Shown here piece by piece: positions 1-64,000 of a stretch of DNA of 64,000 nt. Under the pieces are notes generated by a model that was not told where the DNA came from, searched no databases, and worked only from the letters and a program-made list of their open reading frames with translations. A program made the position numbers and the translations under genes. The stretch comes from Kiloniellales bacterium (GTDB taxonomy: Bacteria; Pseudomonadota; Alphaproteobacteria; Kiloniellales; JAKSBE01): contig JASJBF010000032.1 in assembly GCA_030066685.1 (NCBI GenBank), positions 1 through 64,000 on the forward strand, in the 5' to 3' direction. Each line of letters begins with the position of its first letter. Position 1 is the stretch's first letter.

Positions 1-134
1 GCTCGGTGAAGCGGGGCATCCTGGAGTGGATCGCCCAGGCAAAGCGACCGGAGACGCGGGCCAGACGCGTCGAAGAGACTGCGCGCCGAGCCGCGCGGAA
101 CGAGCGGGCCAATCAGTGGAAGCCCCGGCGATGA
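1..134 (+). CDS. YdeI/OmpD-associated (bacteriocin-protection-like) protein, C-terminal end
   Basis: Only the last 43 codons lie in the window, read in the frame that begins at base 3 and stopping with TGA at 132-134. The reading includes GILEWIAQAKRPETR and a following Arg/Glu/Ala-rich helix ending in Asn-Gln-Trp-Lys. That tail is typical of the YdeI/OmpD-associated family, whose C-terminus carries an 'ILEWI..AKRPETR..RI.ETA' signature. The family is small and its biochemical role is poorly defined; some members are annotated as bacteriocin-protection proteins. The N-terminal part lies outside the window, so length and start cannot be judged. Confidence 0.75.
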   Translation, partial: SVKRGILEWIAQAKRPETRARRVEETARRAARNERANQWKPRR

Positions 135-230
135 GGGGCGCCGCCGCCTTCGGCGGCCGATCGTGCGCTGAGCTGTTCCTGTGGGTCGGGTTTCACGGCG
201 CGGATTGCCGCGGGCCGCGCCGATACCGAT

Positions 231-878
231 CTAGGCACCGCCGCCGGTCGACTCGGCCGTGCCGTCAGGCTCCACACCGTAGAGCCGGGCCATCAGCCGG
301 TCCGCCCCCGCCAGGCGACGCTCGAGGCGGGCGCGGGTCCGCTCCTGGTCCGGGCTCTCGTCGCGGACCCAGTCCCGGAGAGTCGCCAGGAAGAGGGCGG
401 TGAGGCCGACCTCCTCGAGCTGGCGGCGTCGGCCGCCGGCGTCCAGGCCGGCCGAGTCCCGAAGCCAGTGGATGGTCCGAGACAGGTTGAAGATCATCGG
501 CACCCAGTGGTGCGGATGCGAGGGATAGAGCTTGCCGGAGAGCATCTCGCCGGTGACCCGGCGGTGCGGCTCCAGGGCGTCGAACCAGCGCAGCATCATG
601 AGGCGCAGCCGCTCGCGGGCCGGCAACTCGAAAAAGCCCTCCGGCGGCGGCGCCAGCATCGCGGCCAAGGCCTGGCGGAACCAGGCATCGGCGATGGCGT
701 CGGCGTCCCGGTAGTGGACCAGGACCTCCGACAAGGGCACGCCGAGGTCGGCCGCAAGATCGCGCAACCTCAAGTTGTCCCAACCCTGGTCCTCTGCACG
801 ATTCAACGCGGCCTCCAGCATCCGGGACGCGGAGGGCGATTCGGCCTTCGATTTTCGTCGAGACGAGCCCGTAGTCAT
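231..878 (-). CDS. TetR family transcriptional regulator
   Basis: A 215-residue protein. Residues about 18-65 look like a TetR-type helix-turn-helix: an alpha helix with MLEAALNRAE, then LRLRDLAADLGVPLSEVLVHY, where the tyrosine closes the recognition helix as in TetR proteins. The rest is helical and resembles the ligand-binding/dimerisation half, with a Trp-rich middle (WFDALEPH, HHWVPMIFNL). It is divergent from the CBS protein at 1056, with 177 bp between them that could hold an operator, although I could not pick one out. A basic, Ser/Lys-rich N-terminal tail precedes the HTH. The ligand is unknown. Confidence 0.8.
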   Translation of the reverse strand: MTTGSSRRKSKAESPSASRMLEAALNRAEDQGWDNLRLRDLAADLGVPLSEVLVHYRDADAIADAWFRQALAAMLAPPPEGFFELPARERLRLMMLRWFDALEPHRRVTGEMLSGKLYPSHPHHWVPMIFNLSRTIHWLRDSAGLDAGGRRRQLEEVGLTALFLATLRDWVRDESPDQERTRARLERRLAGADRLMARLYGVEPDGTAESTGGGA

Positions 879-1055
879 CTTCAGCCTCCGATTCGACCGG
901 CGACCAGCCTAGCACAGCGCCGGGCCCGCCGACGGCACCGGAACACCGGTACCGTAGCGCCGTTTTGAAAATTCGCTCAAAGAGTGCAATAATCGTTGAA
1001 AAACGGGCGCCGGGCGAAGTGCCCGAGATCGGGCGAAGGAAAGTGAGGCAAAGCC

Positions 1056-1490
1056 ATGCTAGTCCGACACATCGTCTCCGTAAGTGGGGCGGGCGTCGCC
1101 ACCGCACGTCCCGACGCCACCATCGCCGACGCGGCGAAGCTCCTAAAGGAGCGCAATATCGGCGCCCTCGTCGTCACCACCGAAGACGGCCGGCTGGCCG
1201 GGATCCTGTCCGAACGGGATCTGGTGCGCGGCCTGCCGGACCACGGCGCCGACCTGCTGGCCTTGAAGGTCAAGGACCGGATGACCGCCGAGGTCACGAC
1301 CTGCAGCCCGGACGATCGAGTCGACGGCATCATGAAGCTAATGACCGACGGCCGCTTCCGCCACCTGCCGGTGGTGGAGGACGGCAAGCTGGTCGGGATC
1401 GTCAGCATCGGCGACGTGGTCAAGAGCCGCCTCGAAGAGCTCGAGTCCGAGACCACGACGCTGCGCCAGTACATCGCGGGCAGCGCCTGA
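1056..1490 (+). CDS. Tandem CBS domain protein
   Basis: The 144 residues are almost entirely two CBS motifs (a Bateman module). The first is about residues 15-60 (ATIADAAKLLKERNIGALVV, then GILSERDLVR) and the second about 80-130 (DDRVDGIMKLMTDGRFRHLP, then GIVSIGDVVK). Stand-alone proteins of this kind usually bind adenine nucleotides or NAD and act as energy sensors. There is no fused enzyme or transporter domain here. A GTGAGG ribosome binding site lies about 10 nt before the ATG. It is transcribed away from the TetR gene, and a GC-rich inverted repeat at 1517-1548 follows the stop. Confidence 0.9.
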   Translation: MLVRHIVSVSGAGVATARPDATIADAAKLLKERNIGALVVTTEDGRLAGILSERDLVRGLPDHGADLLALKVKDRMTAEVTTCSPDDRVDGIMKLMTDGRFRHLPVVEDGKLVGIVSIGDVVKSRLEELESETTTLRQYIAGSA

Positions 1491-1732
1491 AGGGACCCGG
1501 GCCAGGAAGCCCTGCCCGAGCCCGTCGCCCATCGCGGGGCCGGGCTCGTCCCGAATGACCGCATCCGCCCCGGGGCGGTGGAGAAGTCTGTGGACCAAGC
1601 CCCGGACTTGCCGGCTAAAGACTTGAAATCACGACTTTGTGTAGATGTTAATAGATTTGGCTTGTCATTTTACAAGCTTTACGACAGGGTATCGGCAACG
1701 GGTTGTCGATCGGGGGGATAAAGGGACGCCCT

Positions 1733-1849
1733 ATGATCGATACATTTTTAAATTCCACCATCGTGCTTCTGATGGTCTTCCTCGTGGCCTATCCGTCCGG
1801 CATGGCGATTCGCCAGCGCCTCCAGGAAAGGGCCCGGCGTCGGCGCTGA
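1733..1849 (+). CDS. Possible 38-residue single-span membrane peptide
   Basis: ATG at 1733 opens a 38-codon frame ending TGA at 1847-1849. The product starts MIDTFLNSTIVLLMVFLVAYP, a hydrophobic helix of about 18 residues, and ends in a strongly basic tail (IRQRLQERARRRR). That gives an N-out/C-in membrane peptide by the positive-inside rule. A purine-rich GGGGGGATAAAGGGA tract lies just upstream. The 110 bp before it are clearly more AT-rich than the surroundings and contain a TTGGCT/TACGAC pair spaced by 17 bp, which could be a promoter. I recognise no family. The case rests on composition, topology and ribosome binding site only. Confidence 0.4.
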   Translation: MIDTFLNSTIVLLMVFLVAYPSGMAIRQRLQERARRRR

Positions 1850-1909
1850 GAGGACGCAGCAGCGCCGCGCCTTGCGGGAGCAGGGAGCCATAGGTCGGAT
1901 CTCCGAGCG

Positions 1910-1928
1910 GCGTGGCCTGAGGCCACGC
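1910..1928 (+). terminator. Perfect 8-bp hairpin, possible terminator
   Basis: GCGTGGCC, loop TGA, GGCCACGC. The stem is perfect and GC-rich but is followed only by TTCGGGG, so there is no proper U tract. It sits between the small membrane ORF (plus) and the end of the HEAT-repeat gene (minus), where a terminator is expected. Confidence 0.3.
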
Positions 1929-2013
1929 TTCGGGGATGGACTGGGAGTATCGAGCCACTGCCGCCACCGTTGAGTTCGGCCGGCGGGTTTCAGGCAGGTA
2001 TTGGCGGTCCGGC

Positions 2014-2955
2014 CTAGCGGTTCGGCGCGATCTGGTCCAGGGCCTTGCCCGCGACCCTTGCGACCTGGGTGCGCTCGTCCTTCTCCAGACGCATGAGCTT
2101 GGGAATCGCGGCCTCGGCCGCCGGACCGATCTCGCCCAGGGCGAGCACCGTGGCGACGCCGATCTTCTGATCGTCCTCCTCCAGCAAGCCAAGGAGCGTC
2201 GGCACCGCCGACTTGGCGGCACCGCCGAGCTGCCCGATCGCCGTGATGACCTCGGCGCGCCGCGGGCCCATCTTCGGATCGTCGAGAAGCTCCAGAAGGC
2301 CGGGAACGGCGGCCGCACCCATCTTGCCGAGTGCGACCACGGCCTGGCCGGAGGCGGAGCCGTGGCGACCGCGAGCGACCTCCATCAGCGCCGGGACGGA
2401 CTCCGCGGCCCCCTCGCCGATACCGGCGAGCGAGGTGGCCGCCAGGTCGCGGACCTGATCGTTCTGCCCGCCCAGGGCGTCGATCAGTGGCTGCACGGCA
2501 GGCTTGCCAATCCAGCTGAGCGCGGTCATGGCCGCCCAGGCGGAGCGCTGCCCCGGCCGCTCCAAGCCCTTGATCAACCCGGGGACCCCGGCCCCGCCGG
2601 TCCGCGAGAGCGCCTTGACGATCGAGTCGTAAAGCTCGGCGTCGTTGACGACTTTCGGCGCCTCGGCCTGATCCTGCCCCTTCGCCTTCTTCGCTGGCTT
2701 GGCCTGCTGCTCGCTCGGCTTGACCGTCCGGTCGGCGGCATCCAGCAAGGCGCCGACCGCGCTGGCGGCGCGCGGCCCGTGCCGGCCCAGGAGGACCGCA
2801 GCTTGTTTCCTGGCCGCCGGGTTGTCGCTCTGCAGCTGCGCGATCAGCTGGCCGACCTCTGGCAGCTTCTCACCCTCGCCACAGCCGCTGAGGCCCAGAC
2901 CGGCGAGGCAAAGGCAAAGCAGGATCGGCTTCAAGGTAAGCCTGGCAGCACGCAT
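2014..2955 (-). CDS. HEAT-repeat lipoprotein
   Basis: The start chosen is the ATG at 2955 (313 aa), because it is preceded by AAGGGG and directly opens a lipoprotein signal peptide (MRAARLTLKPILLCLCLAGL, then LSGC lipobox, Cys about residue 25). A longer frame upstream has no such signal. The mature part is a chain of about 30-residue helical pairs of the HEAT/PBS-lyase type, for example AVPGLLELLDDPKMGPRRAEV and SAVPTLLGLLEEDDQKIGVA. Such repeats make a solenoid for protein binding. A Lys/Glu-rich linker (about residues 85-105) breaks the array. It is expected on the outer leaflet of the inner membrane or the inner face of the outer membrane. Partners are unknown. Confidence 0.85.
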   Translation of the reverse strand: MRAARLTLKPILLCLCLAGLGLSGCGEGEKLPEVGQLIAQLQSDNPAARKQAAVLLGRHGPRAASAVGALLDAADRTVKPSEQQAKPAKKAKGQDQAEAPKVVNDAELYDSIVKALSRTGGAGVPGLIKGLERPGQRSAWAAMTALSWIGKPAVQPLIDALGGQNDQVRDLAATSLAGIGEGAAESVPALMEVARGRHGSASGQAVVALGKMGAAAVPGLLELLDDPKMGPRRAEVITAIGQLGGAAKSAVPTLLGLLEEDDQKIGVATVLALGEIGPAAEAAIPKLMRLEKDERTQVARVAGKALDQIAPNR

Positions 2956-3188
2956 CACACACCCCTTAAGTCTCTGTTCTCCATCCCTCTTGGCCCGGAT
3001 AGAACTAGCCAATCCTGGTTGCTGAACCGTAAAGACGGAGGGCCTGGCCGAGGCTCCGCCGCCGGCTCCGAGCTTGGCGGGACGGCTGGACAGCCCTTCC
3101 CGGCCGGCCCTAGAGTCCTCCCCGACATGCCGATTCGGCCAGCGGGCCGACCTCGGCCATCCAAGGGAAGCGAGGCGCAGCGGCCGTC

Positions 3189-4394
3189 ATGGCGGTCACC
3201 CGACTGAGCGAACGCATCGTCGCCGGCCTGACGCCGCCCGAGGCCGGCCGGGCCGACTACTGGGACGACGAGATGCCCGGCTTCGGCCTGCGGGTCTCCG
3301 AGAACGGCCGCAAGACCTGGCAGGTCATGTACCGGATCGCTGGCCGCAAGCGCCGGCTGTCCTTGGGCACCTATCCGACGCTCTCCCTGGAACTGGCCCG
3401 CGATGCCGCCTTCGACGCCCTGCAGGAGGTCGCCCGCGGCCGGGACCCCTCGCGCAACCGGGCCGCCGTCACCGGCAGCGGCTTCAGCTTCGAGGCCCTG
3501 GCCCAGGCCTACCTGGAGCGCTACGCCAAGCGCAGCAAGAAGTCGTGGAAGCTCGACCGGCAGATGATCGAGGCCGACCTGATCCCGGCCTGGGGCCGGC
3601 GTACGGCCGAGTCGGTCACCCGCGCCGACATCATTGCCCTCATCGAGGACGTACAGCAGCGCGGGCACCCCTACGCCGCCAACCGGCGCCTCGCCCTGAT
3701 CCGCAAGATCTACCTCTGGGGCATCGAGGCGGGCCTGGTCGAGAGCTCGCCGGTGGTCAACATCCGGCCGCCTTCCAAGGAGGCGCCGCGCCAGCGCATC
3801 CTGACCGACAACGAGATCGCCGCCCTTTGGCAAGCCTGGGAACAGATGGGCTGGCCCTACGGCGCGCTCTTCAAGCTCACCCTTCTGACCGGGCAGCGAC
3901 GCGGCGACGTCGCCGCCCTTCGGCTGATGGACATCGGTCTGGCCGATCAGGTCTGGTCGCTGCGCCGCGACGACGGCCAGCGCCACGAGCTGCCCCTGCC
4001 CGGTGCCGCCGTCGAGGTGCTGGCCTCGCTGCCCCGCCCCGACAGCCCCTATGCCTTCCCGGCCGGGCCGCGCGGCGACCGCCCGGTCAGCGGATTCTCC
4101 AACGCGGTGCGGCGCGCCACCGAACTCTCCGGAGTCCAGGGCTGGCGGATCGGCGACCTGCGCCGCACCACCGCCGCCGGCATGGCGCGCCTGGGCGCCT
4201 CGGCCGAGATCCTGAACCGGCTCCTGGAACGACGCAGCCAGGTGCCGGCCGGACTCGGCGAGATGGTCCGCACCGGAATCTCCAACGACGATCTGCGCCG
4301 GGCCCTCGACGCCTGGGCCGAGCACGTCCTGCGGCTGGCCGAGTCGAGCCGGACCCTCTGGCACGGCGGCGGGGCTCCCGCCGAGGGGCGCTGA
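3189..4394 (+). CDS. Tyrosine-recombinase-like protein with lost catalytic residues (integrase relic or exaptation)
   Basis: A 401-residue intact frame with the layout of DUF4102-type phage integrases. The N-terminal arm-binding part has YWDDEMPGFGLRVSENGRK, the core-binding domain spans about 98-190, and the catalytic domain about 205-385. The first active Arg is present (TGQRRGDV). The usual HDLRRT box reads GDLRRT, so its His is lost. The LNH box reads LNRLLERRS, so the second His is lost. The tyrosine segment before 'ALDAWAEHV' reads EMVRTGISNDDLRR and has no Tyr. The frame is otherwise clean. It points at tRNA-Phe, 337 bp downstream. Strand cleavage is not expected; DNA binding may remain. 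Confidence 0.8.
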   Translation: MAVTRLSERIVAGLTPPEAGRADYWDDEMPGFGLRVSENGRKTWQVMYRIAGRKRRLSLGTYPTLSLELARDAAFDALQEVARGRDPSRNRAAVTGSGFSFEALAQAYLERYAKRSKKSWKLDRQMIEADLIPAWGRRTAESVTRADIIALIEDVQQRGHPYAANRRLALIRKIYLWGIEAGLVESSPVVNIRPPSKEAPRQRILTDNEIAALWQAWEQMGWPYGALFKLTLLTGQRRGDVAALRLMDIGLADQVWSLRRDDGQRHELPLPGAAVEVLASLPRPDSPYAFPAGPRGDRPVSGFSNAVRRATELSGVQGWRIGDLRRTTAAGMARLGASAEILNRLLERRSQVPAGLGEMVRTGISNDDLRRALDAWAEHVLRLAESSRTLWHGGGAPAEGR

Positions 4395-4730
4395 CGCGCT
4401 ATTCCCACGACCGAAAAGGCAGGCCCCTGGGAAGCCCCAGGAGCGCCGAATCCGCCCCCGGACGGGGGTCGCTGCCCCCGAGCTTCACTGCGATCCGCAC
4501 CGAGACCCTCGGTACCCACGCTGGTACCCGTGTCGAATCGATCCTTACAAAACTAGGCGAACACAATGGTTTTTATGGATAAACCCTTAAGCCATCCTTT
4601 TCTGCCTATGATTATTCGTCTTGCGCCACAAAATGCGCCACGCGCCTCCCCGCCCGCGGCGCAAGACGACACGACGGCCCCGGCCTGCGCCGGACGCGGT
4701 TTCAGACGATCAGGAAGCTGGAAAGGAGGA
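4395..4730. other. 336-bp non-coding stretch between integrase-like gene and tRNA-Phe
   Basis: I see no convincing gene here. It holds short repeats that look like decayed recombination or promoter sequence: GGTACCC twice at about 4512-4530, and GCGCCACAAAATGCGCCAC at about 4624-4642. A short AT-rich patch lies at 4545-4615. Together with the defective integrase and the tRNA this is compatible with the end of a decayed integrated element. I found no copy of the tRNA 3' end that would serve as an att site. Confidence 0.35.
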
Positions 4731-4806
4731 TGGTGCCCAGGGGAGGAATCGAACCACCGACACCGTGATTTTCAGTCACGTGCTCTACCAACTGAGCTAC
4801 CTGGGC
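4731..4806 (-). tRNA. tRNA-Phe (GAA)
   Basis: On the minus strand a full cloverleaf can be read. The acceptor GCCCAGG pairs with CCTGGGC, followed by A and an encoded CCA. The D arm has AGCTCAGTTGGTAGAGC. The anticodon stem CGTGA/TCACG encloses CTGAAAA, giving anticodon GAA. The T arm has GGTTCGATTCC. Total 76 nt including CCA. Confidence 0.97.
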
Positions 4807-4833
4807 AGGAGGCTCATCGATCGGGACGCAGGC

Positions 4834-5205
4834 TTATAGGAAATCTTGAACGCGCTGTCCAGCCGACAGGGCAAGCTTTTCGCCGCGCCAGCCTCCCCGT
4901 CTCGAGACCATCGTCTGCAGCGTCTTCTCGCTGACCAGACCGGTCCGCCGGATCAGGGGCACGACGATCAAATAGATGCTGGCCGCCCCCAGGATCGACA
5001 TCCCGAGAACCACGCCGACGGCATGGGCCGGGTGCTCGAAGCGGTAGCCGTCCCAGCCCTCGATCAGGGCCGCGAAACGGTTGCTCCCGGAGACCGCGGT
5101 CTCGGCGAGGCCCAGGCCGAGGGCGCTACCGAGGCAGGTTGCCGCCAAGGTCAAAACCCCGCCCAGCAGTCCGGCAAGCCAACGTCGCCAAAGGGCGTCT
5201 TCCAT
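4834..5205 (-). CDS. Small inner-membrane protein, unknown family
   Basis: 123 residues with two clear membrane segments. The first is about residues 8-33 (LAGLLGGVLTLAATCLGSAL) and the second about 62-86 (GVVLGMSILGAASIYLIVVP). A basic region with paired arginines (LIRRTGLV, SRRGGWRGEK) follows and should be cytoplasmic. The ATG at 5205 has AGGGAAG directly upstream. It lies just upstream of tRNA-Phe on the same strand and ends 27 bp before the tRNA, so the two may be cotranscribed. I recognise no family. Confidence 0.65.
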   Translation of the reverse strand: MEDALWRRWLAGLLGGVLTLAATCLGSALGLGLAETAVSGSNRFAALIEGWDGYRFEHPAHAVGVVLGMSILGAASIYLIVVPLIRRTGLVSEKTLQTMVSRRGGWRGEKLALSAGQRVQDFL

Positions 5206-5352
5206 CTTCCCTGCCCTTCCGATGCCACCTCGCGGAACGCTTCGGAGCGAGTCTTGCCGGGCAAACCTTGGGAAGCGGTTAAGGAGATGGCCCTAACCTC
5301 TTGAGAGAGATCAATCTAGGCTCGGGCCGACCCGACAGGCGGCGGCCTCGCG

Positions 5353-6480
5353 TTAGGGCGGCGGCGGGTTGCGCTCCAGGAAGCGCCGGGCGGCCGGCGC
5401 CAGGTTCGGATGGTGGGTCTCCGTCAGGGCCAGGGCCCTCTCAGCGAGCGCCCGATCGCCCCCCCAAGTGCCGGCCTGAACCGCGAGGCGCAGGATCTGC
5501 GGGTCCGCCGGGATCACCTCCAGCAGCCAGCGCAGGTGCGGCAGTTCCTCCTCGTAGCGCCGGGCCAGGTGCAGCGTGATCGCCACGCCGATCCGGGCGT
5601 TGGGCGCATGGGGATCCTGCTCGAGCGCCTGACGGTACATCTCCAGGGCCTCGTCGATCCGGCCCAGCGATCCGAAGAGCTTGCCCGCCAGGTCGAAGAA
5701 CTGCCGGTTCTTGCTGGCGCCGCAGGCCTGGAGGATGACCGCCGCGGTGCCGTCGGCCATCCGCCGCTCGCGCCGCCTCACGGCGGTGATCCGCTCGTCG
5801 CAGAGCCGGTAGGCGCTGCCCAGGGCCCGGCTCGCTTCGCTGTGCTCTGGGCCGCTCAGGCGCTCCAACGTGGCGATCGCGCCCGCTGGCACCGCCTCGT
5901 TGCGGCCGCCGCCGCCGGAGGCGATGATCCCGACCAGCCGGCCCTCGGCGTCGACCAGGGCGCCGCCGCTGTTGGCGTGCTCCGCTTCGGCGTCGGTGTG
6001 CAGGCGGGCCAGGGGCTTGCCCGCCGCGATCGGGACCAGGGTGCGGCCGGGGGCATAGGTACGTATGCGCCGCGTACGCGGCGCTGCCCCGACGGCGAAG
6101 AGGCTTGCCTCGGCCGGGGGCGCCGCGGCCTCGGGTACGAGGCTCGGCCCTGGCGGCAGCCCCGCAACCCGCAGCAGCACGAGGTCCGCCTCGTAGCTGC
6201 TCGGAACCACCGCCGCGACCAGGCGCCGGCCGTCCGCAAGGTGGAGTCCGACCTCCTCCAGCTCGGCCACCAGGTGCCGGCTGGTGACCAGGCGCCCGGG
6301 GCCGATCCGCACCGCGCTGCCGTTGTCCGCGCCCTCGACGGCGAAGACGGCCTCCCGGACGGCGCAGACCGGCTCCGGCGCGGGACAGGGCTCCGCCGCC
6401 GCCAGCTCGGCGCCGCGTCCCGCCAGCAGTCCCAGAAGCAGGAGACCGGAGACCGACAGGCTGGCGGTCGGGCGGGTCAC
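5353..6480 (-). CDS. Exported trypsin-fold serine protease with C-terminal TPR region
   Basis: 375 residues. A signal peptide occupies about residues 1-29 (SVSGLLLLGLLAG...LAAAEP). The protease half has a His in TSRHLV, an Asp in YEADLVLLRV and a Ser in ANSGGALV, the order of the chymotrypsin-like triad. The loop reads HANSGG in place of the common GNSGG. From about residue 255 there are tetratricopeptide-like helices (SLGRIDEALEMYRQALEQDP, ARRYEEELPHLRWLLEVIP). No PDZ domain is visible. It starts 7 bp after the neighbouring HtrA-like gene, so it is almost certainly translated from the same mRNA. Two paralogous proteases side by side suggest a processing cascade or scaffolded periplasmic quality control; this is inference. 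Confidence 0.8.
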   Translation of the reverse strand: MTRPTASLSVSGLLLLGLLAGRGAELAAAEPCPAPEPVCAVREAVFAVEGADNGSAVRIGPGRLVTSRHLVAELEEVGLHLADGRRLVAAVVPSSYEADLVLLRVAGLPPGPSLVPEAAAPPAEASLFAVGAAPRTRRIRTYAPGRTLVPIAAGKPLARLHTDAEAEHANSGGALVDAEGRLVGIIASGGGGRNEAVPAGAIATLERLSGPEHSEASRALGSAYRLCDERITAVRRRERRMADGTAAVILQACGASKNRQFFDLAGKLFGSLGRIDEALEMYRQALEQDPHAPNARIGVAITLHLARRYEEELPHLRWLLEVIPADPQILRLAVQAGTWGGDRALAERALALTETHHPNLAPAARRFLERNPPPP

Positions 6481-6487
6481 GCCGGAC

Positions 6488-7420
6488 CTATTCCGGCAGC
6501 GTGAGGGTGGCCTGGCGGGCTTCGCCGGCGCGCAGGAAGTCGATGACGACCGCGTCGCCCGGCCGATGAAGCTGGATCGCGGTCGCCACGTCGCTGGGCT
6601 TGGCGACGGCGCGTTCGCCGATGGCGGTGACCACGTCGCCGGGCGCGAGGCCGGCGGCGGCCGCCGCGCCCTCTGCGCCGACCGCGACGATCCGGACCCC
6701 GCGCCAGCGGAGCTGGTCCGCGCGGCTCAGGCCGGCGACCCGGAAGCCCGGCGCGCTGCGCCGGACCGTCGGGCCGGCCATGAGGTCTTCTACGACCCGT
6801 TCGACCAGCTGCCGGGAGGCGGCGAAGTTCAGACCGATGTCGCCGTCCGCCTCGCGGGTGAAGATCGCCAGCAGCACGCCGAGCAGCCGGCCCTGGCCAT
6901 CGACCAGCGCCCCGCCCGACATGCCTGGGTTGACCGCGGCATCGGTCTGGATGAAGTCCTCGATCGGATTGAAGCCCATCCCGGTGCGGTCGCGGGCGGA
7001 GACCACGCCGCAGCTGACTGACAGGCCGCTGCCGAAGGGGTTGCCCAGTGCGCAGACCGGCGCGCCCAGCGCCGGCGGCGGTGCCGGCTCGAGCACCGGC
7101 AGCTCCGCCTCGACCTTGAGCAGCGCCAGGTCGGTCGCCGGATCGCTGCCGAGCAGGCGGGCCTCCAGCTGCGGGCCGCTGCGGGGCACGACCCGGATCT
7201 CCTCCGCGCCGCGAACGACGTGCAGGGCCGTAACCAGGAAGCCGCCGGGCGCGATCGCAACGGCCGATCCCTGGGGCTCCTTCCGGGCGGCGGCAGCCCC
7301 GGGATCGGGCCAGACCGGCCAGAGCGTGACCACGGACTCCAGGGCGCGTTCCTCGAAGGCCCCGAGCGCCGCCGCGGGAGCCAAGGCGGCCAGGAGGACG
7401 AGGGCGAAGACCCGGCGCAT
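6488..7420 (-). CDS. HtrA/Do-like S1C serine protease with one PDZ domain
   Basis: 310 residues from the ATG at 7418-7420, which overlaps the yacG stop as TGATG and implies translational coupling. A signal peptide (RRVFALVLLAALAPAAALG) is followed by a trypsin-like domain with His in TALHVV, Asp in ATDLALLK and Ser in NPGMSGGALV, the complete DegP-type triad. The sequence VCALGNPFG and the SCGVVSARDR segment also match S1C proteases. A single PDZ domain spans about 215-305 (GLAPGDVVTAIGERAV). DegP/DegQ have two PDZ domains, so this is nearer the DegS layout but without a membrane anchor. It should act in the periplasm. Confidence 0.87.
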   Translation of the reverse strand: MRRVFALVLLAALAPAAALGAFEERALESVVTLWPVWPDPGAAAARKEPQGSAVAIAPGGFLVTALHVVRGAEEIRVVPRSGPQLEARLLGSDPATDLALLKVEAELPVLEPAPPPALGAPVCALGNPFGSGLSVSCGVVSARDRTGMGFNPIEDFIQTDAAVNPGMSGGALVDGQGRLLGVLLAIFTREADGDIGLNFAASRQLVERVVEDLMAGPTVRRSAPGFRVAGLSRADQLRWRGVRIVAVGAEGAAAAAGLAPGDVVTAIGERAVAKPSDVATAIQLHRPGDAVVIDFLRAGEARQATLTLPE

Positions 7421-7638
7421 CAAAGACCGTCGTCCCCGCCGCTGGCGCCGCCCTCCGGCGCGTCGTCGGTCGGGATCCTATAAACCCCGTGGAGCCAGCG
7501 GCTCAGGTCGAGGTCGGCGCAGCGCTTCGAACAGAAGGGCCGGTAGCGCGTATCGCTCGGCTTTTCGCAGAGCGGGCAGCGGCCGTTCTCCTTCTGCAGC
7601 TTGTTGATCGGCACGACGCGGTCGTTCGGCTTGGTCAT
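7420..7638 (-). CDS. yacG: DNA gyrase inhibitor YacG (zinc-ribbon)
   Basis: 72 residues with the YacG zinc site: CPLC at about 21-24 and FCSKRC at about 35-40, followed by ADLDLSRWLHGVYRIP, the conserved tryptophan segment of the family. E. coli YacG binds GyrB and inhibits gyrase. The C-terminal tail is acidic and Gly-rich. It starts 6 bp after the RNase G gene, and its stop overlaps the protease start by one base. Position behind maf and an RNase E/G gene is the usual alphaproteobacterial arrangement. Confidence 0.92.
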   Translation of the reverse strand: MTKPNDRVVPINKLQKENGRCPLCEKPSDTRYRPFCSKRCADLDLSRWLHGVYRIPTDDAPEGGASGGDDGL

Positions 7639-7644
7639 GGCCCC

Positions 7645-8850
7645 CTATAGCACAATCCGGATCTCGTCGTCCGCCAGTGTCGGGTCCCGATGAATCTCGA
7701 TCTCGCGCCCCAGGGCGGCGGCGACTGCGTGCCGCGCCGCTGCGGCCGGGCCCTCCAGAGCCGCGGCAACCCCCGGCCCGCAGGTCAGCCGCGGCGTGCC
7801 CCCGGGCCGGCCCAGCGCCTGGTGGCGCAGGCGCCACAGGGCCTGCCAGGCCAGGATCGCCGGGTCCCAGGCACGGCCCGAGCCGTGCAGGCCACAGGGC
7901 CGGGTCATGAGTTCGTAGAGTGGCGGGCCGGCGCGGCGCCGGGTCACCTCGACCAGGCCCGAGACCGACATCGGCAGCACCCGCCCGGCCTCGGGATCGC
8001 GCTTCATCGCCTGGCGCAGGCGGCGCACCACCTCCTGCCGTTGCGCGCGCTGGGAGAGCTCGAGGAAGTCGATCACGACCAGGCCCGAGAGCCGGCGCAG
8101 CCGCAGCTCCCGCGCGGCGGCGGCGGCCGCCTCCAGGTTCACCTCCAGGGCCAGGCGCTGGGGATCGCCGGCTCGGGCGCCGCCGCTGTCGACGTCGACC
8201 GCGGTCAGGGTCCGGGTCGGCTCGATCAGCAGCGCGCCCCCGCCCGGCAGGGCGACCCGAGGGGCGAGCAGGGACTCGATCCGCTCGGCCAGGCCCGCCG
8301 CCTCGAGGAGCGGCAGGCCACCCTGGTGCAGCTCCAGACCTTCGGTCGGATGGCCGGCAGCCTCCAGGCGCCGGCGCAGCTCGGCCAGGAGGCCGGCGTC
8401 GTCGGCCACGACGCGGGCCGGCGGCGCGGCGGCGCTCAGCCAGAGGTCGAGCGGGTCGTCCGCCCGATGGAGCAGGGCCGGCGCCCTGGCCGCCCTGGCC
8501 GCGGACTCGAGGCGCCGGCGCAGCTCCGCCGGAACCTTGGCGCTCAGCTTGGCGCCCTTGCCCGGGGCGGGCGGGCGCTGCACCCGGACGATCAGGGCTT
8601 CGCCCTCCGCCGGCCGGGCCTCCACCCGGTCGAGGGGCAGCAGGCCGGGCTCGGCCAGGCCGATGTCGACGAAGGCCGCGCCCAGTCCGCGGTCGAGCCG
8701 GGCCACCCGGCCCAGGTAGAGGTTGCCCCGAACCTCGGGCCGGTCGTCGCGGCGCAGCCTGAGGTCGACCAGAGCGCCGCCCTCGACCCGCGCGGCCCAG
8801 AGGATGCCCGGCAGGGCGGAGATCAGCAGGGCGTCGTCTAGCGACGCCAT
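7645..8850 (-). CDS. rng: Ribonuclease G/E family endonuclease (short form)
   Basis: The start chosen is ATG at 8850 (401 aa), overlapping the maf end by 13 bp. An S1-type region is seen at about residues 30-85 (GNLYLGRVARLDRGLGAAFV). The catalytic core has the two metal-binding aspartates in the expected settings: LTAVDVDSGGARAG and GLVVIDFLEL. The family's zinc-link CPxCxG is altered to RPCGLHGSGRA, with His where the second Cys normally is. The protein is shorter than E. coli RNase G (about 490) and lacks the degradosome tail of RNase E. Its role is expected in rRNA processing and mRNA decay. Confidence 0.85.
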   Translation of the reverse strand: MASLDDALLISALPGILWAARVEGGALVDLRLRRDDRPEVRGNLYLGRVARLDRGLGAAFVDIGLAEPGLLPLDRVEARPAEGEALIVRVQRPPAPGKGAKLSAKVPAELRRRLESAARAARAPALLHRADDPLDLWLSAAAPPARVVADDAGLLAELRRRLEAAGHPTEGLELHQGGLPLLEAAGLAERIESLLAPRVALPGGGALLIEPTRTLTAVDVDSGGARAGDPQRLALEVNLEAAAAAARELRLRRLSGLVVIDFLELSQRAQRQEVVRRLRQAMKRDPEAGRVLPMSVSGLVEVTRRRAGPPLYELMTRPCGLHGSGRAWDPAILAWQALWRLRHQALGRPGGTPRLTCGPGVAAALEGPAAAARHAVAAALGREIEIHRDPTLADDEIRIVL

Positions 8851-9443
8851 CCCAGGCCCCGCAGGAGCGCGAGGGTCTCGACGAGGGGCAGACCGACGAC
8901 GTTGGGATAGGAGCCCTGGACCTCCGGCACGAAGGCCGCGGCCAGGCCCTGGATCGCATAACCGCCGGCCTTGCCCTGCCACTCGCCGCTCTCCAGGTAG
9001 GCGGCCAGCTCCTCGGGGTGCAGGCGCCGGAAGCGGACCCGGGTCGCCACCAGGCGCCGGGCCCTCCGCCCGTCGGGCGCCTGCACCGCCACTGCGCCCA
9101 GCACCCTGTGGCTGCGACCGGAGAGACGTTCCAGACAGGCCCGGGCCTCGGCGGCGTCGGCCGGCTTGGGCAGGATGCGGCGGCCGACCGCGACCACGGT
9201 GTCGGCGGCGAGCACGAAGGCGCCGGCGTGCCGCGCGGCGACCGCGTCCAGCTTCTCCAAGGCAATGCGCCGGGCGTAGGCAGCGGGCAGCTCGCCGCGC
9301 CGCGGCGTCTCGTCGATCTCCGCGGCGTCGACCGCCGCCGGCTCGACCCCGACCTGGCGCAGTAACTCGCGGCGGCGCGGCGAGGCCGAGCCCAGCACCA
9401 AAGGCGGCAGCTTGGTCTGCGGGCTGGCGCTTCCTTTGGGCAT
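8838..9443 (-). CDS. maf: Maf family nucleoside triphosphate pyrophosphatase
   Basis: 201 residues. The N-terminal LVLGSASPRRRELL is the Maf signature, and EIDETP, then FVLAADTVVAVGRRIL with the catalytic Asp, follow in the right order. The end (GSYPNVVGLPL) matches the conserved substrate-loop region. Maf proteins hydrolyse non-canonical or modified pyrimidine nucleoside triphosphates, so this is housecleaning. It lies 14 bp after infA and overlaps the RNase G start, within one tightly packed minus-strand operon. Confidence 0.93.
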   Translation of the reverse strand: MPKGSASPQTKLPPLVLGSASPRRRELLRQVGVEPAAVDAAEIDETPRRGELPAAYARRIALEKLDAVAARHAGAFVLAADTVVAVGRRILPKPADAAEARACLERLSGRSHRVLGAVAVQAPDGRRARRLVATRVRFRRLHPEELAAYLESGEWQGKAGGYAIQGLAAAFVPEVQGSYPNVVGLPLVETLALLRGLGWRR

Positions 9444-9457
9444 GAAAGCCGGAGGGT

Positions 9458-9676
9458 CTACTTGAAGCGGAAGGTGATGCGGCCCTTGGTGAGATCGTAA
9501 GGCGTCATTTCGACGGTCACGCGGTCACCCGCAAGGACGCGGATGCGATGCTTGCGCATCTTTCCGGCCGTGACGGCCAGGATTTCGTGGTCGTTCTCCA
9601 GCCGCACCCGAAACATCGCGTTGGGCAGCAGTTCGATCACCGTGCCCTGGAACTCCAGAAGGTCCTCTTTCGCCAT
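9458..9676 (-). CDS. infA: Translation initiation factor IF-1
   Basis: 72 residues, the usual IF-1 length. The sequence [20 protein letters not shown], followed by [10 protein letters not shown] and the end GRITFRFK, is that of the OB-fold protein which occupies the ribosomal A site during initiation. It is the first gene of the minus-strand string infA-maf-rng-yacG-protease-protease. The 353 bp upstream should hold the operon promoter. Confidence 0.97.
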
Positions 9677-10029
9677 GTTCCCATCTTCGGACGATGAGAG
9701 CCAAGCCGGCCCGAAGCGGCGGGATGATAACGGAATTCGCTTTGCAGGACAAACCTCCTCGGCGACCCCGGCCGTCGCGGCGCCGATCGCCGGCGGACCT
9801 GCCCCTCGCCGATTTCACTGCCCTGTCCGCGGGTTGCAACTTCAGTGACACAAAGCCCTGTCATCTTAAGGCGCGTTGATATCCCCACGCTATCCCCACA
9901 CTCCGGCCCCCGGCCCGCTCGACCAGGGGGCCATTTCTTTATCCGGACGGCGGTGGCGCGGCGCTGGCGCGAAGGCCCCGGAGATGTCAGCATCTCCCTC
10001 GTCAGGAGCCGCAGGAGGAAGGGGCCGGC
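9677..10029. other. Divergent intergenic region upstream of infA and the gene at 10030
   Basis: 353 bp with no supported gene. It must hold the infA promoter on the minus strand and a promoter for the hypothetical gene on the plus strand. I note a direct repeat of TATCCCCAC at 9880-9888 and 9891-9899. A GC-rich inverted repeat GGCCCCC/GGGGGCC at 9905-9932 is followed by a T-rich ATTTCTTTAT on the plus strand. I cannot assign a function to either. Confidence 0.4.
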
Positions 10030-10347
10030 ATGACCCAGGCAAGCGACGAGATACTGCTGACCATCCATCTGAAACACCAGAAGGACAAGAACCTGGCGGA
10101 GATCAACGCCAAGCTGGACGCCGCCGGCTTCTGGCAACGCTTCCCGCCCGAGGGGACCGAGGTCGTTTCCTGGTACGTGATGATGGGCATTGGCCAGGTG
10201 GTGACCCTCAAGGTCCCGGCCGCGAAGCTGCGCGACGTCAACCTGGCCATCGAGCAGTGCGCTTGGGGCGCCTTCGACACCGAGTTCTACCCGACCTACG
10301 ACTTCCGCCCGGTCTGGCAGAAGATCCGCCAGGAGAAGGCGGGATGA
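10030..10347 (+). CDS. Conserved hypothetical protein
   Basis: 105 residues with balanced soluble composition, no signal peptide and no membrane segment. It has AGGAGGAAGGGG before the ATG. The sequence runs ILLTIHLKHQKDKNLAEINA, then SWYVMMGIGQVVTLKVPAAK and ends in FYPTYDFRPVWQKIRQEKAG. It looks like a small alpha/beta domain of ferredoxin-like size. I recognise no named family. The next gene (10410) follows on the same strand after 62 bp, so they may be cotranscribed. Confidence 0.65.
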   Translation: MTQASDEILLTIHLKHQKDKNLAEINAKLDAAGFWQRFPPEGTEVVSWYVMMGIGQVVTLKVPAAKLRDVNLAIEQCAWGAFDTEFYPTYDFRPVWQKIRQEKAG

Positions 10348-10409
10348 CGGCGCCTTGCGGCGGAGCGATCGAGAGGTACCGCCCCGGCTTCGGAGGCTAA
10401 GCCGAAGCG

Positions 10410-11114
10410 ATGAAGATCGTCTTCCGTTGCCTGCCCGAGCTCGAGGGGATCCTGCCGGCGCCGGTCCCGGCCAAGCGCGGCCTGCCCGACTGGCTGAAGC
10501 GCATGCCGATGCGCGCCCGGACCGAGGACTTCGACGCCGAGGTCAAGACGGTCAAGCAGTGCCCGCCCTTCGTCGACGCCATGGGCTTCGGCTTCCTCAT
10601 GCCGCTGGCCTGCGACCTGCGTTTCGAGGACGGCGCCTTCGCCTGGGACTGGGAGGACCTGCCGGCCGGCTTGCCGGGCCACGCCCCGCGAGGGCCTCTG
10701 AGCTTTCACCTCAACGCCCAGGTCGTCGATTCGCCGCTCTACGAGCCGGACAGCCTGCTGATCAAGTTCATGAACTTCTGGACCATCGAGCTGGAGCCCG
10801 GCTACGCGCTGCTGGTCAGCCATCCGGTCAACCGGCCGGACCTGCCCTTCCGTTCGGTCACGGGTCTGGTCGATGCCGACCGCTACGTCGACAACTACGT
10901 GCACTTCCCGGCGGCCTGGACCGACCGCGGCTTTTCCGGTGTCCTGCCCAAGGGCACCCCGGTGGCGCAATGCGTCCCGGTGCCGCGCCAGGGTCTCGAG
11001 CTCGCCCTCGAAACCCTGGACGCCGCGGCCCAGGACCGCCTGGGCGAGACCCAGGACGAGCTCTTCCAGCCCGGCGGCAGCTACAGAGCGCGCTTCCGGC
11101 AGAAAAAGTTGTGA
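10410..11114 (+). CDS. Conserved hypothetical protein (possibly DUF6065-like)
   Basis: 234 residues, soluble. The N-terminal half has LPDWLKRMP and then TVKQCPPFVDAMGFGFLMPL, a pattern I associate with uncharacterised bacterial and phage proteins of about this size (DUF6065-like, from memory and unverified). The middle contains FHLNAQVVDSP and NFWTIELEPGYALLVSHPVN. The C-terminal helix is Glu/Arg-rich. No catalytic motif stands out. The coding quality is good, with high third-position GC and a start 20 bp downstream of an in-frame stop. Confidence 0.6.
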   Translation: MKIVFRCLPELEGILPAPVPAKRGLPDWLKRMPMRARTEDFDAEVKTVKQCPPFVDAMGFGFLMPLACDLRFEDGAFAWDWEDLPAGLPGHAPRGPLSFHLNAQVVDSPLYEPDSLLIKFMNFWTIELEPGYALLVSHPVNRPDLPFRSVTGLVDADRYVDNYVHFPAAWTDRGFSGVLPKGTPVAQCVPVPRQGLELALETLDAAAQDRLGETQDELFQPGGSYRARFRQKKL

Positions 11115-11176
11115 TAGGATTGGCGGCAACAGGGCGCCGAAGCCCGGCCTCCCCCCACGACCCCAGGAGGTTCGCA

Positions 11177-11563
11177 ATGGCGAAGCCAGCCGAGATTGCC
11201 GATGCCGTCGCGATCGTGCCGGTGCGAAACGTCTCCGCCACGGTCGCCTTCTATAAGGACTTCCTGGGCTTCGAGGCGCGCTTCATCGCAGCGGACGAGA
11301 GCTTCGCCACGGTGACCCGGGGCCAGGCGGCCCTGCATTTCCTGCGCAGCGACGACCCCCGGGCCCTGGCCGCAACGGCCAACAACATCTCGCTCCACGT
11401 CTGGGTGCACGGGCTCGACCAGCTCTACGAGGAACTGGCGCCGCAGCTCTCGGAGCTGCCGGACGGCCGCGTCCGCCCGCCCTTCGACCAGCCCTATGGC
11501 CTGCGCGAGTTCCACGTGAAGGACCCGGACGGCTGCCTGCTGATGTTTGCGGAGAGCGACTAG
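11177..11563 (+). CDS. VOC (glyoxalase/bleomycin-resistance fold) protein
   Basis: 128 residues from the ATG at 11177, which follows AGGAGG with 6-nt spacing; longer readings upstream run through the previous gene. It has the paired beta-alpha-beta-beta-beta layout of VOC proteins: VAIVPVRNVSATVAFYKDFL at the start, ISLHVWVHGLDQLYEEL in the middle and LREFHVKDPDGCLLMFAES at the end. The family includes glyoxalases, dioxygenases and antibiotic-binding proteins, and the substrate cannot be told from sequence. It probably closes a short plus-strand unit with the two preceding hypotheticals. Confidence 0.85.
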   Translation: MAKPAEIADAVAIVPVRNVSATVAFYKDFLGFEARFIAADESFATVTRGQAALHFLRSDDPRALAATANNISLHVWVHGLDQLYEELAPQLSELPDGRVRPPFDQPYGLREFHVKDPDGCLLMFAESD

Positions 11564-11818
11564 GCGGCCGCCTGAGGTCAAAGACGGCGTTCGTCGCGGC
11601 GATCCGTCTCGCCCGCGTCATCCGCCCCGGGCCGCAACTCGGCGCAGAGAGCGAAATACCTTGAGCGCACTGCCGCCGGAAAGGCTCCAGCGCGAGTGCC
11701 ATCTTGATCTTGGCTCATCCGGGCTGCTGACGCTGCGCCCCGCCCGTCGAAGACGACGAACCGAGCGAGGCGCAGGTCAGCCTCCACATAGTGCCTCAGA
11801 GTTGGGTCACCAGCCGAT

Positions 11819-12109
11819 CTATTGCTGCTGGCCCCCGTTGGGATCGGACGTCTCGGTCTCTTGCTGCTGCTCTTGCTGTTGCAGCTGGGACTTCTCCCTC
11901 ATCTGGGCCTTCAGCTCCTCCACCTTCTCTTCGGTTTCCTGGAGCCGTGAGTTCGGGATCTGAGAGCCTTCCGGCACATCCCGGTCGTCTTCCGGCACGA
12001 ATTTCAACGCCTGCTGAGCATGGGACGCGGGGACGACCGAGACCGCCGCGAAGACCAATGCCAAGACGGCAAGCGCAGCTGGAACGAAGCTACGGCGTTT
12101 CATCGACAT
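11819..12109 (-). CDS. Small secreted Gln-rich protein, unknown
   Basis: The start is taken at ATG 12109 (96 aa) because GGGAGGA lies 5 nt upstream and a signal peptide follows at once (MKRRSFVPAALAVLALVFAA ... ASHAQQ, cleavage after Ala-His-Ala). The mature part is acidic, then a predicted coiled coil (NSRLQETEEKVEELKAQMRE), and ends in a glutamine-rich low-complexity tail. It is 89 bp downstream of the secreted BNR-repeat gene on the same strand, so the two may be coexpressed periplasmic or extracellular partners. I recognise no family. Confidence 0.6.
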   Translation of the reverse strand: MSMKRRSFVPAALAVLALVFAAVSVVPASHAQQALKFVPEDDRDVPEGSQIPNSRLQETEEKVEELKAQMREKSQLQQQEQQQETETSDPNGGQQQ

Positions 12110-12198
12110 CTTATTCCTCCCAGGTGTTTCCTGGCGCGATCGAGGGCCTGAGGGAAATCTAGGCCCTGTCACGCGCGGCTGAACTGATCTTCGTCACA

Positions 12199-14157
12199 TC
12201 AATCGTCTTCGTCGTCGTCATCCCGGTCTGCGACCAGGCAGCCTTTCTTGAACCTGTCCTTGAGGAAGACCAGGCGCTCGAACTGCACTCTCGCCGGGAT
12301 CTCGATTTCAGCGGCATCCAGCTGGGCCTTGTAGCGGCGCAGCGTGTGTCCAAAGTCGCAGACCGACGTGCCCGGGATGCGGGTGAAGACCATGTCCTGG
12401 CGGTTGTCTTCTTCGAAGCCCAAGACGTTGCCCGGCGGGTTGCTCCCGACGGGCAGGCCGTTGTTGTTGGTGCGGGTGAAGGCGCAGACGAAGTCGTTGT
12501 CGGTCGAGGTGCAATTGACGTAATCGCCTGGGAAGTAGCCCCTTGCGATCGGCGCCTGCCGTAGGTCGAAGGACTCCTGCGTGACGCGCTTCTCTTCGAT
12601 GAAGTTGAGGTCCTCATCGTAGGTTTTGAAAAACCAGTCGTGGTCGAAGGGCCCCGCCTTGAACTTGCCGCCGCCCACGTCCGTGAAGCACTCCGGATTC
12701 TCTTCGTTGCTAATGTTGGCCGGATCCGGACAAGCTATGTCGTTGCGGTCATCAAAGAAAATCACGCCGACCTTTCCGTCGTCCGCGACATGGACCGCCG
12801 GCAGTTGCGCCAAACTCAAAGATCCGTCGGGTTTCAGGTCGCCGCCGCCAACCGTGATCGGATCGCTCCAGGTGTCCCCGCCGTCCTTGGACATCGACAT
12901 GAAGACACCGAGGAAGGTAAAGCCGGGATCGACATTCTGCCAGGCCACGTACATGAAGCCGTTGGTCCGGTTGACGGCGATATCGGGGATGCTGCCCGCA
13001 GCGCGGGTTGTGTTCTGGATGGCCCCCAAGGACGCGACGGCAAGCTCGGCGTCAAACTGCACGAAGCCGCCGAGCGTGTTGGAGGGGATGATCTTTGCTT
13101 CCTGCTCCCAGGTATCCCCGTTGTCGAAGGAGCGGATGATGACGCGTTCCAGGAAGTCCGGTCCCGGTATGCTGAACCGCGCCTGCGACACGTTCACCAG
13201 GCGACCGTCGGGCAAGACGACGATCTGATGTCCGATGTTCTGGGCGCCGAAGATGGGTGTCACGTCGGGATCGATGCCGGCCTCTGCCAAGAGGGCCACA
13301 TCGTCCCGAATCTTGTAGACGGCGCGCGCCTCTTCCCAGCTCTTCCCCGTGTCGTTCGAGCGGATGAAGAAGGTGTCGCTGTAGAAGAACTGAAGAGGAA
13401 TGGCGCTGTCGTCGTCGGGCAGGACGTCCTTAAGCAGCTGCCAAGTCCCGTAGACGAAGCGTTTCTTGTAGGGATCTGCCGTCATGGTGTTCTTGTCGTT
13501 GAAGGGCGCGCCGGGCTCCTCTTCCGTGCGGTTGCTGACGACGATAGGCAGAGACCACGTCTTGCCGCCGTTGGTGGAGCGCAGCATGGAATAGGCACTC
13601 CGCAGCAGACTTCCATCCGGTGGCAGCCGGTCCGTCATCAGGCTCATCTGATGGAAGACCGCGCCCTTGCCGTTGTCGTCGTCATCATCGTCGTCGTCGT
13701 GCCAGCCGGCCTTCCCTGGGGTCACCGTCAGCCAAGGATCCGAGGCCCGATCGAAGGACTCCGGGCCCTCCTGTAGACCGCCGGAACAGCGGGTGATGGG
13801 CGTAAAGGCCAGATTCCACGTCTCTCCTCCATCATCGGAATAGAAGGTCGCCGTGCTCTGGGCCGATCCATTGCTCCAACGGTCCTGGTGGACGATGGCC
13901 GCCATCTCGTTCGGCCGGCCGAAGTCCACGTCCATATAGGGTTCCGTCTCGTTGTTGCGCCAAAGAGTTCCCGTCTGAGGGGACACGTTGCATTCGACGC
14001 CCGGTGGATAGGGGCTGAGACCGGATATCGGAACGATCTCGTCAGCGGAGACTGCGCTCTGTCCTATGCCGAGCGTGCCAAGAGCCATGACCGGAAGCAG
14101 AAGGCCTGTCAGAGGTGACCTGCCAAGCTTCTGCGTTCCCGTTATAAAACTACACAT
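12199..14157 (-). CDS. Secreted BNR/Asp-box (sialidase-fold) protein
   Basis: 652 residues with a signal peptide ending near VSADEI (about residue 38) and GGGAGG 8 nt before the ATG. At least five Asp-box motifs are visible: SDDGGETW, STNGGKTW, SNDTGKSW, SFDNGDTW and SKDGGDTW. These mark a sialidase-type six-bladed beta-propeller. I cannot see the Arg triad of true sialidases, so the activity is open: glycosidase, carbohydrate binding or structural. Two acidic low-complexity tracts are unusual: a run of eight Asp after GWH (about residue 155) and an Asp/Glu tail at the C-terminus. Several cysteines suggest disulfides outside the cytoplasm. Confidence 0.75.
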   Translation of the reverse strand: MCSFITGTQKLGRSPLTGLLLPVMALGTLGIGQSAVSADEIVPISGLSPYPPGVECNVSPQTGTLWRNNETEPYMDVDFGRPNEMAAIVHQDRWSNGSAQSTATFYSDDGGETWNLAFTPITRCSGGLQEGPESFDRASDPWLTVTPGKAGWHDDDDDDDDNGKGAVFHQMSLMTDRLPPDGSLLRSAYSMLRSTNGGKTWSLPIVVSNRTEEEPGAPFNDKNTMTADPYKKRFVYGTWQLLKDVLPDDDSAIPLQFFYSDTFFIRSNDTGKSWEEARAVYKIRDDVALLAEAGIDPDVTPIFGAQNIGHQIVVLPDGRLVNVSQARFSIPGPDFLERVIIRSFDNGDTWEQEAKIIPSNTLGGFVQFDAELAVASLGAIQNTTRAAGSIPDIAVNRTNGFMYVAWQNVDPGFTFLGVFMSMSKDGGDTWSDPITVGGGDLKPDGSLSLAQLPAVHVADDGKVGVIFFDDRNDIACPDPANISNEENPECFTDVGGGKFKAGPFDHDWFFKTYDEDLNFIEEKRVTQESFDLRQAPIARGYFPGDYVNCTSTDNDFVCAFTRTNNNGLPVGSNPPGNVLGFEEDNRQDMVFTRIPGTSVCDFGHTLRRYKAQLDAAEIEIPARVQFERLVFLKDRFKKGCLVADRDDDDEDD

Positions 14158-14867
14158 TTGTATGACCTCCCTCTCGTTGGCTCGACCGGATCGAGATCGG
14201 ATCCGATCGGTGGCGGCGCCGTCATCGGTCAGTCAGCTGGCTCGCGGAAGTACCTCGCTGTCGCCGGTCCACTGACCGACAAGGCATTCGGGTGTCGCCG
14301 GGTCTTGCCGCTTCGTGGAAAGCGACCTTTCACGACTTCCGAATCACTTGCTTGAGAGCCGTTCATTCGTCTCCGGCTCCTCTTCCTTAACGTCATCGCG
14401 CAATGTGGCAATTGCCGGGAAAGCGCCGTGCAGCGGCCTCCGAACGCGGCGGCGCGGCGCCGCCCGGGGCAGAAGCCCAGTGCTGGGCACAGAGGACCCA
14501 GGTCCTTTGGATTGCTTGTGAGAACCGAGCCGATCGTCATCGCTGTCCCACGTCGTACAGCGGCGCCCATCGGGAGATGCGGCTCAAGACCGTGAGCTAA
14601 ATGCCCATGAAGCCACGACTTCGTCCCTTCGGATCGTGACGCTGCGCATCCTGCGCAAGATCCAAGCGGCAGTCTTGACCGGAATTTCCCGAATGTCCCT
14701 TCCAATATACAAGGTAGCACGGTCGCGTTTTGAATGCGAGTCTCGGTTGCAGAAGAAGCTCAACCAGCAATAGTCTTCGGCCCTGCGGCCGTGCCCGCCG
14801 CGGCGGCCCTCGGCTTCCGCCCCTGCCAGCCGCCACCCGACTTGACCGCGAATGCTGAGGTCTCCGG
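14158..14867. other. 710-bp intergenic region with no supported gene
   Basis: Divergent spacer between the secreted BNR protein (minus) and the GNAT gene (plus). Open frames exist on both strands, but their products are Arg/Ser/Cys-rich without domain, signal or ribosome binding site, so I leave them out. The base composition is somewhat less GC-rich than the flanks, especially 14158-14230 and 14690-14760. It may be decayed coding sequence. Confidence 0.4.
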
Positions 14868-15461
14868 ATGAACCAAGCCCTGGACGTGCCCGCGGAACTC
14901 ACGACCCCGCGTCTATTGCTGAGGATGCCCAGGCTCGAAGACGCGGGCGCGTTGTTTCGCGCCTACGCGAGCGACGAGCGGGTCACCCCCTTCATGACCT
15001 GGCGAAGGCATCGATCCGAAGCGGAGACACTTGCCTTCCTGCGGTCTTGTCTCGACGCCTGGTCGAGCGGGACCCGCCACAGCTATGTCATCGAGGTCGG
15101 GGATGGACTGTCGGGTCCGGTCGGGGTGATCGACCTTTGCAACCGCGGCCACAGGGTCGATTTCGGCTACGTCATCGCCCGCTCCGTCTGGGGCCGGGGC
15201 TACATGACCGAAGCCTTGTCCAAACTCCTCGACTGGTCGCTCGACCAGCCACAGGTCTGGCGGGCTTCGGCCTTCTGCGATGTCGACAACGGCGCCTCGG
15301 CCCGGGTGATGGAGAAAGCGGGCATGGTCTTCGAGGGCATCCTGCGTCGCTACAGCATCCATCCGAACCTTTCCGACGAGCCCCGCGACTGCCGATTGTT
15401 CGCGAAGGTGCGGTCGGTGTCCAAGACCGGCACCGGATCGGGGCCGCCGCCCCAAGAGTGA
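14868..15461 (+). CDS. GNAT acetyltransferase, RimJ/RimL type
   Basis: 197 residues. The start TPRLLLRMPRLEDAGALFRA is typical of the RimJ/RimL-like branch. The acetyl-CoA motif lies in FGYVIARSVWGRGYMTEALS, and VDNGASARVMEKAGMVFEGI is the C-terminal 'N..S.rv.eK.Gf' signature. Such enzymes acetylate N-termini of ribosomal proteins, small molecules or drugs. The C-terminal 15 residues are a Gly/Pro/Ser tail outside the fold. The MFS gene follows on the same strand after 96 bp. The substrate is unknown. Confidence 0.87.
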   Translation: MNQALDVPAELTTPRLLLRMPRLEDAGALFRAYASDERVTPFMTWRRHRSEAETLAFLRSCLDAWSSGTRHSYVIEVGDGLSGPVGVIDLCNRGHRVDFGYVIARSVWGRGYMTEALSKLLDWSLDQPQVWRASAFCDVDNGASARVMEKAGMVFEGILRRYSIHPNLSDEPRDCRLFAKVRSVSKTGTGSGPPPQE

Positions 15462-15557
15462 GGGCGCAAAGCCCGCTTGCTCGAATCGGACGAATGTCGT
15501 GAGCTTGAAACCGCCGCTCTCGGCGGCCAGACCACAGCCTTCGGAGCGGCCCTTTCG

Positions 15558-16712
15558 ATGGACGGAGCTCGCAGCCAAAGCATGGCGCTCGCCTTCGGCG
15601 GCCTGATCGCGCTGGCCGCGGCCATGGGCATCGGGCGCTTCGTCTACACGCCGATCCTGCCCTTCATGGAGCAGGCCCTGGGCCTCAGCAAAGCCGAGGC
15701 CGGGATCGTCGCCTCGGCGAATTTCCTGGGCTACCTGCTGGGCGCCCTGGGCGCGGCGGCGGGGCGCCTGCCAGGAGGGCGGCGGCTCTGGTTCCTGGCC
15801 GCCTTGGGCGTCAGCGCCGCCACCACTGCCGCCATGGGCCTGGCCGGCGCGGTGCCTGCCTTTCTCGCCCTGCGCTTCCTCGGCGGGGTGGCCAGCGCCT
15901 TCGTGCTGGTCTTCGGCTCCGCCCTGGTCCTCGACCGCTTGGCCCGGGCCGGGCGGCCCGGCCTGTCGTCCCTGCACTTCGCCGGGGTCGGCAGCGGCAT
16001 CGCCGTCTCGGCCGGCCTGGTCTGGGGCCTTGGTGCCGCCGGCGCCGACTGGCGAGCGCTCTGGCTGGCCAGCGGCGCGCTATCGCTGCTCGCGCTGCTG
16101 GCCGCGCGGGCGCTGGTGCCGAGCGAGACAGAGCCGGCCGCAGCGCCGGCGGGCGACGGCGCGACCGCGGGCCGCGATCGCCGCCTGCTCGCCCTGACCC
16201 TGGCCTACGGGCTTTTCGGCTTCGGCTACGTGATCACCGCGACCTTCATCTCGACCCTGGTGCGGGGCACCCCGGAGATTGCCGCCCTGGAGGGCCTGGT
16301 CTGGCTGGTCGTCGGCCTGGCGGCGGTGCCCTCTGTGGCCTTCTGGGCCTGGCTCGGACGCCGCTGGGGCAACGACCGCAGCTTCGCCATCGCCTGCCTG
16401 GTCGAAGGCTTCGGGGTCGCGCTCTCCGTGCTGGTAAGCGGCGCGGTCGCCATCGTCGTTGCGGCCGCCCTGCTGGGCGGCACCTTCATGGGCATCACCG
16501 CCCTCGGCCTGATCAACGCCCGGGCGCTGTCCCGGGGCGACCCGCGCCGCAGCATCGCGATGATGACCGCCGCCTTCGGCCTCGGCCAGATGATCGGCCC
16601 CAGCTTCGCCGGCTACGCCTACCGCTTCGGCGAGAGCTTCCTGCTGCCCTCTTTGGTCGCCGCCGGCGCCCTGGTCGCCGCCGCCGCGCTGACCCCCAGG
16701 TTGCGGACCTAG
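15558..16712 (+). CDS. MFS transporter, YbfB/YjiJ type
   Basis: I use the ATG at 15558 (384 aa). An upstream TTG at 15477 adds 27 residues that do not look like a membrane protein start. Twelve hydrophobic segments can be counted. The opening MALAFGGLIALAAAMGIGRF, followed by VYTPILPFM, is the signature of the YbfB/YjiJ group. The inter-half loop is at about 195-215. The family is mostly uncharacterised; some members are linked to aromatic or drug export. Convergent with the racemase-like gene, only 19 bp away. Confidence 0.85.
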   Translation: MDGARSQSMALAFGGLIALAAAMGIGRFVYTPILPFMEQALGLSKAEAGIVASANFLGYLLGALGAAAGRLPGGRRLWFLAALGVSAATTAAMGLAGAVPAFLALRFLGGVASAFVLVFGSALVLDRLARAGRPGLSSLHFAGVGSGIAVSAGLVWGLGAAGADWRALWLASGALSLLALLAARALVPSETEPAAAPAGDGATAGRDRRLLALTLAYGLFGFGYVITATFISTLVRGTPEIAALEGLVWLVVGLAAVPSVAFWAWLGRRWGNDRSFAIACLVEGFGVALSVLVSGAVAIVVAAALLGGTFMGITALGLINARALSRGDPRRSIAMMTAAFGLGQMIGPSFAGYAYRFGESFLLPSLVAAGALVAAAALTPRLRT

Positions 16713-16731
16713 CCCGCATTTCTCATCGTGG

Positions 16732-17499
16732 TCAGGGCAAAGCGCAACGGAACAGCGATCCGCCGGCGGGCGAAGCGTCCGGCAGGCCGGCGAGGCGCAG
16801 CATGTGCCAGGCCAGGGCCTGGTTGCTGGTGACCACCGGCTTGTCCAGGCGCGCCTCGGCCTCGGCGATCACCCCGGCCGTGCGAAGGTTGGTACAGGCG
16901 GCGAAGACCGCCTCGCAATCCGGCGCCGCGCCGACCTTGACGATGGCGTCGAGCACCGAGGCCGGCGCGATGCGCGCGACGACGGCTTCCTCGCTCTCCT
17001 CGAAGGAGCCGAAGGCGGCGATCTCCAGGCCGGTGTCTTCCAGGTTTCGGCGCATGGCCGCCGAGACCTCGGCGATATAGGGCGTGACGAAGCCGAGCCG
17101 CCGGATGCCGAGGGCGCGGCAGGCCGCCTTGACCGCGGTCAGGGGGTCGCTGGTCGCAACGCCGGGGCGGACCGAGCGGATCGCCTCTGCAACCGTGGCT
17201 TCCCCGATGACGGTCGCCCCCGACGTGCAGGCATAGCCGATCACGTCGAGGGCCGCGGTCGGCGGCAGCAGACGGGCGGCGGTCGGGATCTCGGCCCGCA
17301 TTGCGGCCAGGCTCTCCGGGGTCACCTCGGCTCCGCTCGGCACCCGGCTGTGATAGAGCACGACTCCTTCGAGATCGACGAGGCCGCGGAACTCCGGCTC
17401 GACCGTCTCGTCCGCCTGCAGGACGATCAGGCCCAGCACCGCTCTCCGGCCGAAGCCCTCGTCGGAGTGGAATGCGAGCTTCAAACTCCGCTCCCCCAT
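16732..17499 (-). CDS. Asp/Glu racemase superfamily protein (maleate isomerase/EutA-like)
   Basis: 255 residues. Two-domain racemase fold with the two catalytic cysteines in family positions: IGYACTSGATVIG (about residue 90) and VFAACTNLRTAGVI (about residue 203). The N-terminal start and the SRVPSGAEVTPESL segment match maleate cis-trans isomerase/arylmalonate decarboxylase-type members. It begins 3 bp after the M24 gene. Such a pairing is known in ectoine degradation clusters (EutA beside EutD/DoeA), but nothing else of that pathway is here, so I treat the substrate as unknown. Confidence 0.8.
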   Translation of the reverse strand: MGERSLKLAFHSDEGFGRRAVLGLIVLQADETVEPEFRGLVDLEGVVLYHSRVPSGAEVTPESLAAMRAEIPTAARLLPPTAALDVIGYACTSGATVIGEATVAEAIRSVRPGVATSDPLTAVKAACRALGIRRLGFVTPYIAEVSAAMRRNLEDTGLEIAAFGSFEESEEAVVARIAPASVLDAIVKVGAAPDCEAVFAACTNLRTAGVIAEAEARLDKPVVTSNQALAWHMLRLAGLPDASPAGGSLFRCALP

Positions 17500-17502
17500 C
17501 GC

Positions 17503-18687
17503 CTATCCGATGACGGGCAGCTCGGGCGGCGCCCGCCGGGTCAGGAGCTCCGGCCCCGACTCCCGGATCACGATGTTCTCCTCGTGCACCATGACGCGCC
17601 CGGGCGCGAAGTTCATCCCGGGCTCCAGGGTCAGCACCATCCCTGGCTCCAGCCGCGTGTCATCCCAGGCCGTGTGCGAGGGCCACTCGGTGAGCTGGCT
17701 GCCCAGGCCATGGCCCAGGCGGCCGACGTCGTTGCCCAGCGCGCCGCCCGCCTCGAGGACCGCCTGCATGGCATGGAAGAGGTCGGCGCAGGTCGCGCCC
17801 GGCCGCGCCGCCGCCAGGCCCGCCTCGGTGGCGCGATGGGCGACGTCGTAGGCGCGACGCGCTTCGTCATCGACCTGTCCGAAGGCGAAGTTGCGATCGA
17901 AGTCACAGAAGTAGCCGTCGTAGACCGAGCCGGTGTCGAGGATAAGCACGTCGCCGCCGGCCAGCGCGCGTTCCGAGGGCGGCGAGATGATGTCGCCGTA
18001 GCCCCCGGGCCCGGCGCCGCCGACCAGATAGGGCACGTCGTCGACGCCGCGGCGCAGGCATTCGATCTTGAAGGCGCGGAAGGCCTCGATCTCGCTCTGG
18101 CCTTCGGAGACCAGCCGCGGCGCGGCGGCAAAGGCCTCGGAGACCCGGGCACAGACGTAGGCGATCTTGGCGATCTCCCGCTCCGACTTGACCCGGCGCA
18201 GGCGCCGCAGGATCGCCGTCGCGTCGGCGAACTCGGCCGCCGGCAGCGCCTGGCGCAGGCGCTCGAAGTCGGCCAGCGGCATGCGCAGGTGGGTTTCCTG
18301 CGCCATGGCCACGCCGATGCGCCCGCCGGCCCCGGCGAGTTCCGTGAGCGTGGCCGCGAGCAAGGTGACGCCGTCGTCCATGGGGTGCGGCGCCGACCAG
18401 GTGCGGATGTCCTCGACCCAGGTCCGCGCCATGGCCTCCGCGCCGATCTCGGGAATCACCGCGACCGGCTTGCCCCGCAAGGGCACGACCAGGAACCAGG
18501 GCCGGGTCGGACTCTGCCAGAACTGGGTCAGGAAGCCGGAGAAGTAGCGGAGCTCGACCTCGGTGGTCAGGAGCAGCGCCGCCAGGCCGTCCCGCGCCAT
18601 CAATGCCCGGGCGCGCTCGAGTCGGCTTTCGAACTCGCTGTCGGGAAAGCCGCGCGGCGGCGGCGTCCCAGCTCTCTCCCCCGGCAC
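17503..18687 (-). CDS. M24 family metallopeptidase-like hydrolase (Xaa-Pro peptidase / DoeA-like)
   Basis: 394 residues, starting with GTG at 18687, which has AGGAGG 7 nt upstream. The N-terminal creatinase-type domain is followed from about residue 165 by a pita-bread domain. Its dimetal ligands are visible: Asp in ILDTGSVYDG and CDFDRNFAF, His in GRLGHGLGSQ, Glu in LTLEPGMNF and Glu in VMVHEENIVI. Members cleave Xaa-Pro peptides or small amides such as creatine and ectoine. Translational coupling to the racemase-like gene argues for a small-molecule amidohydrolase role over a general peptidase; that is inference. Confidence 0.85.
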   Translation of the reverse strand: MPGERAGTPPPRGFPDSEFESRLERARALMARDGLAALLLTTEVELRYFSGFLTQFWQSPTRPWFLVVPLRGKPVAVIPEIGAEAMARTWVEDIRTWSAPHPMDDGVTLLAATLTELAGAGGRIGVAMAQETHLRMPLADFERLRQALPAAEFADATAILRRLRRVKSEREIAKIAYVCARVSEAFAAAPRLVSEGQSEIEAFRAFKIECLRRGVDDVPYLVGGAGPGGYGDIISPPSERALAGGDVLILDTGSVYDGYFCDFDRNFAFGQVDDEARRAYDVAHRATEAGLAAARPGATCADLFHAMQAVLEAGGALGNDVGRLGHGLGSQLTEWPSHTAWDDTRLEPGMVLTLEPGMNFAPGRVMVHEENIVIRESGPELLTRRAPPELPVIG

Positions 18688-18809
18688 GGCGCGCCTCCTG
18701 CCTTCGGATTACGGGGGGCGGGCGCCCGCCCTCCGGCATTGCGTGGTTCAGAGTGGCACGTCCGGACCCGCGTGCAAACGCTCCAAAGGCGGCACGCGCC
18801 CGGCGAGCG

Positions 18810-19679
18810 TCAGTCGATCACGACCAGGGTTCGGACCTCGATGCTCTCGCGCGGTGCCGCAGCCTCCGGCGTGGTCGGGTCCTCGAAGGCGGAGTGCGGG
18901 GTGAAGCGCGCGCGACCGTCGTCGAGGCTGTCCCAGCCCTTGATCAGCAGCACCTCGTCACGGGTCATCTGCGGCGCGTAGTACCAGCGCTGAGCGGGAT
19001 GATGGGCCAGGTGATAGATCTCGCCGACCCGGTCCGGGAAGACCTGGTCGGTGGCGATCAGGTCGTCGGGACGCACGCTGTCGGCGTCGGCCAGGGCCAA
19101 GGGGGACCGCTCGACCGGGCCACGGATCGGCCGCCAGACGTTGACCTGGACGATCCGGGCGCCGGCGGCGGCGAGGCGGTCCGCCTCGGCCTCGCCGAGC
19201 AGGTCCTGGACCCGCTGCGGGCCGCTCTTGACCGTGTAGTCGACATGGACCTTGGTCGCCGGGCCGCGCAACCCGTCCGGATTGGGCGCGCCGGCGCCGC
19301 CGTCGGAGCGCCGGGTCACGTCGAAGACCACCACGCGGCTGGCGCCGAGCTCCCGGCGCAGCAGCGCCTCGATCTCCGGGATGTATGACTTTTCGACCGC
19401 TTCGTCGTCATAGAGGTCCGCGACTCCGGTCTCGTGGCGGCGCAGCACGAAGCCCTCGTGGTCGAGCGACAGGCTTTCGGCGAGGCCGCGCAGGTCATGG
19501 ATGGCGACCTGGTGCGCCTCGGTCTCGAAGAAGACCTTCGGCGCGCCGCCGGTCAGCGCGGAGCTGTGGAAGGACGGCTTCTCGGCCTGGCGGCGAATGA
19601 ACGTCAGCGCTGCGCGGATCGGCGCGACGGACAGCGGTGCGCTCTTCGACGTCTGCGCGAGGGAGACGGTCTGGTTCAT
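18810..19679 (-). CDS. CmcJ/NvfI family oxidoreductase-like protein
   Basis: 289 residues from the ATG at 19679. Residues about 140-285 have the family pattern: VHVDYT, then VNVWRPI, PLALADADSV, HHPAQRWYYAPQM, KGWDS, TPHSAFEDP and RESIEVRTLVV. The HxD and a later His are candidates for an Fe(II) facial triad. CmcJ acts with CmcI in cephamycin 7-alpha-methoxylation in actinomycetes and NvfI is a fungal dioxygenase. Homologues in Gram-negatives are mostly uncharacterised. It lies downstream of a LysR gene on the same strand across a 121-bp gap carrying a palindrome, so it is a likely target of that regulator. Confidence 0.8.
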   Translation of the reverse strand: MNQTVSLAQTSKSAPLSVAPIRAALTFIRRQAEKPSFHSSALTGGAPKVFFETEAHQVAIHDLRGLAESLSLDHEGFVLRRHETGVADLYDDEAVEKSYIPEIEALLRRELGASRVVVFDVTRRSDGGAGAPNPDGLRGPATKVHVDYTVKSGPQRVQDLLGEAEADRLAAAGARIVQVNVWRPIRGPVERSPLALADADSVRPDDLIATDQVFPDRVGEIYHLAHHPAQRWYYAPQMTRDEVLLIKGWDSLDDGRARFTPHSAFEDPTTPEAAAPRESIEVRTLVVID

Positions 19680-19783
19680 GGCGGGGTCCTCGTTCAGCCC
19701 GGCCGCACGGCGGCCAGCGGTTTGCCTGCCGTCAGAATTGGGCCCGGCGACGGCCGGACGCCACCGACTTCGGCTCAGGGCAA

Positions 19784-19800
19784 CTTGAACGAGATTCAAG
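19784..19800. promoter_or_regulatory. Candidate LysR operator: perfect palindrome CTTGAA-N5-TTCAAG
   Basis: CTTGAA CGAGA TTCAAG lies directly after the LysR stop codon and about 105 bp before the CmcJ-like start. A related, wider pair (CTTGATCGAGA at about 20745 and GATTCAAG at about 20765) lies just upstream of the LysR start itself. Recurrence of the same half sites at the regulator and its neighbour is what an autoregulated LysR protein would need. Confidence 0.45.
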
Positions 19801-20736
19801 CTATGACGGGGCCGCAGGCGCGACCTTGGCGCCCTCGGTCTCCGCCGCCGCCACCTCGGCCAGCCAGCGCGCCAGGCGCCGGGCCGCGGCGGTCGGCGGC
19901 TGCTCCGCCGGCCGGCAGAGATAGTAGCCGGCGCCGGTCGGGTCCGGGCCGCCGAAGGGTGCGATCAGGGTGCCGCGGGCCAACCGGTCGTCGACCAGGG
20001 GGCGCCGGCCCATGGCCAGGCCGTGCCCGCCCTCGGCGACTTGCAGCGCCTGCTCTGCGGCATCGAAGGTGACCGAGCCGGCGAGCGACGGCGGCTCGAG
20101 CCCGTGGGCCCTTGCCCACTCCTCCCACTCGTCCGGGAAGTGGGCGCTGACGATCAGCCGCAGGCCGCGCAGCAGCTCCGCCCTGAGCCTGCCTTCGACC
20201 GGTTCCAGGTAGCCCGGCGCGCAGACCGGCAGGGCCGCCTCCTCGAGCAGGAAGCTGGCCTCGACGCCCGGCCAGCGGCCCCCACCGTGGCGGATCGCCA
20301 GGTCCACCTGGTCGCGCAGGAGGTCGACCACGCGCGTCGTGGGGACCAGCTGCAGGTCGATCTCCGGCTGCTTGCGCTCGAAGTCGCCAAGCCGCGGGAT
20401 CAGCCAGGTCGCGGCCAGGGAAGGCGGCAGAGTCAGGCGCACCACGCTGCGGCCGCTGGCCGGCAGGATGGCCTCGGTCGCCGCCTGTATCTGGCGGATC
20501 GCGGGATCGATCTGCTCGAGGTAGCGGCGGCCGACCTCGGTCAGCTCCGCCCGGGCGCCGGAGCGGTCGAAGAGCGAGGTCCGCAGGTAGTCCTCCAGCT
20601 TGCGGACCTGATGGCTGATCGCCGATTCCGTTATCCCCAGGCTTTCCGCCGCGTCGCGGTAGCGCTCGTGGGTCGCCGCCGCGTGAAAGGCCCGCAGCGC
20701 GGCGAAGGGCGGCAGGGACAGCCTCGGCCTGGACAT
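19801..20736 (-). CDS. LysR family transcriptional regulator (GcvA-like)
   Basis: 311 residues from the ATG at 20736. The winged helix-turn-helix is at about residues 8-65: LPPFAALRAFHAAATHERYR, then SLGITESAISHQVRKLED, the most GcvA-like form of the LysR N-terminus. The effector-binding domain follows (PEIDLQLVPTTRVVDLLRD, then DLAIRHGGGRWPG). It is upstream of the CmcJ-like gene on the same strand and probably controls it and itself. The effector is unknown. Confidence 0.92.
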   Translation of the reverse strand: MSRPRLSLPPFAALRAFHAAATHERYRDAAESLGITESAISHQVRKLEDYLRTSLFDRSGARAELTEVGRRYLEQIDPAIRQIQAATEAILPASGRSVVRLTLPPSLAATWLIPRLGDFERKQPEIDLQLVPTTRVVDLLRDQVDLAIRHGGGRWPGVEASFLLEEAALPVCAPGYLEPVEGRLRAELLRGLRLIVSAHFPDEWEEWARAHGLEPPSLAGSVTFDAAEQALQVAEGGHGLAMGRRPLVDDRLARGTLIAPFGGPDPTGAGYYLCRPAEQPPTAAARRLARWLAEVAAAETEGAKVAPAAPS

Positions 20737-21261
20737 CCGACAAGCTTGATCGAGACGCGAACGGGATTCAAGAGGGTCCGATGACCCCCGCCGAGCCCTC
20801 GGCGGTCGTCGCGCCGGAGCCGGGCAGGACGCGCGCGCCCGGGCGTCTCGCAAAAGGTGCCCCGGCGCGGGCCAGAGGGAACGGCAGCCCGCGCCGGGAA
20901 GTCCCGGTGCGGGTGGCTGGCGGGGACCCGCACCGAGGGAGTACAGGGAAGGCTGCACGCCTACTTGGCGTGAGGCACCGGCATCCGCCGCAGGGCTCGG
21001 CCGATCCTGCGGTCCGCCCCGGTGCATGGCGGGACGTTCTTTGCGGCCGCGCTCGCTTCGCCAAAGGTCGGCCGGAGCTCCGCTCTATGCCGAGCCGGCT
21101 GCGGCGTGGGGCGCCAGCGATCCGCGGCACCCTGCGAATCTGACGCCGAATGAAACACAAAACTTGCCAGGAGATGCCGTCTGGCGCGTCGGGCTGCGGC
21201 GCCGTCGCGCCCTTCTCCGGGCCCAACGCCCCAAGCCGCCGCGTCCGGGCGGGCAGACGAC
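20737..21261. other. 525-bp intergenic region
   Basis: Upstream of the LysR gene and downstream of the TPR gene, both on the minus strand. I see no coding potential that I would defend; the frames on both strands give Arg/Pro/Ala-rich products. The part next to 20737-20775 carries the CTTGAT/GATTCAAG half sites described with the LysR operator. The rest shows nothing recognisable. Confidence 0.4.
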
Positions 21262-22125
21262 CTACCGGCCGCCGCCGTCCCCGGTCAGCAGGGCCTTGAA
21301 CTTCGAGGGCTGGAGCCAGAGCCGGCCGTGGGCGGCCTTGGGGAACTTGATCATGATCGGCTTCAGCAGCCGACGGTCGAGGGCGACGGCCTTGCGGTAG
21401 GCGGCCAGGGCCTCCTCCAGGCGGCCCAGCTCCTGCAGGCAGTAGCCCAGGTCGCTGTGGCCTTGGGGATAGTCCGGCGCCAGCTCGACCGCGCGGCGAC
21501 AGTGGGACAGCGCCTCCTCGAGGCGGCCCTGGGCGCGCAGCACGTTGCCCAGGCCGCTCTCGGCGATCCCGAACGCCGGATCCAGGGCGATGGCCGCGCG
21601 GTAGGCCGCCGCCGCAGCCTCGAGGTCGCCCTGCCCCTGGAGGACGTCGCCAAGGGCGTTCTGCCAGGGCGCCGATGCGGGGCGCAGCTCAAGCGCCCGG
21701 CGGTACTGCGCCGCCGCTTCGTCCCAGCGCGCGAGGTGCCGATAAAGGCCGGCCAGGGCGGCCCGGGCCTCGGCGTCGTCGGGAGTCAGGGCGAGCAGGG
21801 ACGCGTAGGACTCGGCGGCCTCTTCGAGGCGACCCAGGCTCGCCAGGATCGAGGCCTGGTTGCGCCGGTAGACCGCGGTGTCCGGGCGCGCAGTCAGGGC
21901 CTGTGCGATCAGCGGCAGCGCGGCCGCCGACTCGCCCTTCTGGTGCTGGAGAAGCCCTAGGAGATGCAGGACATCGGGCTCCCCCGGCCAACGCAGCAGC
22001 AGCTCGCGGTAGAGCCGCTCGGCACCGGCGAGATCGCCCGCCTGCTGCAGCCGCAGCGCCTGCGCCAGCTCCGGCGGCGCGGCGCCGGCGCCGCCTCGTG
22101 GTGACCGATGTCCCGGCCTGGCGAT
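21262..22125 (-). CDS. TPR-repeat protein with apparent ATC start
   Basis: The frame gives about 287 residues of consecutive tetratricopeptide repeats, for example ALRLQQAGDLAGAERLYREL, SLGRLEEAAESYASLLALTP, ALGDVLQGQGDLEAAAAAYR and ELGRLEEALAAYRKAVALDR. The open frame extends to an in-frame TAG at 22222-22224 without any ATG or TTG; the only GTG (21543) lies deep inside the repeats. The best initiation site is ATC at 22125-22123, preceded by GGGGAGG with 7-nt spacing. So this is either a rare AUC start or a gene with a damaged start codon. TPR proteins are scaffolds; no enzymatic domain is attached. Confidence 0.65.
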   Translation of the reverse strand: MARPGHRSPRGGAGAAPPELAQALRLQQAGDLAGAERLYRELLLRWPGEPDVLHLLGLLQHQKGESAAALPLIAQALTARPDTAVYRRNQASILASLGRLEEAAESYASLLALTPDDAEARAALAGLYRHLARWDEAAAQYRRALELRPASAPWQNALGDVLQGQGDLEAAAAAYRAAIALDPAFGIAESGLGNVLRAQGRLEEALSHCRRAVELAPDYPQGHSDLGYCLQELGRLEEALAAYRKAVALDRRLLKPIMIKFPKAAHGRLWLQPSKFKALLTGDGGGR

Positions 22126-22348
22126 GGTTTGGCCTCCCCGACTCGATGCCCTCAGAAAATCGCCGCCCTGCGCGCAGCGGTCAAGGCGTGGCCCGTTTGC
22201 TGGGACTCCTGCACCTTCACTCTATCCTTGCATCAATGACTTGCCGTACCGGGCGGGGCCAAGCGCGCTTCGGCGACTCCCCAGGCCGATGCTTCCGGAC
22301 GATTCCAGGTCCTTTGGCCTCAACCGGATCGAAGGCTGCCCGGGCCGG

Positions 22349-22390
22349 CTCGGTCACTTTCGCTTAGGACATCGCTTGTACAACCGCAAC
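22349..22390 (+). repeat. Upstream element, copy 1, of the triplicated secreted family
   Basis: CGGTCACTTTCGCTTAGGAC followed by ATCGCTTGTACAACC. The same string recurs before the two paralogues downstream. It ends 105 bp before the start codon of copy 1. It may be a promoter or regulator site carried along with each duplication. Confidence 0.55.
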
Positions 22391-22495
22391 GATAACGCGT
22401 TCGGCTGCCCTGATCCTGCACAGCGCCGCGACGTCGGCGCGATTGAACCAGCCCGGGCCTTCGTCGACGGCCGATGAACCGAATTTGAGGAAAAG

Positions 22496-24103
22496 ATGCC
22501 GGGATATCGTCGCACCTTCCGACCCTTCGTCCCGCTCGGCGTTGCCATCGTGGCATTGCTGACGGCTTCCCCTGGCATGGAGGCGGCGGCGCAGGCCACG
22601 CCCAGCGCCGCGGTCGCAGAGACCTGCAGCTTCCCGAAGCCCTCGGCAAAGGCGACGATCGTGTTCGGCAGAACCGCCCCGACAAGGGCGCTTTCGAGCG
22701 TGGCGCTCGGTTCTCAAGATGACTTGACCTATGTCGCAGACGTGAGAGTCGACAGGGGAACCGGTCCCTTCTACGCGGTCTTGGTCGCCTCGGTGCCCGT
22801 GATTTGGGACGTCGAAGTCGAGGAGGGCGATATCGAACGTCTGGTCGTCATTGGCCCGGGCAAGCGCGGGCCGGTGCGCGCCGGAGTGCGGGGCGTGTCA
22901 CCGAAAATGGTGAGCTTCGTTCCCTTGGAGGCCTGCCAGATCAGCGATGCCGTTCTCTATCGCAGCGAGCGGGACCACGTTCATCGCTTCCTAGAGAGCC
23001 ACCTGGGAAAGCCGCCCGACGACATCGTAAGCTTCGGACGCGATACCAAGGTTATTGTCCTTGGACGTGCCGATTCTTCGACAGCCGGCCGCGCAGCCAG
23101 GATCGAAGCCTTCGATCCGCAGAAAGAGACAGGACAGCGCGAAGCCGGGAAACCGGGTCACGACATCGTCGAACAGCTGAAGGCCGAGATCCGACGATAC
23201 TATCCAGGTGGCATTCGTGAGTTCTCACCCGAAGTCGTCATCGCGCCGGCAGAGGTCGAGCGCTATAGGCCTCTTCCCCACCTGGCAGGCCTCATCCAGC
23301 TCGTGGAAGATGGCGCAATCCGCGCGATATCCCCGGCCGAGGCCCAGGCTTGGCAGGACGGCGCAAGCAGGCCCTATCGGTTCCGGCTCTCCCCCGGTTT
23401 CCGGTACCGCCCTCGCGTTTGGCCACCGAGGTTTGTCGTAACGCGACAGATCCATCTCCCGGCGTACTTGGCCGGCCCCTTTTCGTCGAGCTTTCTGATC
23501 CCCGAGGGGGTTCCGGCGCCGAGTGGCAACCCCAGACACAGCTGCCTCTTCTTCATGGAAGGGTATCGCGTCTTGCCCATGTACTGCGTAGGCGAAGAAC
23601 CGTCCGCCAGGTCTGCCGCTCTGGACCTGAAGCCCGACGAAGCGAAGGCTTGCCGGGTCTTCGAGCTCGACGACGACGAAGAGGTCGCAGCTCTGTCGAT
23701 CTACGGCGGGAAGGACTCGGCGAGCTTCTCCAAGCGAAACAAGAAGGCAGGCGTGGACGTCCTTGTGAAACGGCCGGGCAGGACCGTCCTCGTCGTCAGC
23801 GGCCGTCTGCCGGTCGTCTGGAACATCCGATCCGCGGAAGGCGCTGAGGTCTCGGGAGTCTTGGCGATTGGATACGAGGGCAAGCAGGAGCTGATCGGCT
23901 TGCCGAAGAGCGTCCCCGTCCGTCACCTCTCGAAGAAAGACGTCATTGACGGGCGGCTTTGTTCGCCTGGAGAGTGGCTTCTCAACGCATACGTCGGCGG
24001 GCCCTTCGCGCTGGCCCTGGACGTCTACGTCCAGCGACTGACCGGGCGGCGGATCGACTGGCTCGATGGCACCGAGCGTGCCGAAGCCTTCGTGGTTCCA
24101 TGA
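22496..24103 (+). CDS. Exported cysteine-rich protein of unknown family, tandem copy 1
   Basis: 535 residues. A signal peptide (PFVPLGVAIVALLTASPG, cleavage near AAAQA) sends it out of the cytoplasm. Six cysteines (about 44, 147, 350, 364, 386, 479) are kept in all three copies, so three disulfides are likely. An internal duplication is visible: residues about 66-145 (VLVASVPVIWDVEVEEGD) resemble about 397-468 (VLVVSGRLPVVWNIRSAEGA). A conserved middle block has RYRPRVWPPRFVVTR and SSFLIPEGVP. The C-terminus reads YVQRLTGRRIDWLDG. No catalytic motif or named domain is recognisable. Two paralogues follow directly on the same strand. Confidence 0.75.
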   Translation: MPGYRRTFRPFVPLGVAIVALLTASPGMEAAAQATPSAAVAETCSFPKPSAKATIVFGRTAPTRALSSVALGSQDDLTYVADVRVDRGTGPFYAVLVASVPVIWDVEVEEGDIERLVVIGPGKRGPVRAGVRGVSPKMVSFVPLEACQISDAVLYRSERDHVHRFLESHLGKPPDDIVSFGRDTKVIVLGRADSSTAGRAARIEAFDPQKETGQREAGKPGHDIVEQLKAEIRRYYPGGIREFSPEVVIAPAEVERYRPLPHLAGLIQLVEDGAIRAISPAEAQAWQDGASRPYRFRLSPGFRYRPRVWPPRFVVTRQIHLPAYLAGPFSSSFLIPEGVPAPSGNPRHSCLFFMEGYRVLPMYCVGEEPSARSAALDLKPDEAKACRVFELDDDEEVAALSIYGGKDSASFSKRNKKAGVDVLVKRPGRTVLVVSGRLPVVWNIRSAEGAEVSGVLAIGYEGKQELIGLPKSVPVRHLSKKDVIDGRLCSPGEWLLNAYVGGPFALALDVYVQRLTGRRIDWLDGTERAEAFVVP

Positions 24104-24160
24104 TGACCGGCCTTGGGTTCCCGCTCACGGCGCCAGCGGACTCATCTTCTCGAAGGCCAA

Positions 24161-24204
24161 CTTGGTCCCCTTCGGTTTAGGACAGGCTTTGTACAACCGG
24201 AGCC
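24161..24204 (+). repeat. Upstream element, copy 2
   Basis: TTGGTCCCCTTCGGTTTAGG followed by ACAGGCTTTGTACAACCGG. It corresponds to the elements before copies 1 and 3 and ends 38 bp before the GTG start of copy 2, closer than in the other two. The core GGACA-N4/5-TTGTACAACC is the best-conserved part. Confidence 0.5.
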
Positions 24205-24242
24205 GCCAGACCCTGTGGCGCTTCGTCGAAGTGGAGAAGAAC

Positions 24243-25835
24243 GTGCCGGTAAATCGTCCAGTCTTCCCAGGGTTCGCGCTGCTTGGCGCGGCTGCGACCC
24301 TTCTATTGACGGGCTACACGGCACCGCAGGCTGCAACCCCGGTCGAATGCAAGCTGCCGCAGCCCGCCGAGGGAGCGGAGTTCGTTCTCGCCAGCAGCCA
24401 CCCCTCGAGTCCACTGTCGAGCGTAGCGCTGGGCTCACAGAACGTTGTCACCTACGTGCGCGAGGTCAGGATCGACAGGGAGGCCGGGCCGCTTTATGTC
24501 GTCGTCCTCGCGCCCGTGCCCACCGTTTGGAAGGTCGACGCGCAGGACCACGACCTCGACCGACTCATCGTCGCCGGCCCGGCCGCTCAGGGTGCCACCC
24601 TGGCCGGGGTAAGCGGGTTGCCGCCGGAAAAGGTGACCTTCGTTCCCTTGGAGGCCTGCGGGCTGGGTCTCGCCAGCCGGGACCGTCGCAGCCTGGATGA
24701 CGCGCGCCGGGCCTTGACGTCGCAGCTGGGCCGGCCTCCCGATCACACGTTCACCATCGGCAGTGGAGGCGACAGGTTCGTACTCGGCCGCTCCGATCGC
24801 AAGGCCGACGAAGGCTCAGACCTGGAGAGCTGGTACGAATCCGACCCCCGGGCGGCGGCATGGCGCCAGCGCCAAGCCACCAAGCAGAGCTACGACTTCG
24901 CCGACGAGCTGCAGGCGGAGTTCAGGTTCCGCTTTCCCGGCGGAGTCCGCGAGCTCAGGCCCGAGGAGATCCTCTCGCCCGTCGCGGTCGAGCGCTATGA
25001 GCTTCTCCCCAAAGCGCCTGGACTGCTGCAGCTCGTTGAAGCCGGCGCGCTCCGCCGGATGTCCCCGGCAGAAGCGCGGGCCTGGCAGGAGGGCGCCAGC
25101 AGGCGCTATCGGTTCCGGCTCTCGCCGGACTTCCGGTATCGCCCCCGCAATTGGCCGCCGAGGTTCGTCGTAACGCGCGAGATACGGCTGCCGTTAGGCT
25201 TCGTCGGTAGCCTCAGGTCGAGCTTCTTGGTCCCGGAGGGCGTTCCGCAACCTGAAGGGAACCTCGGCCACGACTGCCTCTTCTTGATGGAGGGATTCCG
25301 CGTATGGCCGAACTCTTGCGCAGGAGAGGCATTCATGGCCCGGCAGGCGATACTGTCCTTGCCACCCGACATCGCCGGAAACTGCCGGGCCCTGGAACCC
25401 GGCAGCGACGTTCACATCGCCGCGCTGTCGGTCCACTCTGCCAGGACCCGACCAAGCGGATCGGGGCGGGGCAGGAAGGCGCGCTTCGACATCCAGGTCA
25501 ACCGTCTTGGCCGAACTCTGCTCGTGATCAGCGGCTACAACTCCGCCGAATGGCGGGTCCGGTTCGGGTACGGTACGGTCATCGCCGGCGTCATCGCGTT
25601 GGCGCACGACGAGGAGCAGGTGATCACCGGACTGCCGAGGACCGTGCCAATCCTTCACATCCTCAAGGACCAGATGCACGACCGCCGGCGTTGCTCTCCG
25701 GGATCGGCGCCGCTCTCGGCACACCGGGGCGGGCCCTTCGCGCTGGCGCTGAACGTCTACGTCGAGCGTCTGACGGGGCGAGAGATCGACTGGCTCGGTG
25801 GTCCCGATAGCACGGGCCGTTTCCTGGTTCCCTAG
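24243..25835 (+). CDS. Exported cysteine-rich protein of unknown family, tandem copy 2
   Basis: 530 residues. I place the start at GTG 24243 because its context (GAAGTGGAGAAGAAC-GTGCCG) lines up base by base with the ATGCCG starts of copies 1 and 3; a longer reading would begin inside copy 1. A hydrophobic N-terminus (GFALLGAAATLLLTGYTAPQ) follows, then the same layout: six matching cysteines, two VxWxV modules (PVPTVWKVDAQDHDLDRL and NSAEWRVRFGYGTVIAGV), the middle RYRPRNWPPRFVVTR and the end YVERLTGREIDWLGG. It starts 139 bp after the stop of copy 1. Function unknown. Confidence 0.75.
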   Translation: MPVNRPVFPGFALLGAAATLLLTGYTAPQAATPVECKLPQPAEGAEFVLASSHPSSPLSSVALGSQNVVTYVREVRIDREAGPLYVVVLAPVPTVWKVDAQDHDLDRLIVAGPAAQGATLAGVSGLPPEKVTFVPLEACGLGLASRDRRSLDDARRALTSQLGRPPDHTFTIGSGGDRFVLGRSDRKADEGSDLESWYESDPRAAAWRQRQATKQSYDFADELQAEFRFRFPGGVRELRPEEILSPVAVERYELLPKAPGLLQLVEAGALRRMSPAEARAWQEGASRRYRFRLSPDFRYRPRNWPPRFVVTREIRLPLGFVGSLRSSFLVPEGVPQPEGNLGHDCLFLMEGFRVWPNSCAGEAFMARQAILSLPPDIAGNCRALEPGSDVHIAALSVHSARTRPSGSGRGRKARFDIQVNRLGRTLLVISGYNSAEWRVRFGYGTVIAGVIALAHDEEQVITGLPRTVPILHILKDQMHDRRRCSPGSAPLSAHRGGPFALALNVYVERLTGREIDWLGGPDSTGRFLVP

Positions 25836-25985
25836 TGTGGTGGTTCTCAATGGCGCGCCTTCGCGTCTTGCCGGGAGGCTGGCGCCAACGCCCAGGGACA
25901 GCCTGCTCCTGGCGCCTTGCCAAGGGTCGACAAGGCGGCGGGCCCAGAACCCATCATTGGCACGCCGATCTTGGTTCTGAAGCCT

Positions 25986-26030
25986 GCTTCGGTCACTTTC
26001 GCTTAAGGACACAGCCTGTAGAACCTGAGC
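25986..26030 (+). repeat. Upstream element, copy 3
   Basis: CTTCGGTCACTTTCGCTTAA followed by GGACACAGCCTGTAGAACC. It is almost the same as copy 1 over CGGTCACTTTCGCTTA and ends 96 bp before the start of copy 3. The TGTACAACC core of copies 1 and 2 reads TGTAGAACC here. Confidence 0.5.
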
Positions 26031-26126
26031 CAGCAGGCCGCGCGCCCTCCGACTCCGGCTTCTTCGACAAGACCTGAAGTGCCGAACGCCTTCGCGCGGG
26101 GCCGAAGGAATGAATTCGAGGATAGA

Positions 26127-27743
26127 ATGCCGATAGTTCGTGCCGCGCACCAACCTTCGAGACGGCTCGCTGCTGCCGTTCTTGCCATCTTGATGGCCGG
26201 CTGTGGGACTGAGGCGGTGACGCAAACAGGCGCCAGGGCCACGGTTGAGAAGGGCTGCCGCCTGCCGCGACCCTCGGAGACGGCGGCGGTCGTGTTCAGC
26301 AGCACCGTCCCGACCGGCGCGCTGTCGACCGTAAGGCTGGGCTCTCAGGACATCACTACCTACGTCGCAGACGTGAGGGTCGAGAAGGGATCCGGGCCTT
26401 TCTATGGAGTCCTCGTTTCTCCAAGGCCTGTGATCTGGAACGTCGAAGCCAAGGGGGATGACCTTGATCGGCTGGTCATCATCGGCCCGGCCAAGCACAA
26501 CTCGCTGAAGGCCGGTGTCCGCGGCGTGGTGGCGAACAAAGTGACCTTCGTTCCGTTGGACGCCTGCCAAATCAAAGAGGGCATTATCTACCGGAGCGAA
26601 AAGGACAAAGTCCGTCGGTTCCTGGAGGGCCGTCTGGGCCGGCCGCCCGACCACATCGTCGGCCAGGATCGCAGGGCCAAGACCATCGTACTTGGCCGCA
26701 GCGCCTCGAGAGACGCGGACGGCGCGAGCCTCGGGGCCTGGACGGAATCCTATAGCGAGGAGGCGCGGAGACGGGCCCACCAAGCCCCAAATCCCAAAGA
26801 TCCCATCGCCGACCAGCTGAAATCGGAGATCCTCCGCTTCTACCCCGGCGGCATCCGGGAGCTCGCACCCGCAGAGGTCCTCTCACCCGTGAAGGTCACG
26901 CGCTATAGGATCCTTCCCAACCAGGCGGGGCTGCTCCAGCTCCTGGAAGACGGCGCGATCCGAGAGACCTCCCTTGACGAAGCCCGGGCCTGGCAGGACA
27001 GCGCCAGCAAGCCCTACCAGTTCCGCCTGTCGCCCGACTTCCGCTACCGCCCCCGCAAATGGCCGCCGAGGTTCGTCGTGACACGGCAGATCCAGCTGCC
27101 GCCGGTGATGGGCGGCGCCCATTCGTCGAGCTTCCTGATACCGGTGGGCGTTCCGGAGCCCAGAGGCGATCGCGGCCACAACTGCTTCTTCTACATGGAG
27201 GGGTCTCGCGTCGGTCCCGAGACCTGCGCGGGCGTGGAGCCAAAGGCCAGGTTGGCAGCCCTTGCATTGCCGCCCGACCACGCGAAGACCTGCCGCGCCC
27301 TGGATGTCGGCGATGATGTGCATATTGCCGCTCTCTCCGTGCATGGCGCCGAGAAACAATCAAGCTCATCTCGGCGGGGGAGGAAGGAAGAAGTCGACGT
27401 CCTGGTAAAGCGGCGCGGAAGAGTCCTGCTCGTGGTCAGCGGCCATCGGTCGGTCGCCTGGACGGTTCGTCCCGCCCAGGGCGCAGACATCGTCGGGGTT
27501 CTGGCCATCGGACTAGAGCGGCCGCAGGAGGTGACCGGACTGCCGAAGAACGTCCCGATACGGCACTTCCTGAAGGACGAGGTCGAGGACGGCCGCCTTT
27601 GCTCACCCGGGGCAGGGTTGGTCGTAGCCTACAAGGGCGGGCCTTTTGCGCAGGCCCTGAACGTCTACGTCCAGCGTCTGACAGGTCGAGAAATCGACTG
27701 GATTGACGGTGCCGCCGCCGCTGACGAGTTCGTGGTACCATGA
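26127..27743 (+). CDS. Exported cysteine-rich protein of unknown family, tandem copy 3 (putative lipoprotein)
   Basis: 538 residues from ATG 26127, whose GAGGATAGA-ATGCCG context matches the other copies; an upstream GTG at 26079 is in frame but lacks that context. The signal sequence RRLAAAVLAILMAGCGTE carries a possible lipobox (Met-Ala-Gly-Cys, Cys 26). Copies 1 and 2 have no cysteine at this point, so only this copy would be membrane-tethered. The six other cysteines, both VxWxV modules (RPVIWNVEAKGDD and RSVAWTVRPAQGAD), the middle RYRPRKWPPRFVVTR and the end YVQRLTGREIDWIDG are conserved. Function unknown. Confidence 0.75.
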   Translation: MPIVRAAHQPSRRLAAAVLAILMAGCGTEAVTQTGARATVEKGCRLPRPSETAAVVFSSTVPTGALSTVRLGSQDITTYVADVRVEKGSGPFYGVLVSPRPVIWNVEAKGDDLDRLVIIGPAKHNSLKAGVRGVVANKVTFVPLDACQIKEGIIYRSEKDKVRRFLEGRLGRPPDHIVGQDRRAKTIVLGRSASRDADGASLGAWTESYSEEARRRAHQAPNPKDPIADQLKSEILRFYPGGIRELAPAEVLSPVKVTRYRILPNQAGLLQLLEDGAIRETSLDEARAWQDSASKPYQFRLSPDFRYRPRKWPPRFVVTRQIQLPPVMGGAHSSSFLIPVGVPEPRGDRGHNCFFYMEGSRVGPETCAGVEPKARLAALALPPDHAKTCRALDVGDDVHIAALSVHGAEKQSSSSRRGRKEEVDVLVKRRGRVLLVVSGHRSVAWTVRPAQGADIVGVLAIGLERPQEVTGLPKNVPIRHFLKDEVEDGRLCSPGAGLVVAYKGGPFAQALNVYVQRLTGREIDWIDGAAAADEFVVP

Positions 27744-27884
27744 GGTACGCCGGCCGTCATCACGCAGGTCTCGGATAGAGGCCGCCCGACCGCACCGGGT
27801 GAGCGATTCGACCGAGCTTCTTGGCGAGCCGCCAATCGTAGATGACGGTCGTAGGTTCGCTTGGGCCCGGCCGCGGCGGCCCGC

Positions 27885-28343
27885 TCAGTCGCGGACGATC
27901 TGAACCGAGCAGCGGGCGTGGCGGGCGACGCGGGCGGTGTTGGGGCCGAGCAGGTAGTCCTTGAGCGAGGGCCGGTGGGCGGCCATGACGATGATCTCGG
28001 CATCGACCTCGTTGGCCGCGTCGACGATCTTCTCGTAGATCGTGCCGTGCGCGGCGATGATCCCGCCGAAGAACTCCTTCGGAACGTGCTCCTTCGCCAG
28101 CTCCTGCATGCGGTCCTCGGCCTGCTTGACCAGGTCCTTGATGTCGAACTCGATGGAGCCGTGCTCCTCGCCGCGGATCGCGTAGCGCCAGTCGATGCCG
28201 GAAACGATGTGCGGCACCACGGTCATCAGCCAGACCTCGCCCTTCAGGATCTTGGCCTGGTCGACGCCGGCCGGCAGCGCCTTCGCCCAGGTGCTCTTGT
28301 GCTCGAGGTCGATGGGAACGAGCACCTTCTTCTTCTCAGCCAT
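27885..28343 (-). CDS. Universal stress protein (UspA family)
   Basis: 152 residues, one Usp domain. The start VLVPIDLEHKSTWAKAL has the nucleotide-contacting Asp. The end MAAHRPSLKDYLLGPNTARV is a variant of the ATP-binding G-2x-G-9x-G loop, here with Pro-Ser in place of the first glycines, so ATP binding is uncertain. It lies 32 bp upstream-to-downstream from the fused binding protein and the BCCT carrier on the same strand, which suggests one osmotic or energy-stress operon of three genes. Confidence 0.85.
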   Translation of the reverse strand: MAEKKKVLVPIDLEHKSTWAKALPAGVDQAKILKGEVWLMTVVPHIVSGIDWRYAIRGEEHGSIEFDIKDLVKQAEDRMQELAKEHVPKEFFGGIIAAHGTIYEKIVDAANEVDAEIIVMAAHRPSLKDYLLGPNTARVARHARCSVQIVRD

Positions 28344-28375
28344 GGCGGGTCTCCTCGATCCCTAGTCGTTGGGCC

Positions 28376-30316
28376 CTAGTCGGTGGGCTTGGCGGGCGTG
28401 ATGTGCAGATCGGCCGGCGGCTCCTTGAGCCGCGCCTTGGGGGCCCGCGCGAAGAGCAGGTAGATCATCCAGGCGAGGAAGGCCGTCGCCAGGATATTGA
28501 TCAGCGAGGTCGGCAGGTCCGCCACGAGGGGCTGCGGCCCTTCCTCCAAGGCCGGCCGCAAGGCGGCGGCCACGGGCGCGGCGGGATCGACGACCTCGGT
28601 GCTGCCCAGCGCGGCGGCCAGCTTGCGTATGGTCTCCGCCGGGATCGGCTGGGTCGCGGCCGTGCCCGTGGTCCCAGGGCCCTGGGCGCCGAAGGCCTCG
28701 CGCAGGCTGGACGGCCCGGCCAGGACCATCTGGGTGCTGAGGGTCTCGACCGCTCCGGCCTGTCCGGGATAGGTCCCGGCCGGCACCTTGGCAGGCCGCA
28801 GGAAGGAGAAGCGGATCGGCGCGTTGCCCTGGCTCCAGCCCTCGACCGCCAGGAGGCGGTAGCGGCCCGTCTCCATGATGTCGAGCACTGCGCCGTCGCC
28901 CAGCGGCGCCATCACGAAAACCGCGTCGACCAGACCCTTCGACATCGCCTCGACCTGGGCCTTGAGGTCGCCGGACTCCCCGGAGATCAGCTCCACGCCG
29001 CCGATGTCGAGGCCGGCGAGCACGTTGCGGGCGATCCGGTCGGAGGCCGATCCGGCCTCGCCGACGCCGAGGCGCTTGACCTCGGCCAGGGCGGCGGCAC
29101 CGCTGCCCGGAACCATGACGTGGGCCAGGCGATAGCCGACCACGCCCAGCGCCTCGGCCGAGCTGGACAGCACGGCCGCCCCGTCGTCCAGGGAATAGAA
29201 GGACTCGGTGCCGACCACGGCAAGGCGCGCCGCGCCCGAAGTCACGAGATCGAGCGGGTTGGCCGCCCGCGCGACCTCGATGCTGCGTTTCGGGAAGACC
29301 GCCTTGGAGGCCCGCACCGCCCGGCCCGCGGGACCGGAGAGGGAATCCAGGCCGCCGAGGGCCACGGTCAGACTTTCGGCGCCGCCCGCAGCCTCCGCGG
29401 TCTCGTCGACCAGGCCGGCATCGGCCAGGAAGGCCAAGGCGACCGCCGGGACGCTGCGGCCTTCGAGCTCGACCTGGGCGATCAGGCCGCGCATGGCATC
29501 GGCGGTGACCTGATCCTTCAGCAGGGTCATGGCACCGGAGAGCTTCGGGAAGCGGGCCAGCGCGTCCTCACGGACCAAAGGCGAGGGCTCGTAGACCGGG
29601 AAGAAACTCAGGTCGTCCTCCAGCACCGCCAGGTCGAAGGCGGCGATCTGGGAATCGGTGCGGAAGAGCTCGGCCACCTTGACCTCGCCGTCGAGCAGGG
29701 CCTGGACGATCTTGTCCTTGCCGCCGTCGTCTAGGGAATAGGACTGGACCTTGCCCTCGGTCAGACCGTAGCGGCGGATCATCGCCCCGAGGCCGTCCAG
29801 CGGACGCTCGAGGAAGTCCGTGTCCGTCGCGATCTCCAGCGGCCCCAGGCCGGCCAGGTCGGAGATTTTCGCGACTCCGAGCGACTGCGCCTCCTCGGGC
29901 CGCATGACCAGGACGTAGTCGTTGGAGAACCCCAAGGATTCGCCCCAGGTCAACTCCAAGGGGCCGTAGAGCTCGCGCACCCGGGCCAGGGCCGCCTTGC
30001 CGTCGGCCATGGCCGGCTGGCCGAGATAGACCAGGCCGGTGCCGTTGTATTCCGGATAGAGGTCGATCTTGCCCTGCTTCAGAGCCTCGAAGACCTCCGC
30101 CGAGCGGCCGTAGGGAATCGCGCGCTGAACCGTGATGCCTTCGCGCTCGGCCAGCTGGGCCAGCATTTCGGCCATCAGCATGTTCTCGGTGAAGTTCTTG
30201 CCAGCGACGCGCAGGACCGGCGGCTCCTCCTCGCAGGCCGCGAGCCCGAAGGCCGCGGCGGCCAGCAGCAGACCCGCCAGCGAACGACGAAGGGACGGCA
30301 CAGAAAGGCGTTTCAT
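28376..30316 (-). CDS. Lipoprotein fusing an OpuAC/ProX-type and a TAXI-type substrate-binding domain, with C-terminal membrane helix
   Basis: 646 residues, start at ATG 30316 (GGAGG with 9-nt spacing). A lipobox LAAC puts the modified Cys at residue 28. Residues about 33-300 have the glycine-betaine-type fold: VAGKNFTENMLMAEMLAQLA, then KIDLYPEYNGTGLVYLG and LEIATDTDFLERPLDG. Residues about 315-545 look like a TRAP-TAXI/NMT1-type binding protein (AVVGTESFYSLDDG, GLVDAVFVMAPLGDGAVLD, RYRLLAVEGWSQG). Near the C-terminus a helix (about 603-625, TSLINILATAFLAWMIYLLF) anchors it again, with a short cytoplasmic tail. It sits 19 bp after the BCCT gene. No ABC permease, ATPase or TRAP genes are near. 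Confidence 0.8.
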   Translation of the reverse strand: MKRLSVPSLRRSLAGLLLAAAAFGLAACEEEPPVLRVAGKNFTENMLMAEMLAQLAEREGITVQRAIPYGRSAEVFEALKQGKIDLYPEYNGTGLVYLGQPAMADGKAALARVRELYGPLELTWGESLGFSNDYVLVMRPEEAQSLGVAKISDLAGLGPLEIATDTDFLERPLDGLGAMIRRYGLTEGKVQSYSLDDGGKDKIVQALLDGEVKVAELFRTDSQIAAFDLAVLEDDLSFFPVYEPSPLVREDALARFPKLSGAMTLLKDQVTADAMRGLIAQVELEGRSVPAVALAFLADAGLVDETAEAAGGAESLTVALGGLDSLSGPAGRAVRASKAVFPKRSIEVARAANPLDLVTSGAARLAVVGTESFYSLDDGAAVLSSSAEALGVVGYRLAHVMVPGSGAAALAEVKRLGVGEAGSASDRIARNVLAGLDIGGVELISGESGDLKAQVEAMSKGLVDAVFVMAPLGDGAVLDIMETGRYRLLAVEGWSQGNAPIRFSFLRPAKVPAGTYPGQAGAVETLSTQMVLAGPSSLREAFGAQGPGTTGTAATQPIPAETIRKLAAALGSTEVVDPAAPVAAALRPALEEGPQPLVADLPTSLINILATAFLAWMIYLLFARAPKARLKEPPADLHITPAKPTD

Positions 30317-30335
30317 GTCCATGATCCTCCTCCCC

Positions 30336-31907
30336 TCATTCCGCCGGCGTCTTGGCATCGGACGCTTCCTGGGCCCGGGCCATGCGTTGCGCCAGGCGCA
30401 GGTCGCGCACCTCCGCGCTCTCGTCTTCGCGCAGCGCCCGGAAGAAGCCGACCAGCTGGACGAAGACGATGAAGGTGAAGGGCACCGCCCCGGTGATCGC
30501 CATGGCCTTGGCGACCGAGACGCTGCCGGAGACCAGCACGCCGAAGGTGATGGCCGACATCAGGATGCCCCAGATCAGCTTGGTCCTGACGTCCGGGTTG
30601 AGATTGCCGTTGGTGGTCATCATCGAGACCACGAAGGTGCCGGAGTCGGCGCTGGTCACCAGGAAGATGAACACCAGGATGACGGCGAGGATGTTAAGCA
30701 CGGCCGTTCCCGGCAGGTATCCGAAAAAGGCATAGAGTGCGGCGCTCACGTCCTCGAAGACGATCTCCGCCAGACCACCGCTCCCGAACATCTCGATGTA
30801 GATCGCCGCGCCGCCGAAGACCGCGAACCACAGCATGGAGAACACGGTCGGCGCCACGACGACGCCAAGGACGAACTCGCGAATGGTTCGGCCACGGCTG
30901 ATCCGGGCGATGAAGATGCCGACGAAGGGCCCCCAGGCGATCCACCAGATCAGGTAGGTCAGGGTCCAGCCGTGGGTCCAGCCGCGCAGGCTGTCGTCGT
31001 AGGAGAAGATCCGGAACGACATATAGACGAACTGGCTGAGGTAGTCGCCGAAGCTGTTGACGAAGGCATTGAAGATGAAGGTCGTCGGCCCGGCGAAGAG
31101 CACCACCAGCATGATCACGATCGCGATCACCATGTTGATGTTCGAGAGGATCTTGATGCCCTTGTCGACGCCGGTGCAGGCCGAGAGCAGGAAGGCGATG
31201 GTCATGACGATCAGGATGCCGATCGCCACCGCCAGCGAGTTGGGGTCGGTGCCGAAGACCTCGGCTAGGCCGGAGCGCACCATGATGGTGCCCATGCCCA
31301 GCGAGCCCGCCAGCCCGAAGACCACGGCCATGACCGCGACCACGTCGGCGACCATCGAGACCCAGCGGGTCACCTGGTCGCCCAGCAAGGGCCGCAGGGA
31401 ATACTCGATCGGCGTGGAGACCATTGAGGGCGCGTCCTTGCGGAACACGAAGTAGGCGATGACCAGGGCGCAGACCCCGTAGATCGCCCAGGCGTGGAAG
31501 CCCCAGTGCAGATTCGTGATGGCGAAGGCCGTGCGCGCCGCCTGGGTGGTCAGGCCCTCTTCCCCGGGCGGCGAGTAGAAGTGGTACATCGGCTCGGCCA
31601 CGCCCCAGAACAGCAGGCCGGAGCCCATACCGCCGGCGAAGAGCATGGCGATCCAGGAGCCGGTGGAGAACTCCGGCTCGTCGTCGTCGTGGCCGAGCTT
31701 GATGTCGCCGTAGGGACCGAGCGCGAGGTAGACGCTGAGCAGCACGAACATCGTGCAGGCCAGCATGAACATCCAGTCGAGATAGTTGAGGGCGCCGCTG
31801 GTGAGGGCGACGGCGGCCCCGGTGACCTGATCCGGCGCGACCACGCTCCAGATCCCGATGATCGCGCTCAGCGCCACGGAGACGATGAGTACGGCGTTCT
31901 TCGCCAT
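30336..31907 (-). CDS. BCCT family transporter (betaine/carnitine/choline type)
   Basis: 523 residues from ATG 31907, preceded by GGGGAAG. Twelve membrane segments. Signature parts are GGMGSGLLFWGVAEPMYHF in the third helix region and WWIAWGPFVGIFIARISRGR in the conserved eighth helix with its Trp cluster. BCCT carriers take up quaternary ammonium compounds, coupled to Na+ or H+. The N- and C-terminal osmosensing extensions of BetP are missing, so this is a short, BetT/OpuD-like form. It is the first gene of the unit with the fused binding protein and a Usp protein. Confidence 0.93.
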   Translation of the reverse strand: MAKNAVLIVSVALSAIIGIWSVVAPDQVTGAAVALTSGALNYLDWMFMLACTMFVLLSVYLALGPYGDIKLGHDDDEPEFSTGSWIAMLFAGGMGSGLLFWGVAEPMYHFYSPPGEEGLTTQAARTAFAITNLHWGFHAWAIYGVCALVIAYFVFRKDAPSMVSTPIEYSLRPLLGDQVTRWVSMVADVVAVMAVVFGLAGSLGMGTIMVRSGLAEVFGTDPNSLAVAIGILIVMTIAFLLSACTGVDKGIKILSNINMVIAIVIMLVVLFAGPTTFIFNAFVNSFGDYLSQFVYMSFRIFSYDDSLRGWTHGWTLTYLIWWIAWGPFVGIFIARISRGRTIREFVLGVVVAPTVFSMLWFAVFGGAAIYIEMFGSGGLAEIVFEDVSAALYAFFGYLPGTAVLNILAVILVFIFLVTSADSGTFVVSMMTTNGNLNPDVRTKLIWGILMSAITFGVLVSGSVSVAKAMAITGAVPFTFIVFVQLVGFFRALREDESAEVRDLRLAQRMARAQEASDAKTPAE

Positions 31908-32308
31908 CGCGCTTCCCCCTCCCCAAGACCGCTTGTTATTGATTATCAGTTTTATTGAAGCACAGGTTTTGAAGCTTGTCATATCGGGCGGGGGCGGCGA
32001 CGCCCGGCCGCTATGCGAAGGGCCGCGAAATCGGCAAGGCCCGCCGAAGAAGAGGTGCAACGCCGTGCCGCGCCTATAAGACGCTTAGGGGGCGCCGAGA
32101 GCGGGCTGATTTGAAGTCCATGCGGCTTCAAATCATCCCGCTCTACTTCAGCAGTCTAGAGAACGATTCAGACATGAGATCGACTCGACCTCATGTCGTT
32201 GTGCCCTAGATCAAACTGCGCTCAACTGGACTCAATTGAGCGCAGATAATTTGATCTATTCCATATTGATAGAGCAGCCTATCTGCGTTCGAATGAACGC
32301 AGGCTGCG
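31908..32308. other. 401-bp intergenic region upstream of the BCCT gene
   Basis: No gene is supported. The part next to the BCCT start (31930-31980) is AT-rich and probably holds its promoter. The part 32099-32307 consists almost wholly of inverted repeats, listed separately. The YHS-domain gene ends at 32309 on the same strand. Confidence 0.5.
32099..32307. repeat. Cluster of four inverted repeats
   Basis: Four potential hairpins follow each other. H1 32099-32143 has 18-bp arms with one mismatch (GAGCGGGCTGATTTGAAG). H2 32171-32197 has arms GACATGAG/CTCATGTC. H3 32216-32245 has perfect 10-bp arms CTGCGCTCAA/TTGAGCGCAG with outer ATCAAA/TTTGAT pairing. H4 32274-32307 has arms GCAGCCT and GCGTTC with a 4-nt bulge and reaches the YHS stop codon. 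The stems differ in sequence, so this is not one repeat family. Confidence 0.7.
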
Positions 32309-32767
32309 TTAGTCGAGCACGGCGGGCCAGTTCTGGTCGCCTTTGGCGATGTTGCCGGGGATGTCCTCTTCCCAGGTCTTCTGGACCGACCGGCTGTAGT
32401 TCAGATAGAGCTTGCCGTCGACAATCCGCCAGGCCTCCGGGTCGGTCGAGGCGGTGTAGCCCTGGGCCACGGCCCAGGCGCAGTAACCGCCGTACTGCGG
32501 CGCATAGGCCTCCGGATCGGCCTTGAAGGCGGTCAGGTTGGCCGCGTCGGCGAAACGCCAGGTGGCGCCCCGCCACTCGTATTCCAGGTCGCGACGGCCC
32601 TCTACCGGTTTGCCTTGGGTGAAGTAGGCCACCGGGTCGTAGCCGCTGACTGCCAAGCTGCTGAAGGTGCCGGTGTAGATCGGATCCTTGGCGAGAGCCG
32701 GGGTGACGGCGGCCGGCAAGGCCACGGCGACGGCGAGCCACAGAGCGGCGAGTAAGGCACGAAACAT
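32309..32767 (-). CDS. Exported YHS-domain protein
   Basis: 152 residues from ATG 32767. A signal peptide (FRALLAALWLAVAVALPAAV, cleavage near ALA-KD) is followed by a YHS-like region: AVSGYDPVAYFTQGKPVEG, then FADAANLTAFKADPEAYAPQ, YGGYCAWAVAQGY. The last part has the 'YCA.gva.G' motif common in secreted YHS proteins of proteobacteria. The domain is often linked to metal binding, but the usual paired cysteines are reduced to one here. Most relatives are uncharacterised. Its neighbours give no clear functional link. Confidence 0.8.
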   Translation of the reverse strand: MFRALLAALWLAVAVALPAAVTPALAKDPIYTGTFSSLAVSGYDPVAYFTQGKPVEGRRDLEYEWRGATWRFADAANLTAFKADPEAYAPQYGGYCAWAVAQGYTASTDPEAWRIVDGKLYLNYSRSVQKTWEEDIPGNIAKGDQNWPAVLD

Positions 32768-33145
32768 ATGGTTGGGTCCTCTTTCGGCTGTGATGCGACG
32801 TGTCCGCAACAGAACTTGGCCCCCGAGCCCAGCCGAACAAGTCAACCGCTGATCAATAAAACGTCAGCGCCGCGGACAAGAATCGGGATGCGGCAAGCCC
32901 GCGGCCGCCTGACGCTGGGTCGATACCGGCCGCCGACCCGGAAGGATGCCACATGGCACGGCTAGACGGCTTGAACTTGTTCGAAGGCAGCGACGGCGGA
33001 GACATGGAGCGGATCGAGACGATCGCCCGGTCGTGACCCTGCGCAGGACCTTCGCCGACAGTGCCGAAGCCCATCCGCAGGGCTCGAGGCCCCAGGGCCG
33101 AAGACCCGCCCCTGGGACCCGGTAAGCAAGACCCGAGCGCCGAGA
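32768..33145. other. 378-bp intergenic region
   Basis: Between the YHS gene and the tandem Usp gene, both on the minus strand. I see no supported gene, repeat or RNA. The first 110 bp are less GC-rich and should hold the YHS promoter. Confidence 0.4.
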
Positions 33146-34177
33146 TCAGCGAACCACAAGGCAGGTGCAGGGCGCGGCGTGGTTGACCTTGTAGGAGACG
33201 CTGCCGGCCAGAAGGCCTTGGACCTCGCCCAGACCGCGGCTGCCCAAGGCAATAAGGTCGGCCTTCTCGCTTTTCGCGGTGGCGAGGACCGCACGCGCCG
33301 GGTCGTCGTCGACGAGCCGCGTCTCGAGCTTGTCGACGGACTTTGCCCTGGCCAGCTCCGCACCCTGTTCCAGAATCCCCTCCCCGATCGCCTTCAAAGC
33401 GGCTTCGGAAATCGCCGCCGCGAGCAAGCCCGCGCCCGACCCCATGGCGACCAGGCGCTCCGCCATTTCCAGCTCCTCGCGCACCTCCGCGCCGAGGCGC
33501 TCCGGATCGACGGCGGCCCGGAGCTGTGCCGCGGTCGCCTCGCGGCGCAAGGCGTGCAGCAGCACAAGCTTTGCGCCGTACCTGGCGGCAATGTCGCTGG
33601 CCAGCTCGACCGACTTGGTCGCATGGGCGGAGCCGTCGGTGGCCGCGAGGATGGTCCCGAGGCCCCGGAAGCCGGCCTCGCCCTCCGCGCGGTGCACGGT
33701 CACGCAGGCGCAAGGCGCGAGGTGGAAGACCTTGTGCGACACGCTGCCGAGGAAAAGGCCCTCGAGCTCGCCGTAGCCGCGGCTGCCCATCACGATGAGG
33801 TCGGCCGACTTGTGTTTCGCATGATGGAGGATGCGCTCGCCGGCATCGCCGAAATCGATGACGCTGTCGCCGGTCTCGACTCCGACCTTCGCCGCGGCGG
33901 CCTGGGCCTCGCGCAGGATCTTATGGCCCAGGTACTCCAAGACGCGCAGATGTTCCGAGAGGTGCGGATGGATGCCGGTCTCGTCTCCCCGGTCCTCGGC
34001 CTGGGCGAGCTCGCGGGCAGCGGAGTCGTAAAGATCTTGAGGCACGTCCCCGTCGCGCAGGCCGACGTGCAGCAGGATCAGCCGGGCATTGTAGACCTTG
34101 GCGAGGTCGACGCTGAGGTCGAGCGCCGCCCCCGCATGGCGGGAGCCGTCGAGCGGGGTCAGGATGGTTCGAATCAT
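33146..34177 (-). CDS. Tandem-domain universal stress protein
   Basis: 343 residues from ATG 34177 with two Usp domains. Domain 1 (about 1-160) starts IRTILTPLDGSRHAGAALDL and ends with MGSRGYGELEGLFLGSVSHK. Domain 2 (about 170-343) starts ILAATDGSAHATKSVELA and ends with LGSRGLGEVQGLLAGSVSYK. Both keep the full G-2x-G-9x-G-S loop, so both should bind ATP. No ribosome binding site is seen at normal distance. An FNR-type box is centred exactly 41.5 bp upstream of the ATG, which would fit a leaderless message under anaerobic control. Tandem Usp proteins of this type are often induced on oxygen limitation. Confidence 0.9.
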   Translation of the reverse strand: MIRTILTPLDGSRHAGAALDLSVDLAKVYNARLILLHVGLRDGDVPQDLYDSAARELAQAEDRGDETGIHPHLSEHLRVLEYLGHKILREAQAAAAKVGVETGDSVIDFGDAGERILHHAKHKSADLIVMGSRGYGELEGLFLGSVSHKVFHLAPCACVTVHRAEGEAGFRGLGTILAATDGSAHATKSVELASDIAARYGAKLVLLHALRREATAAQLRAAVDPERLGAEVREELEMAERLVAMGSGAGLLAAAISEAALKAIGEGILEQGAELARAKSVDKLETRLVDDDPARAVLATAKSEKADLIALGSRGLGEVQGLLAGSVSYKVNHAAPCTCLVVR

Positions 34178-34211
34178 GCAGCCATGGAGCACCCCTCACC
34201 GGGCGGGCGCA

Positions 34212-34225
34212 TTGATCCTCGTCAA
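34212..34225 (-). promoter_or_regulatory. FNR/FixK/Anr-type box, TTGAT-CCTC-GTCAA
   Basis: Consensus TTGAT-N4-ATCAA; here nine of ten half-site bases match. Its centre lies 41.5 bp before the ATG of the tandem Usp gene (minus strand), the standard class II activator distance if transcription starts at the start codon. The nap operon in this window has a similar box. Confidence 0.5.
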
Positions 34226-34253
34226 GGGCGCGGCGATGCCCCTGAGGCGCGGC

Positions 34254-35249
34254 TTAGATCGTCGCGACCGGCTGGTTGAGGGCAAGGTAGAGAAAGAAAG
34301 CCCCGAAGACGCAGATCGCCAGGGAGCCGAGGACGGCCAGGCCGCGGCCGATACGGTCCTCCCAGACCGAATCCTGGCCGGCGAGGCGGACCGCGAGCCT
34401 GCGCGAGGTCACGGCCAGGATGCCCAGCGCCGCAACGGTCAGGGCCGTCCCCAGGGCCATGGCGAAGGTGGCGCCGACCCCGGCCAGGAAGATGCCCTGG
34501 GCCAGGGTGAAGAGCAGGATGATCACCGCCCCACTGCAGGGCCGGATGCCGACCGAGAGCACCATCGGGACGAAGCCGCCCAGAATGCCACGCGCCTGCC
34601 GTGGCTGCGTCTCCGCCAAGGCCGGCGAGCGCCCATGGTCGTCATCGTGATCGTGGCCTGGGTGACCGTGATCGTGGCCGCAGCCGATCTTGCCGCGCAG
34701 GGCGGCGACCAGCATCCAGAGGCCGAGCAGGATGATCAGCCCGTAGCTGGCGATCTCCAGCAGCTGCACCTTGGCGGCGGCCTCGCGGCGGGTCAGGTCG
34801 AGCGCGAGGGCCAGCAGGCCGACCAGAGCGATGGCCGAGAAGGCCTGCACCAGGGCCGTCAGGAAGGAGAGCTGGATGCCGCGCCGGATCCGGCTTTCCT
34901 GGGCCAGCAGGTAGGAGGAGATCACCACCTTGCCGTGACCCGGGCCGGCCGCGTGCACGACTCCGTAGAGGAAGGAGAAGAACAGCAAGGTCGCCAGCGG
35001 CACCAGGGACTCGCCGCTCTTGAGCTCGCGCACCAGCCCGGCGAGGTCGCGCTGCAGCTCCTGTTGCAGGCGGGCGATCTCGAAGCGGGTCCGATGCCAG
35101 AACCCGACCTCCGGCGCGGCGGATTCGGCCTCGGCCGGCGGCAGGCCGGGCAGGCTCTGCGCGGCCACCGGCGCCAATGAAGCCGGCGCCAGACCCAGCA
35201 GGAGGCTCAAGAGGATCAGGCCGGCGAACCGACGCCCGCTATGAGACAT
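34254..35249 (-). CDS. NicO-family nickel/cobalt (metal) transporter
   Basis: 331 residues. An N-terminal signal-like segment and a periplasmic stretch are followed by six or seven membrane helices. Signature parts: FLYGVVHAAGPGHGKVVISS, the HA..GHGK motif of NicO/RcnA proteins; the His/Asp-rich loop CGHDHGHPGHDHDDDHG at about 191-207; and SVGIRPCSGAVIILLFTLAQ. It overlaps the DUF1007 gene by 11 bp, a pairing commonly seen in alphaproteobacteria. The direction of transport (import or efflux) cannot be told from sequence, and zinc is also possible. Confidence 0.88.
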   Translation of the reverse strand: MSHSGRRFAGLILLSLLLGLAPASLAPVAAQSLPGLPPAEAESAAPEVGFWHRTRFEIARLQQELQRDLAGLVRELKSGESLVPLATLLFFSFLYGVVHAAGPGHGKVVISSYLLAQESRIRRGIQLSFLTALVQAFSAIALVGLLALALDLTRREAAAKVQLLEIASYGLIILLGLWMLVAALRGKIGCGHDHGHPGHDHDDDHGRSPALAETQPRQARGILGGFVPMVLSVGIRPCSGAVIILLFTLAQGIFLAGVGATFAMALGTALTVAALGILAVTSRRLAVRLAGQDSVWEDRIGRGLAVLGSLAICVFGAFFLYLALNQPVATI

Positions 35250-35880
35250 CGCAGCCGATCTGGACGTAAAGAGGATTGACCATGCCGAAATAGATCGGGT
35301 TGAGCTTGTCTTCGACCAGGGCCGGCCGGCAGCCGCCCGGCAGGTTGCCGGTGACCCGCAGCTTGCGGGGAGAGCCCACGTTGAGGTCGATGTAATAGGT
35401 CTCGTCGTAGAAGCCGACCCCGAAGGTCGTCTCCCGGGGATCGAGGTTCTCCGGCAAGGGGACGTCGAAGGCGTATTGCAACCGGTCGCCGTTCATCTCG
35501 GCGACGAAGTTCTCCACCGCCTCGACCTTGAGGTTATCCGGCAGCAGGGCGCCGATCTTGAGATGCGTGAAGTAGCTGTACTCCTTCAGCCCCTCGTGGC
35601 CGTTTTCGAGAATCGCCAGCTCCTCCCGGTCGAGCCGCTTGTTGCCGTTGACGTCGAAGTCCTGGACCGCAAAGGCGCTGTAGTACTCGTCAAAGAGCCA
35701 GACCACCCGCAGGCCCTTCAAGACGTTGCCCTGGAAGCTGAGTTCGAGCGACACGTCGATCCAGACGTGAGGATGCGCCCGCGGGCTGCCGAGCGGCGAC
35801 AGCAGGGCCGTCAGCCCGAGCAATACGGCGAGGACCAAGCCCTTCGGCAGTGCCGTCCTGCGGTCCGAACGCTTTGGCAT
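35239..35880 (-). CDS. DUF1007 family periplasmic protein
   Basis: 213 residues from ATG 35880. A signal peptide (LVLAVLLGLTALLSPLGSPR) gives a mature start at HPHVWIDVSLELSF, the family's hallmark with a potential N-terminal His metal site. Later DVNGNKRLDREEL reads like an EF-hand-type loop, and GFYDETYYIDLNV is typical of the family. DUF1007 proteins accompany NicO-type transporters and are thought to help periplasmic metal capture. It is first in the two-gene operon, and its stop overlaps the transporter start. Confidence 0.88.
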   Translation of the reverse strand: MPKRSDRRTALPKGLVLAVLLGLTALLSPLGSPRAHPHVWIDVSLELSFQGNVLKGLRVVWLFDEYYSAFAVQDFDVNGNKRLDREELAILENGHEGLKEYSYFTHLKIGALLPDNLKVEAVENFVAEMNGDRLQYAFDVPLPENLDPRETTFGVGFYDETYYIDLNVGSPRKLRVTGNLPGGCRPALVEDKLNPIYFGMVNPLYVQIGCDVS

Positions 35881-36059
35881 CGATATCACCTGCCTCCAGC
35901 TTTGATGCGGGCAAGACTTGAAGGGAAAATAGGCCGGAAACCGTAAATGTCGAGTGACTTATGAGAGCCAAGGGCCGCGGCTCGGCGGCCATTGCGGCAG
36001 GTCAAGGCGGGCACGATGGCGATCTGGCCATTCTCCACACGACCTGTCATCTTGCCGGG

Positions 36060-36473
36060 ATGAAGCGGATGCCCAGCGCGAAAGGCGGACGACGTCGGAC
36101 GGGAACCGCGGTGCTGGCCGCCTTCGCCCTGATGCTGCAGGCGCTTGGCGGTCTGCCGGCCGGCGCGGAGGGTGCGGAGGCGGCGCCCCTTCCCATCGAC
36201 GCCCTCGTGATCTGCACGCCCGAGGGCATCCGGATCCTGGGTTCGGACGGCGCACCGCGACAGGTGCCGGAGGGTGGTGCGCCGGCCGCAACGACCGATC
36301 CCTGTCAGATCTCCTGCCCGGCCGAGAGCTGTTGCTCCGCCCTGAGCGTCGCCGTGGCCACGCCGGCTTTCGCGCCCGCGAAGGCCCTCGCCGTCCCGGG
36401 CATAGCCCCGGCCCCGCGCCACCGGCTTTTTCCGCTGGCGAAGCCCGGCCGCGGGCCGCCGGTCCGAGCCTAG
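36060..36473 (+). CDS. DUF2946-like exported protein
   Basis: 137 residues from ATG 36060; longer readings lack a signal peptide at their start. After a basic start there is a hydrophobic segment (GTAVLAAFALMLQALGGLPA), then IDALVICTPEGIRIL and CQISCPAESCCSA, a Cys-rich stretch (five Cys within 15 residues). The pattern 'lCt..G...' plus clustered Cys resembles the DUF2946 group often found beside copper-handling genes. It lies 65 bp upstream of the PCu(A)C gene on the same strand, supporting a role in copper homeostasis. No strong ribosome binding site is visible. Confidence 0.55.
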   Translation: MKRMPSAKGGRRRTGTAVLAAFALMLQALGGLPAGAEGAEAAPLPIDALVICTPEGIRILGSDGAPRQVPEGGAPAATTDPCQISCPAESCCSALSVAVATPAFAPAKALAVPGIAPAPRHRLFPLAKPGRGPPVRA

Positions 36474-36538
36474 CCGCAGACCTTCCAGTCCGCCGCCCGC
36501 CGGGGCGGCCGAACCAAGACATACCGACGAGGAACACC

Positions 36539-37036
36539 ATGCTTCGATACCTTTCGCTGCCGGCGATCCTGCTGGCGACCGCCTTGCTCTCCAACCCGGC
36601 CGCCGCGGGCGACTACACCCTCGGCGACCTGACCGTCCACAAGCCCTGGGCGCGCGCCTCCATCGGCCAGGCCCAGGCCGGCGCCGCCTATCTCACCGTC
36701 ATGAACAAGGGCTCCCTGCCCGACCGGCTGATCGCCGCCGAGGGTACGGTGGCCAACCGCATCGAACTGCACACCCACATGATGGACGGTGGGGTCATGA
36801 AGATGCGACCGGTTCAGGCGATCGAGGTCGCGCCCGGCGAGCCGGCGGTGCTCAAGCCTGGCGGCCTGCACGTCATGCTGATGGGCCTGAAGGCACCCCT
36901 GGTCAAAGGCGAGAGCTTCCCGCTGACCCTGGTCTTCGAGAAGGCCGGCCGGATCGAGATCGAGGTCCCGATCGGCGAGGGCACGGCCATGGAGCACCAG
37001 ATGGACCACGGCAAGACCCACAAGAAGGGCTCCTGA
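36539..37036 (+). CDS. Periplasmic copper chaperone PCu(A)C
   Basis: 165 residues from ATG 36539, with GAGGAA upstream; longer frames reach into the previous gene. A signal peptide ends near NPAAAGDY. The copper site motif H-M-x10-M-x21-H-x-M is seen as HTHMMDGG, KMRP and GLHVMLMGL. The C-terminus adds HQMDHGKTHKK, an extra His/Met cluster. PCu(A)C delivers Cu(I) to the CuA or CuB centre of cytochrome oxidases. Together with the upstream Cys-rich protein it forms a copper unit. Confidence 0.9.
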   Translation: MLRYLSLPAILLATALLSNPAAAGDYTLGDLTVHKPWARASIGQAQAGAAYLTVMNKGSLPDRLIAAEGTVANRIELHTHMMDGGVMKMRPVQAIEVAPGEPAVLKPGGLHVMLMGLKAPLVKGESFPLTLVFEKAGRIEIEVPIGEGTAMEHQMDHGKTHKKGS

Positions 37037-37096
37037 CCCCGCGGCCCCGGAGCGCACCGCCGCGCGGCGTTGCGCTCCGCCGGGCGCTCCTTGGTC

Positions 37097-37540
37097 TTAC
37101 ACCACCGGCTTGATGTCGCTGCCGAAGCGTTCCTGGATCCGGCGCAGGAGCTGATCACGGACCTCGCGGTAGGCGTGCAGGCGGGTCTCGCGGCTGCCCT
37201 CGATCAGGCTGGGGTCCAGCACCCGCCAGAACTCGACCTCACAGGCCATGGTCCGGGTCAGCTCGACCGCGCGGTGCTGGGCCTCGGGCGAGAGCGAGAC
37301 GATGAGGTCGTAGGAGGTGTCCTCCAGCTGGTCGAAGGACTTGGAGCGGTGCCGGGAGACGTCGATGCCGATCTCCTCCATCACCGCGACCGCGAAGGGG
37401 TCGACCTCGCCGGCGCGCACGCCGACGGAATCGACGTAGATCCGATGGCCCAGGAGGTGCTTCAGCAGGCCCTCGGCCATGGGCGAGCGGATCGCGTTCT
37501 GGCTGCAGGCGAAGAGAACGCTGTCGGGAAAGTCGCCCAA
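37097..37540 (-). CDS. Low-molecular-weight phosphotyrosine phosphatase family protein
   Basis: 147 residues. The P loop reads FACSQNAIRSPMAEGL: C-x5-R-S is kept, but the usual G-N-x-C is S-Q-N-A-I. The general acid Asp is in RVLDPSLIEG. The only start in the frame is TTG at 37540, since an in-frame TAG lies three codons upstream. It begins 6 bp after UPF0262, as in the conserved hisD-UPF0262-phosphatase-infA order of alphaproteobacteria, but infA is 27 kb away here. The substrate is unknown; an arsenate reductase role is possible but unproven. Confidence 0.85.
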   Translation of the reverse strand: MGDFPDSVLFACSQNAIRSPMAEGLLKHLLGHRIYVDSVGVRAGEVDPFAVAVMEEIGIDVSRHRSKSFDQLEDTSYDLIVSLSPEAQHRAVELTRTMACEVEFWRVLDPSLIEGSRETRLHAYREVRDQLLRRIQERFGSDIKPVV

Positions 37541-37546
37541 GTCCGG

Positions 37547-38035
37547 CTAGCCCCGTATGTGCAGCACGCAGATCAGGGTGAAGAGCCGCCGGGCGGTGTC
37601 GAAGTCGATCTCGATCTTGCCGTCCAGGCGCTCGCGCAGAAGCTCGGAGCCCTCGTTGTGGAGGCCGCGCCGGCCCATGTCGATGGCCTCGATCTTCGAG
37701 GGGCTGGCGGTCTTGATCGCCTCGAAATAGCTCTCGCAGATGGCGAAGTAGTCCTTGACGATCCGCCGGAAGGGCGAAAGCGGCAGTGTCACCGTGCCCA
37801 GCGCGCTGTCGGCCTCGTTACGGATGTCGAAGAGCAGGCGGTTCTCCTGCAAGGCCAGGTGCAGGTGATAGGGGCCGTGGTAGTCGCCGACCGGGGCGAA
37901 GCGGTTCTCCTCGAGCAGGTCGTATATGGCGACCGCGCGCTCGTGCTCGACGTCCGGGCTGCGCCGGACGACGCTCGCCTCGTCCAGCGTGATATTGGCG
38001 ATGAATTGCTTTTCCGCACGCCGGTCGCTGCTCAT
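37547..38035 (-). CDS. UPF0262 family protein
   Basis: 162 residues from ATG 38035, preceded by GGAGG. It matches UPF0262 in length and in the segments [60 protein letters not shown] and [20 protein letters not shown]. The family is confined to alphaproteobacteria and has no known function. It lies between hisD and the phosphatase, as in many relatives. Confidence 0.92.
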
Positions 38036-38158
38036 CCCGCCTCCGGGCCAGCTCCTAAGGGGTAGAAGTTCGCGCCGGAACGGCACCCGCGGGCGAACCG
38101 CTCGAAGTATGCGGCGCGGAGGGAAGGACTCAAGCCTTTCCGTGGCCTGGGCAGGCGC

Positions 38159-39463
38159 CTAGCCCTCGGCCTCTGGGTCCAGGCGGATCGCCACCGAACG
38201 GGCATGGGCGCGCAGGCCCTCGGCCTCGGCCAGGCGGACCGCGGCCGGCCCCAGGCGCCGCAGGCCGTCGATGTCGCAGGCGATGATCGAGGAGCGCTTC
38301 ATGAAGTCCAGGGCCGAGAGGCCGGAGGAGAAGCGCGCCGAGCGGTCGGTCGGCAGGACGTGGTTGGGCCCGGCCAGGTAGTCGCCTAGGGCCTCGGGCG
38401 TGAAGCGGCCGAGGAAGATGGCCCCGGCGTTGCGGATTCCTGCGGCCAGGGCCTCCGGCTCGGCGACGGCGAGCTCAAGGTGCTCCGGTGCCACCCGATC
38501 GACCAGCGGCGGGGCCTCTTCGAGGCTGTCCAGCAGGATGACGGCGCCGTGATTCTCCCAGGCGGCACCGGCGATGTTCGCCTTGGGCAGCGAGCGAAGC
38601 TGCTCGAGCAGCGCGGCCTCTACGGCCCCGGCGAAGGCCGCATCGTCGGTCATGAGGATCGACTGGGCCACGGCATCGTGCTCGGCCTGAGCCAGGAGAT
38701 CGGCAGCAATCCAATCCGGCCGGCTGGATCCGTCGGCGACCACCAGAACCTCGGAGGGCCCGGCGATGGAATCGATGCCGACCGTGCCGAAGACCTGGCG
38801 CTTCGCCTCGGCGACGTAGGCGTTGCCCGGCCCGACGATCTTGTCGACCCGCGGGATCGCGGCGGTGCCGTAAGCCAGCGCCCCGACCGCCTGGGCCCCG
38901 CCGACCCGGTAGATCTCCTCGATGCCGGCAATGCGCGCCGCGGCCAGGACCAAGGGATTCACCTCGCCGCCCGGCGTCGGCACGGTCATGACGATGCGCG
39001 GCACCCCGGCCACGACCGCCGGCACGGCGTTCATCAGCACCGATGAGGGATAGGCCGCCAGGCCGCCGGGCACGTAGAGCCCGGCGGCGCCGACTGCGGT
39101 CCAGCGGTGGCCCAGACGCAGCCCGGCGGAGTCCTTGTAGTCCAGGTTCTCGGGCAGCTGGCGCCGGTGGAAGTCGCGGATCCGCTCGGCGGCGAGGCTC
39201 AGGGCCTCCAGATCGGCCGGATCGCAGGCCGCCGTCGCGGCCGCGATATCCTCCGCGCCGAAGCGCAGGGTCTCGGGCGTCAGGCTCAGGCCGTCAAGCT
39301 GCTCGGTCAGGGCGATGACGGCGGCGTCGCGCTCGTCCCGGACCCGTGCCAGGATCTTTGAAACGACCTCGCCGACATCGTCCTGCGGCGCCCGCAGCGC
39401 GCTCAGGAAGGCGTCGAAGGCGGTCTCGAAGCCGGGATCGCGGGTATCCAGCCTATGCGGCAT
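38159..39463 (-). CDS. hisD: Histidinol dehydrogenase
   Basis: 434 residues, the normal length. It has [19 protein letters not shown], then [16 protein letters not shown], the conserved zinc/NAD region, and QAEHD with the catalytic-site Glu-His, then [12 protein letters not shown]. It oxidises L-histidinol to L-histidine in two NAD+-linked steps, the last step of histidine synthesis. The ATG overlaps the hisG end by 11 bp, so the two are translationally coupled. Confidence 0.96.
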
Positions 39464-40115
39464 CGACCGCCTCCTGGAAGCGCCCGATCCAGCGGTTGAT
39501 CTCCTCCGGGCGGGTCTTCATGGCGGCGCGGTTGACCACCAGGCGCGAGGAGACCTCGGCAATCTGCTCGACCTCGACCAGATCATTGGCGGCCAGGGTC
39601 GCGCCCGAGGAGACCAGGTCGACGATGCGCCGGCAAAGCCCCAGGGTGGGCGCCAGCTCCATGGCGCCGTTGAGCTTGATGCATTCGGCCTGAACCCCGC
39701 GCCGGGCGAAGTGGCTGCGGGTGATCTCGGGGTACTTGGTGGCGATGCGGATGTGGCTCCAGCGCGCCGGGTCGTCCTCGGCGACCATGTCGCGCGGCTC
39801 CGCCACCGCCAGGCGGCAGCGGCCGATCCTGAGGTCGACGGGGGCATAGATCTCCGGGTAGTCGAACTCCATCAGGACGTCGGAGCCGGCGACCCCGAGC
39901 TGGGCCGCACCGAAGGCCACGAAGGTCGCGACGTCGAAGGAGCGCACCGAGATGATCTCGACCCCCGTGAGGTTGGTGGCGTAGCGCAGCCGCCGGTCGG
40001 CCTCGTCGGCGAAGCCGGGCTCCGGCTCGATGCCGACCCGGGCCAGAAGCGGCTTCAGCTCCGCCAGGATCCGGCCCTTGGGCACGGCAAAGACGATGCC
40101 TTCGTTGGCGGCCAT
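39453..40115 (-). CDS. hisG: ATP phosphoribosyltransferase, short form
   Basis: 220 residues from ATG 40115. The length fits the short HisG form, which lacks the C-terminal regulatory domain and needs HisZ; no hisZ is in this window. Family parts: [57 protein letters not shown] and the PRPP loop [19 protein letters not shown]. It catalyses the first step of histidine biosynthesis. It overlaps hisD and is divergent from the nap operon. Confidence 0.94.
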
Positions 40116-40241
40116 GGGCCGGGGTCCCTTTCGCTGCAAAAGCGGATCTTGCTAAGGCAGGTTCTAGAACGCGGCCCCAAGGTGCGACAAGCCCCGTGAG
40201 CTGCGCACTCCAAGGTTGTGGAGATGCTCGGCCACAGCCGA

Positions 40242-40255
40242 TTGACCGAAATCAA
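40242..40255 (+). promoter_or_regulatory. FNR/Anr-type box upstream of nap operon, TTGAC-CGAA-ATCAA
   Basis: Nine of ten bases match TTGAT-N4-ATCAA. A fair -10 (CTACCT, about 40276-40281) lies at a distance that would place the box near -40 for a start around 40288. The napE start codon is 177 bp downstream of the box. Nitrate reductase operons are classic targets of FNR-like regulators. Confidence 0.6.
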
Positions 40256-40431
40256 GGCTGCCGGGCGGCAAAAAACTACCTTGCGGTGCAAGGCCTATGG
40301 GCAGGCTCGCTTCGCCTGCGATACCGCGCGGTCAATCAGAACGGGAGATTTCAATTCATGACCGTTGTGATCTCTTGCTATCTTCCTTTAACCTGCCGCC
40401 CGGAGCATCAGTATCCGCGGGGAGCGGTGCT

Positions 40432-40626
40432 GTGACCGAGGCTCAAGCTGGCATGAAGACTCTGGACGGCAAAACGGCGGACCCGAAGTCGCGAACCCGC
40501 GAGCTTCGCGCCTTCCTGTTTCTGACCGTGGTCCTGGCGCCCGCCCTCACGGTGGCGTTGGTTGGCGGCTACGGCTTCACCGTCTGGATCCTTCAGCTCA
40601 TCGCCGGGCCCCCTGGTCCGGCCTGA
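40432..40626 (+). CDS. napE: Periplasmic nitrate reductase accessory membrane protein NapE
   Basis: 64 residues from GTG 40432, which has GGGGAG with 7-nt spacing; an internal ATG at 40453 is the alternative. One membrane helix in ELRAFLFLTVVLAPALTVAL, then GGYGFTVWILQLIAGPPGP, the NapE family end. Its exact role is unknown; it travels with nap genes. First gene of the nap operon. Confidence 0.88.
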   Translation: MTEAQAGMKTLDGKTADPKSRTRELRAFLFLTVVLAPALTVALVGGYGFTVWILQLIAGPPGPA

Positions 40627-40656
40627 CACCTGGACGATGTCCCAGGAGAGATATGC

Positions 40657-40977
40657 ATGCGCAACGAGAGAAAGATGACAACCCCGCCGAGCCGCCGCGA
40701 CGTCCTGCGCGGCCGTGCCCGAGGGCCCGAGGTGCACATCGCCAGCATCCTGGTTCAAGCCTGGCCGGACAGATTGCCCGCGGTCGAGGCCGAGCTGAGC
40801 GCCCTGACCGGCGTGGAGAGCCACGGCTCGAACGGCGCCGGGAAGCTGATCCTGACGTTGGAGACACGGGGCGACGCCGAGCTCATGGAGCGGGTCCGAC
40901 AGATCGAAACGGCGGAGGGCGTCATCGCCGCCTCGCTGGTCTATCACCACGCCGAGGAGATGGACGATGACAGCTGA
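40657..40977 (+). CDS. napD: NapD chaperone
   Basis: 106 residues, with AGGAGAG before the [23 protein letters not shown] and the middle [11 protein letters not shown] show the ferredoxin-like NapD fold. NapD binds the NapA twin-arginine signal peptide until the cofactor is inserted. An N-terminal extension of about 20 residues with [10 protein letters not shown] precedes the domain. It overlaps napA by 11 bp, which fits stoichiometric coupling. Confidence 0.88.
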
Positions 40978-43483
40978 CAAGCCCCGGATAAGCCGGCGCG
41001 ACTACATCAAGGCGCAGGCCGTGGCGGCCGCCACGGCGGCGGCGGGCATGCCGCTCGCAGCCAAGGCGACCGAGATCCGCATCACAAGGCAAGCGGCCGA
41101 ACTGCAGTGGTCGAAGGCGGCCTGCCGCTTCTGCGGCACCGGCTGCAGCGTCATGGTCGGTGTCAAGGACGGCCGGGTCGTCGCGACCCACGGCGATGCC
41201 GAGGCGGAGGTCAACCGCGGCCTCAACTGCGTCAAGGGCTACTTCCTCTCCAAGATCATGTACGGCGAGGACCGGCTGACGCAGCCGCTACTGCGCATGA
41301 GGGACGGCAAGTACGCCAAAGACGGCGAGTTCACGCCGGTCACCTGGGACCAGGCCTTCAACGTCATGGCCGAGAAGTTCAAGGCCGCCATCAAGGCCAA
41401 GGGGCCCGAGGCGGTCGGCATGTTCGGCTCAGGCCAGTGGACGGTCTGGGAGGGCTATGCCGCCGCCAAGCTGATGAAGGCCGGCTTCCGCTCCAACAAC
41501 ATCGACCCCAATGCGCGGCACTGCATGGCTTCGGCGGTCGGCGGCTTCATGCGCGCCTTCGGCATCGACGAGCCGATGGGCTGTTACGACGACTTCGAGG
41601 AAGCCGACGCCTTCGTGCTCTGGGGCTCGAACATGGCCGAGATGCATCCGATCCTCTGGACCCGGATCGCAGACCGGCGCTTCAGCGCCCCGCACGTCAA
41701 GGTCGCCGTGCTCTCGACCTTCGAGAACCGTTCCTTCGGCCTCGCCGACGTGCCGATCGTCTTCCACCCGCAGACCGACCTGGCGATCCTCAACTTCATC
41801 GCCAAGCACATCATCGAGACCGGCCGGGTCAACGAGAGCTTCGTCGCCAAGCACGTCAACTTCCGGCGCGGCAACGCCGACATCGGCTATGGCCTGCGCC
41901 CCGAGCATCCGCTGCAGCAGAAGGCCGCCAACGCGACGGACGCCAACGGCTCGCAGCCGATGACCTTCGAGGAATACGCCGAGTTCGTCGCCGACTACGA
42001 CATCGACACGGTGTCGGAGTTGTCGGGCGTGCCGGGCTCGCGCCTGGAGGCGCTGGCCGAGCTCTACGCCGATCCGAACACCAAGGTGATGTCGCTCTGG
42101 ACCATGGGCTTCAACCAGCACACCCGTGGCGTCTGGTGCAACAACCTCGTCTACAACATCCATCTCCTGACCGGGAAGATCTCCGAGCCGGGCAACAGCC
42201 CCTTCTCGCTGACCGGACAGCCCTCGGCCTGCGGCACGGCACGCGAGGTCGGGACCTTCTCGCACCGCCTGCCGGCCGACATGGTGGTCGCCAAGAAGGA
42301 GCATCGCGACATCGCCGAGAAGATCTGGAAGCTGCCCGCCGGCACCATCCCGGCCAAGCCGGGCTTCCACGCGGTGCAGCACAACAGGATGCTGAAGGAT
42401 GGCGTCATCAACGCCTACTGGGTCCAGGTCAACAATAACATGCAGGCGGCCGCCAACCTCAACGAGGAAGGCTACCCGGGCTACCGCAACCCGGAGAACT
42501 TCATCGTCGTCTCCGACGCATACCCGACGGTGACGGCCCAGGCCGCCGACCTGGTGCTGCCGACCGCCATGTGGGTGGAGAAGGAGGGCGCCTACGGCAA
42601 CGCCGAGCGGCGGACCCAGTTCTGGCATCAGCTGGTCGACGCGCCGGGCGAGGCCCGCTCCGACGTCTGGCAGGTGGTGGAGTTCTCCAAGCGCTTCACG
42701 ACGGAAGAGGTCTGGCCGCAGGAGATCCTGGACGCCAACCCGGAGTACAAGGGCAAGACGCTTTACGACGTGCTCTTCGCCAACGGCCAGGTGGACCGCT
42801 ATCCCCTCTCGGAGCTCAGCCTGGAGTACGAAAACCAGGAGGCCAAGCACTTCGGCTTCTACCTGCAGAAGGGCCTGTTCGAGGAGTACGCGCAGTTCGG
42901 TCGCGGCCACGGCCACGACCTGGCACCCTTCGACACCTATCACCAGGTCCGCGGCCTGCGCTGGCCGGTGGTCGACGGCGAGGAGACACGCTGGCGCTTC
43001 CGCGAGGGCTCGGATCCCTACGTCGAGCGCGGGACGGGGCTGCAGTTCTACGGCAACGCCGACAAGAAAGCGAAGATCTTCGCCCTGCCCTACGAGCCGC
43101 CGGCCGAATCGCCGGACGAGGACTACGATCTCTGGCTCGCCACCGGCCGGGTCCTGGAGCATTGGCACTCCGGCTCCATGACCCAGCGGGTGCCGGAGCT
43201 CTATCAGGCCTTCCCCGATGCGGTGGTCTTCATGCATCCCGACGATGCCAGGGACCGGGGCCTGCGCCGCGGCAGCGAGGTCCGGGTGGTCTCCCGGCGC
43301 GGCGAGATCAGGACCCGAGTCGAGACCCGGGGCCGCAACAAGCCGCCGCGGGGACTGGTCTTCGTTCCCTGGTTCGACGCCAGCCAGCTGATCAACAAGG
43401 TGACGCTGGATGCCACCGACCCGATCTCCAAGCAAACGGATTTCAAGAAATGCGCCGTCAAAGTCATTTCGGTCCAGAGCTGA
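40967..43483 (+). CDS. napA: Periplasmic nitrate reductase catalytic subunit
   Basis: 838 residues. A twin-arginine signal ([19 protein letters not shown], then AKATEI) is followed by the 4Fe-4S site [14 protein letters not shown] with the later Cys in GLNCVKGYF. The molybdenum-ligand Cys lies in [14 protein letters not shown]. The molybdopterin-binding C-terminal domain ends near residue 838 ([15 protein letters not shown]). It reduces nitrate to nitrite with bis-MGD in the periplasm, taking electrons from NapB. Mo-cofactor genes are not in the window. Confidence 0.97.
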
Positions 43484-43941
43484 TGGGCCGCCTGGCCCTG
43501 CTGCTGGTCGCCCTCACCCTGGTCACGGGGACCTTTCCCTGGTCGGTCGCGGAGGCCGAGCCGCTGGCCACGCTGCGCGGCGCGGAGCTCGACGAGGAGC
43601 CGGAGCCGCCGACCTTGGGCGAGGTGGAGAACAAGGACCTGCGTCGCGCGCGGAACTATCCCGAGCAACCGCCCACCGTGCCGCACAAGGTGCGCAACTA
43701 CCAGATCGACCTCAGGGCCAACAAGTGCATGACCTGTCACAGCCGCACCGCGGTCGAGGACTCCCAGGCGCCGATGGTCAGCGTCACGCATTTCACCGAC
43801 CGCGAGGGCCAGGTGCGCGCCTTCATGTCGCCGCGCCGCTACTTCTGTGATCAATGCCATGTCACCCAGCACGAGGTGCGCGCCGCGACCGGCAACACCT
43901 TCGTCGACGTCGAAAAGCTGATCACCGGCCTCGGCGAGTAA
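43483..43941 (+). CDS. napB: Periplasmic nitrate reductase dihaem cytochrome subunit
   Basis: 152 residues from ATG 43483, which overlaps the napA stop as TGATG; an ATG at 43450 is the alternative. A signal peptide (GRLALLLVALTLVTGTFPWS, then VAEA) is followed by two haem c sites, CMTCH and CDQCH. Downstream QAPMVSVTHF and RRYFCDQCHVTQHEVR are typical of NapB. It passes electrons from NapC to NapA. Confidence 0.93.
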   Translation: MGRLALLLVALTLVTGTFPWSVAEAEPLATLRGAELDEEPEPPTLGEVENKDLRRARNYPEQPPTVPHKVRNYQIDLRANKCMTCHSRTAVEDSQAPMVSVTHFTDREGQVRAFMSPRRYFCDQCHVTQHEVRAATGNTFVDVEKLITGLGE

Positions 43942-43956
43942 AGAAGGTAGGGACGC

Positions 43957-44553
43957 GTGAAATCACTGATTGACCTCTTGAAGCGGTACTGGGCGCTGCT
44001 GAACAGCCCCAGCAGGCATTTCAGCCTCGCCTTCCTGACCGTCGGCGGCTTCGTCGCCGGGATCATCTTCTGGGGCGGCTTCAACACGGCCCTCGAGCTG
44101 ACCAACACCGAGACCTTCTGTACCGGCTGTCACGAGATGCGCGACAACGTGTTCCAGGAGATCAAGCCGACCATCCACTACACCAACCGGTCCGGCGTCC
44201 GCGCCACCTGTCCCGACTGTCACGTGCCGCACAACTGGACCGACAAGATCGCCCGCAAGATGCAGGCCTCAAAGGAGGTCTGGGGTACGATTTTCGGGAC
44301 CATCAACACGCGCGAGAAGTTCCTCGAGAAGCGCATCGAGCTGGCGCGGCATGAATGGATCCGCATGAAGGCGAACGATTCGCTGGAATGCCGCAACTGC
44401 CACGATCTCGAATCGATGGACTTCACCGTGCAGAGCAAGCGCGCGGCCGAGCAGCACGAGCGCTTCCTGGCCTCCGGGGAGAAGACCTGCATCGACTGCC
44501 ACAAGGGCATCGCCCACCAGCTGCCGGACATGGCCGAGACGGCCGCACGCTAG
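43957..44553 (+). CDS. napC: NapC/NirT-type tetrahaem quinol dehydrogenase
   Basis: 198 residues from GTG 43957. One N-terminal membrane anchor ([20 protein letters not shown]) is followed by four haem c motifs: CTGCH, CPDCH, CRNCH and CIDCH. It should oxidise membrane quinol and feed NapB. It is last in the operon; napF, napG and napH are missing, so quinol entry depends on NapC alone. A perfect 7-bp hairpin (44566-44581) follows the stop codon but has no U tract. Confidence 0.94.
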
Positions 44554-44675
44554 AGTTCGCCCGCCGCAAGCGCTCGCTTGCAGCGCCCGCCATCCGGGCC
44601 TATCTCTGGGATCGTGATTGGTTGCCAGGCGCCGGGTCTCGGCCGAAGCCCGGCGTCGCACAGGAGATAGCTTCG

Positions 44676-45116
44676 ATGCAATACCTGCACACCATGGTGA
44701 GGGTCGCCGACCTGGACGCCTCGCTGGACTTCTACTGCAACAAGCTGGGGCTGGTGGAAACCCGGCGCTACGACAGCGAAAAGGGCCGCTTCACCCTGGT
44801 CTTTCTCGCCGCCCCGGACGACGTGGAGCGGGCCAAGGAGAGCAAGGCGCCGCTGGTCGAGCTGACCTACAACTGGGATCCGGAGGACTACACCGGCGGG
44901 CGTAACTTCGGCCACCTGGCCTATCGGGTCGAGAACATCTACGAGACCTGCCAGAAGCTCATGGACGGCGGCGTGACCATCAACCGGCCGCCGCGGGACG
45001 GCCACATGGCCTTCGTGCGCTCGCCCGACGGCATTTCGATCGAGCTGCTTCAGGCCGGCGAGTCCCTGCCGCCCGCGGAACCCTGGGCTTCGATGGAGAA
45101 CACCGGCAGCTGGTAG
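44676..45116 (+). CDS. gloA: Lactoylglutathione lyase (glyoxalase I)
   Basis: 146 residues from ATG 44676, preceded by [26 protein letters not shown] is the glyoxalase I start with the first metal His; Glu in [10 protein letters not shown], His in [10 protein letters not shown] and Glu in [10 protein letters not shown] complete the metal site. It converts the methylglyoxal-glutathione hemithioacetal to S-lactoylglutathione. It follows napC by about 120 bp and probably has its own promoter. Confidence 0.92.
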
Positions 45117-45188
45117 AGGGCGGCATCCTGGGCTCGGGGGCCTGCGGCGTTAAGGCTTCCTTAGAGGGCCGCGCCTAGACCCAGGGGC

Positions 45189-46217
45189 ATGGCCGAGAAC
45201 TTCCAGCCGAGCTTCGCCGACCTCGAGCGTGACCTGGAGCGCTACGCCGCTCTCCACTGTGAGCGGGACGACTCCGGGCCGACCCCGATCGCCTACGGCT
45301 ACTACGAGGCCGAGCGCCAGGTTTTCGGCCTCTACGTCGAGGCCAGGGCCTACGACCAGCTGGTGCACTACCTTCTGACCCAGCGGACCTACGTGCAGGG
45401 CCTCAACGACTACTTCCTCGAGGTCAGCCGGCTCCTGCTGGAGAAGCGCCAGACGGCCCGCCTCACGCGGCTCTGGCGTAACGCCGCCGCGCAACAGAAG
45501 CAGCATTTCTGGGAGCTGGTCGCACTGCGCGACCGCTTGGACGTCGAGGACTCCCTGGTCCGGGCGAAGGCGCTGGCGCTGAACACTCTCCGCAGCTTCC
45601 GCGACGCCCTGGCGACCCTCGGCGAGGTCGAAGCCTGCCACCGGCTCGACGGCGAGATCCTTCAGCTCGAGGAGGAGCGCCGGCCGAAGCCGCCAGGCAA
45701 GCCGGACCCCAGGGCCATGACCGAGGATCTCTTCTGGGAGCTGATCGAGACCGCCCGCAAGGCCGGCGGATCCCCGGACGAACAAGTTGCCGTACTGACC
45801 GAGAGCCTGGCCGGTTTCAAGGCATCGCAGATCAAGGCCTTCGAGAAGCTGCTCTTCGACGTCCTGGCCCGGGCCTATCACTTCGACCTCTGGGCCCTCG
45901 CCTTTCTGGTGCAGGACGGCTGCTCGGACGACGCCTTCGAGGCCTTCCGGGCCTGGCTGGTCCTGCGGGGGCGGCAGGCCTTCGAGCTGGCCCTGGCGGA
46001 ACCGGCGCGCTTCCTGATCGAGCATCCCACGACTTCGCACAACGCGGCCGAGGCCCTGCTGCAGGCGCCTGCCGTCGCCTACGAATGGCGCAGCGGCAAG
46101 GCCCTGAAGCCCGCGAAACGGCGGCCGATCCGCATCCAGGGCGAGGCTTGGTTGGAGGAGGATCTGCCGGCGCGCTACCCGGAGGTGATCGCACAGCTCC
46201 AGGCCATGCGGTCGTAG
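45189..46217 (+). CDS. DUF4240-containing protein
   Basis: 342 residues, soluble. From about residue 177 it has AMTEDLFWELIETARKAGGS, then ASQIKAFEKLLFDVLARAYH, FDLWALAFLVQDGCSDDAFE, FRAWLVLRGRQAFELAL. That is the DUF4240 pattern best known from actinobacterial proteins. The N-terminal 165 residues are a separate helical region with many Arg/Gln/Tyr that I do not recognise. Function unknown. It is convergent with the terminator at 46261 and the small ORF behind it. Confidence 0.75.
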   Translation: MAENFQPSFADLERDLERYAALHCERDDSGPTPIAYGYYEAERQVFGLYVEARAYDQLVHYLLTQRTYVQGLNDYFLEVSRLLLEKRQTARLTRLWRNAAAQQKQHFWELVALRDRLDVEDSLVRAKALALNTLRSFRDALATLGEVEACHRLDGEILQLEEERRPKPPGKPDPRAMTEDLFWELIETARKAGGSPDEQVAVLTESLAGFKASQIKAFEKLLFDVLARAYHFDLWALAFLVQDGCSDDAFEAFRAWLVLRGRQAFELALAEPARFLIEHPTTSHNAAEALLQAPAVAYEWRSGKALKPAKRRPIRIQGEAWLEEDLPARYPEVIAQLQAMRS

Positions 46218-46260
46218 GGAACGCCCGGGCGCCCTCGTCACCCGGTCCCCGAAAAAGGAA

Positions 46261-46284
46261 AGAGCCGCCCCTTCGGGCGGCTCT
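46261..46284 (-). terminator. Strong intrinsic terminator (minus strand)
   Basis: A perfect 10-bp stem AGAGCCGCCC/GGGCGGCTCT with a 4-nt loop. Read on the minus strand it is followed by TTCCTTTTTC, a good U tract. It lies 47 bp after the stop of the 25-codon ORF at 46332 and so ends that short transcript, or the murA-DUF2948 message. It could also stop the convergent DUF4240 gene. Confidence 0.8.
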
Positions 46285-46331
46285 CCACGGAGTTGGCGAT
46301 TTCCTAATCCGTGATCAAGCGATCGTGGCGC

Positions 46332-46409
46332 CTAGGCCGTCCAAAGAGGCTGCTCAATGACCGGCGAAAGACACCCGAAACAGGACATCGCACCCAACTC
46401 GCTAGACAT
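46332..46409 (-). CDS. 25-codon ORF with perfect Shine-Dalgarno
   Basis: ATG at 46409 gives a 25-residue peptide (MSSELGAMSCFGCLSPVIEQ plus PLWTA) ending TAG at 46332. It is preceded by AAAGGAGGTGATCC, fully complementary to the 3' end of 16S rRNA, with the GGAGG core 7 nt from the ATG. A strong terminator follows 47 bp after the stop. A TTGACA hexamer lies about 95 bp upstream (46505-46510). The peptide has a CFGC motif. I recognise no family; leader peptide, small redox or metal peptide, or precursor peptide are all open. Confidence 0.5.
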   Translation of the reverse strand: MSSELGAMSCFGCLSPVIEQPLWTA

Positions 46410-46410
46410 T

Positions 46411-46424
46411 GGATCACCTCCTTT
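46411..46424 (-). promoter_or_regulatory. Extended perfect ribosome binding site (16S 3'-end complement)
   Basis: On the minus strand AAAGGAGGTGATCC, the full anti-anti-SD. On the plus strand the same DNA reads TGGATCACCTCCTTTCT (46410-46426), identical to the typical alphaproteobacterial 16S rRNA 3' end. The flanks do not resemble 16S rRNA. Confidence 0.6.
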
Positions 46425-46687
46425 CTGCTGTTGATGACGAAAGCGCCGATCGCTGCTTGGCAACTCGATCTGCGCATCTTCAGCCTTCAATGAAAGGCGT
46501 CGTCTGTCAACAATAAGCGCGGTTTCTATTGCAAGCCTTAACAAAAAGGGTGGAATCCGCGGGCCCTGACCTTGCCTCTGGGCCTAGCGCCGATGGCCGA
46601 GTCGCTGCGCGCCCCGGTTGCGCTCGGCCCGCTCCCGCCTCATCTCCAGCCGTTCCGCTCCTCACGGAATCCGCTTTTTTGGCTGTC

Positions 46688-46756
46688 ATGCCCGGACTTG
46701 ATCCGGGCATCCTTGGTGCCGCCTGCCCGATGGATCCCCGGGTCGAGCCCGGGGAT
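46688..46756. repeat. Pair of intergenic palindromes (REP-like)
   Basis: First palindrome ATGCCCGGA-CTTGA-TCCGGGCAT (46688-46710), second ATCCCCGGG-TCGAG-CCCGGGGAT (46734-46756), 23 bp apart. The 'GTCATnnCCGGnnTnGAnCCGGnnATCCAT' style recurs at 49237-49347 and 50159-50181. This marks a dispersed palindromic repeat family common in alphaproteobacterial intergenic DNA. Confidence 0.7.
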
Positions 46757-46809
46757 GACACCAAGGGAAAGTCTACGGCGGAGCGAGGCCGACAAGATCA
46801 GGTCGCCGT

Positions 46810-47364
46810 CTAGTCTTCCCCGGCCTCGCTCGCGGCGGCCTCGTCCTGGTGGTGGGGACGCCAGCGGGTCGGCCAGGGTTGGCCGAGGTCTTCCAGGTGG
46901 CAGAGGATCTCTGCGACCTCGAGGCGGATCGCGCCGCCGCCGGAGAAGCTCAGGGTCACGGACTGGGGATCGGCCTCGATGCTGAGCAGGTTGAGGATCT
47001 CGTCGCGCTTGCGGGCGTCGAAGCCGCGGAAGCGCACCGCGCGGACCCGGTCGAAGGTCAAGCCGGCATTGACCCGCTGGTAGGGCGGCATCGCCCCTTC
47101 GGCGTCCTCGAAGCGCGCATCGCCGTCCTCGGCTCCCGGGGCCGCCGCCTCGGCTTCGGCCTTGGCCCCGACCTCGGCCGAGAGCTCGCTCTCCTCCGGC
47201 GCGCTCTCCCACATGAAGCGGTTGACCACCAGGACGAAACGCCGCTCGGGCTTCAGGAAGGCGATGTCGGCCAGCGGGACCAGGGCGTCCTGCAGGCAAG
47301 CAGACAAAACCCGCAGATCCTCGGGATCGCGGGCCCGGAGTTTCAGCCGCCCTTGCCGTGCCAT
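46810..47364 (-). CDS. DUF2948 family protein
   Basis: 184 residues. LKLRARDPEDLRVLSACLQD, then ALVPLADIAFL and RRFVLVVNRFMWE are the family start. Later LTFDRVRAVRFRGFD and ILNLLSIEAD follow, and the end has EVAEILCHLEDLGQPWPTRW. A low-complexity Glu/Ala insert of about 30 residues sits in the middle (about 60-90). The function is unknown; the gene sits directly behind murA, as in many alphaproteobacteria, 32 bp after its stop. Confidence 0.88.
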   Translation of the reverse strand: MARQGRLKLRARDPEDLRVLSACLQDALVPLADIAFLKPERRFVLVVNRFMWESAPEESELSAEVGAKAEAEAAAPGAEDGDARFEDAEGAMPPYQRVNAGLTFDRVRAVRFRGFDARKRDEILNLLSIEADPQSVTLSFSGGGAIRLEVAEILCHLEDLGQPWPTRWRPHHQDEAAASEAGED

Positions 47365-47396
47365 GGTGTCGTCCGCCCACTCCCCCGGCGGTCAGG

Positions 47397-48683
47397 TCAA
47401 GTCTTGAGGCGCTCGATGTCCGCGCCGCAATCCGCCAGCTTGCGTTCCACGTGCTCGTAACCGCGGTCGAGATGATAGACTCGATTGACCAAAGTCTCAC
47501 CCTCCGCGACCAGGCCGGCGAGAATCATGCTGACGCTGGCGCGCAGGTCGGTCGCCATGACCTCGGCACCGTTGAGGCGCGGACGGCCGTGGATCGTGGC
47601 CTTGGAGCCTTTGACCTCGATGTGTGCGCCCATGCGGCAAAGCTCCGAGACGTGCATGAAGCGGTTCTCGAAGATCGATTCGGTGACCTCGGAGGTCCCT
47701 TCCGCGGTCGACATTAAGGCCATGAGCTGGGCCTGCAGGTCGGTCGGGAAGCCCGGGAAGGGCGCGGTCTCGACCGTGGCCGGGGAAAGCCGGCCGTTGG
47801 CGCGCTTGACCGAGAGCCCCCGGTTGCTCTCGCGCACGCTGACGCCGGAGGCCTCCAGCACCTCGATCACGGCGCCAAGGTGCTCGGCCCGCGCGCCCAA
47901 AAGGTCGAGCTCGCCGTCGGTGATGGCTGCGGCCATGGCGAAGGTGCCGGCCTCGATCCGGTCGGCGACGACGGCGTGCTCGGCGCCCTGCAGGCGCGCC
48001 ACGCCCTCGACGGTCAGCGTGTCGCTGCCGATGCCGGTGATCCGGCCGCCCATCTTGTTCAGGCAGTCGGCGAGATCCGAGATCTCCGGCTCCCGGGCGG
48101 CGTTGACGATGCGGGTCGTGCCCTGGGCCAGGCTGGCGGCCATCAGCAGGTTCTCGGTGGCGCCGACAGAGACCTGGGGGAAGACCACCTCGGCGCCCTT
48201 GAGCCCCTTGGGCGCCTTGGCGACGATGTAGCCCTCGAGCAGCTCGATCTCGGCGCCCAGGGCCTCCAGGGCCGAGAGGTGCAGGTCGACCGGGCGCTGG
48301 CCGATCGCACAGCCGCCCGGCAGCGAGACCTCGGCGTGGCCCTCGCGGGCCAGGATCGGGCCCAGCACCAGGACGCTGGCGCGCATCTTGCGCACCAGGT
48401 CGTAGGGCGCCCGGGTCGAGGTGATGCGCCCGGCGGTCAGCTCGACCAGGCGGTTGGAATAGCCGCTGCCCCGGGCGTTGCCGTTCATATAGACGCCGAC
48501 GCCGTGCTCCGAGAGGATATGCGCCATGAAGGAGATGTCGGCCAGGTCCGGCAGGTTGGTCAGCCGCAGGGTCTCCTCGGTGAGCAGGCTCGCGGCCATC
48601 AGCGGCAGGGCCGCGTTCTTGGCCCCGCTGATCACGATTTCGCCCTTGAGCGGCTGGCCGCCGCGAATTCTTATCTGATCCAT
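47397..48683 (-). CDS. murA: UDP-N-acetylglucosamine 1-carboxyvinyltransferase
   Basis: 428 residues. The start [20 protein letters not shown] and the fosfomycin-target loop [16 protein letters not shown] with the catalytic Cys are unmistakable; the end has [20 protein letters not shown] and [14 protein letters not shown]. It adds enolpyruvate from PEP to UDP-GlcNAc, the first committed step of peptidoglycan synthesis. The Cys (not Asp) predicts fosfomycin sensitivity at this enzyme. It is first of the murA-DUF2948 pair. Confidence 0.97.
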
Positions 48684-48824
48684 GAAACTCCGCCTGGATT
48701 GGCTGCTATTGCTTAGCGCGCCGGAGGGAGAGCCGAATCGCCTTGGGATCGGCCCCGGGGACGGAGCCTTCTAGGCCAAAGCCCGCCGGCGCGAAAGCCC
48801 CGCCGGAGGAGAGTCGCCAGCGCC

Positions 48825-49046
48825 TCAAGGCGCCCCGCCCTCTTCGCCCTCGCCCTTCGGCCCGGCGGCGGCGTCCTCGCGGCGCACCGCCCCGGCCACC
48901 CGGGCACGCGTCTGGTCCTTGCGCTTCCTCAAATTCTGCCTGAGGGCCTCGGCCTGACGGGCCTTGCGGTCCGCCAGCGCGGCTTCGCCTCGCTGCGAAA
49001 GACGCGGTCCGCCCGCGGCCGAGTCCCGCGGATCGTGCTTGGTCAT
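48825..49046 (-). CDS. Small basic protein upstream of murA
   Basis: 73 residues from ATG 49046. Highly charged: SQRGEAALADRKARQAEALR, then QNLRKRKDQTRAR, and an acidic Gly-rich C-terminus. No membrane segment. Small Arg/Gln/Lys-rich proteins with 'LR.NLrrRK.Q.RAR' occur next to murA in related genomes, from memory and not checked. Possibly nucleic-acid binding; function unknown. Low complexity makes the coding call less certain. Confidence 0.55.
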   Translation of the reverse strand: MTKHDPRDSAAGGPRLSQRGEAALADRKARQAEALRQNLRKRKDQTRARVAGAVRREDAAAGPKGEGEEGGAP

Positions 49047-49236
49047 GAAGGCCAAAAGTGGGCGGGAATTGGGGCAAGGTCAAGGCGCGGCCCAGAGAAA
49101 TCACAGACCTTACCGGGAAGTGAAGGCCAGCCGCCACACGCTGAAGTCGTAGGGGGACGGTGCGGAACCGCGAGTTGTGTGAAAGGATTGTAGCCCCATG
49201 TTGCCAGGCGTCGACGGCGCCGTTCCTATCTCTGTT

Positions 49237-49347
49237 ATGCCCGGACGTGATACGGGCATCCATCGAGCCGCTGGCACCATGTATCACCGGGTCGCGCGCA
49301 GCGGTGCGAAGCACTGGGCTACGCCCCGTACGCGCCCCGGTAATGAC
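49237..49347. repeat. REP-like palindrome pair
   Basis: ATGCCCG/CGGGCAT at 49237-49259, then a longer, degenerate palindrome from ATCACCGGG (49283) to CCCCGGTAAT (49335-49344). Same style and order as the pair at 46688-46756, so it belongs to one dispersed family. Confidence 0.6.
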
Positions 49348-49427
49348 AACCGAGTCGGTGGTCGGGCATCAAAACCTACGTGGCCTCGTTGGTCCTTGGC
49401 TCAAAGAGAAAGACCGAGAAACAGGGC

Positions 49428-50129
49428 ATGAACAAGAAGGACTTCTTCGCCGCCGCAGCCGGCTGGGACTTGGCGGCTCTGGAGGATGCCCTCGCCCGGC
49501 GGCCGGAGCTGGCGGCGGCGCAGGACCGGCAGGGTCGTCGCGCGGTCCATCTGGTCGCGCGCAGCAAGGCCGAGGCCCTGTCCCGGCCGCCGAAGGACGC
49601 CATTGCCGCGATGAAGGTGCTCGAGGCCGCCGGGGCCGACCTCCGGGCCGTGCAGGAGATCCCCGACGGCGGCGCGGTCTTCCCGGCCAACGCCCTGTGG
49701 TACGCCGTCGGTCACGGCCGCAACCGGCCCCTCGCCGTCTACCTGCTGGACCGGGGCCTGCCGCCCGACCACTGCCTCTGGACCGTGGTCTGGACCGCGG
49801 ACGAAGAGCTCTGCGCCCTCCTGCTGGCGCAGGACCCGTCGCTGGAGCTCGCCTTCGACGGCGAGACGCCGCTGTTCTACGCGGTCCGCCTGCGCCGCTT
49901 CGCCGTCATGGCCCGGCTCCTGGCCGCCGGCGCCGACCCCAACACCGCCGACACGAGCGGCCGCACGCCCCTCCACCTGGCCGCCGCCCGCCGATACCCG
50001 ACCGAGGTCGTCAACGCCCTTCTGGCCGCCGGCGCCGACCCCGCCCGGCCCGATGCCCGGGGCCGCAGCCCCCGCGACCTCGCCCGCGAGAAGGCCAGCC
50101 GTAAGCTCCAAGCCCTTTTGGGGGTTTAG
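49428..50129 (+). CDS. Ankyrin-repeat protein
   Basis: 233 residues from ATG 49428. Repeats are visible as AALEDALARRPELAAAQDRQ, NALWYAVGHGRNRPLAVYLL, then GETPLFYAVRLRRFAVMARL, GRTPLHLAAARRYPTEVVNA and LLAAGADPARPDARGRSPRD. The TPLHLAAA and LLAAGADPN motifs are diagnostic. No signal peptide, so it is cytoplasmic. Ankyrin arrays bind other proteins; the partner is unknown. It lies upstream of tRNA-Thr on the same strand. Confidence 0.88.
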   Translation: MNKKDFFAAAAGWDLAALEDALARRPELAAAQDRQGRRAVHLVARSKAEALSRPPKDAIAAMKVLEAAGADLRAVQEIPDGGAVFPANALWYAVGHGRNRPLAVYLLDRGLPPDHCLWTVVWTADEELCALLLAQDPSLELAFDGETPLFYAVRLRRFAVMARLLAAGADPNTADTSGRTPLHLAAARRYPTEVVNALLAAGADPARPDARGRSPRDLAREKASRKLQALLGV

Positions 50130-50158
50130 CCCCCGGCCGACCCGCCACCTACATTGTC

Positions 50159-50181
50159 ATCACCGGGCTCGACCCGGTGAT
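50159..50181. repeat. REP-like palindrome
   Basis: ATCACCGGG-CTCGA-CCCGGTGAT, a perfect 9-bp stem with a 5-nt loop, embedded in GTCATC...GATCCATGG. Third occurrence of the family in this window. Confidence 0.7.
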
Positions 50182-50302
50182 CCATGGCGGCAGCCAAGCC
50201 AGAACGGACCTAAGGGGCGCGCGCCATCATCGCGCCTCTTCACCCCTTGCCATCGCAAGCCCTCGGTGGCATCTTCCGGCCCGGTCACCTGCCTTTCAGC
50301 GT

Positions 50303-50377
50303 GCCGCGGTAGCTCAGGGGTAGAGCACACCCTTGGTAAGGGTGGGGTCGGTGGTTCAATTCCACTCCGCGGCACCA
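50303..50377 (+). tRNA. tRNA-Thr (GGT)
   Basis: Acceptor GCCGCGG pairs with CCGCGGC, followed by A and an encoded CCA. D arm AGCTCAGGGGTAGAGC; anticodon stem CACCC/GGGTG around TTGGTAA, anticodon GGT; T arm GGTTCAATTCC. 75 nt. Confidence 0.96.
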
Positions 50378-50722
50378 CCTATCTTACTGAAATAAATTGG
50401 TAGTCATTCGGACGCTGATTCCGGTCCGGTCCGGAAGATTCCGGGAAGATCCGGCCGCGAACGGGGAATCGCCGGGGAAGACGTTCGCGCAGCTTTCACG
50501 CCAGACACGGTTGCTGCCGTGGCAACCTCCGCCGGCGCGACCTCCGCCTCGGGCGGCGTCTAGCAGCCGGCCACGAAGTAGGCCGCCATTGGGGTGGCCC
50601 GGGTGAAAGGGGTCATGCTCGGCTCTCTAGGATGCGGCTCCGATAGGTCGAATTTTAGATTTCGACAGTGTCACCTGGACATGTAATCTGGCCCCACGGC
50701 GGCTAATCGGGAAATCAATACC
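50378..50722. other. 345-bp spacer between tRNA-Thr and methyltransferase
   Basis: No supported gene. The composition falls from GC-rich to clearly AT-richer toward 50640-50720. Small inverted repeats occur (for example GGTTGC/GCAACC at about 50507-50526). It is the likely left part of an accessory island next to the tRNA; no duplicated tRNA end was found. Confidence 0.4.
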
Positions 50723-51418
50723 GTGTCCAGCACAAGCATCTATACCTCTGGCGAGTATCTGGCCAAGCACCCGGATTGGCACGCTGGCGATTCTGCTTTT
50801 AAGGCAGCGCATATTCTGAAGATTGTTGAGGACAACGGCATCCGGCCGCGGTTCGTCTGCGATGTCGGCTGCGGCGCCGGCGGCATCGTGAAAGCGATGG
50901 CAGCCAAGATGCCGGGTGTGGAATTTAGAGGCTACGACCTGAGTCCAGACGCCGTGAGGCTGGCGGGTGATGAACGGATACTTTGCGGAGACTTTTTTCG
51001 GGAAGACACCGCCTATGATTTGGTCCTCGCGATCGATGTCTTCGAACATGTCCCGGACTACATGGGCTTCCTCGAAGCGCTGGTATCACGTGGACGCTGG
51101 TTTGTCTTTCATGTTCCTCTCGACATCAGCATTCTCGGGCTTCTTCGAGGCAAGCCGATGACGTTTCGGGCCGATCTGGGACACCTGCACTATTTCTGGA
51201 AGGCCACAGCTCTCGCCACCTTGAGAGACACCGGCTACGAGGTCGTCGACTCGTTCTACACCTTCAGTGCCGGGTTGAATAGACCGCACAGGCTACGCCG
51301 GCATGCACTCAATCTTGTACGCCAAACACTCTTTGCGGCTGATAAGGATACTGCAGCGTTGCTTCTGGGCGGCTATAGCCTGATGGTTTTGGCCAAACCA
51401 GTAAACGCTACGTCTTGA
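50723..51418 (+). CDS. Class I SAM-dependent methyltransferase, probably acquired
   Basis: 231 residues from GTG 50723. VCDVGCGAGGIVKAMAAKMP is SAM-binding motif I, FRGYDLSPDA the acidic loop, DLVLAIDVFEHVPDYMGFLE the post-II motif with the EHV signature. The C-terminal part (DLGHLHYFWKATALATLRDT) resembles methyltransferases found in surface-polysaccharide and glycan-modification loci. The codons are less GC-rich than the neighbours, and it sits between a tRNA and transposase/phage relics, so it is probably acquired. Substrate unknown. Confidence 0.8.
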   Translation: MSSTSIYTSGEYLAKHPDWHAGDSAFKAAHILKIVEDNGIRPRFVCDVGCGAGGIVKAMAAKMPGVEFRGYDLSPDAVRLAGDERILCGDFFREDTAYDLVLAIDVFEHVPDYMGFLEALVSRGRWFVFHVPLDISILGLLRGKPMTFRADLGHLHYFWKATALATLRDTGYEVVDSFYTFSAGLNRPHRLRRHALNLVRQTLFAADKDTAALLLGGYSLMVLAKPVNATS

Positions 51419-51652
51419 ATTTGATTGCATCTCACTTCGTGGTGCTGACCGCAAAGTTGCCATTGTCGGCGCCCACTGAGATCCTCATTAAGTGGCCTGA
51501 ATAATTGCGTTGTCATTGCCGAATATGGATGACGTAAAGAATCCTTCGCACATTTGAAGGAAGGGTTGGTGGCCCGTGAACCTGGTTAGGTTGGTTTTGC
51601 CGGAATCAGCTGCCCCAGAGGAGAGGGGGCGCGAAGCGCAGGGCCACGCCCC

Positions 51653-51870
51653 ATGGAAGAGGACAAAACCAAGCTTCTATTGAACGTCTTCAAGATCGAC
51701 GACGAGCGGATCCAGGACTGCGCAGGCACGGCGCTAAGCGCCCTGAAGCACATTCTGCGCGGCAGCGCCGAGAACACGCTGAACGCAGTGTTCGACGCGG
51801 AGGCAGAACTGTTTGCGGGTCCTGACCGTTGCGAGCGCAGCGAAGCCCGACGAGATACCCGGGCCAGATC
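51653..51870 (+). pseudogene. IS256/Mutator-type transposase N-terminal fragment
   Basis: About 70 residues readable before the similarity ends. The segment ends with AEAELFAGPDRCERSEARRD followed by TRAR, which matches the 'EAE...a.RYERsEaRrdtRaG' stretch of IS256-type transposases. The remainder of the enzyme is missing and the next sequence belongs to another relic on the opposite strand. Broken by recombination; not functional. Confidence 0.5.
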
Positions 51871-51993
51871 GCCAGGTAGGCATCATAGAGCCGGGTAATC
51901 TTTGCGTGGTTCTCGACCTTGTCGCCGCGAGTCCGGGGCGCCGCCGACCAGCTCGCCCGCTTCGGTCAGCAGATCCTTCGCTGTCCTTGTGCT
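51868..51993 (-). pseudogene. Fragment of phage-type DUF6378 protein, frameshifted
   Basis: On the minus strand one frame reads TAKDLLTEAGELVGGAPDSR and, after a one-base frame change, GDKVENHAKITRLYDAYLAI. That order (LL.eA.elV.g...HGDk..Nh.kia.lw.aYL) is that of DUF6378, a small protein common in phages and prophages. The frame change and the abrupt end beside the transposase fragment show it is a relic. Confidence 0.45.
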
Positions 51994-52286
51994 TTCACCT
52001 CCTCCATACAGGCCTTTAATCTCAGGACCTGGACCGACGGTCTCGGGTCGCGGACGTCCCGGCATGCCGCATCGACGCCGGGGGATCACAGGTCCGAAGA
52101 ATCGGGCTATAAGACTTTCCGGGCGCGTTTCGCACCATTCGCTTAAGCGGTAGAGGCGGATCGGCCGGCGCTGATCCGCCGCCAGTCGTCCGCGCAGGAC
52201 GCGCCGGCGTAGCAAGACCAACAGAGACAGTCTGAAACGGCGCGGGGCGCGGCCCTGCGCGGAAGCCGGAGCGGCGGCAGAGGGCG

Positions 52287-54134
52287 ATGTATCGGTTTTT
52301 CGAGGACCTGCTGGATCCGCTGGCGCCGGCGCCGGTGGAGGCGCCGCCCCAGGGCACGGCGGCCTTCTTCGGCTACTTCCTGGGGCCGATCAAGGGACTG
52401 CTGATCGCGACCCTGGTGGTCTCGGCGCTCTATTCGCTCTGCGAGCTGGCGCTGTTCTGGTTCGTCGGCGTGGTCATCGACTGGATGCAGGCGACCGGGC
52501 CCGAGCGCTTTCTGGAAGAGCACGGCCCGGCGCTGATCGGCATGGCCGTCGTGGTCGGGATCGTCCGGCCGGCGATGATGCTGCTGGCCCGGGCGCTGGT
52601 CACCTTCTCGATCACGCCCAGCCTGGGCAACCGGGTGCGCTGGCGCAACCACCGCTACGTCCTGCGCCAGAGCCTGTCCTTCTTCCAGAACGACTTCGCC
52701 GGCCGGGTCGCCCAGAAGGTCATGCAGACCGGCCCGGCGGTGCGCGAGGCGACCCTCAGCGTGGTCGACGCCGTTTGGTACCTGGTGATCCTGGTCGCCG
52801 GCACGGCGGCGCTCTTCGGCGGCCTGGACTGGCGGCTGTTCGCGGTGATCGCAGTCTGGACCCTGGGCTATGCCGCGGTGATCGTCTTTCTGGTGCCGCC
52901 GGTCAAGACCCGCTCGGCGACTCTGTCGGAGGCGCAGTCGGCCCTGACCGGGCGGATCGTCGACAGCTACACCAACATCCAGGCGGTCAAGCTCTTCGCC
53001 CACGCGGCGCGGGAGGACCACTTCGCACGCGACGGCGTGGCCCGGCACACCCGCTCCTTCCAGGAGCTGATGCGCACGGTCTTCACCCTGACCTGGACCC
53101 TGACCGCCCTGAACACCGCGCTGATCGTCTCGGTCGGCGCGCTGTCGATCCTGCTCTGGCTCGAGGGCCTGGCGTCTCCCGGCTCGGTGGCGGTGGCCAT
53201 GGGCCTAGCCCTCAGGATCAACCAGATGTCGGGCTGGATCCTGCGCATGATCGCCAGCCTCTTCGAGCAGGTCGGCACGGTGCAGAACGGCGTCGAGACC
53301 ATCGCCCAGCCCTACAGCGTGGTCGACCACGCCCAGGCGCGGCCGCTGGAGGTGCGCCGGGGCGCGGTCGCCTTCGAGGGCGTGCGCTTCCGCTACGGTG
53401 CGGAGGAGCGTCAGGTGATCGAGGACCTGAGCCTGTCGATCGCGCCGGGCGAGAAGGTCGGCTTCGTCGGGCCCTCGGGGGCCGGCAAGACCACCCTGGT
53501 CAACCTGCTGCTGCGCTTCCACGACCTGGAGGCCGGGCGGATCCTGATCGACGGCCAGGACGTCGCCGGCGTCACCCAGGAAAGCCTGCGCGCGGCCATC
53601 GGCATGGTCACCCAGGACACCTCCCTGCTGCACCGCTCGATCCGCGACAACATCCGCTACGGCCGCCCGGAGGCCAGCGAAGAGGAGATCCTGCGCGCCG
53701 CCGCCCTGGCCGAGGCCGACCGCTTCATCCCGGAGCTGACCGACCCCAAGGGCCGCAGCGGCTTCGACGCCTACGTCGGCGAGCGCGGGGTCAAGCTTTC
53801 CGGCGGCCAGCGCCAGCGCATCGCGATCGCCCGGGTGATCCTGAAGGACGCGCCGATCCTGGTCCTGGACGAGGCGACCTCGGCCCTGGACTCCGAGGTC
53901 GAGGCGGCGATCCAGAGCCAGCTGGGGCACCTGATGCAGGGCAAGACGGTGATCGCGATTGCCCACCGGCTCTCGACCATCGCGGCGCTGGACCGGCTGA
54001 TCGTGCTCGACCAGGGCCGCATCGTCGAGGAGGGCAGCCACGCCGAGCTGCTCGAGCGCGGCGGCCTCTACGCCCGCCTCTGGGCCCGCCAGTCCGGCGG
54101 CTTCCTCGGCGTCGACCAGAAGATCAGCGCATGA
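52287..54134 (+). CDS. ABC transporter, fused permease-ATPase half-transporter (exporter type)
   Basis: 615 residues. A six-helix exporter-type membrane domain spans about 25-340 (ABC type 1; LIATLVVSALYSLCELALFW, VDAVWYLVILVAGTAALFGG). The ATPase domain spans about 370-600: Walker A GPSGAGKTT, Q loop MVTQDTSLLH, signature VKLSGGQRQR, Walker B ILVLDEATSALDSE, H loop IAHRLSTIAA. It should homodimerise and export lipids, peptides or drugs. The closest look is to MsbA/Atm1-like half-transporters of alphaproteobacteria. Substrate unknown. Not clearly in an operon. Confidence 0.93.
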   Translation: MYRFFEDLLDPLAPAPVEAPPQGTAAFFGYFLGPIKGLLIATLVVSALYSLCELALFWFVGVVIDWMQATGPERFLEEHGPALIGMAVVVGIVRPAMMLLARALVTFSITPSLGNRVRWRNHRYVLRQSLSFFQNDFAGRVAQKVMQTGPAVREATLSVVDAVWYLVILVAGTAALFGGLDWRLFAVIAVWTLGYAAVIVFLVPPVKTRSATLSEAQSALTGRIVDSYTNIQAVKLFAHAAREDHFARDGVARHTRSFQELMRTVFTLTWTLTALNTALIVSVGALSILLWLEGLASPGSVAVAMGLALRINQMSGWILRMIASLFEQVGTVQNGVETIAQPYSVVDHAQARPLEVRRGAVAFEGVRFRYGAEERQVIEDLSLSIAPGEKVGFVGPSGAGKTTLVNLLLRFHDLEAGRILIDGQDVAGVTQESLRAAIGMVTQDTSLLHRSIRDNIRYGRPEASEEEILRAAALAEADRFIPELTDPKGRSGFDAYVGERGVKLSGGQRQRIAIARVILKDAPILVLDEATSALDSEVEAAIQSQLGHLMQGKTVIAIAHRLSTIAALDRLIVLDQGRIVEEGSHAELLERGGLYARLWARQSGGFLGVDQKISA

Positions 54135-54472
54135 AGCCGGTCCAAGACCGGACGGCCGCCGTGTCCGAAGCTGTCAAGGCCGGCGACGCGAAGGACAGAA
54201 GCTCGAGCAAGGAACAAAGCGCCCTGTCACCCTGGGCTCTGTCACGGCTTTGCCACAGGCTCTGGTGACGGTTTTCACTGGTGGTGCGTAGGCCGCGGGG
54301 CCAGACTGCGGCCCGAGGAAGAGGCCAGCGCCGAGACGTCGCCCCGCGACCGCCGGCGCCCTGCGGCAGGCAGGCCGCATTCCCCAAGGCTTCATCCGGC
54401 GGGCGGGACCGCGCCACGGCACTCAGGTCCCTCAGCCTCACAGCACAACAGCCAAGAGAGGTCATCCAGACC
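54135..54472. other. 338-bp spacer
   Basis: An ATG overlapping the ABC stop (54131) opens 45 codons without ribosome binding site or recognisable content; I do not call it. The rest should hold the promoter of the AsmA-like gene. Nothing else was seen. Confidence 0.4.
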
Positions 54473-55321
54473 ATGAAACGTGGACTTGCCATCGGTGGCG
54501 GCATCGTCGTGGTGCTGATCCTGGTCGTCGGGATCGGCGGCTATTACCTGCTGAGCAACCTCGGATCTCTCGTCGTCGCCGCGGTCGAGCGCTACGGCTC
54601 GGAGGTCACGCAGACCCCGGTCTCCCTGGCCGACGCAAAGGTCGACATCACCTCGGGCGAGGGTGCGCTGAGCGGCCTCAAGGTCGGCAACCCCTCGGGC
54701 TTCAAGTCGGACAGCGCGATCTCCCTGGGCGAGATCGCGGTCAAGCTGGACACCGGTTCGGTCACCGAGAAGACCATCGTGGTCAAGGAGATCGCGGTCT
54801 CCCAGCCGGAAGTGACCTACGAGATCAGTGAGGCCGGCTCCAACATCGACGCGATCCGCCGGAACGTCGAGGCCTTCGCGGCCGCCCAGGGCGGCAGCGG
54901 CGGCGCCCCGGGCGGGTCCGACCAGCCGGCCGCCGAGGGCGGCGACGGCGAGCGCAAGCTGGTGATCGACGACCTCTACATTCGCGGCGGTACGGTCAAG
55001 GTCAGCGCCACCTTCATGGAGGGCGAGACCCTGAGCGCCGTCCTGCCGGACATCCATCTGACCGGCATCGGCAAGGGGACAGGCGGCGCGACGCCCCAGC
55101 AGGTGGTCGAGCAGATCGTCGCCGCCCTCGGCGACGAGACCGGCAAGGTGATTTCCGGCATGAACCTCGACGCCCTGCGCCAGGGCGCGACCGGGCTCCT
55201 GAAGGAGGGCGCCGGCGCGGCGGCGGGTGCGGCCGGAGAGGCCGGCGGCGTCGCCGGCGAAGCGCTCCAGGAAGGCGCCGAGGAAGCCGAAGGCGCGATC
55301 AAGAACCTGCTCGGCGACTGA
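54473..55321 (+). CDS. AsmA-like membrane-anchored protein
   Basis: 282 residues. One N-terminal helix (RGLAIGGGIVVVLILVVGIG) anchors it; the rest is periplasmic. The segment TPVSLADAKVDITSGEGALS, then GLKVGNPSGFKSDSAISLGE and VVKEIAVSQPEVTYEIS, is the repeating beta pattern of AsmA-type proteins, which are linked to outer-membrane lipid transport. At 282 residues it is much shorter than AsmA/TamB. A Gly/Ala/Ser-rich linker (about 145-165) and a Gly/Ala/Glu-rich tail are low complexity. A strong terminator follows. Confidence 0.75.
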   Translation: MKRGLAIGGGIVVVLILVVGIGGYYLLSNLGSLVVAAVERYGSEVTQTPVSLADAKVDITSGEGALSGLKVGNPSGFKSDSAISLGEIAVKLDTGSVTEKTIVVKEIAVSQPEVTYEISEAGSNIDAIRRNVEAFAAAQGGSGGAPGGSDQPAAEGGDGERKLVIDDLYIRGGTVKVSATFMEGETLSAVLPDIHLTGIGKGTGGATPQQVVEQIVAALGDETGKVISGMNLDALRQGATGLLKEGAGAAAGAAGEAGGVAGEALQEGAEEAEGAIKNLLGD

Positions 55322-55361
55322 GCCGACCCCGCTGCGGCGGGACCCCAGGACAGGAAGACGC

Positions 55362-55391
55362 GGCCGCCGCTCCGAACCCGGAGCGGCGGCC
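55362..55391 (+). terminator. Strong intrinsic terminator
   Basis: Perfect 13-bp stem GGCCGCCGCTCCG/CGGAGCGGCGGCC with AACC loop, followed by CTTTCCGTTCT. It lies 40 bp after the AsmA-like stop codon and separates that gene from the AAA gene. Confidence 0.85.
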
Positions 55392-55478
55392 CTTTCCGTT
55401 CTGCGCTTCACGCTTGGGTAACCCCTGCACGATCTAATCTCGCCACCGGCCAAATGCGGAACCTCGGCGAGAAGCCCC

Positions 55479-56984
55479 ATGCCTAGCCCAGCGAAATCCA
55501 AGTCCAGGAAAGACGAGGCACCAGTCTGCAATTTCTGCGGAGAGAGCAGAGACCAGGTGGAGTTGCTGCTTAAGGGCAAGGGCGCCTTCATCTGCGACGC
55601 CTGCATTCGACACGGCGGCAAGCTCGTCGTCGCGCGCGCCGCAAGCGCGGGTATCGAAAACGCCTTCGAGTTGATCGCCCTTCACGTCTCGCCGATATCG
55701 CCGAATGAGCTCGTCAGCTCGAGCCGGACATTTCCTCTTCGCGTGCGAGCAGATCTGCAGTCGGCCGTCGACGAGCTTCTGACCGATCGCGCCACTAAGA
55801 CCGTCGGCATCCATGTCCCTTATCGCCATGAAGCGATTGGCATCTCTTCGCTGCTGTCTACCGGCAGAAATGCGATCCGGGTTGCGCCTTTGCAGTTCGA
55901 AGACGTCGACACAGGTGACGACGTGCCCAAACGCTGTCTGAAAGATGCGCTCTGGGTATTCCACCAGGACGAAATCCCGGTGGTGGCCGTTCTGAACTCC
56001 CACCACACCTTTCGTGGAGAGGACCGTCTGCATATCGAATTGGCGGTTCCCCCGGGCGAGGCAGGACAGGCCCTTGTCAGGCATTGCTTCGACGCGATGG
56101 AGAAGGCCGTCAACGACGCAAGGAGCTACAGGGGCAAGGTCCTGTCCCTGGAGCAATCCGATCCCTACTCGGGATTGTCGAGCGGCCTCACCGTGCACAA
56201 GCTACCGCCGGTCGAAGCTGCGCACTTGATTTTGCCGGAGAAGACACTGCGCCAACTGGAGCGCAACATCGTGGAGTTCGCGCAGCAGCGCTGCGAGCTG
56301 CGGCAGCTTGGCCAAGCGACGAAGAAGGGGCTGCTGTTCCATGGACCGCCGGGCACCGGCAAGACTCATACAGTCAGCTACCTTTCGAGCCGCCTGCCGG
56401 ATCACACCACCCTGATCGTCGCCGGCGACCAGGTCGGCGTCCTGGGTGAGTACTTCACCCTGGCGCGGCTCCTGCAGCCGGCGATCCTGGTGATCGAGGA
56501 CGTTGACCTGATCGCGCAGGAAAGAACTGCGATGGAATCGCCGTGGCAACAGGTCCAGCTCAACAAGCTTCTGAACGAGATGGACGGCTTGCGCGAGGAT
56601 GCGGAGATCTTCTTCGTCCTCACGACCAACCGTCCGGACACGATCGAGACGGCGCTGGCTGGTCGCCCCGGCCGCATCGACCAGGCGATCGAGTTCCCTC
56701 TTCCGGATGCCGACTGCCGAGCGAGGCTCGTCGCCCTCTATGGATCCGGCTTGAGTGTGTCGGCCGAGGTTGTCGAGCGGATCATCGCGCGGAGCGAAGG
56801 CGTAAGCGCCGCCTTCGTCAAGGAGCTGATGCGTCGGGCCGCCCAAGCATCCCTTGCGGCCAGGCGCAAAGGAACGATCTCGGCCGAGGAGATCGATCTG
56901 GCAATGGAAGACCTTCTGTTCGCGGGCGGGCGCCTCAATCGCAGCATCCTTGGTGCCGCCGCGAACGAAGCGTCCGGAGAATAA
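55479..56984 (+). CDS. AAA+ ATPase with N-terminal ClpX-type zinc finger
   Basis: 501 residues. Residues about 17-45 form a ClpX-like zinc finger: CNFCGESRDQVELLLKG, then FICDACIRHG. A middle region (about 75-245) is unknown. The AAA domain (about 255-480) is of the classic FtsH/Cdc48/spastin clade, not the ClpX clade: Walker A FHGPPGTGKTHTV, Walker B ILVIEDVDLI, LLNEMDGL, second region of homology LTTNRPDTIETALAGRPGRI. No protease domain and no ClpP-binding loop is visible. It probably remodels proteins as a hexamer, with the zinc finger for substrate or adaptor docking. It has its own transcription unit after the terminator. Confidence 0.85.
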   Translation: MPSPAKSKSRKDEAPVCNFCGESRDQVELLLKGKGAFICDACIRHGGKLVVARAASAGIENAFELIALHVSPISPNELVSSSRTFPLRVRADLQSAVDELLTDRATKTVGIHVPYRHEAIGISSLLSTGRNAIRVAPLQFEDVDTGDDVPKRCLKDALWVFHQDEIPVVAVLNSHHTFRGEDRLHIELAVPPGEAGQALVRHCFDAMEKAVNDARSYRGKVLSLEQSDPYSGLSSGLTVHKLPPVEAAHLILPEKTLRQLERNIVEFAQQRCELRQLGQATKKGLLFHGPPGTGKTHTVSYLSSRLPDHTTLIVAGDQVGVLGEYFTLARLLQPAILVIEDVDLIAQERTAMESPWQQVQLNKLLNEMDGLREDAEIFFVLTTNRPDTIETALAGRPGRIDQAIEFPLPDADCRARLVALYGSGLSVSAEVVERIIARSEGVSAAFVKELMRRAAQASLAARRKGTISAEEIDLAMEDLLFAGGRLNRSILGAAANEASGE

Positions 56985-57016
56985 ATCCCCAGCCGTTCTC
57001 TCGAGGCGCGTGCGCC

Positions 57017-57949
57017 TCAGACCCGGCGGAAGATCGAGTCGAAGGATGCGGTGGCGTTCTGGCCGAAGAAGTCGGTGTAGCGGGTATCGACCTTGTAGGC
57101 GCCCGGGGTCTCGGCGAGGAAGCGGGCGAGGGCCTGGGACTTGATCGAGCTGTCCTCGACCACGAGGTAGTCGCCGTGGCGCAGCTGGGGGTGCAGGTGG
57201 CGCAGCACCCCGAGCACGTTGACGTGGGCATCCTCCACCACCAGCCAGGGATGGCCCAGGCCGATCAGCTCCATGACCGGCAGGACCTCGGCGATGCGCT
57301 CGCAGTCGCCGCGCAGGAAGCGGACCCGCGGGTGGGTGACCTCGGGCCGCTTGATGTCGACCGAGACGACCTTGCCGGCGAAACCGAAAGCCTGGAGCAG
57401 GTCGGCCATCCAGAGCGCGCTGGCGCCCGAGCCCGAACCCAGCTCGATGATGGTCTTGGGCTGCAGCTCCCAGATCAGCATGGGATAGATGGCGAAGTCG
57501 TAGACCGTCTTGAAGAGCGGCAGGCCGCGCCAGCGCAGGCTGTCCCAGGCGCCCTGGCTCAGGCTCATGTCGTGGGGATCGATCTCGCTGCGCCGCGGCT
57601 TCTGCCCCGGCTTTTCGATGCGCCGGATACGGTAGTCGATGAAGCGGCCTTCGTCGAAGCGGTCGAGAAAGCCGCGCAGGCGCTCCAGCTCGGGCGGCGG
57701 CGTGCTGCGGCGCGGGGCCTGAGGGCCCAGCACCAGACCGATCGGCACGCCGGGACCCGGCCGCAGCGCCTGGGTCAGGATCCGCTTGAGGTGATTGTCG
57801 AAGAAGGTCGGCACCCCGCCCTGGTCGTCGTCGATCTTGCGGTCCAGGGCCTCCAACAACGTCGCGGCGCGGTCCCGCAGATCGGCTCCGGACGGCTTCG
57901 GCGCCTTGGGTCGCTTCGCCTTGGGGCGTTTCGGCATGTCGGGAGCCAT
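57017..57949 (-). CDS. CmcI-like (cephalosporin hydroxylase family) methyltransferase-fold protein
   Basis: 310 residues from ATG 57949. A basic Lys/Pro-rich N-terminus (PKRPKAKRPKAPKPSG) precedes the domain. Family parts: WRGLPLFKTVYDFAIYPMLI, then KTIIELGSGSGASALWMADL (SAM-binding motif I), GKVVSVDIKRPEVTHPRVRF, then LVVEDAHVNVLGVLRHLHP and YLVVEDSSIKSQ. CmcI proteins are SAM-dependent O-methyltransferases despite the 'hydroxylase' name. No beta-lactam genes are near, so the substrate is unknown. It is convergent with the AAA gene, 32 bp apart. Confidence 0.82.
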   Translation of the reverse strand: MAPDMPKRPKAKRPKAPKPSGADLRDRAATLLEALDRKIDDDQGGVPTFFDNHLKRILTQALRPGPGVPIGLVLGPQAPRRSTPPPELERLRGFLDRFDEGRFIDYRIRRIEKPGQKPRRSEIDPHDMSLSQGAWDSLRWRGLPLFKTVYDFAIYPMLIWELQPKTIIELGSGSGASALWMADLLQAFGFAGKVVSVDIKRPEVTHPRVRFLRGDCERIAEVLPVMELIGLGHPWLVVEDAHVNVLGVLRHLHPQLRHGDYLVVEDSSIKSQALARFLAETPGAYKVDTRYTDFFGQNATASFDSIFRRV

Positions 57950-58264
57950 CAACAACCTGCCCCAGGCCTGCGCACGGCCCCGGGACTTCCCTGCGCGATG
58001 CAGTCGTCGAGCATGACTCGGACAGGCTCCTGAAACAGGATCGCTTCGCACCGCGGCGGTGCGAAGCGTGAATGATGCTTGTCTTAAGGCATAGATCAAG
58101 TTTCACGAACCAGATTGATCCGCTCCGGGCCGGCCTCGAACTGGCGCACGTCCCGATCAGACGCGCTCGCGTCCGGCCGGGAAGAGTACGCCAATACGTT
58201 GAAGGCAGGCCATTAAATCCGGCCGGATGGGTCGCAAAGCGGTTCCACCTAATCGGATCATACC
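57950..58264. other. 315-bp intergenic region
   Basis: Between the CmcI-like gene and the SEL1 gene, both on the minus strand. No gene, repeat or RNA was recognised. It should hold the promoter of the CmcI-like gene. Confidence 0.4.
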
Positions 58265-58939
58265 CTAGGGAAGGAGTGCCGCCCGCTCGGCTGCCGCCCT
58301 GCGTTCCGCCTCCGACACCTGCTGCGCCAGGCGGGCCCGCAGTCCCGCGACCTCTGGAACCCCGGCCCGCTCCGCGTAGTCGTACCAGGCCAGGGCCTCG
58401 ACCAGGTTCTTCGGCGTGCCCCGTCCGGTCTGGTGCAGGCTGCCCAGGTTGACTGCGGCCTGGACGATCCCGCCGCGCAAGGCCGCTTCATAGAGCGACA
58501 GGGCGGCTGCAAGGTCCTTCTTGACCCCCAGGCCCTGCTCCTTGAGGACCGCCAAGTTGTACTGCGCCTGCGGCAGACCCTGGTCGGCGGCGGCTTGGAA
58601 CCAGCGCGCCGCGCCGGCCGGATCCGCCAAACCGGCACCGCCGCGTCGGAGCATCAGCGCCAGGCGATACTGCGCCTGGACATGACCGGTCTCGGCGGCG
58701 CGCCGGTACCATCTCTGGGCCCGGGCCGGATCGGCCGCCGTCCCGAGGCCCCGCTCGGCAAGCTGACCGGCCCGGTACATGGCCTCGACGTCCCCTGCCT
58801 CGGCCTTGCGCTCGTACCAGGCCAGCCCGATCCGCTCCTCCCAGGGCAGGTCTTGCCAAACCGGCTCCTCGGCCCGGGCCGAGGTCGCGCAGACCATGGC
58901 CGCGACGAGCAGTGAAGCTGTGACGCCGCGTTGGAACAT
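58265..58939 (-). CDS. Exported SEL1-repeat protein
   Basis: 224 residues from ATG 58939. Signal peptide FQRGVTASLLVAAMVCATSA, cleavage near RAEE. The mature part is a row of SEL1-like repeats: AEAGDVEAMYRAGQLAERGL, AAETGHVQAQYRLALMLRRG, AAADQGLPQAQYNLAVLKEQ, then AALRGGIVQAAVNLGSLHQT. SEL1 solenoids mediate protein contacts in the periplasm. Its ATG overlaps the stop of the preceding lipoprotein gene by one base, so the two are coupled. Confidence 0.87.
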   Translation of the reverse strand: MFQRGVTASLLVAAMVCATSARAEEPVWQDLPWEERIGLAWYERKAEAGDVEAMYRAGQLAERGLGTAADPARAQRWYRRAAETGHVQAQYRLALMLRRGGAGLADPAGAARWFQAAADQGLPQAQYNLAVLKEQGLGVKKDLAAALSLYEAALRGGIVQAAVNLGSLHQTGRGTPKNLVEALAWYDYAERAGVPEVAGLRARLAQQVSEAERRAAAERAALLP

Positions 58940-59139
58940 CAGGGCTCCAGCGGGGCGTCGAAGTGGCCGACCCGGCGCCCCTCGGCATCGGCAAGAGGTG
59001 CGGCGTGGCAATCCACCACGCCCAAGGTTCGATAGCAGTAGCGGGGTGCAAAGGATGGCGCCGCCGGCGCGCAGGCCGCCAACAGAAGCACCGCGCAAAG
59101 GCCGGCACCGATGCCCGCCGCTCTCTTCCCCCCAGACAT
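58939..59139 (-). CDS. Small lipoprotein
   Basis: 66 residues. MSGGKRAAGIGAGLCAVLLL followed by AACAP gives a good lipobox (Leu-Ala-Ala-Cys, Cys 23). The mature peptide of about 44 residues has two more cysteines in RYCYRTLGVVDCHAAPLADA. The stop codon overlaps the start of the SEL1 gene. A short lipoprotein coupled to a SEL1 protein suggests a periplasmic pair. I recognise no family beyond the C-Y-R-T-L-G-V-V-D-C pattern seen in small alphaproteobacterial lipoproteins. Confidence 0.75.
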   Translation of the reverse strand: MSGGKRAAGIGAGLCAVLLLAACAPAAPSFAPRYCYRTLGVVDCHAAPLADAEGRRVGHFDAPLEP

Positions 59140-59221
59140 AACACCTCAAGAATAAGGCCAAAGCTCGGCTCCGGCCAGAAGGAAGGGTCGAGGACGGCAG
59201 GAAGCGCGGCAGGGCCTCCGC

Positions 59222-60208
59222 TCAGCGGTGAAGGTCGACGACCAAGCGGCCCCGGACCCGGCCCTTGAGGATGTCCTTGGCCAGGGCCGGCAGGTCGGCC
59301 AGGCCGGCTTCGCTGGTCATGCCGTCGAGCTTGTCCAGGGGCAGCAGCTCGGCGAGCCGCTGCCAGGCCGCTTCGCGGCGCGGCTTGGGGCACATCACCG
59401 AGTCGATGCCCAAAAGGTTGGCGCCGCGCAGCAGGAACGGCAGCACCGTGGTCTCCAAGGTCGGACCGCCGGCCAAGCCGACCGCGGCGACCGAGCCGCC
59501 GTAGGCCATCTGCGACAGGACGTTGGCCAGGGTCGTGCTGCCCACCGAATCGACGCAGCCGGCCCAGCGCGCCGCGCCCAGCGGCCGCTCGGGCGGGGCC
59601 GAGAGCGCGGCCCGCTCGATGATCTCGCCGGCGCCGAGCTCCTTCAGGTAGGCCTGGGTCTCGGCCCGTCCGGTCGAGGCGGCGACCTCGTATCCGAGCC
59701 GGGCCAACAGGGTCACCGCGACCGAGCCGACGCCGCCCGCCGCGCCGGTGACCAGGACCGGGCCGGAGTCGGGGCGCACGGCATGTTCCTCGAGGGCGGT
59801 GACCGCCAGCATCGCGGTGAAGCCGGCGGTACCGATGGCCATGGCCTGCTTCAGGCTCAGGCCCTCGGGCCGTGCCACCAGCCAGTCGCCCTTGACCCGG
59901 GCCTTCTCGGCGAAGCCGCCCCAATGGACCTCGCCGACCCGCCAGCCGGTCAGCACGACCTCGTCGCCCTCCTTGAAGTCCGGATGCCGGCTCTCGGCGA
60001 CCCGACCGGCGAAGTCGATCCCCGGCACGTGGGGATAGTCGCGGACCAGCCGTCCCTGCCCCTCAAGGATCATGCCGTCCTTGTAGTTCAGGGTGCTGTA
60101 GTCGACCGCGACGGTGACGTCGCCCTCGGGCAGACGCGACTCCTCGAGCTCCTGGATCGACGCGGTGACTCCGCCGTCCGTCTGCTCCAGCAACAGGGCT
60201 TTGAACAC
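59222..60208 (-). CDS. acuI: Acrylyl-CoA reductase (NADPH), MDR family
   Basis: 328 residues. MFKALLLEQTDGGVTASIQE and LNYKDGMILEGQGRL, then YPHVPGIDFAGRV are typical of the AcuI/YhdH branch of medium-chain reductases without zinc. The NADPH site is in VLVTGAAGGVGSVAVTLLAR. It reduces acrylyl-CoA to propionyl-CoA, relevant to DMSP, 3-hydroxypropionate or acrylate use. The neighbours (a VOC protein and a thiolase on the same strand) fit CoA-thioester metabolism. Confidence 0.9.
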   Translation of the reverse strand: MFKALLLEQTDGGVTASIQELEESRLPEGDVTVAVDYSTLNYKDGMILEGQGRLVRDYPHVPGIDFAGRVAESRHPDFKEGDEVVLTGWRVGEVHWGGFAEKARVKGDWLVARPEGLSLKQAMAIGTAGFTAMLAVTALEEHAVRPDSGPVLVTGAAGGVGSVAVTLLARLGYEVAASTGRAETQAYLKELGAGEIIERAALSAPPERPLGAARWAGCVDSVGSTTLANVLSQMAYGGSVAAVGLAGGPTLETTVLPFLLRGANLLGIDSVMCPKPRREAAWQRLAELLPLDKLDGMTSEAGLADLPALAKDILKGRVRGRLVVDLHR

Positions 60209-60269
60209 TCTACTCCTCCCCAGGTGAATGTCGGAGACCTTGCCTGGCGCCGGCCGCTCCGGGCCCGGA

Positions 60270-60650
60270 TCAGGGCCAGACCTTGGCCTTGTCGTCGAAG
60301 TCCCCGGTCTGCGGCCGGACGACGCAGAAGCGATGGCCGCTGGGCGCCTCCATCACCCACCAGCGCTTGACCTGGGCAATCCGCTTGGCCCCAAGCTTTT
60401 CCAGGCGGGCGACCTCGGCCTCGACGTCGTCGGTCTCGATGTCCAGGTGCGCGCGGCTGGCATGGTCGACCTGCTGGAGCAGGATCATGACCTCGCCCGG
60501 CGGCGACTCCAGTTCGACGTAGTTCTGGTTCGAGGGGTCGTCGGAGCGCCTGGCCGGGCGGCCCAGGGCCGCGCCCCAGAACGCGACGTCGCGCTCGAAG
60601 TCGCCCTCCTGGCAATCGACGACGACCACGCCCAAGCGGCTCTTGTGCAT
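60270..60650 (-). CDS. VOC family protein (glyoxalase-like)
   Basis: 126 residues. RLGVVVVDCQEGDFERDVAF, then YVELESPPGEVMILLQQVDH, RAHLDIETDDVEAEVARLEK and EAPSGHRFCVVRP show the duplicated VOC module. His in RAHLD and Glu in VELE are possible metal ligands. It lies between acuI and the thiolase gene with gaps of 61 and 26 bp, so one transcript is likely. Substrate unknown. Confidence 0.85.
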   Translation of the reverse strand: MHKSRLGVVVVDCQEGDFERDVAFWGAALGRPARRSDDPSNQNYVELESPPGEVMILLQQVDHASRAHLDIETDDVEAEVARLEKLGAKRIAQVKRWWVMEAPSGHRFCVVRPQTGDFDDKAKVWP

Positions 60651-60676
60651 CCGCGCCTCCCCTGCGCGATAGAGGA

Positions 60677-61843
60677 TCAGCGCAGCGGCTCGAGGATCGA
60701 GGCGTAGTTGGCCACGGCCGCCCCGCCCATGTTGAAGATGCCGGCCAGCTTGGCGTCCTTGACCTGCATGTCCTCGGCCCGGCCCAGGACCTGCATCGAG
60801 GCCATGATGTGCATCGAGACCCCGGTGGCGCCGATCGGATGGCCCTTGGACTTGAGGCCGCCCGAGGGATTGACCGGCAGCTTCCCGTCCTTCTGGGTCC
60901 AGCCTTCCAGGATCGCCTTGGCGCCCTGGCCGCGCGGGGTCAGGCCCATGGCCTCGTACTCCAGCAGCTCGGCGACGGTGAAGCAGTCGTGGGTCTCGAC
61001 CAGGTCGAGGTCGTCGAGCCCGAGCCGGGCCTTGGACAGGGCCCGCTTCCAGGCGACCTCGCAGCCCTCGAAGAGAGTGATGTCGCGCTTCGACATGGGC
61101 AGAAAGTCGTTGGCCTGGGCCGCGGCCCGGAAGACCACGGCCTTGTCCATCGACAGCGCGGTCTCGACGTCGGCCAGGACGACGGCCGCAGCGCCGTCGG
61201 AGACCAGGGAGCAGTCCGTGCGCTTGAGCGGCCCGGCGACGATCGGGTTCTTGTCCGAGACGTCGCGACAGAACTCGAATCCGAGGTCCTTGCGCAGCTG
61301 GGCCCAGGGGTTGGCGACGCCGTTCCTGTGGTTCTTGGCAGCGATCATGGCCAGGGCCTCGGTCTGGTCACCGTGCTTCTGGTAGTACTGCTGGGCGATG
61401 CGCCCGAAGACCCCGGCGAAGCCGCCCTCAATCTCCGCCTCCTCCTTGAGATAGGAGGCCTTGAGCAGCACGCCGCCGATCTCCGGCCCCGGTATACCCG
61501 TCATCTTCTCCACGCCGACCACCAGGACGAAGCGGCCGCGCCTGGCCTCGATGGTCTTCAGGCCCTGGTGGATCGCCGCGCTGCCGGTGGCGCAGGCGTT
61601 CTCGACCCGGGTCGCCGGCTTGAAGCGGAAGCGCTCGTCGGCCTGCAGGACCAGGGAGGCCGGAAAGGCCTGGGGCGAGAAGCCCTCGTTGAACTGGCCG
61701 ACCACGATCTCGTCGACCTCCTCCGGCTCCAGGCCGGCATCGGCCAGGGCCTCCACCGCGACCCGGACGATCAGGGACTCCGGATCCTCGCTCTCGTGCT
61801 TGCCAAAGGGCGTGTGCGCCCAGCCGACGATGCAGGCGGTCAT
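60677..61843 (-). CDS. Thiolase family protein (acetyl-CoA acetyltransferase / SCP2-type)
   Basis: 388 residues from ATG 61843. The active-site Cys lies in ENACATGSAAIHQG. GHPIGATGVSMHIM carries the catalytic His. HDCFTVAELLEYEAMGL (in place of the NEAFA box of classic thiolases) marks the SCP2-thiolase/lipid-transfer-like branch. It should cleave or form 3-ketoacyl-CoA bonds. Position with acuI suggests short or branched acyl-CoA use. It is the first gene of the three-gene minus-strand unit. Confidence 0.9.
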   Translation of the reverse strand: MTACIVGWAHTPFGKHESEDPESLIVRVAVEALADAGLEPEEVDEIVVGQFNEGFSPQAFPASLVLQADERFRFKPATRVENACATGSAAIHQGLKTIEARRGRFVLVVGVEKMTGIPGPEIGGVLLKASYLKEEAEIEGGFAGVFGRIAQQYYQKHGDQTEALAMIAAKNHRNGVANPWAQLRKDLGFEFCRDVSDKNPIVAGPLKRTDCSLVSDGAAAVVLADVETALSMDKAVVFRAAAQANDFLPMSKRDITLFEGCEVAWKRALSKARLGLDDLDLVETHDCFTVAELLEYEAMGLTPRGQGAKAILEGWTQKDGKLPVNPSGGLKSKGHPIGATGVSMHIMASMQVLGRAEDMQVKDAKLAGIFNMGGAAVANYASILEPLR

Positions 61844-62156
61844 TTCGGGTTCTTCCTCCGTCTCTCGCTGTGGCGCCCAAGCTAGCAAAGGCGCGGTCCC
61901 GGGCACAACGCCAGCGCGCCGACGGTCCGGCCCATTCCCCTCGCAACCACTCCTTCCAAATCGGCCCAAATGCGGAAAAATTCCAGGTCAAACCCGGCTG
62001 ATCTCCAGCTCGGAGAGCGGAATCCGCAGAAATCCGCGGAATCGTGGTTAAGAAATCTTTAGCGCCGGTAACCCTTCGGCAGTGGTTTCGCGGGATCATA
62101 TCTACCGAGCGGCATAACCACTGACTGCCCTCTCCACGGTATGAAGGAGACGCGAG
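61844..62156. other. Divergent spacer between thiolase and usg
   Basis: 313 bp. It should hold both promoters. The region 61960-62100 is less GC-rich. No repeat or RNA was recognised; AAGGAG for usg lies at about 62142-62147. Confidence 0.4.
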
Positions 62157-62453
62157 ATGCAGGAACTGGAAATCCCCGCCGACGAGCTGCCGACGGTCGA
62201 TCCCTCTCTCTCCGACTACCGCTTGACCACGGCCGAGATCTTCTACCACCTGCCGGACTACCCGGACATGGTCCAGACCTACGTCTGGCAGGAACTCGAC
62301 CGCCTGCCCGATTTCCCCAAGCTGCACGACTTCCTAGGCCTCTGGGAACGCGAGATCGACGGCAAGCTGCACTCGATCCGGGTCGCCTACGTCGACATCA
62401 TCCGGGCCGGCGAATGGCTCGACACCAATACCGGCAACGACATCCCGGTCTAG
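62157..62453 (+). CDS. usg: Usg family protein
   Basis: 98 residues, with AAGGAG upstream. DYRLTTAEIFYHLPDYPDMV, then QTYVWQELDRLPDFPKLHDF and LWEREIDGKLHSIRVAY match the alphaproteobacterial Usg proteins, named for a gene upstream of the trpF-trpB region. The family's function is unknown. Here no trp genes are next to it. It is convergent with pyrC, 24 bp apart. Confidence 0.88.
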   Translation: MQELEIPADELPTVDPSLSDYRLTTAEIFYHLPDYPDMVQTYVWQELDRLPDFPKLHDFLGLWEREIDGKLHSIRVAYVDIIRAGEWLDTNTGNDIPV

Positions 62454-62477
62454 CCGAAGCCGCCTTCAAACCGGCTC

Positions 62478-63824
62478 TCAGCCGGCCTCTCCCACCATCG
62501 TCTCGAGGAAGCGGACCGGCCGCCCAGCGGGCGGGCCGAGCAGGCTGTCCTCGCGCATCACGACCTGGCCGCGGATCACGGTGGCGATCGGCCAGCCGGA
62601 GACCTCGACGCCCGCGAAGGGCGACCAGCCGCACTTCGAGGCCAGCCAGTCCTCGGAGATCTCGCGCCGGGCCTCGAGGTCGACCAGGGTCAGGTCGGCG
62701 TCGTAGCCGACCGCGATCCGACCCTTGCCGGCGATGTTGTAGATCCGCGCCGCACCGGCGCTGGTCAGGTCGACCAGCCGCTCCAGCGTCAGGCGGCCCT
62801 GGCTCAGGTGGTCCAGCAGCAGTGGCAGCAGGGTCTGCACCCCGGGCATGCCCGAGGGCGTCGCCGGATAGCCGCCGGCCTTCTCCTCGCGGCTGTGCGG
62901 CGCGTGGTCCGAGCCGACCACGTCGACGATCCCCTGGGCGACGGCCCGCCACAGGCCCTCCCGGTGCTCGGCGCCTCGGATCGGCGGGTTCATCTGGGCG
63001 AAGGACCCGAGCCGCTGGTAGCAGTCGGGCGCGGCCAGGGTCAGGTGCTGCGGCGTGACCTCCACCGTCGCGATGTCCTTGTGCTGCGACAGGAGTTCCA
63101 TCTCCTGGGCGGTGGTGACGTGCAGGACATGAACCCGCCGGCCGGCCCGGCGGGCCAGGCCGAGCAGGCGCGTCGTCGCCCGGATCGCGGTCTCCTCGTC
63201 GCGCCAGACCGGGTGCTGGTCGACCTCGGCGCCGCCCCGCACCAGGGCCAGGCGCTCGCGCAGCCGGGCCTCGTCCTCGGCGTGGACGGCGACCCGGCGC
63301 CGGCCCTTCCTGAGGACCTGCAGCAGGGTCTCGTCATCCTCGACCAACAGGCTGCCGGTCGAGGAGCCCATGAAGATCTTGACCCCGCAGCAGCCCGGCA
63401 GGCGCTCCAGATCGGCCAGCTCGTCCTGGTTCTCCTCGGCCGCGCCGACGAAGAAGGCGTGATCGGTCCAGGCCCGGCCCTGGGCGCGGGACAGCTTGTC
63501 GGCGATGGCCGCGGCGGTGGTGGTCGAGGGCTTGGTGTTGGGCATCTCGAAGACCGCGGTGACGCCGCCCAGGGCCGCGGCCCGGGTGCCGGATTCCAGG
63601 TCCTCCTTGTGCTCCAGGCCCGGCTCGCGGAAGTGCACCTGGGTGTCGATGACGCCCGGGAGGACAGTGAGGCCGCGGGCGTCGAGAACTTCCTCTGCCG
63701 CCGAGGGATCGAGGCTGCCCAGCGCAACAATCCGTCCATCGGCGAGCCCGACGTCGGTCTGCTGCACGCCGCTCGGGGTGGCCACGGTGCCGTCCTTGAT
63801 CAGCAGGTCGAAACGTGCGGGCAC
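62478..63824 (-). CDS. pyrC: Dihydroorotase (class I)
   Basis: 448 residues. The metal motif VHFREPGLEHKED, the carboxylated-Lys region CGVKIFMGSSTGS, HVLHVTTAQEMEL and DVVGSDHAPHSREEK complete the class I dihydroorotase site. Close relatives include allantoinase and hydantoinase, but EMPNTKPSTT and NPPIRGAEHREGLW favour dihydroorotase. It closes carbamoyl-aspartate to dihydroorotate in pyrimidine synthesis. pyrB is not next to it within the window. Confidence 0.9.
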   Translation of the reverse strand: MPARFDLLIKDGTVATPSGVQQTDVGLADGRIVALGSLDPSAAEEVLDARGLTVLPGVIDTQVHFREPGLEHKEDLESGTRAAALGGVTAVFEMPNTKPSTTTAAAIADKLSRAQGRAWTDHAFFVGAAEENQDELADLERLPGCCGVKIFMGSSTGSLLVEDDETLLQVLRKGRRRVAVHAEDEARLRERLALVRGGAEVDQHPVWRDEETAIRATTRLLGLARRAGRRVHVLHVTTAQEMELLSQHKDIATVEVTPQHLTLAAPDCYQRLGSFAQMNPPIRGAEHREGLWRAVAQGIVDVVGSDHAPHSREEKAGGYPATPSGMPGVQTLLPLLLDHLSQGRLTLERLVDLTSAGAARIYNIAGKGRIAVGYDADLTLVDLEARREISEDWLASKCGWSPFAGVEVSGWPIATVIRGQVVMREDSLLGPPAGRPVRFLETMVGEAG

Positions 63825-63984
63825 TTGCCGCTTCCTCCTTGAGATGCGGGTTGAAACCGGTGGTTCCGGGCCTGCGACCGCCCTAAGGGGGCGGCTCGAG
63901 CCGGGCGTCGTGTTACCGGGATATTAAGACCGGCGCGACAGAGTCATTCAAGCATTTGGGCAAGAGTAGGGGTCGATCGCAGCC

Positions 63985-64000
63985 ATGCCCTGGATCAAGG
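63985..64000 (+). CDS. Possible start of a further gene, cut by the window end
   Basis: ATG at 63985 opens Met-Pro-Trp-Ile-Lys before the window ends. AGGGG lies 13 nt upstream, and the 60 bp before it are AT-richer. A start like this occurs in carboxymuconolactone-decarboxylase-type proteins, but five residues are far too few to decide. Confidence 0.25.

Follow-up and report, generated by a model that had tools for sequence, protein, structure and literature searches.

What kind of protein is encoded by three adjoining genes in the window (the whole 64,000-nucleotide stretch of DNA analysed here), and does it have relatives of known structure? The first-pass annotation placed at 22349-27743 a tandem triplication of an unrecognised, exported, cysteine-rich family with genes of 530-538 codons. 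We find that P1, P2, and P3 do lie head to tail in this region and have 535, 530, and 538 codons, although P1 itself begins at 22496 and position 22349 is upstream of it. Each protein has an A-B-A' layout, as follows:

22496..24103, + strand: P1, 535 aa; apparent signal sequence, A, B, A' (ORF, alignment, AlphaFold model m1b8c465191ad)
22613..23065, + strand: P1 domain A, residues ~40-190; orphan-domain-like (predicted model, Foldseek, VIA)
23171..23605, + strand: P1 domain B, residues ~226-370; holds RYRPR.WPPRFVVTR and C350/C364 (predicted model)
23633..24100, + strand: P1 domain A', residues ~380-535; homologous to A (profile comparisons, predicted model)
24243..25835, + strand: P2, 530 aa; GTG start; A-B-A' (ORF, alignment)
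24336..24788, + strand: P2 domain A, residues ~32-182 (alignment to P1)
24903..25337, + strand: P2 domain B, residues ~221-365 (alignment to P1)
25365..25832, + strand: P2 domain A', residues ~375-530 (alignment to P1, A' profile search)
26127..27743, + strand: P3, 538 aa; A-B-A' (ORF, alignment)
26244..26696, + strand: P3 domain A, residues ~40-190 (alignment to P1)
26811..27245, + strand: P3 domain B, residues ~229-373 (alignment to P1)
27273..27740, + strand: P3 domain A', residues ~383-538 (alignment to P1, A' profile search)

Protein alignment gives identities to P1 of 48% for P2 and 57% for P3, and the three form a single clade with support of 100/100 in a tree of 71 rows, as expected for the local triplication that had been proposed. 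All three carry an apparent signal sequence, the middle block RYRPR.WPPRFVVTR, and the six conserved cysteines described earlier; in P3 there is one more, C26, which sits in a lipobox-like LMAGC. Two other motifs are less uniform than first described. YV.RLTGR.IDW is present in every copy but the ends vary (IDWLDG, IDWLGG, and IDWIDG), and the proline of the 'P.vW' motif is kept in four of six copies, the second copies of P2 and P3 reading SAEW and SVAW. Divergence among the copies had also been taken to suggest diversifying use, and diversifying selection on adhesins or on factors acting between bacteria might explain why family genes adjoin one another not only in the window but in Denitrobaculum, Rhodoplanes, Limibaculum, L097, and L157, and why two same-genus genomes (G001 and G002) are without the P1-P3 genes. 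Average whole-gene dN/dS between the copies (0.39-0.48, with dS 0.8-1.0) is, however, well below 1, and the neighboring genes look ordinary, none of the six scanned being for secretion, immunity, or an adhesin. We regard this explanation as improbable.

Searches with these sequences provide no named relative. P1-P3 have no match in NCBIfam or in Pfam, where DUF460 for P3 (E 0.19) is under the cut-off, and PHROGs returns only weak unnamed matches (best 0.09). Searching plasmids and phages with P1, or plasmids with a Rhizobium member, gives no match; none of 101 stretches is confirmed when genome contigs are scanned with a single protein, nor any of 33 when viral contigs are scanned with a four-row alignment, and a BFVD fold search gives nothing at E<=0.001.

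The internal duplication that had been proposed stands in so far as the two modules are homologous. Profile alignment of A (46 rows) with A' (19 rows) has a probability of 98.8 and E 6.9e-17, and a 71-row versus 8-row comparison of the modules has a probability of 97.8, E 1e-12, and a score of 77.4, whereas none of 40 column-shuffled controls scores above 17.8. Moreover, an 18-row A' profile, built in part from the second modules of P1-P3 themselves, picks up all three of their first modules at E 8.3e-7 to 5.5e-6. The homology is convincing because deeper profiles were used, few sequences being insufficient: the three window sequences alone give no significant match between A and A', and cutting A' to four sequences lowers the module comparison to a probability of 27.5 and E 6.5e-4. 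Both modules are wider than first drawn, P1 residues ~38-190 and ~375-535 replacing 66-145 and 397-468, and they do not have the different folds that had been considered as a possible outcome; the order of strands and helices is identical, and the flanking cysteine pair is spaced by 103 residues in all six module copies. Searching 46 A modules and 19 A' modules with A' of P1-P3 brings up A'-type modules from other proteins alone, without a single A module at E<=10, which rules out A' as a recent copy of A. On sequence grounds A' is instead an old sister type of A, and because it is closer to modules in other proteins than to A, it was probably acquired by fusion or old duplication. The sole other A-B-A' protein seen, L102, falls outside the window clade in the 71-row tree, but on a very long branch.

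The earlier statement that no known domain is recognisable is overturned at the level of predicted fold. We compared AlphaFold models of two different family members, P1 and a Rhodoplanes protein, with solved structures. For the P1 model (pLDDT 78.9), the first nine Foldseek matches are without exception orphan domains of betaglycan or endoglin (E 1.4e-6 for the best), and VIA gives Z 10.1 to 7.7 for eight orphan-domain entries, the next row being at 3.1; superposition on one of the entries gives 3.6 Å over 120 residues. The Rhodoplanes model (pLDDT 90.6) was obtained from an alignment without any window row, and again Foldseek ranks 1-7 are betaglycan or endoglin, at E 3.4e-4 to 0.18 with one at E<=0.001. 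VIA gives Z 8.4-9.7 for this model (best 2.0 Å over 105 residues; next row 2.2), and it superimposes on orphan domains at 2.0-3.4 Å over 104-122 residues. As judged on predicted models only, the module has the orphan-domain fold. Superposition of the whole predicted P1 model is poor (rmsd 15.9-18.1 Å), and the modules would therefore be placed differently from OD1 and OD2.

Such a likeness might reflect convergence, or a bias of AlphaFold toward a fold already seen, rather than common descent. The endoglin structures were released in 2017, before the AlphaFold2 training cut-off, and could bias the models; the domain is also mainly beta, and the identity between the bacterial module and orphan domains in structural alignments is 7-14%. 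Against this, no other fold exceeds Z 3.1 in either VIA list, and sequence profiles place the orphan-domain family first without structures. Profile-profile comparison of the bacterial family with seven vertebrate fragments gives a score of 37.8 (probability 86.5, E 4.6e-6), whereas 50 shuffles score at most 14.2, the reversed control 10.0, and 38 decoy clusters at most 20.1. The match is confined to roughly the first 60 module columns. The opening cysteine and a Trp-bearing strand are in register. The probability for the seven-fragment profile was 58-62 at first and 66-86.5 with deeper bacterial profiles; it drops to 1.3-16 for OD1 or OD2 fragments alone, A' versus OD1 being no better than shuffles, and domain B scores inside the shuffled range against orphan domains. 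Of six bacterial queries used against PDB sequences, the A' profile A12 has three matches at E<=10 among 177,635 sequences, all of them betaglycan (best 0.0012). A13 also places betaglycan first, at an E of only 0.088 with BamB entries at 0.12-0.38; it has no significant match, nor do A9, A3, and A11, which like P1 alone do not match betaglycan, the matches of P1 being unrelated and at E of at least 0.92. When the vertebrate profile is used to rank 290 single proteins, the first eight are family members (AUC 0.74 for 72 family proteins versus 218 others). These results, although mixed, lead us to consider homology of A and A' to the betaglycan/endoglin orphan domain likely at the domain level, and convergence or model bias unlikely.

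The family does lack a Pfam or NCBIfam name, as first claimed, but to treat the triplet as a family of its own was too narrow, since P1-P3 belong to a larger unnamed family, mostly in Alphaproteobacteria, associated with EF-hand and LprI domains. The usual layout is EF-hand calcium loops, sometimes LprI domains, then A and B; by pattern, EF-hand loops are present in 65 of 83 family ORFs (59/74 and 6/9). Across 66 rows R77 is conserved at 100%, Q243 at 97%, Y232 at 92%, S32 at 91%, S162 at 86%, and H293 at 79%. No catalytic set is obvious among these residues, and an enzymatic role might still be entertained given the strong conservation of some polar positions. A DNA methyltransferase-like gene occurs in nine of 69 family loci, mostly in Bradyrhizobium and relatives; we take this as shared descent rather than as a functional link.

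The frequency of EF-hand loops raises the question of whether they are the working part of the protein in calcium-responsive envelope stress or homeostasis, with A-B as an anchor and the window copies as leftovers. CaBP, a periplasmic EF-hand protein, acts in Caulobacter stress according to an excerpt of PMC13171946. P1-P3, however, have no EF-hand loop by pattern or by Pfam and yet retain a dN/dS of 0.39-0.48 and invariant blocks, and A-B is the constant part because it occurs also with LprI and without EF-hands. We consider this explanation rather unlikely, a little more so than convergence. Fusions to LprI (PF07007) suggest in turn that the proteins inhibit or bind peptidoglycan hydrolases such as lysozyme, and relative L159 has LprI at 31.5 bits versus a Pfam cut-off of 22. 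One L179 protein is barely over that cut-off (22.3 bits), L051 has a weak match under it, such fusions are few, and neither P1-P3 nor the EF-hand members scanned match LprI, all of which makes this role as doubtful as that of adhesins.

The preferred reading, to which we give a probability of about 0.5, is that P1-P3 are exported A-B-A' binding proteins, related to the orphan domain, free of EF-hands, and tripled. A and A' would be two types of one module of ~150 residues, mainly beta with a helix and each probably stabilised by a disulfide (in P1, C44-C147 and C386-C489 would be the pairs), and B a separate domain that has a cysteine pair as well (C350-C364). In most relatives A-B makes up the C-terminal end of a protein that appears to be exported and that has EF-hand loops, or in some cases LprI, at its N-terminus; in the window lineage the EF-hands would have been lost, A' gained after B, and the gene tripled. 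By analogy with orphan domains, which bind growth factors, A and A' may recognise an envelope or extracellular protein or glycan, in P1-P3 without calcium control, and the three copies may serve different partners. A secreted or surface binding factor, as guessed in the first-pass annotation, is plausible; the mechanism itself we propose only tentatively.

In comparison with known systems, betaglycan (TGFBR3) and endoglin (CD105) resemble P1-P3 in the predicted fold of A, in having two modules per protein, and in the register of the opening cysteine and Trp strand. OD1 and OD2 are tightly joined through paired strands in a defined orientation, as given in an excerpt of PMC11865472, whereas P1-P3 have B between A and A' and a different predicted placement. 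The animal proteins are TGF-beta co-receptors that capture growth factors and in which the orphan domain is followed by a zona pellucida domain; P1-P3 are bacterial and have no such Pfam match. Many family members, like calsymin, EfhP, and CaBP, with which they are compared by description, have an apparent signal sequence followed by EF-hand loops, the loops being absent from P1-P3, and some relatives fuse to A' and B the LprI domain of lysozyme-inhibitor proteins, to which P1-P3 have no match. The endoglin N-terminal region was named 'orphan' for having no homology to any known protein, as stated in an excerpt of PMC3275592 (2012). No report of bacterial orphan-domain relatives is among the matches listed for open-licence PMC papers, subscription literature being outside that scope.

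Perhaps, then, the orphan domain did not originate in animals but derives from, or has a common ancestor with, an exported Pseudomonadota binding module that is joined to EF-hands or LprI. The family described here may represent the first capture receptors outside animals to be built on this fold, with bacteria as a possible source of the animal domain, a proposal that we hold somewhat less firmly than the binding mechanism. If true, the orphan domain gains relatives and its origin becomes testable, and old features such as the Trp strand and the cysteines could be separated from those of growth-factor capture. The analysis also points out an unannotated bacterial family and suggests, as a hypothesis, a structure for many of the EF-hand proteins that rhizobia and related bacteria appear to export.

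Three genes of one family lie head to tail in the window, and each encodes the successive domains A, B and A', A and A' being two types of a module predicted to resemble the orphan domain, the N-terminal region of the TGF-beta co-receptors endoglin and betaglycan, which itself has two modules (OD1 and OD2).

Genes of the tandem family in the window
22496-24103, + strand: P1, 535 residues, layout A-B-A'
24243-25835, + strand: P2, 530 residues, layout A-B-A'
26127-27743, + strand: P3, 538 residues, layout A-B-A'

This tandem family is real and is unnamed in the libraries searched; neither Pfam nor NCBIfam provides a family name for P1-P3, and the P1 sequence finds no convincing match in the PDB. 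In the alignment, P2 and P3 are 48% and 57% identical to P1, respectively. All three proteins start with MP followed by a hydrophobic stretch that looks, by eye, like a signal sequence. An additional cysteine of P3, C26, lies within a lipobox-like LMAGC (residues 22-26, window 26190-26204), so that P3 may be a lipoprotein, P1 and P2 being without such a cysteine. Genes around P1-P3 encode an M24 peptidase, a LysR regulator, a universal stress protein, a betaine-binding protein and a BCCT transporter, and the sixth neighbour has no Pfam match at E ≤ 0.001. OpuAC betaine-binding and NMT1-like domains are joined in one protein at window 28379-30322, which the BCCT transporter gene adjoins.

The AlphaFold model of P1 (71 rows; mean pLDDT 78.9) has pLDDT values mostly above 88 in A and of ~90 in the core strands of A', with 58-68 in two A' loops, and A and A' have a common order of strands and helices. 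Foldseek comparison of this model with the PDB places betaglycan or endoglin orphan domains at all of ranks 1-9 (best E 1.4e-6; six matches at E ≤ 0.001). VIA gives Z scores of 10.1 to 7.7 for eight entries and 3.1 for the next row; the tool warns that Z below 8 can be common, and the gap to the next row weighs more than the value. Seven of the eight VIA entries cover both modules with an rmsd of 15.9-18.1 Å, so that A and A' are predicted to be placed differently from OD1 and OD2. A second model, of A-B from a Rhodoplanes member (66 rows, none from the window; pLDDT 90.6, pTM 0.86), finds betaglycan or endoglin orphan domains at ranks 1-7 in Foldseek (E 3.4e-4 to 0.18) and at Z 8.4-9.7 in VIA (next row 2.2), the fit to zebrafish betaglycan being 2.0 Å over 105 residues (VIA). 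The two models are not fully independent because their alignments have most rows in common.

Profile comparisons were made against a vertebrate profile of seven orphan-domain fragments taken from PDB outputs. Scores were 31.1 for A (probability 58; 20 shuffles ≤ 16.1), 24.5 for A' (probability 9.8; shuffles ≤ 16.7) and 32.6 for A plus A' (probability 62; shuffles ≤ 14.9). When distant forms were added, these scores became 32.5, 38.1 and 37.8, with probabilities of 66, 82 and 86.5 and 50 shuffles at or below 15.7, 18.5 and 14.2, respectively. Fragments of OD1 or OD2 alone gave weak matches, and the score of A' with OD1 fragments was not above that of its own shuffles. As controls, scores were 8.5-12.1 with reversed vertebrate profiles and no higher than 20.1 with 38 clusters drawn from neighbouring proteins. 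When the vertebrate profile was used to rank 290 single proteins (72 from the family and 218 others), places 1-8 all went to family members (AUC 0.74). P1, P2 and P3 scored 19.5, 17.5 and 16.2, compared with 20.9 for the best non-member; the p value of 8e-10 is an overstatement, given the relatedness within the family. In the most neutral test, the whole set of PDB sequences was searched with an 18-row A' profile, and the three matches at E ≤ 10 were all to betaglycan, the best at 0.0012. By contrast, three other bacterial queries (A9, A3 and A11) gave no betaglycan match among PDB sequences, and a mixed profile (A13) placed betaglycan first at E 0.088, with BamB entries from 0.12.

By itself, the sequence evidence for homology is suggestive; combined with the predicted fold, it makes homology likely, and the orphan domain of the TGF-beta co-receptors probably has a bacterial homologue in the family module. 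The endoglin N-terminal domain has been described as having no homology to any known protein (PMC3275592), and no report of bacterial relatives was found among the matches listed from the open-licence literature. P1-P3 were rejected as members of the TGF-beta co-receptor family itself, from which they differ in having no zona pellucida match and, in the model, no direct OD1-OD2 pairing.

Judged from their profiles, A and A' are homologous to each other (E 6.9e-17); an earlier comparison scored 77.4, versus at most 17.8 in 40 shuffles, but only 27.4 with four A' sequences. Searches with the A' modules of P1-P3 find A'-type modules in other proteins, including some of another class; modules of A type are absent from the matches at E ≤ 10, which rules out A' as a fresh copy of A. 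Its origin was, on these matches, a fusion or an old duplication. In the 71-row tree P1-P3 form a single clade (100/100), P1 and P3 being closest (100/86). Four family proteins lie within 13 kb in Denitrobaculum, adjacent pairs occur at three further loci (L061, L063 and L097) and three genes at L157. The three Denitrobaculum copies in the tree cluster (100/95) separately from P1-P3 and the Limibaculum pair are sisters (100/93), implying at least two expansions; at L061 and L097 the paired genes are not each other's sisters. Selection on P1-P3 is purifying on average (whole-gene dN/dS values of 0.43/1.00, 0.32/0.83 and 0.41/0.84).

A profile built from P1-P3 finds relatives in 5/61 genomes of the order, and a wider profile finds them in 7/385 genomes of the class and 7/398 of the phylum, both lower bounds with at most five candidates scored per genome; all counts include the window's own genome. 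Two same-genus genomes (one 81% complete, the other 10% contaminated) have no family match. A degenerate DNA pattern from the most conserved stretch, run against genome contigs, matched 90 stretches, 80 with titles, and HMMs confirmed a family member at 78 (69 titled, 9 of the 10 others). Titles of the 69 name Alphaproteobacteria or taxa within it, one naming Pseudomonadota only, a spread that is biased because the pattern derives from alphaproteobacterial sequences. The 11 titled non-members, from outside Alphaproteobacteria, were set aside as chance matches. Distant forms beyond Alphaproteobacteria were found in 2/48 and 5/321 genomes of two classes (those of genomes G448 and G631). Neither P1 nor a Rhizobium member matched plasmid records, and P1 matched no phage record.

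In most members, A and B follow an N-terminal region that bears EF-hand loops. A simple loop pattern is present in 59/74 family ORFs and 6/9 further ORFs, several of the 18 ORFs without it being fragments cut at locus ends, and 3 of 10 relatives scanned exceed the Pfam EF-hand cut-off. LprI exceeds its Pfam cut-off in L159 and lies just above it in one L179 protein. P1-P3 have neither EF-hand loops nor LprI, and their A-B-A' layout recurs in Bradyrhizobium (L102). One A' module is present in lipoprotein-like proteins of 327-332 residues from three genomes of the order (L052 7348-8331, L022 7228-8214 and L053 7442-8440; 43-50% identical, no clear conserved neighbours); the first, of 327 residues and lipoprotein-like by eye, is encoded on contig C6 of the window's own genome. 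The three adjacent L157 genes (177-4928), from outside Alphaproteobacteria, encode A'-type modules, B and an unnamed N-terminal region. Related ORFs of ~225-272 residues adjoin a family gene at L082 3231-3935, L108 2150-2968 and L127 3666-4343; of these the L082 ORF was the one read, and it contains EF-hand-like loops but neither A nor B. A DNA methyltransferase-like gene, which we take to be CcrM-like, shares an 8-kb stretch with a family gene in 9/69 loci (L059, L061, L068, L072, L100, L117, L129, L134 and L136).

Glycine, proline, cysteine, tryptophan and hydrophobic residues make up most of the positions conserved in ≥ 70% of 66 A-B rows, which also include R77, Q243, Y232, S32, S162 and H293. 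No catalytic set is seen among them, so that a binding scaffold would suit A-B better than an enzyme. Orphan domains are reported to bind growth factors (PMC11865472; PMC3275592). We propose that the ligand of A and A' would be a protein or glycan located outside the cytoplasm. On this proposal, EF-hands or LprI might bring regulation or a further activity to the relatives that carry them, and P1-P3 would be calcium-independent.
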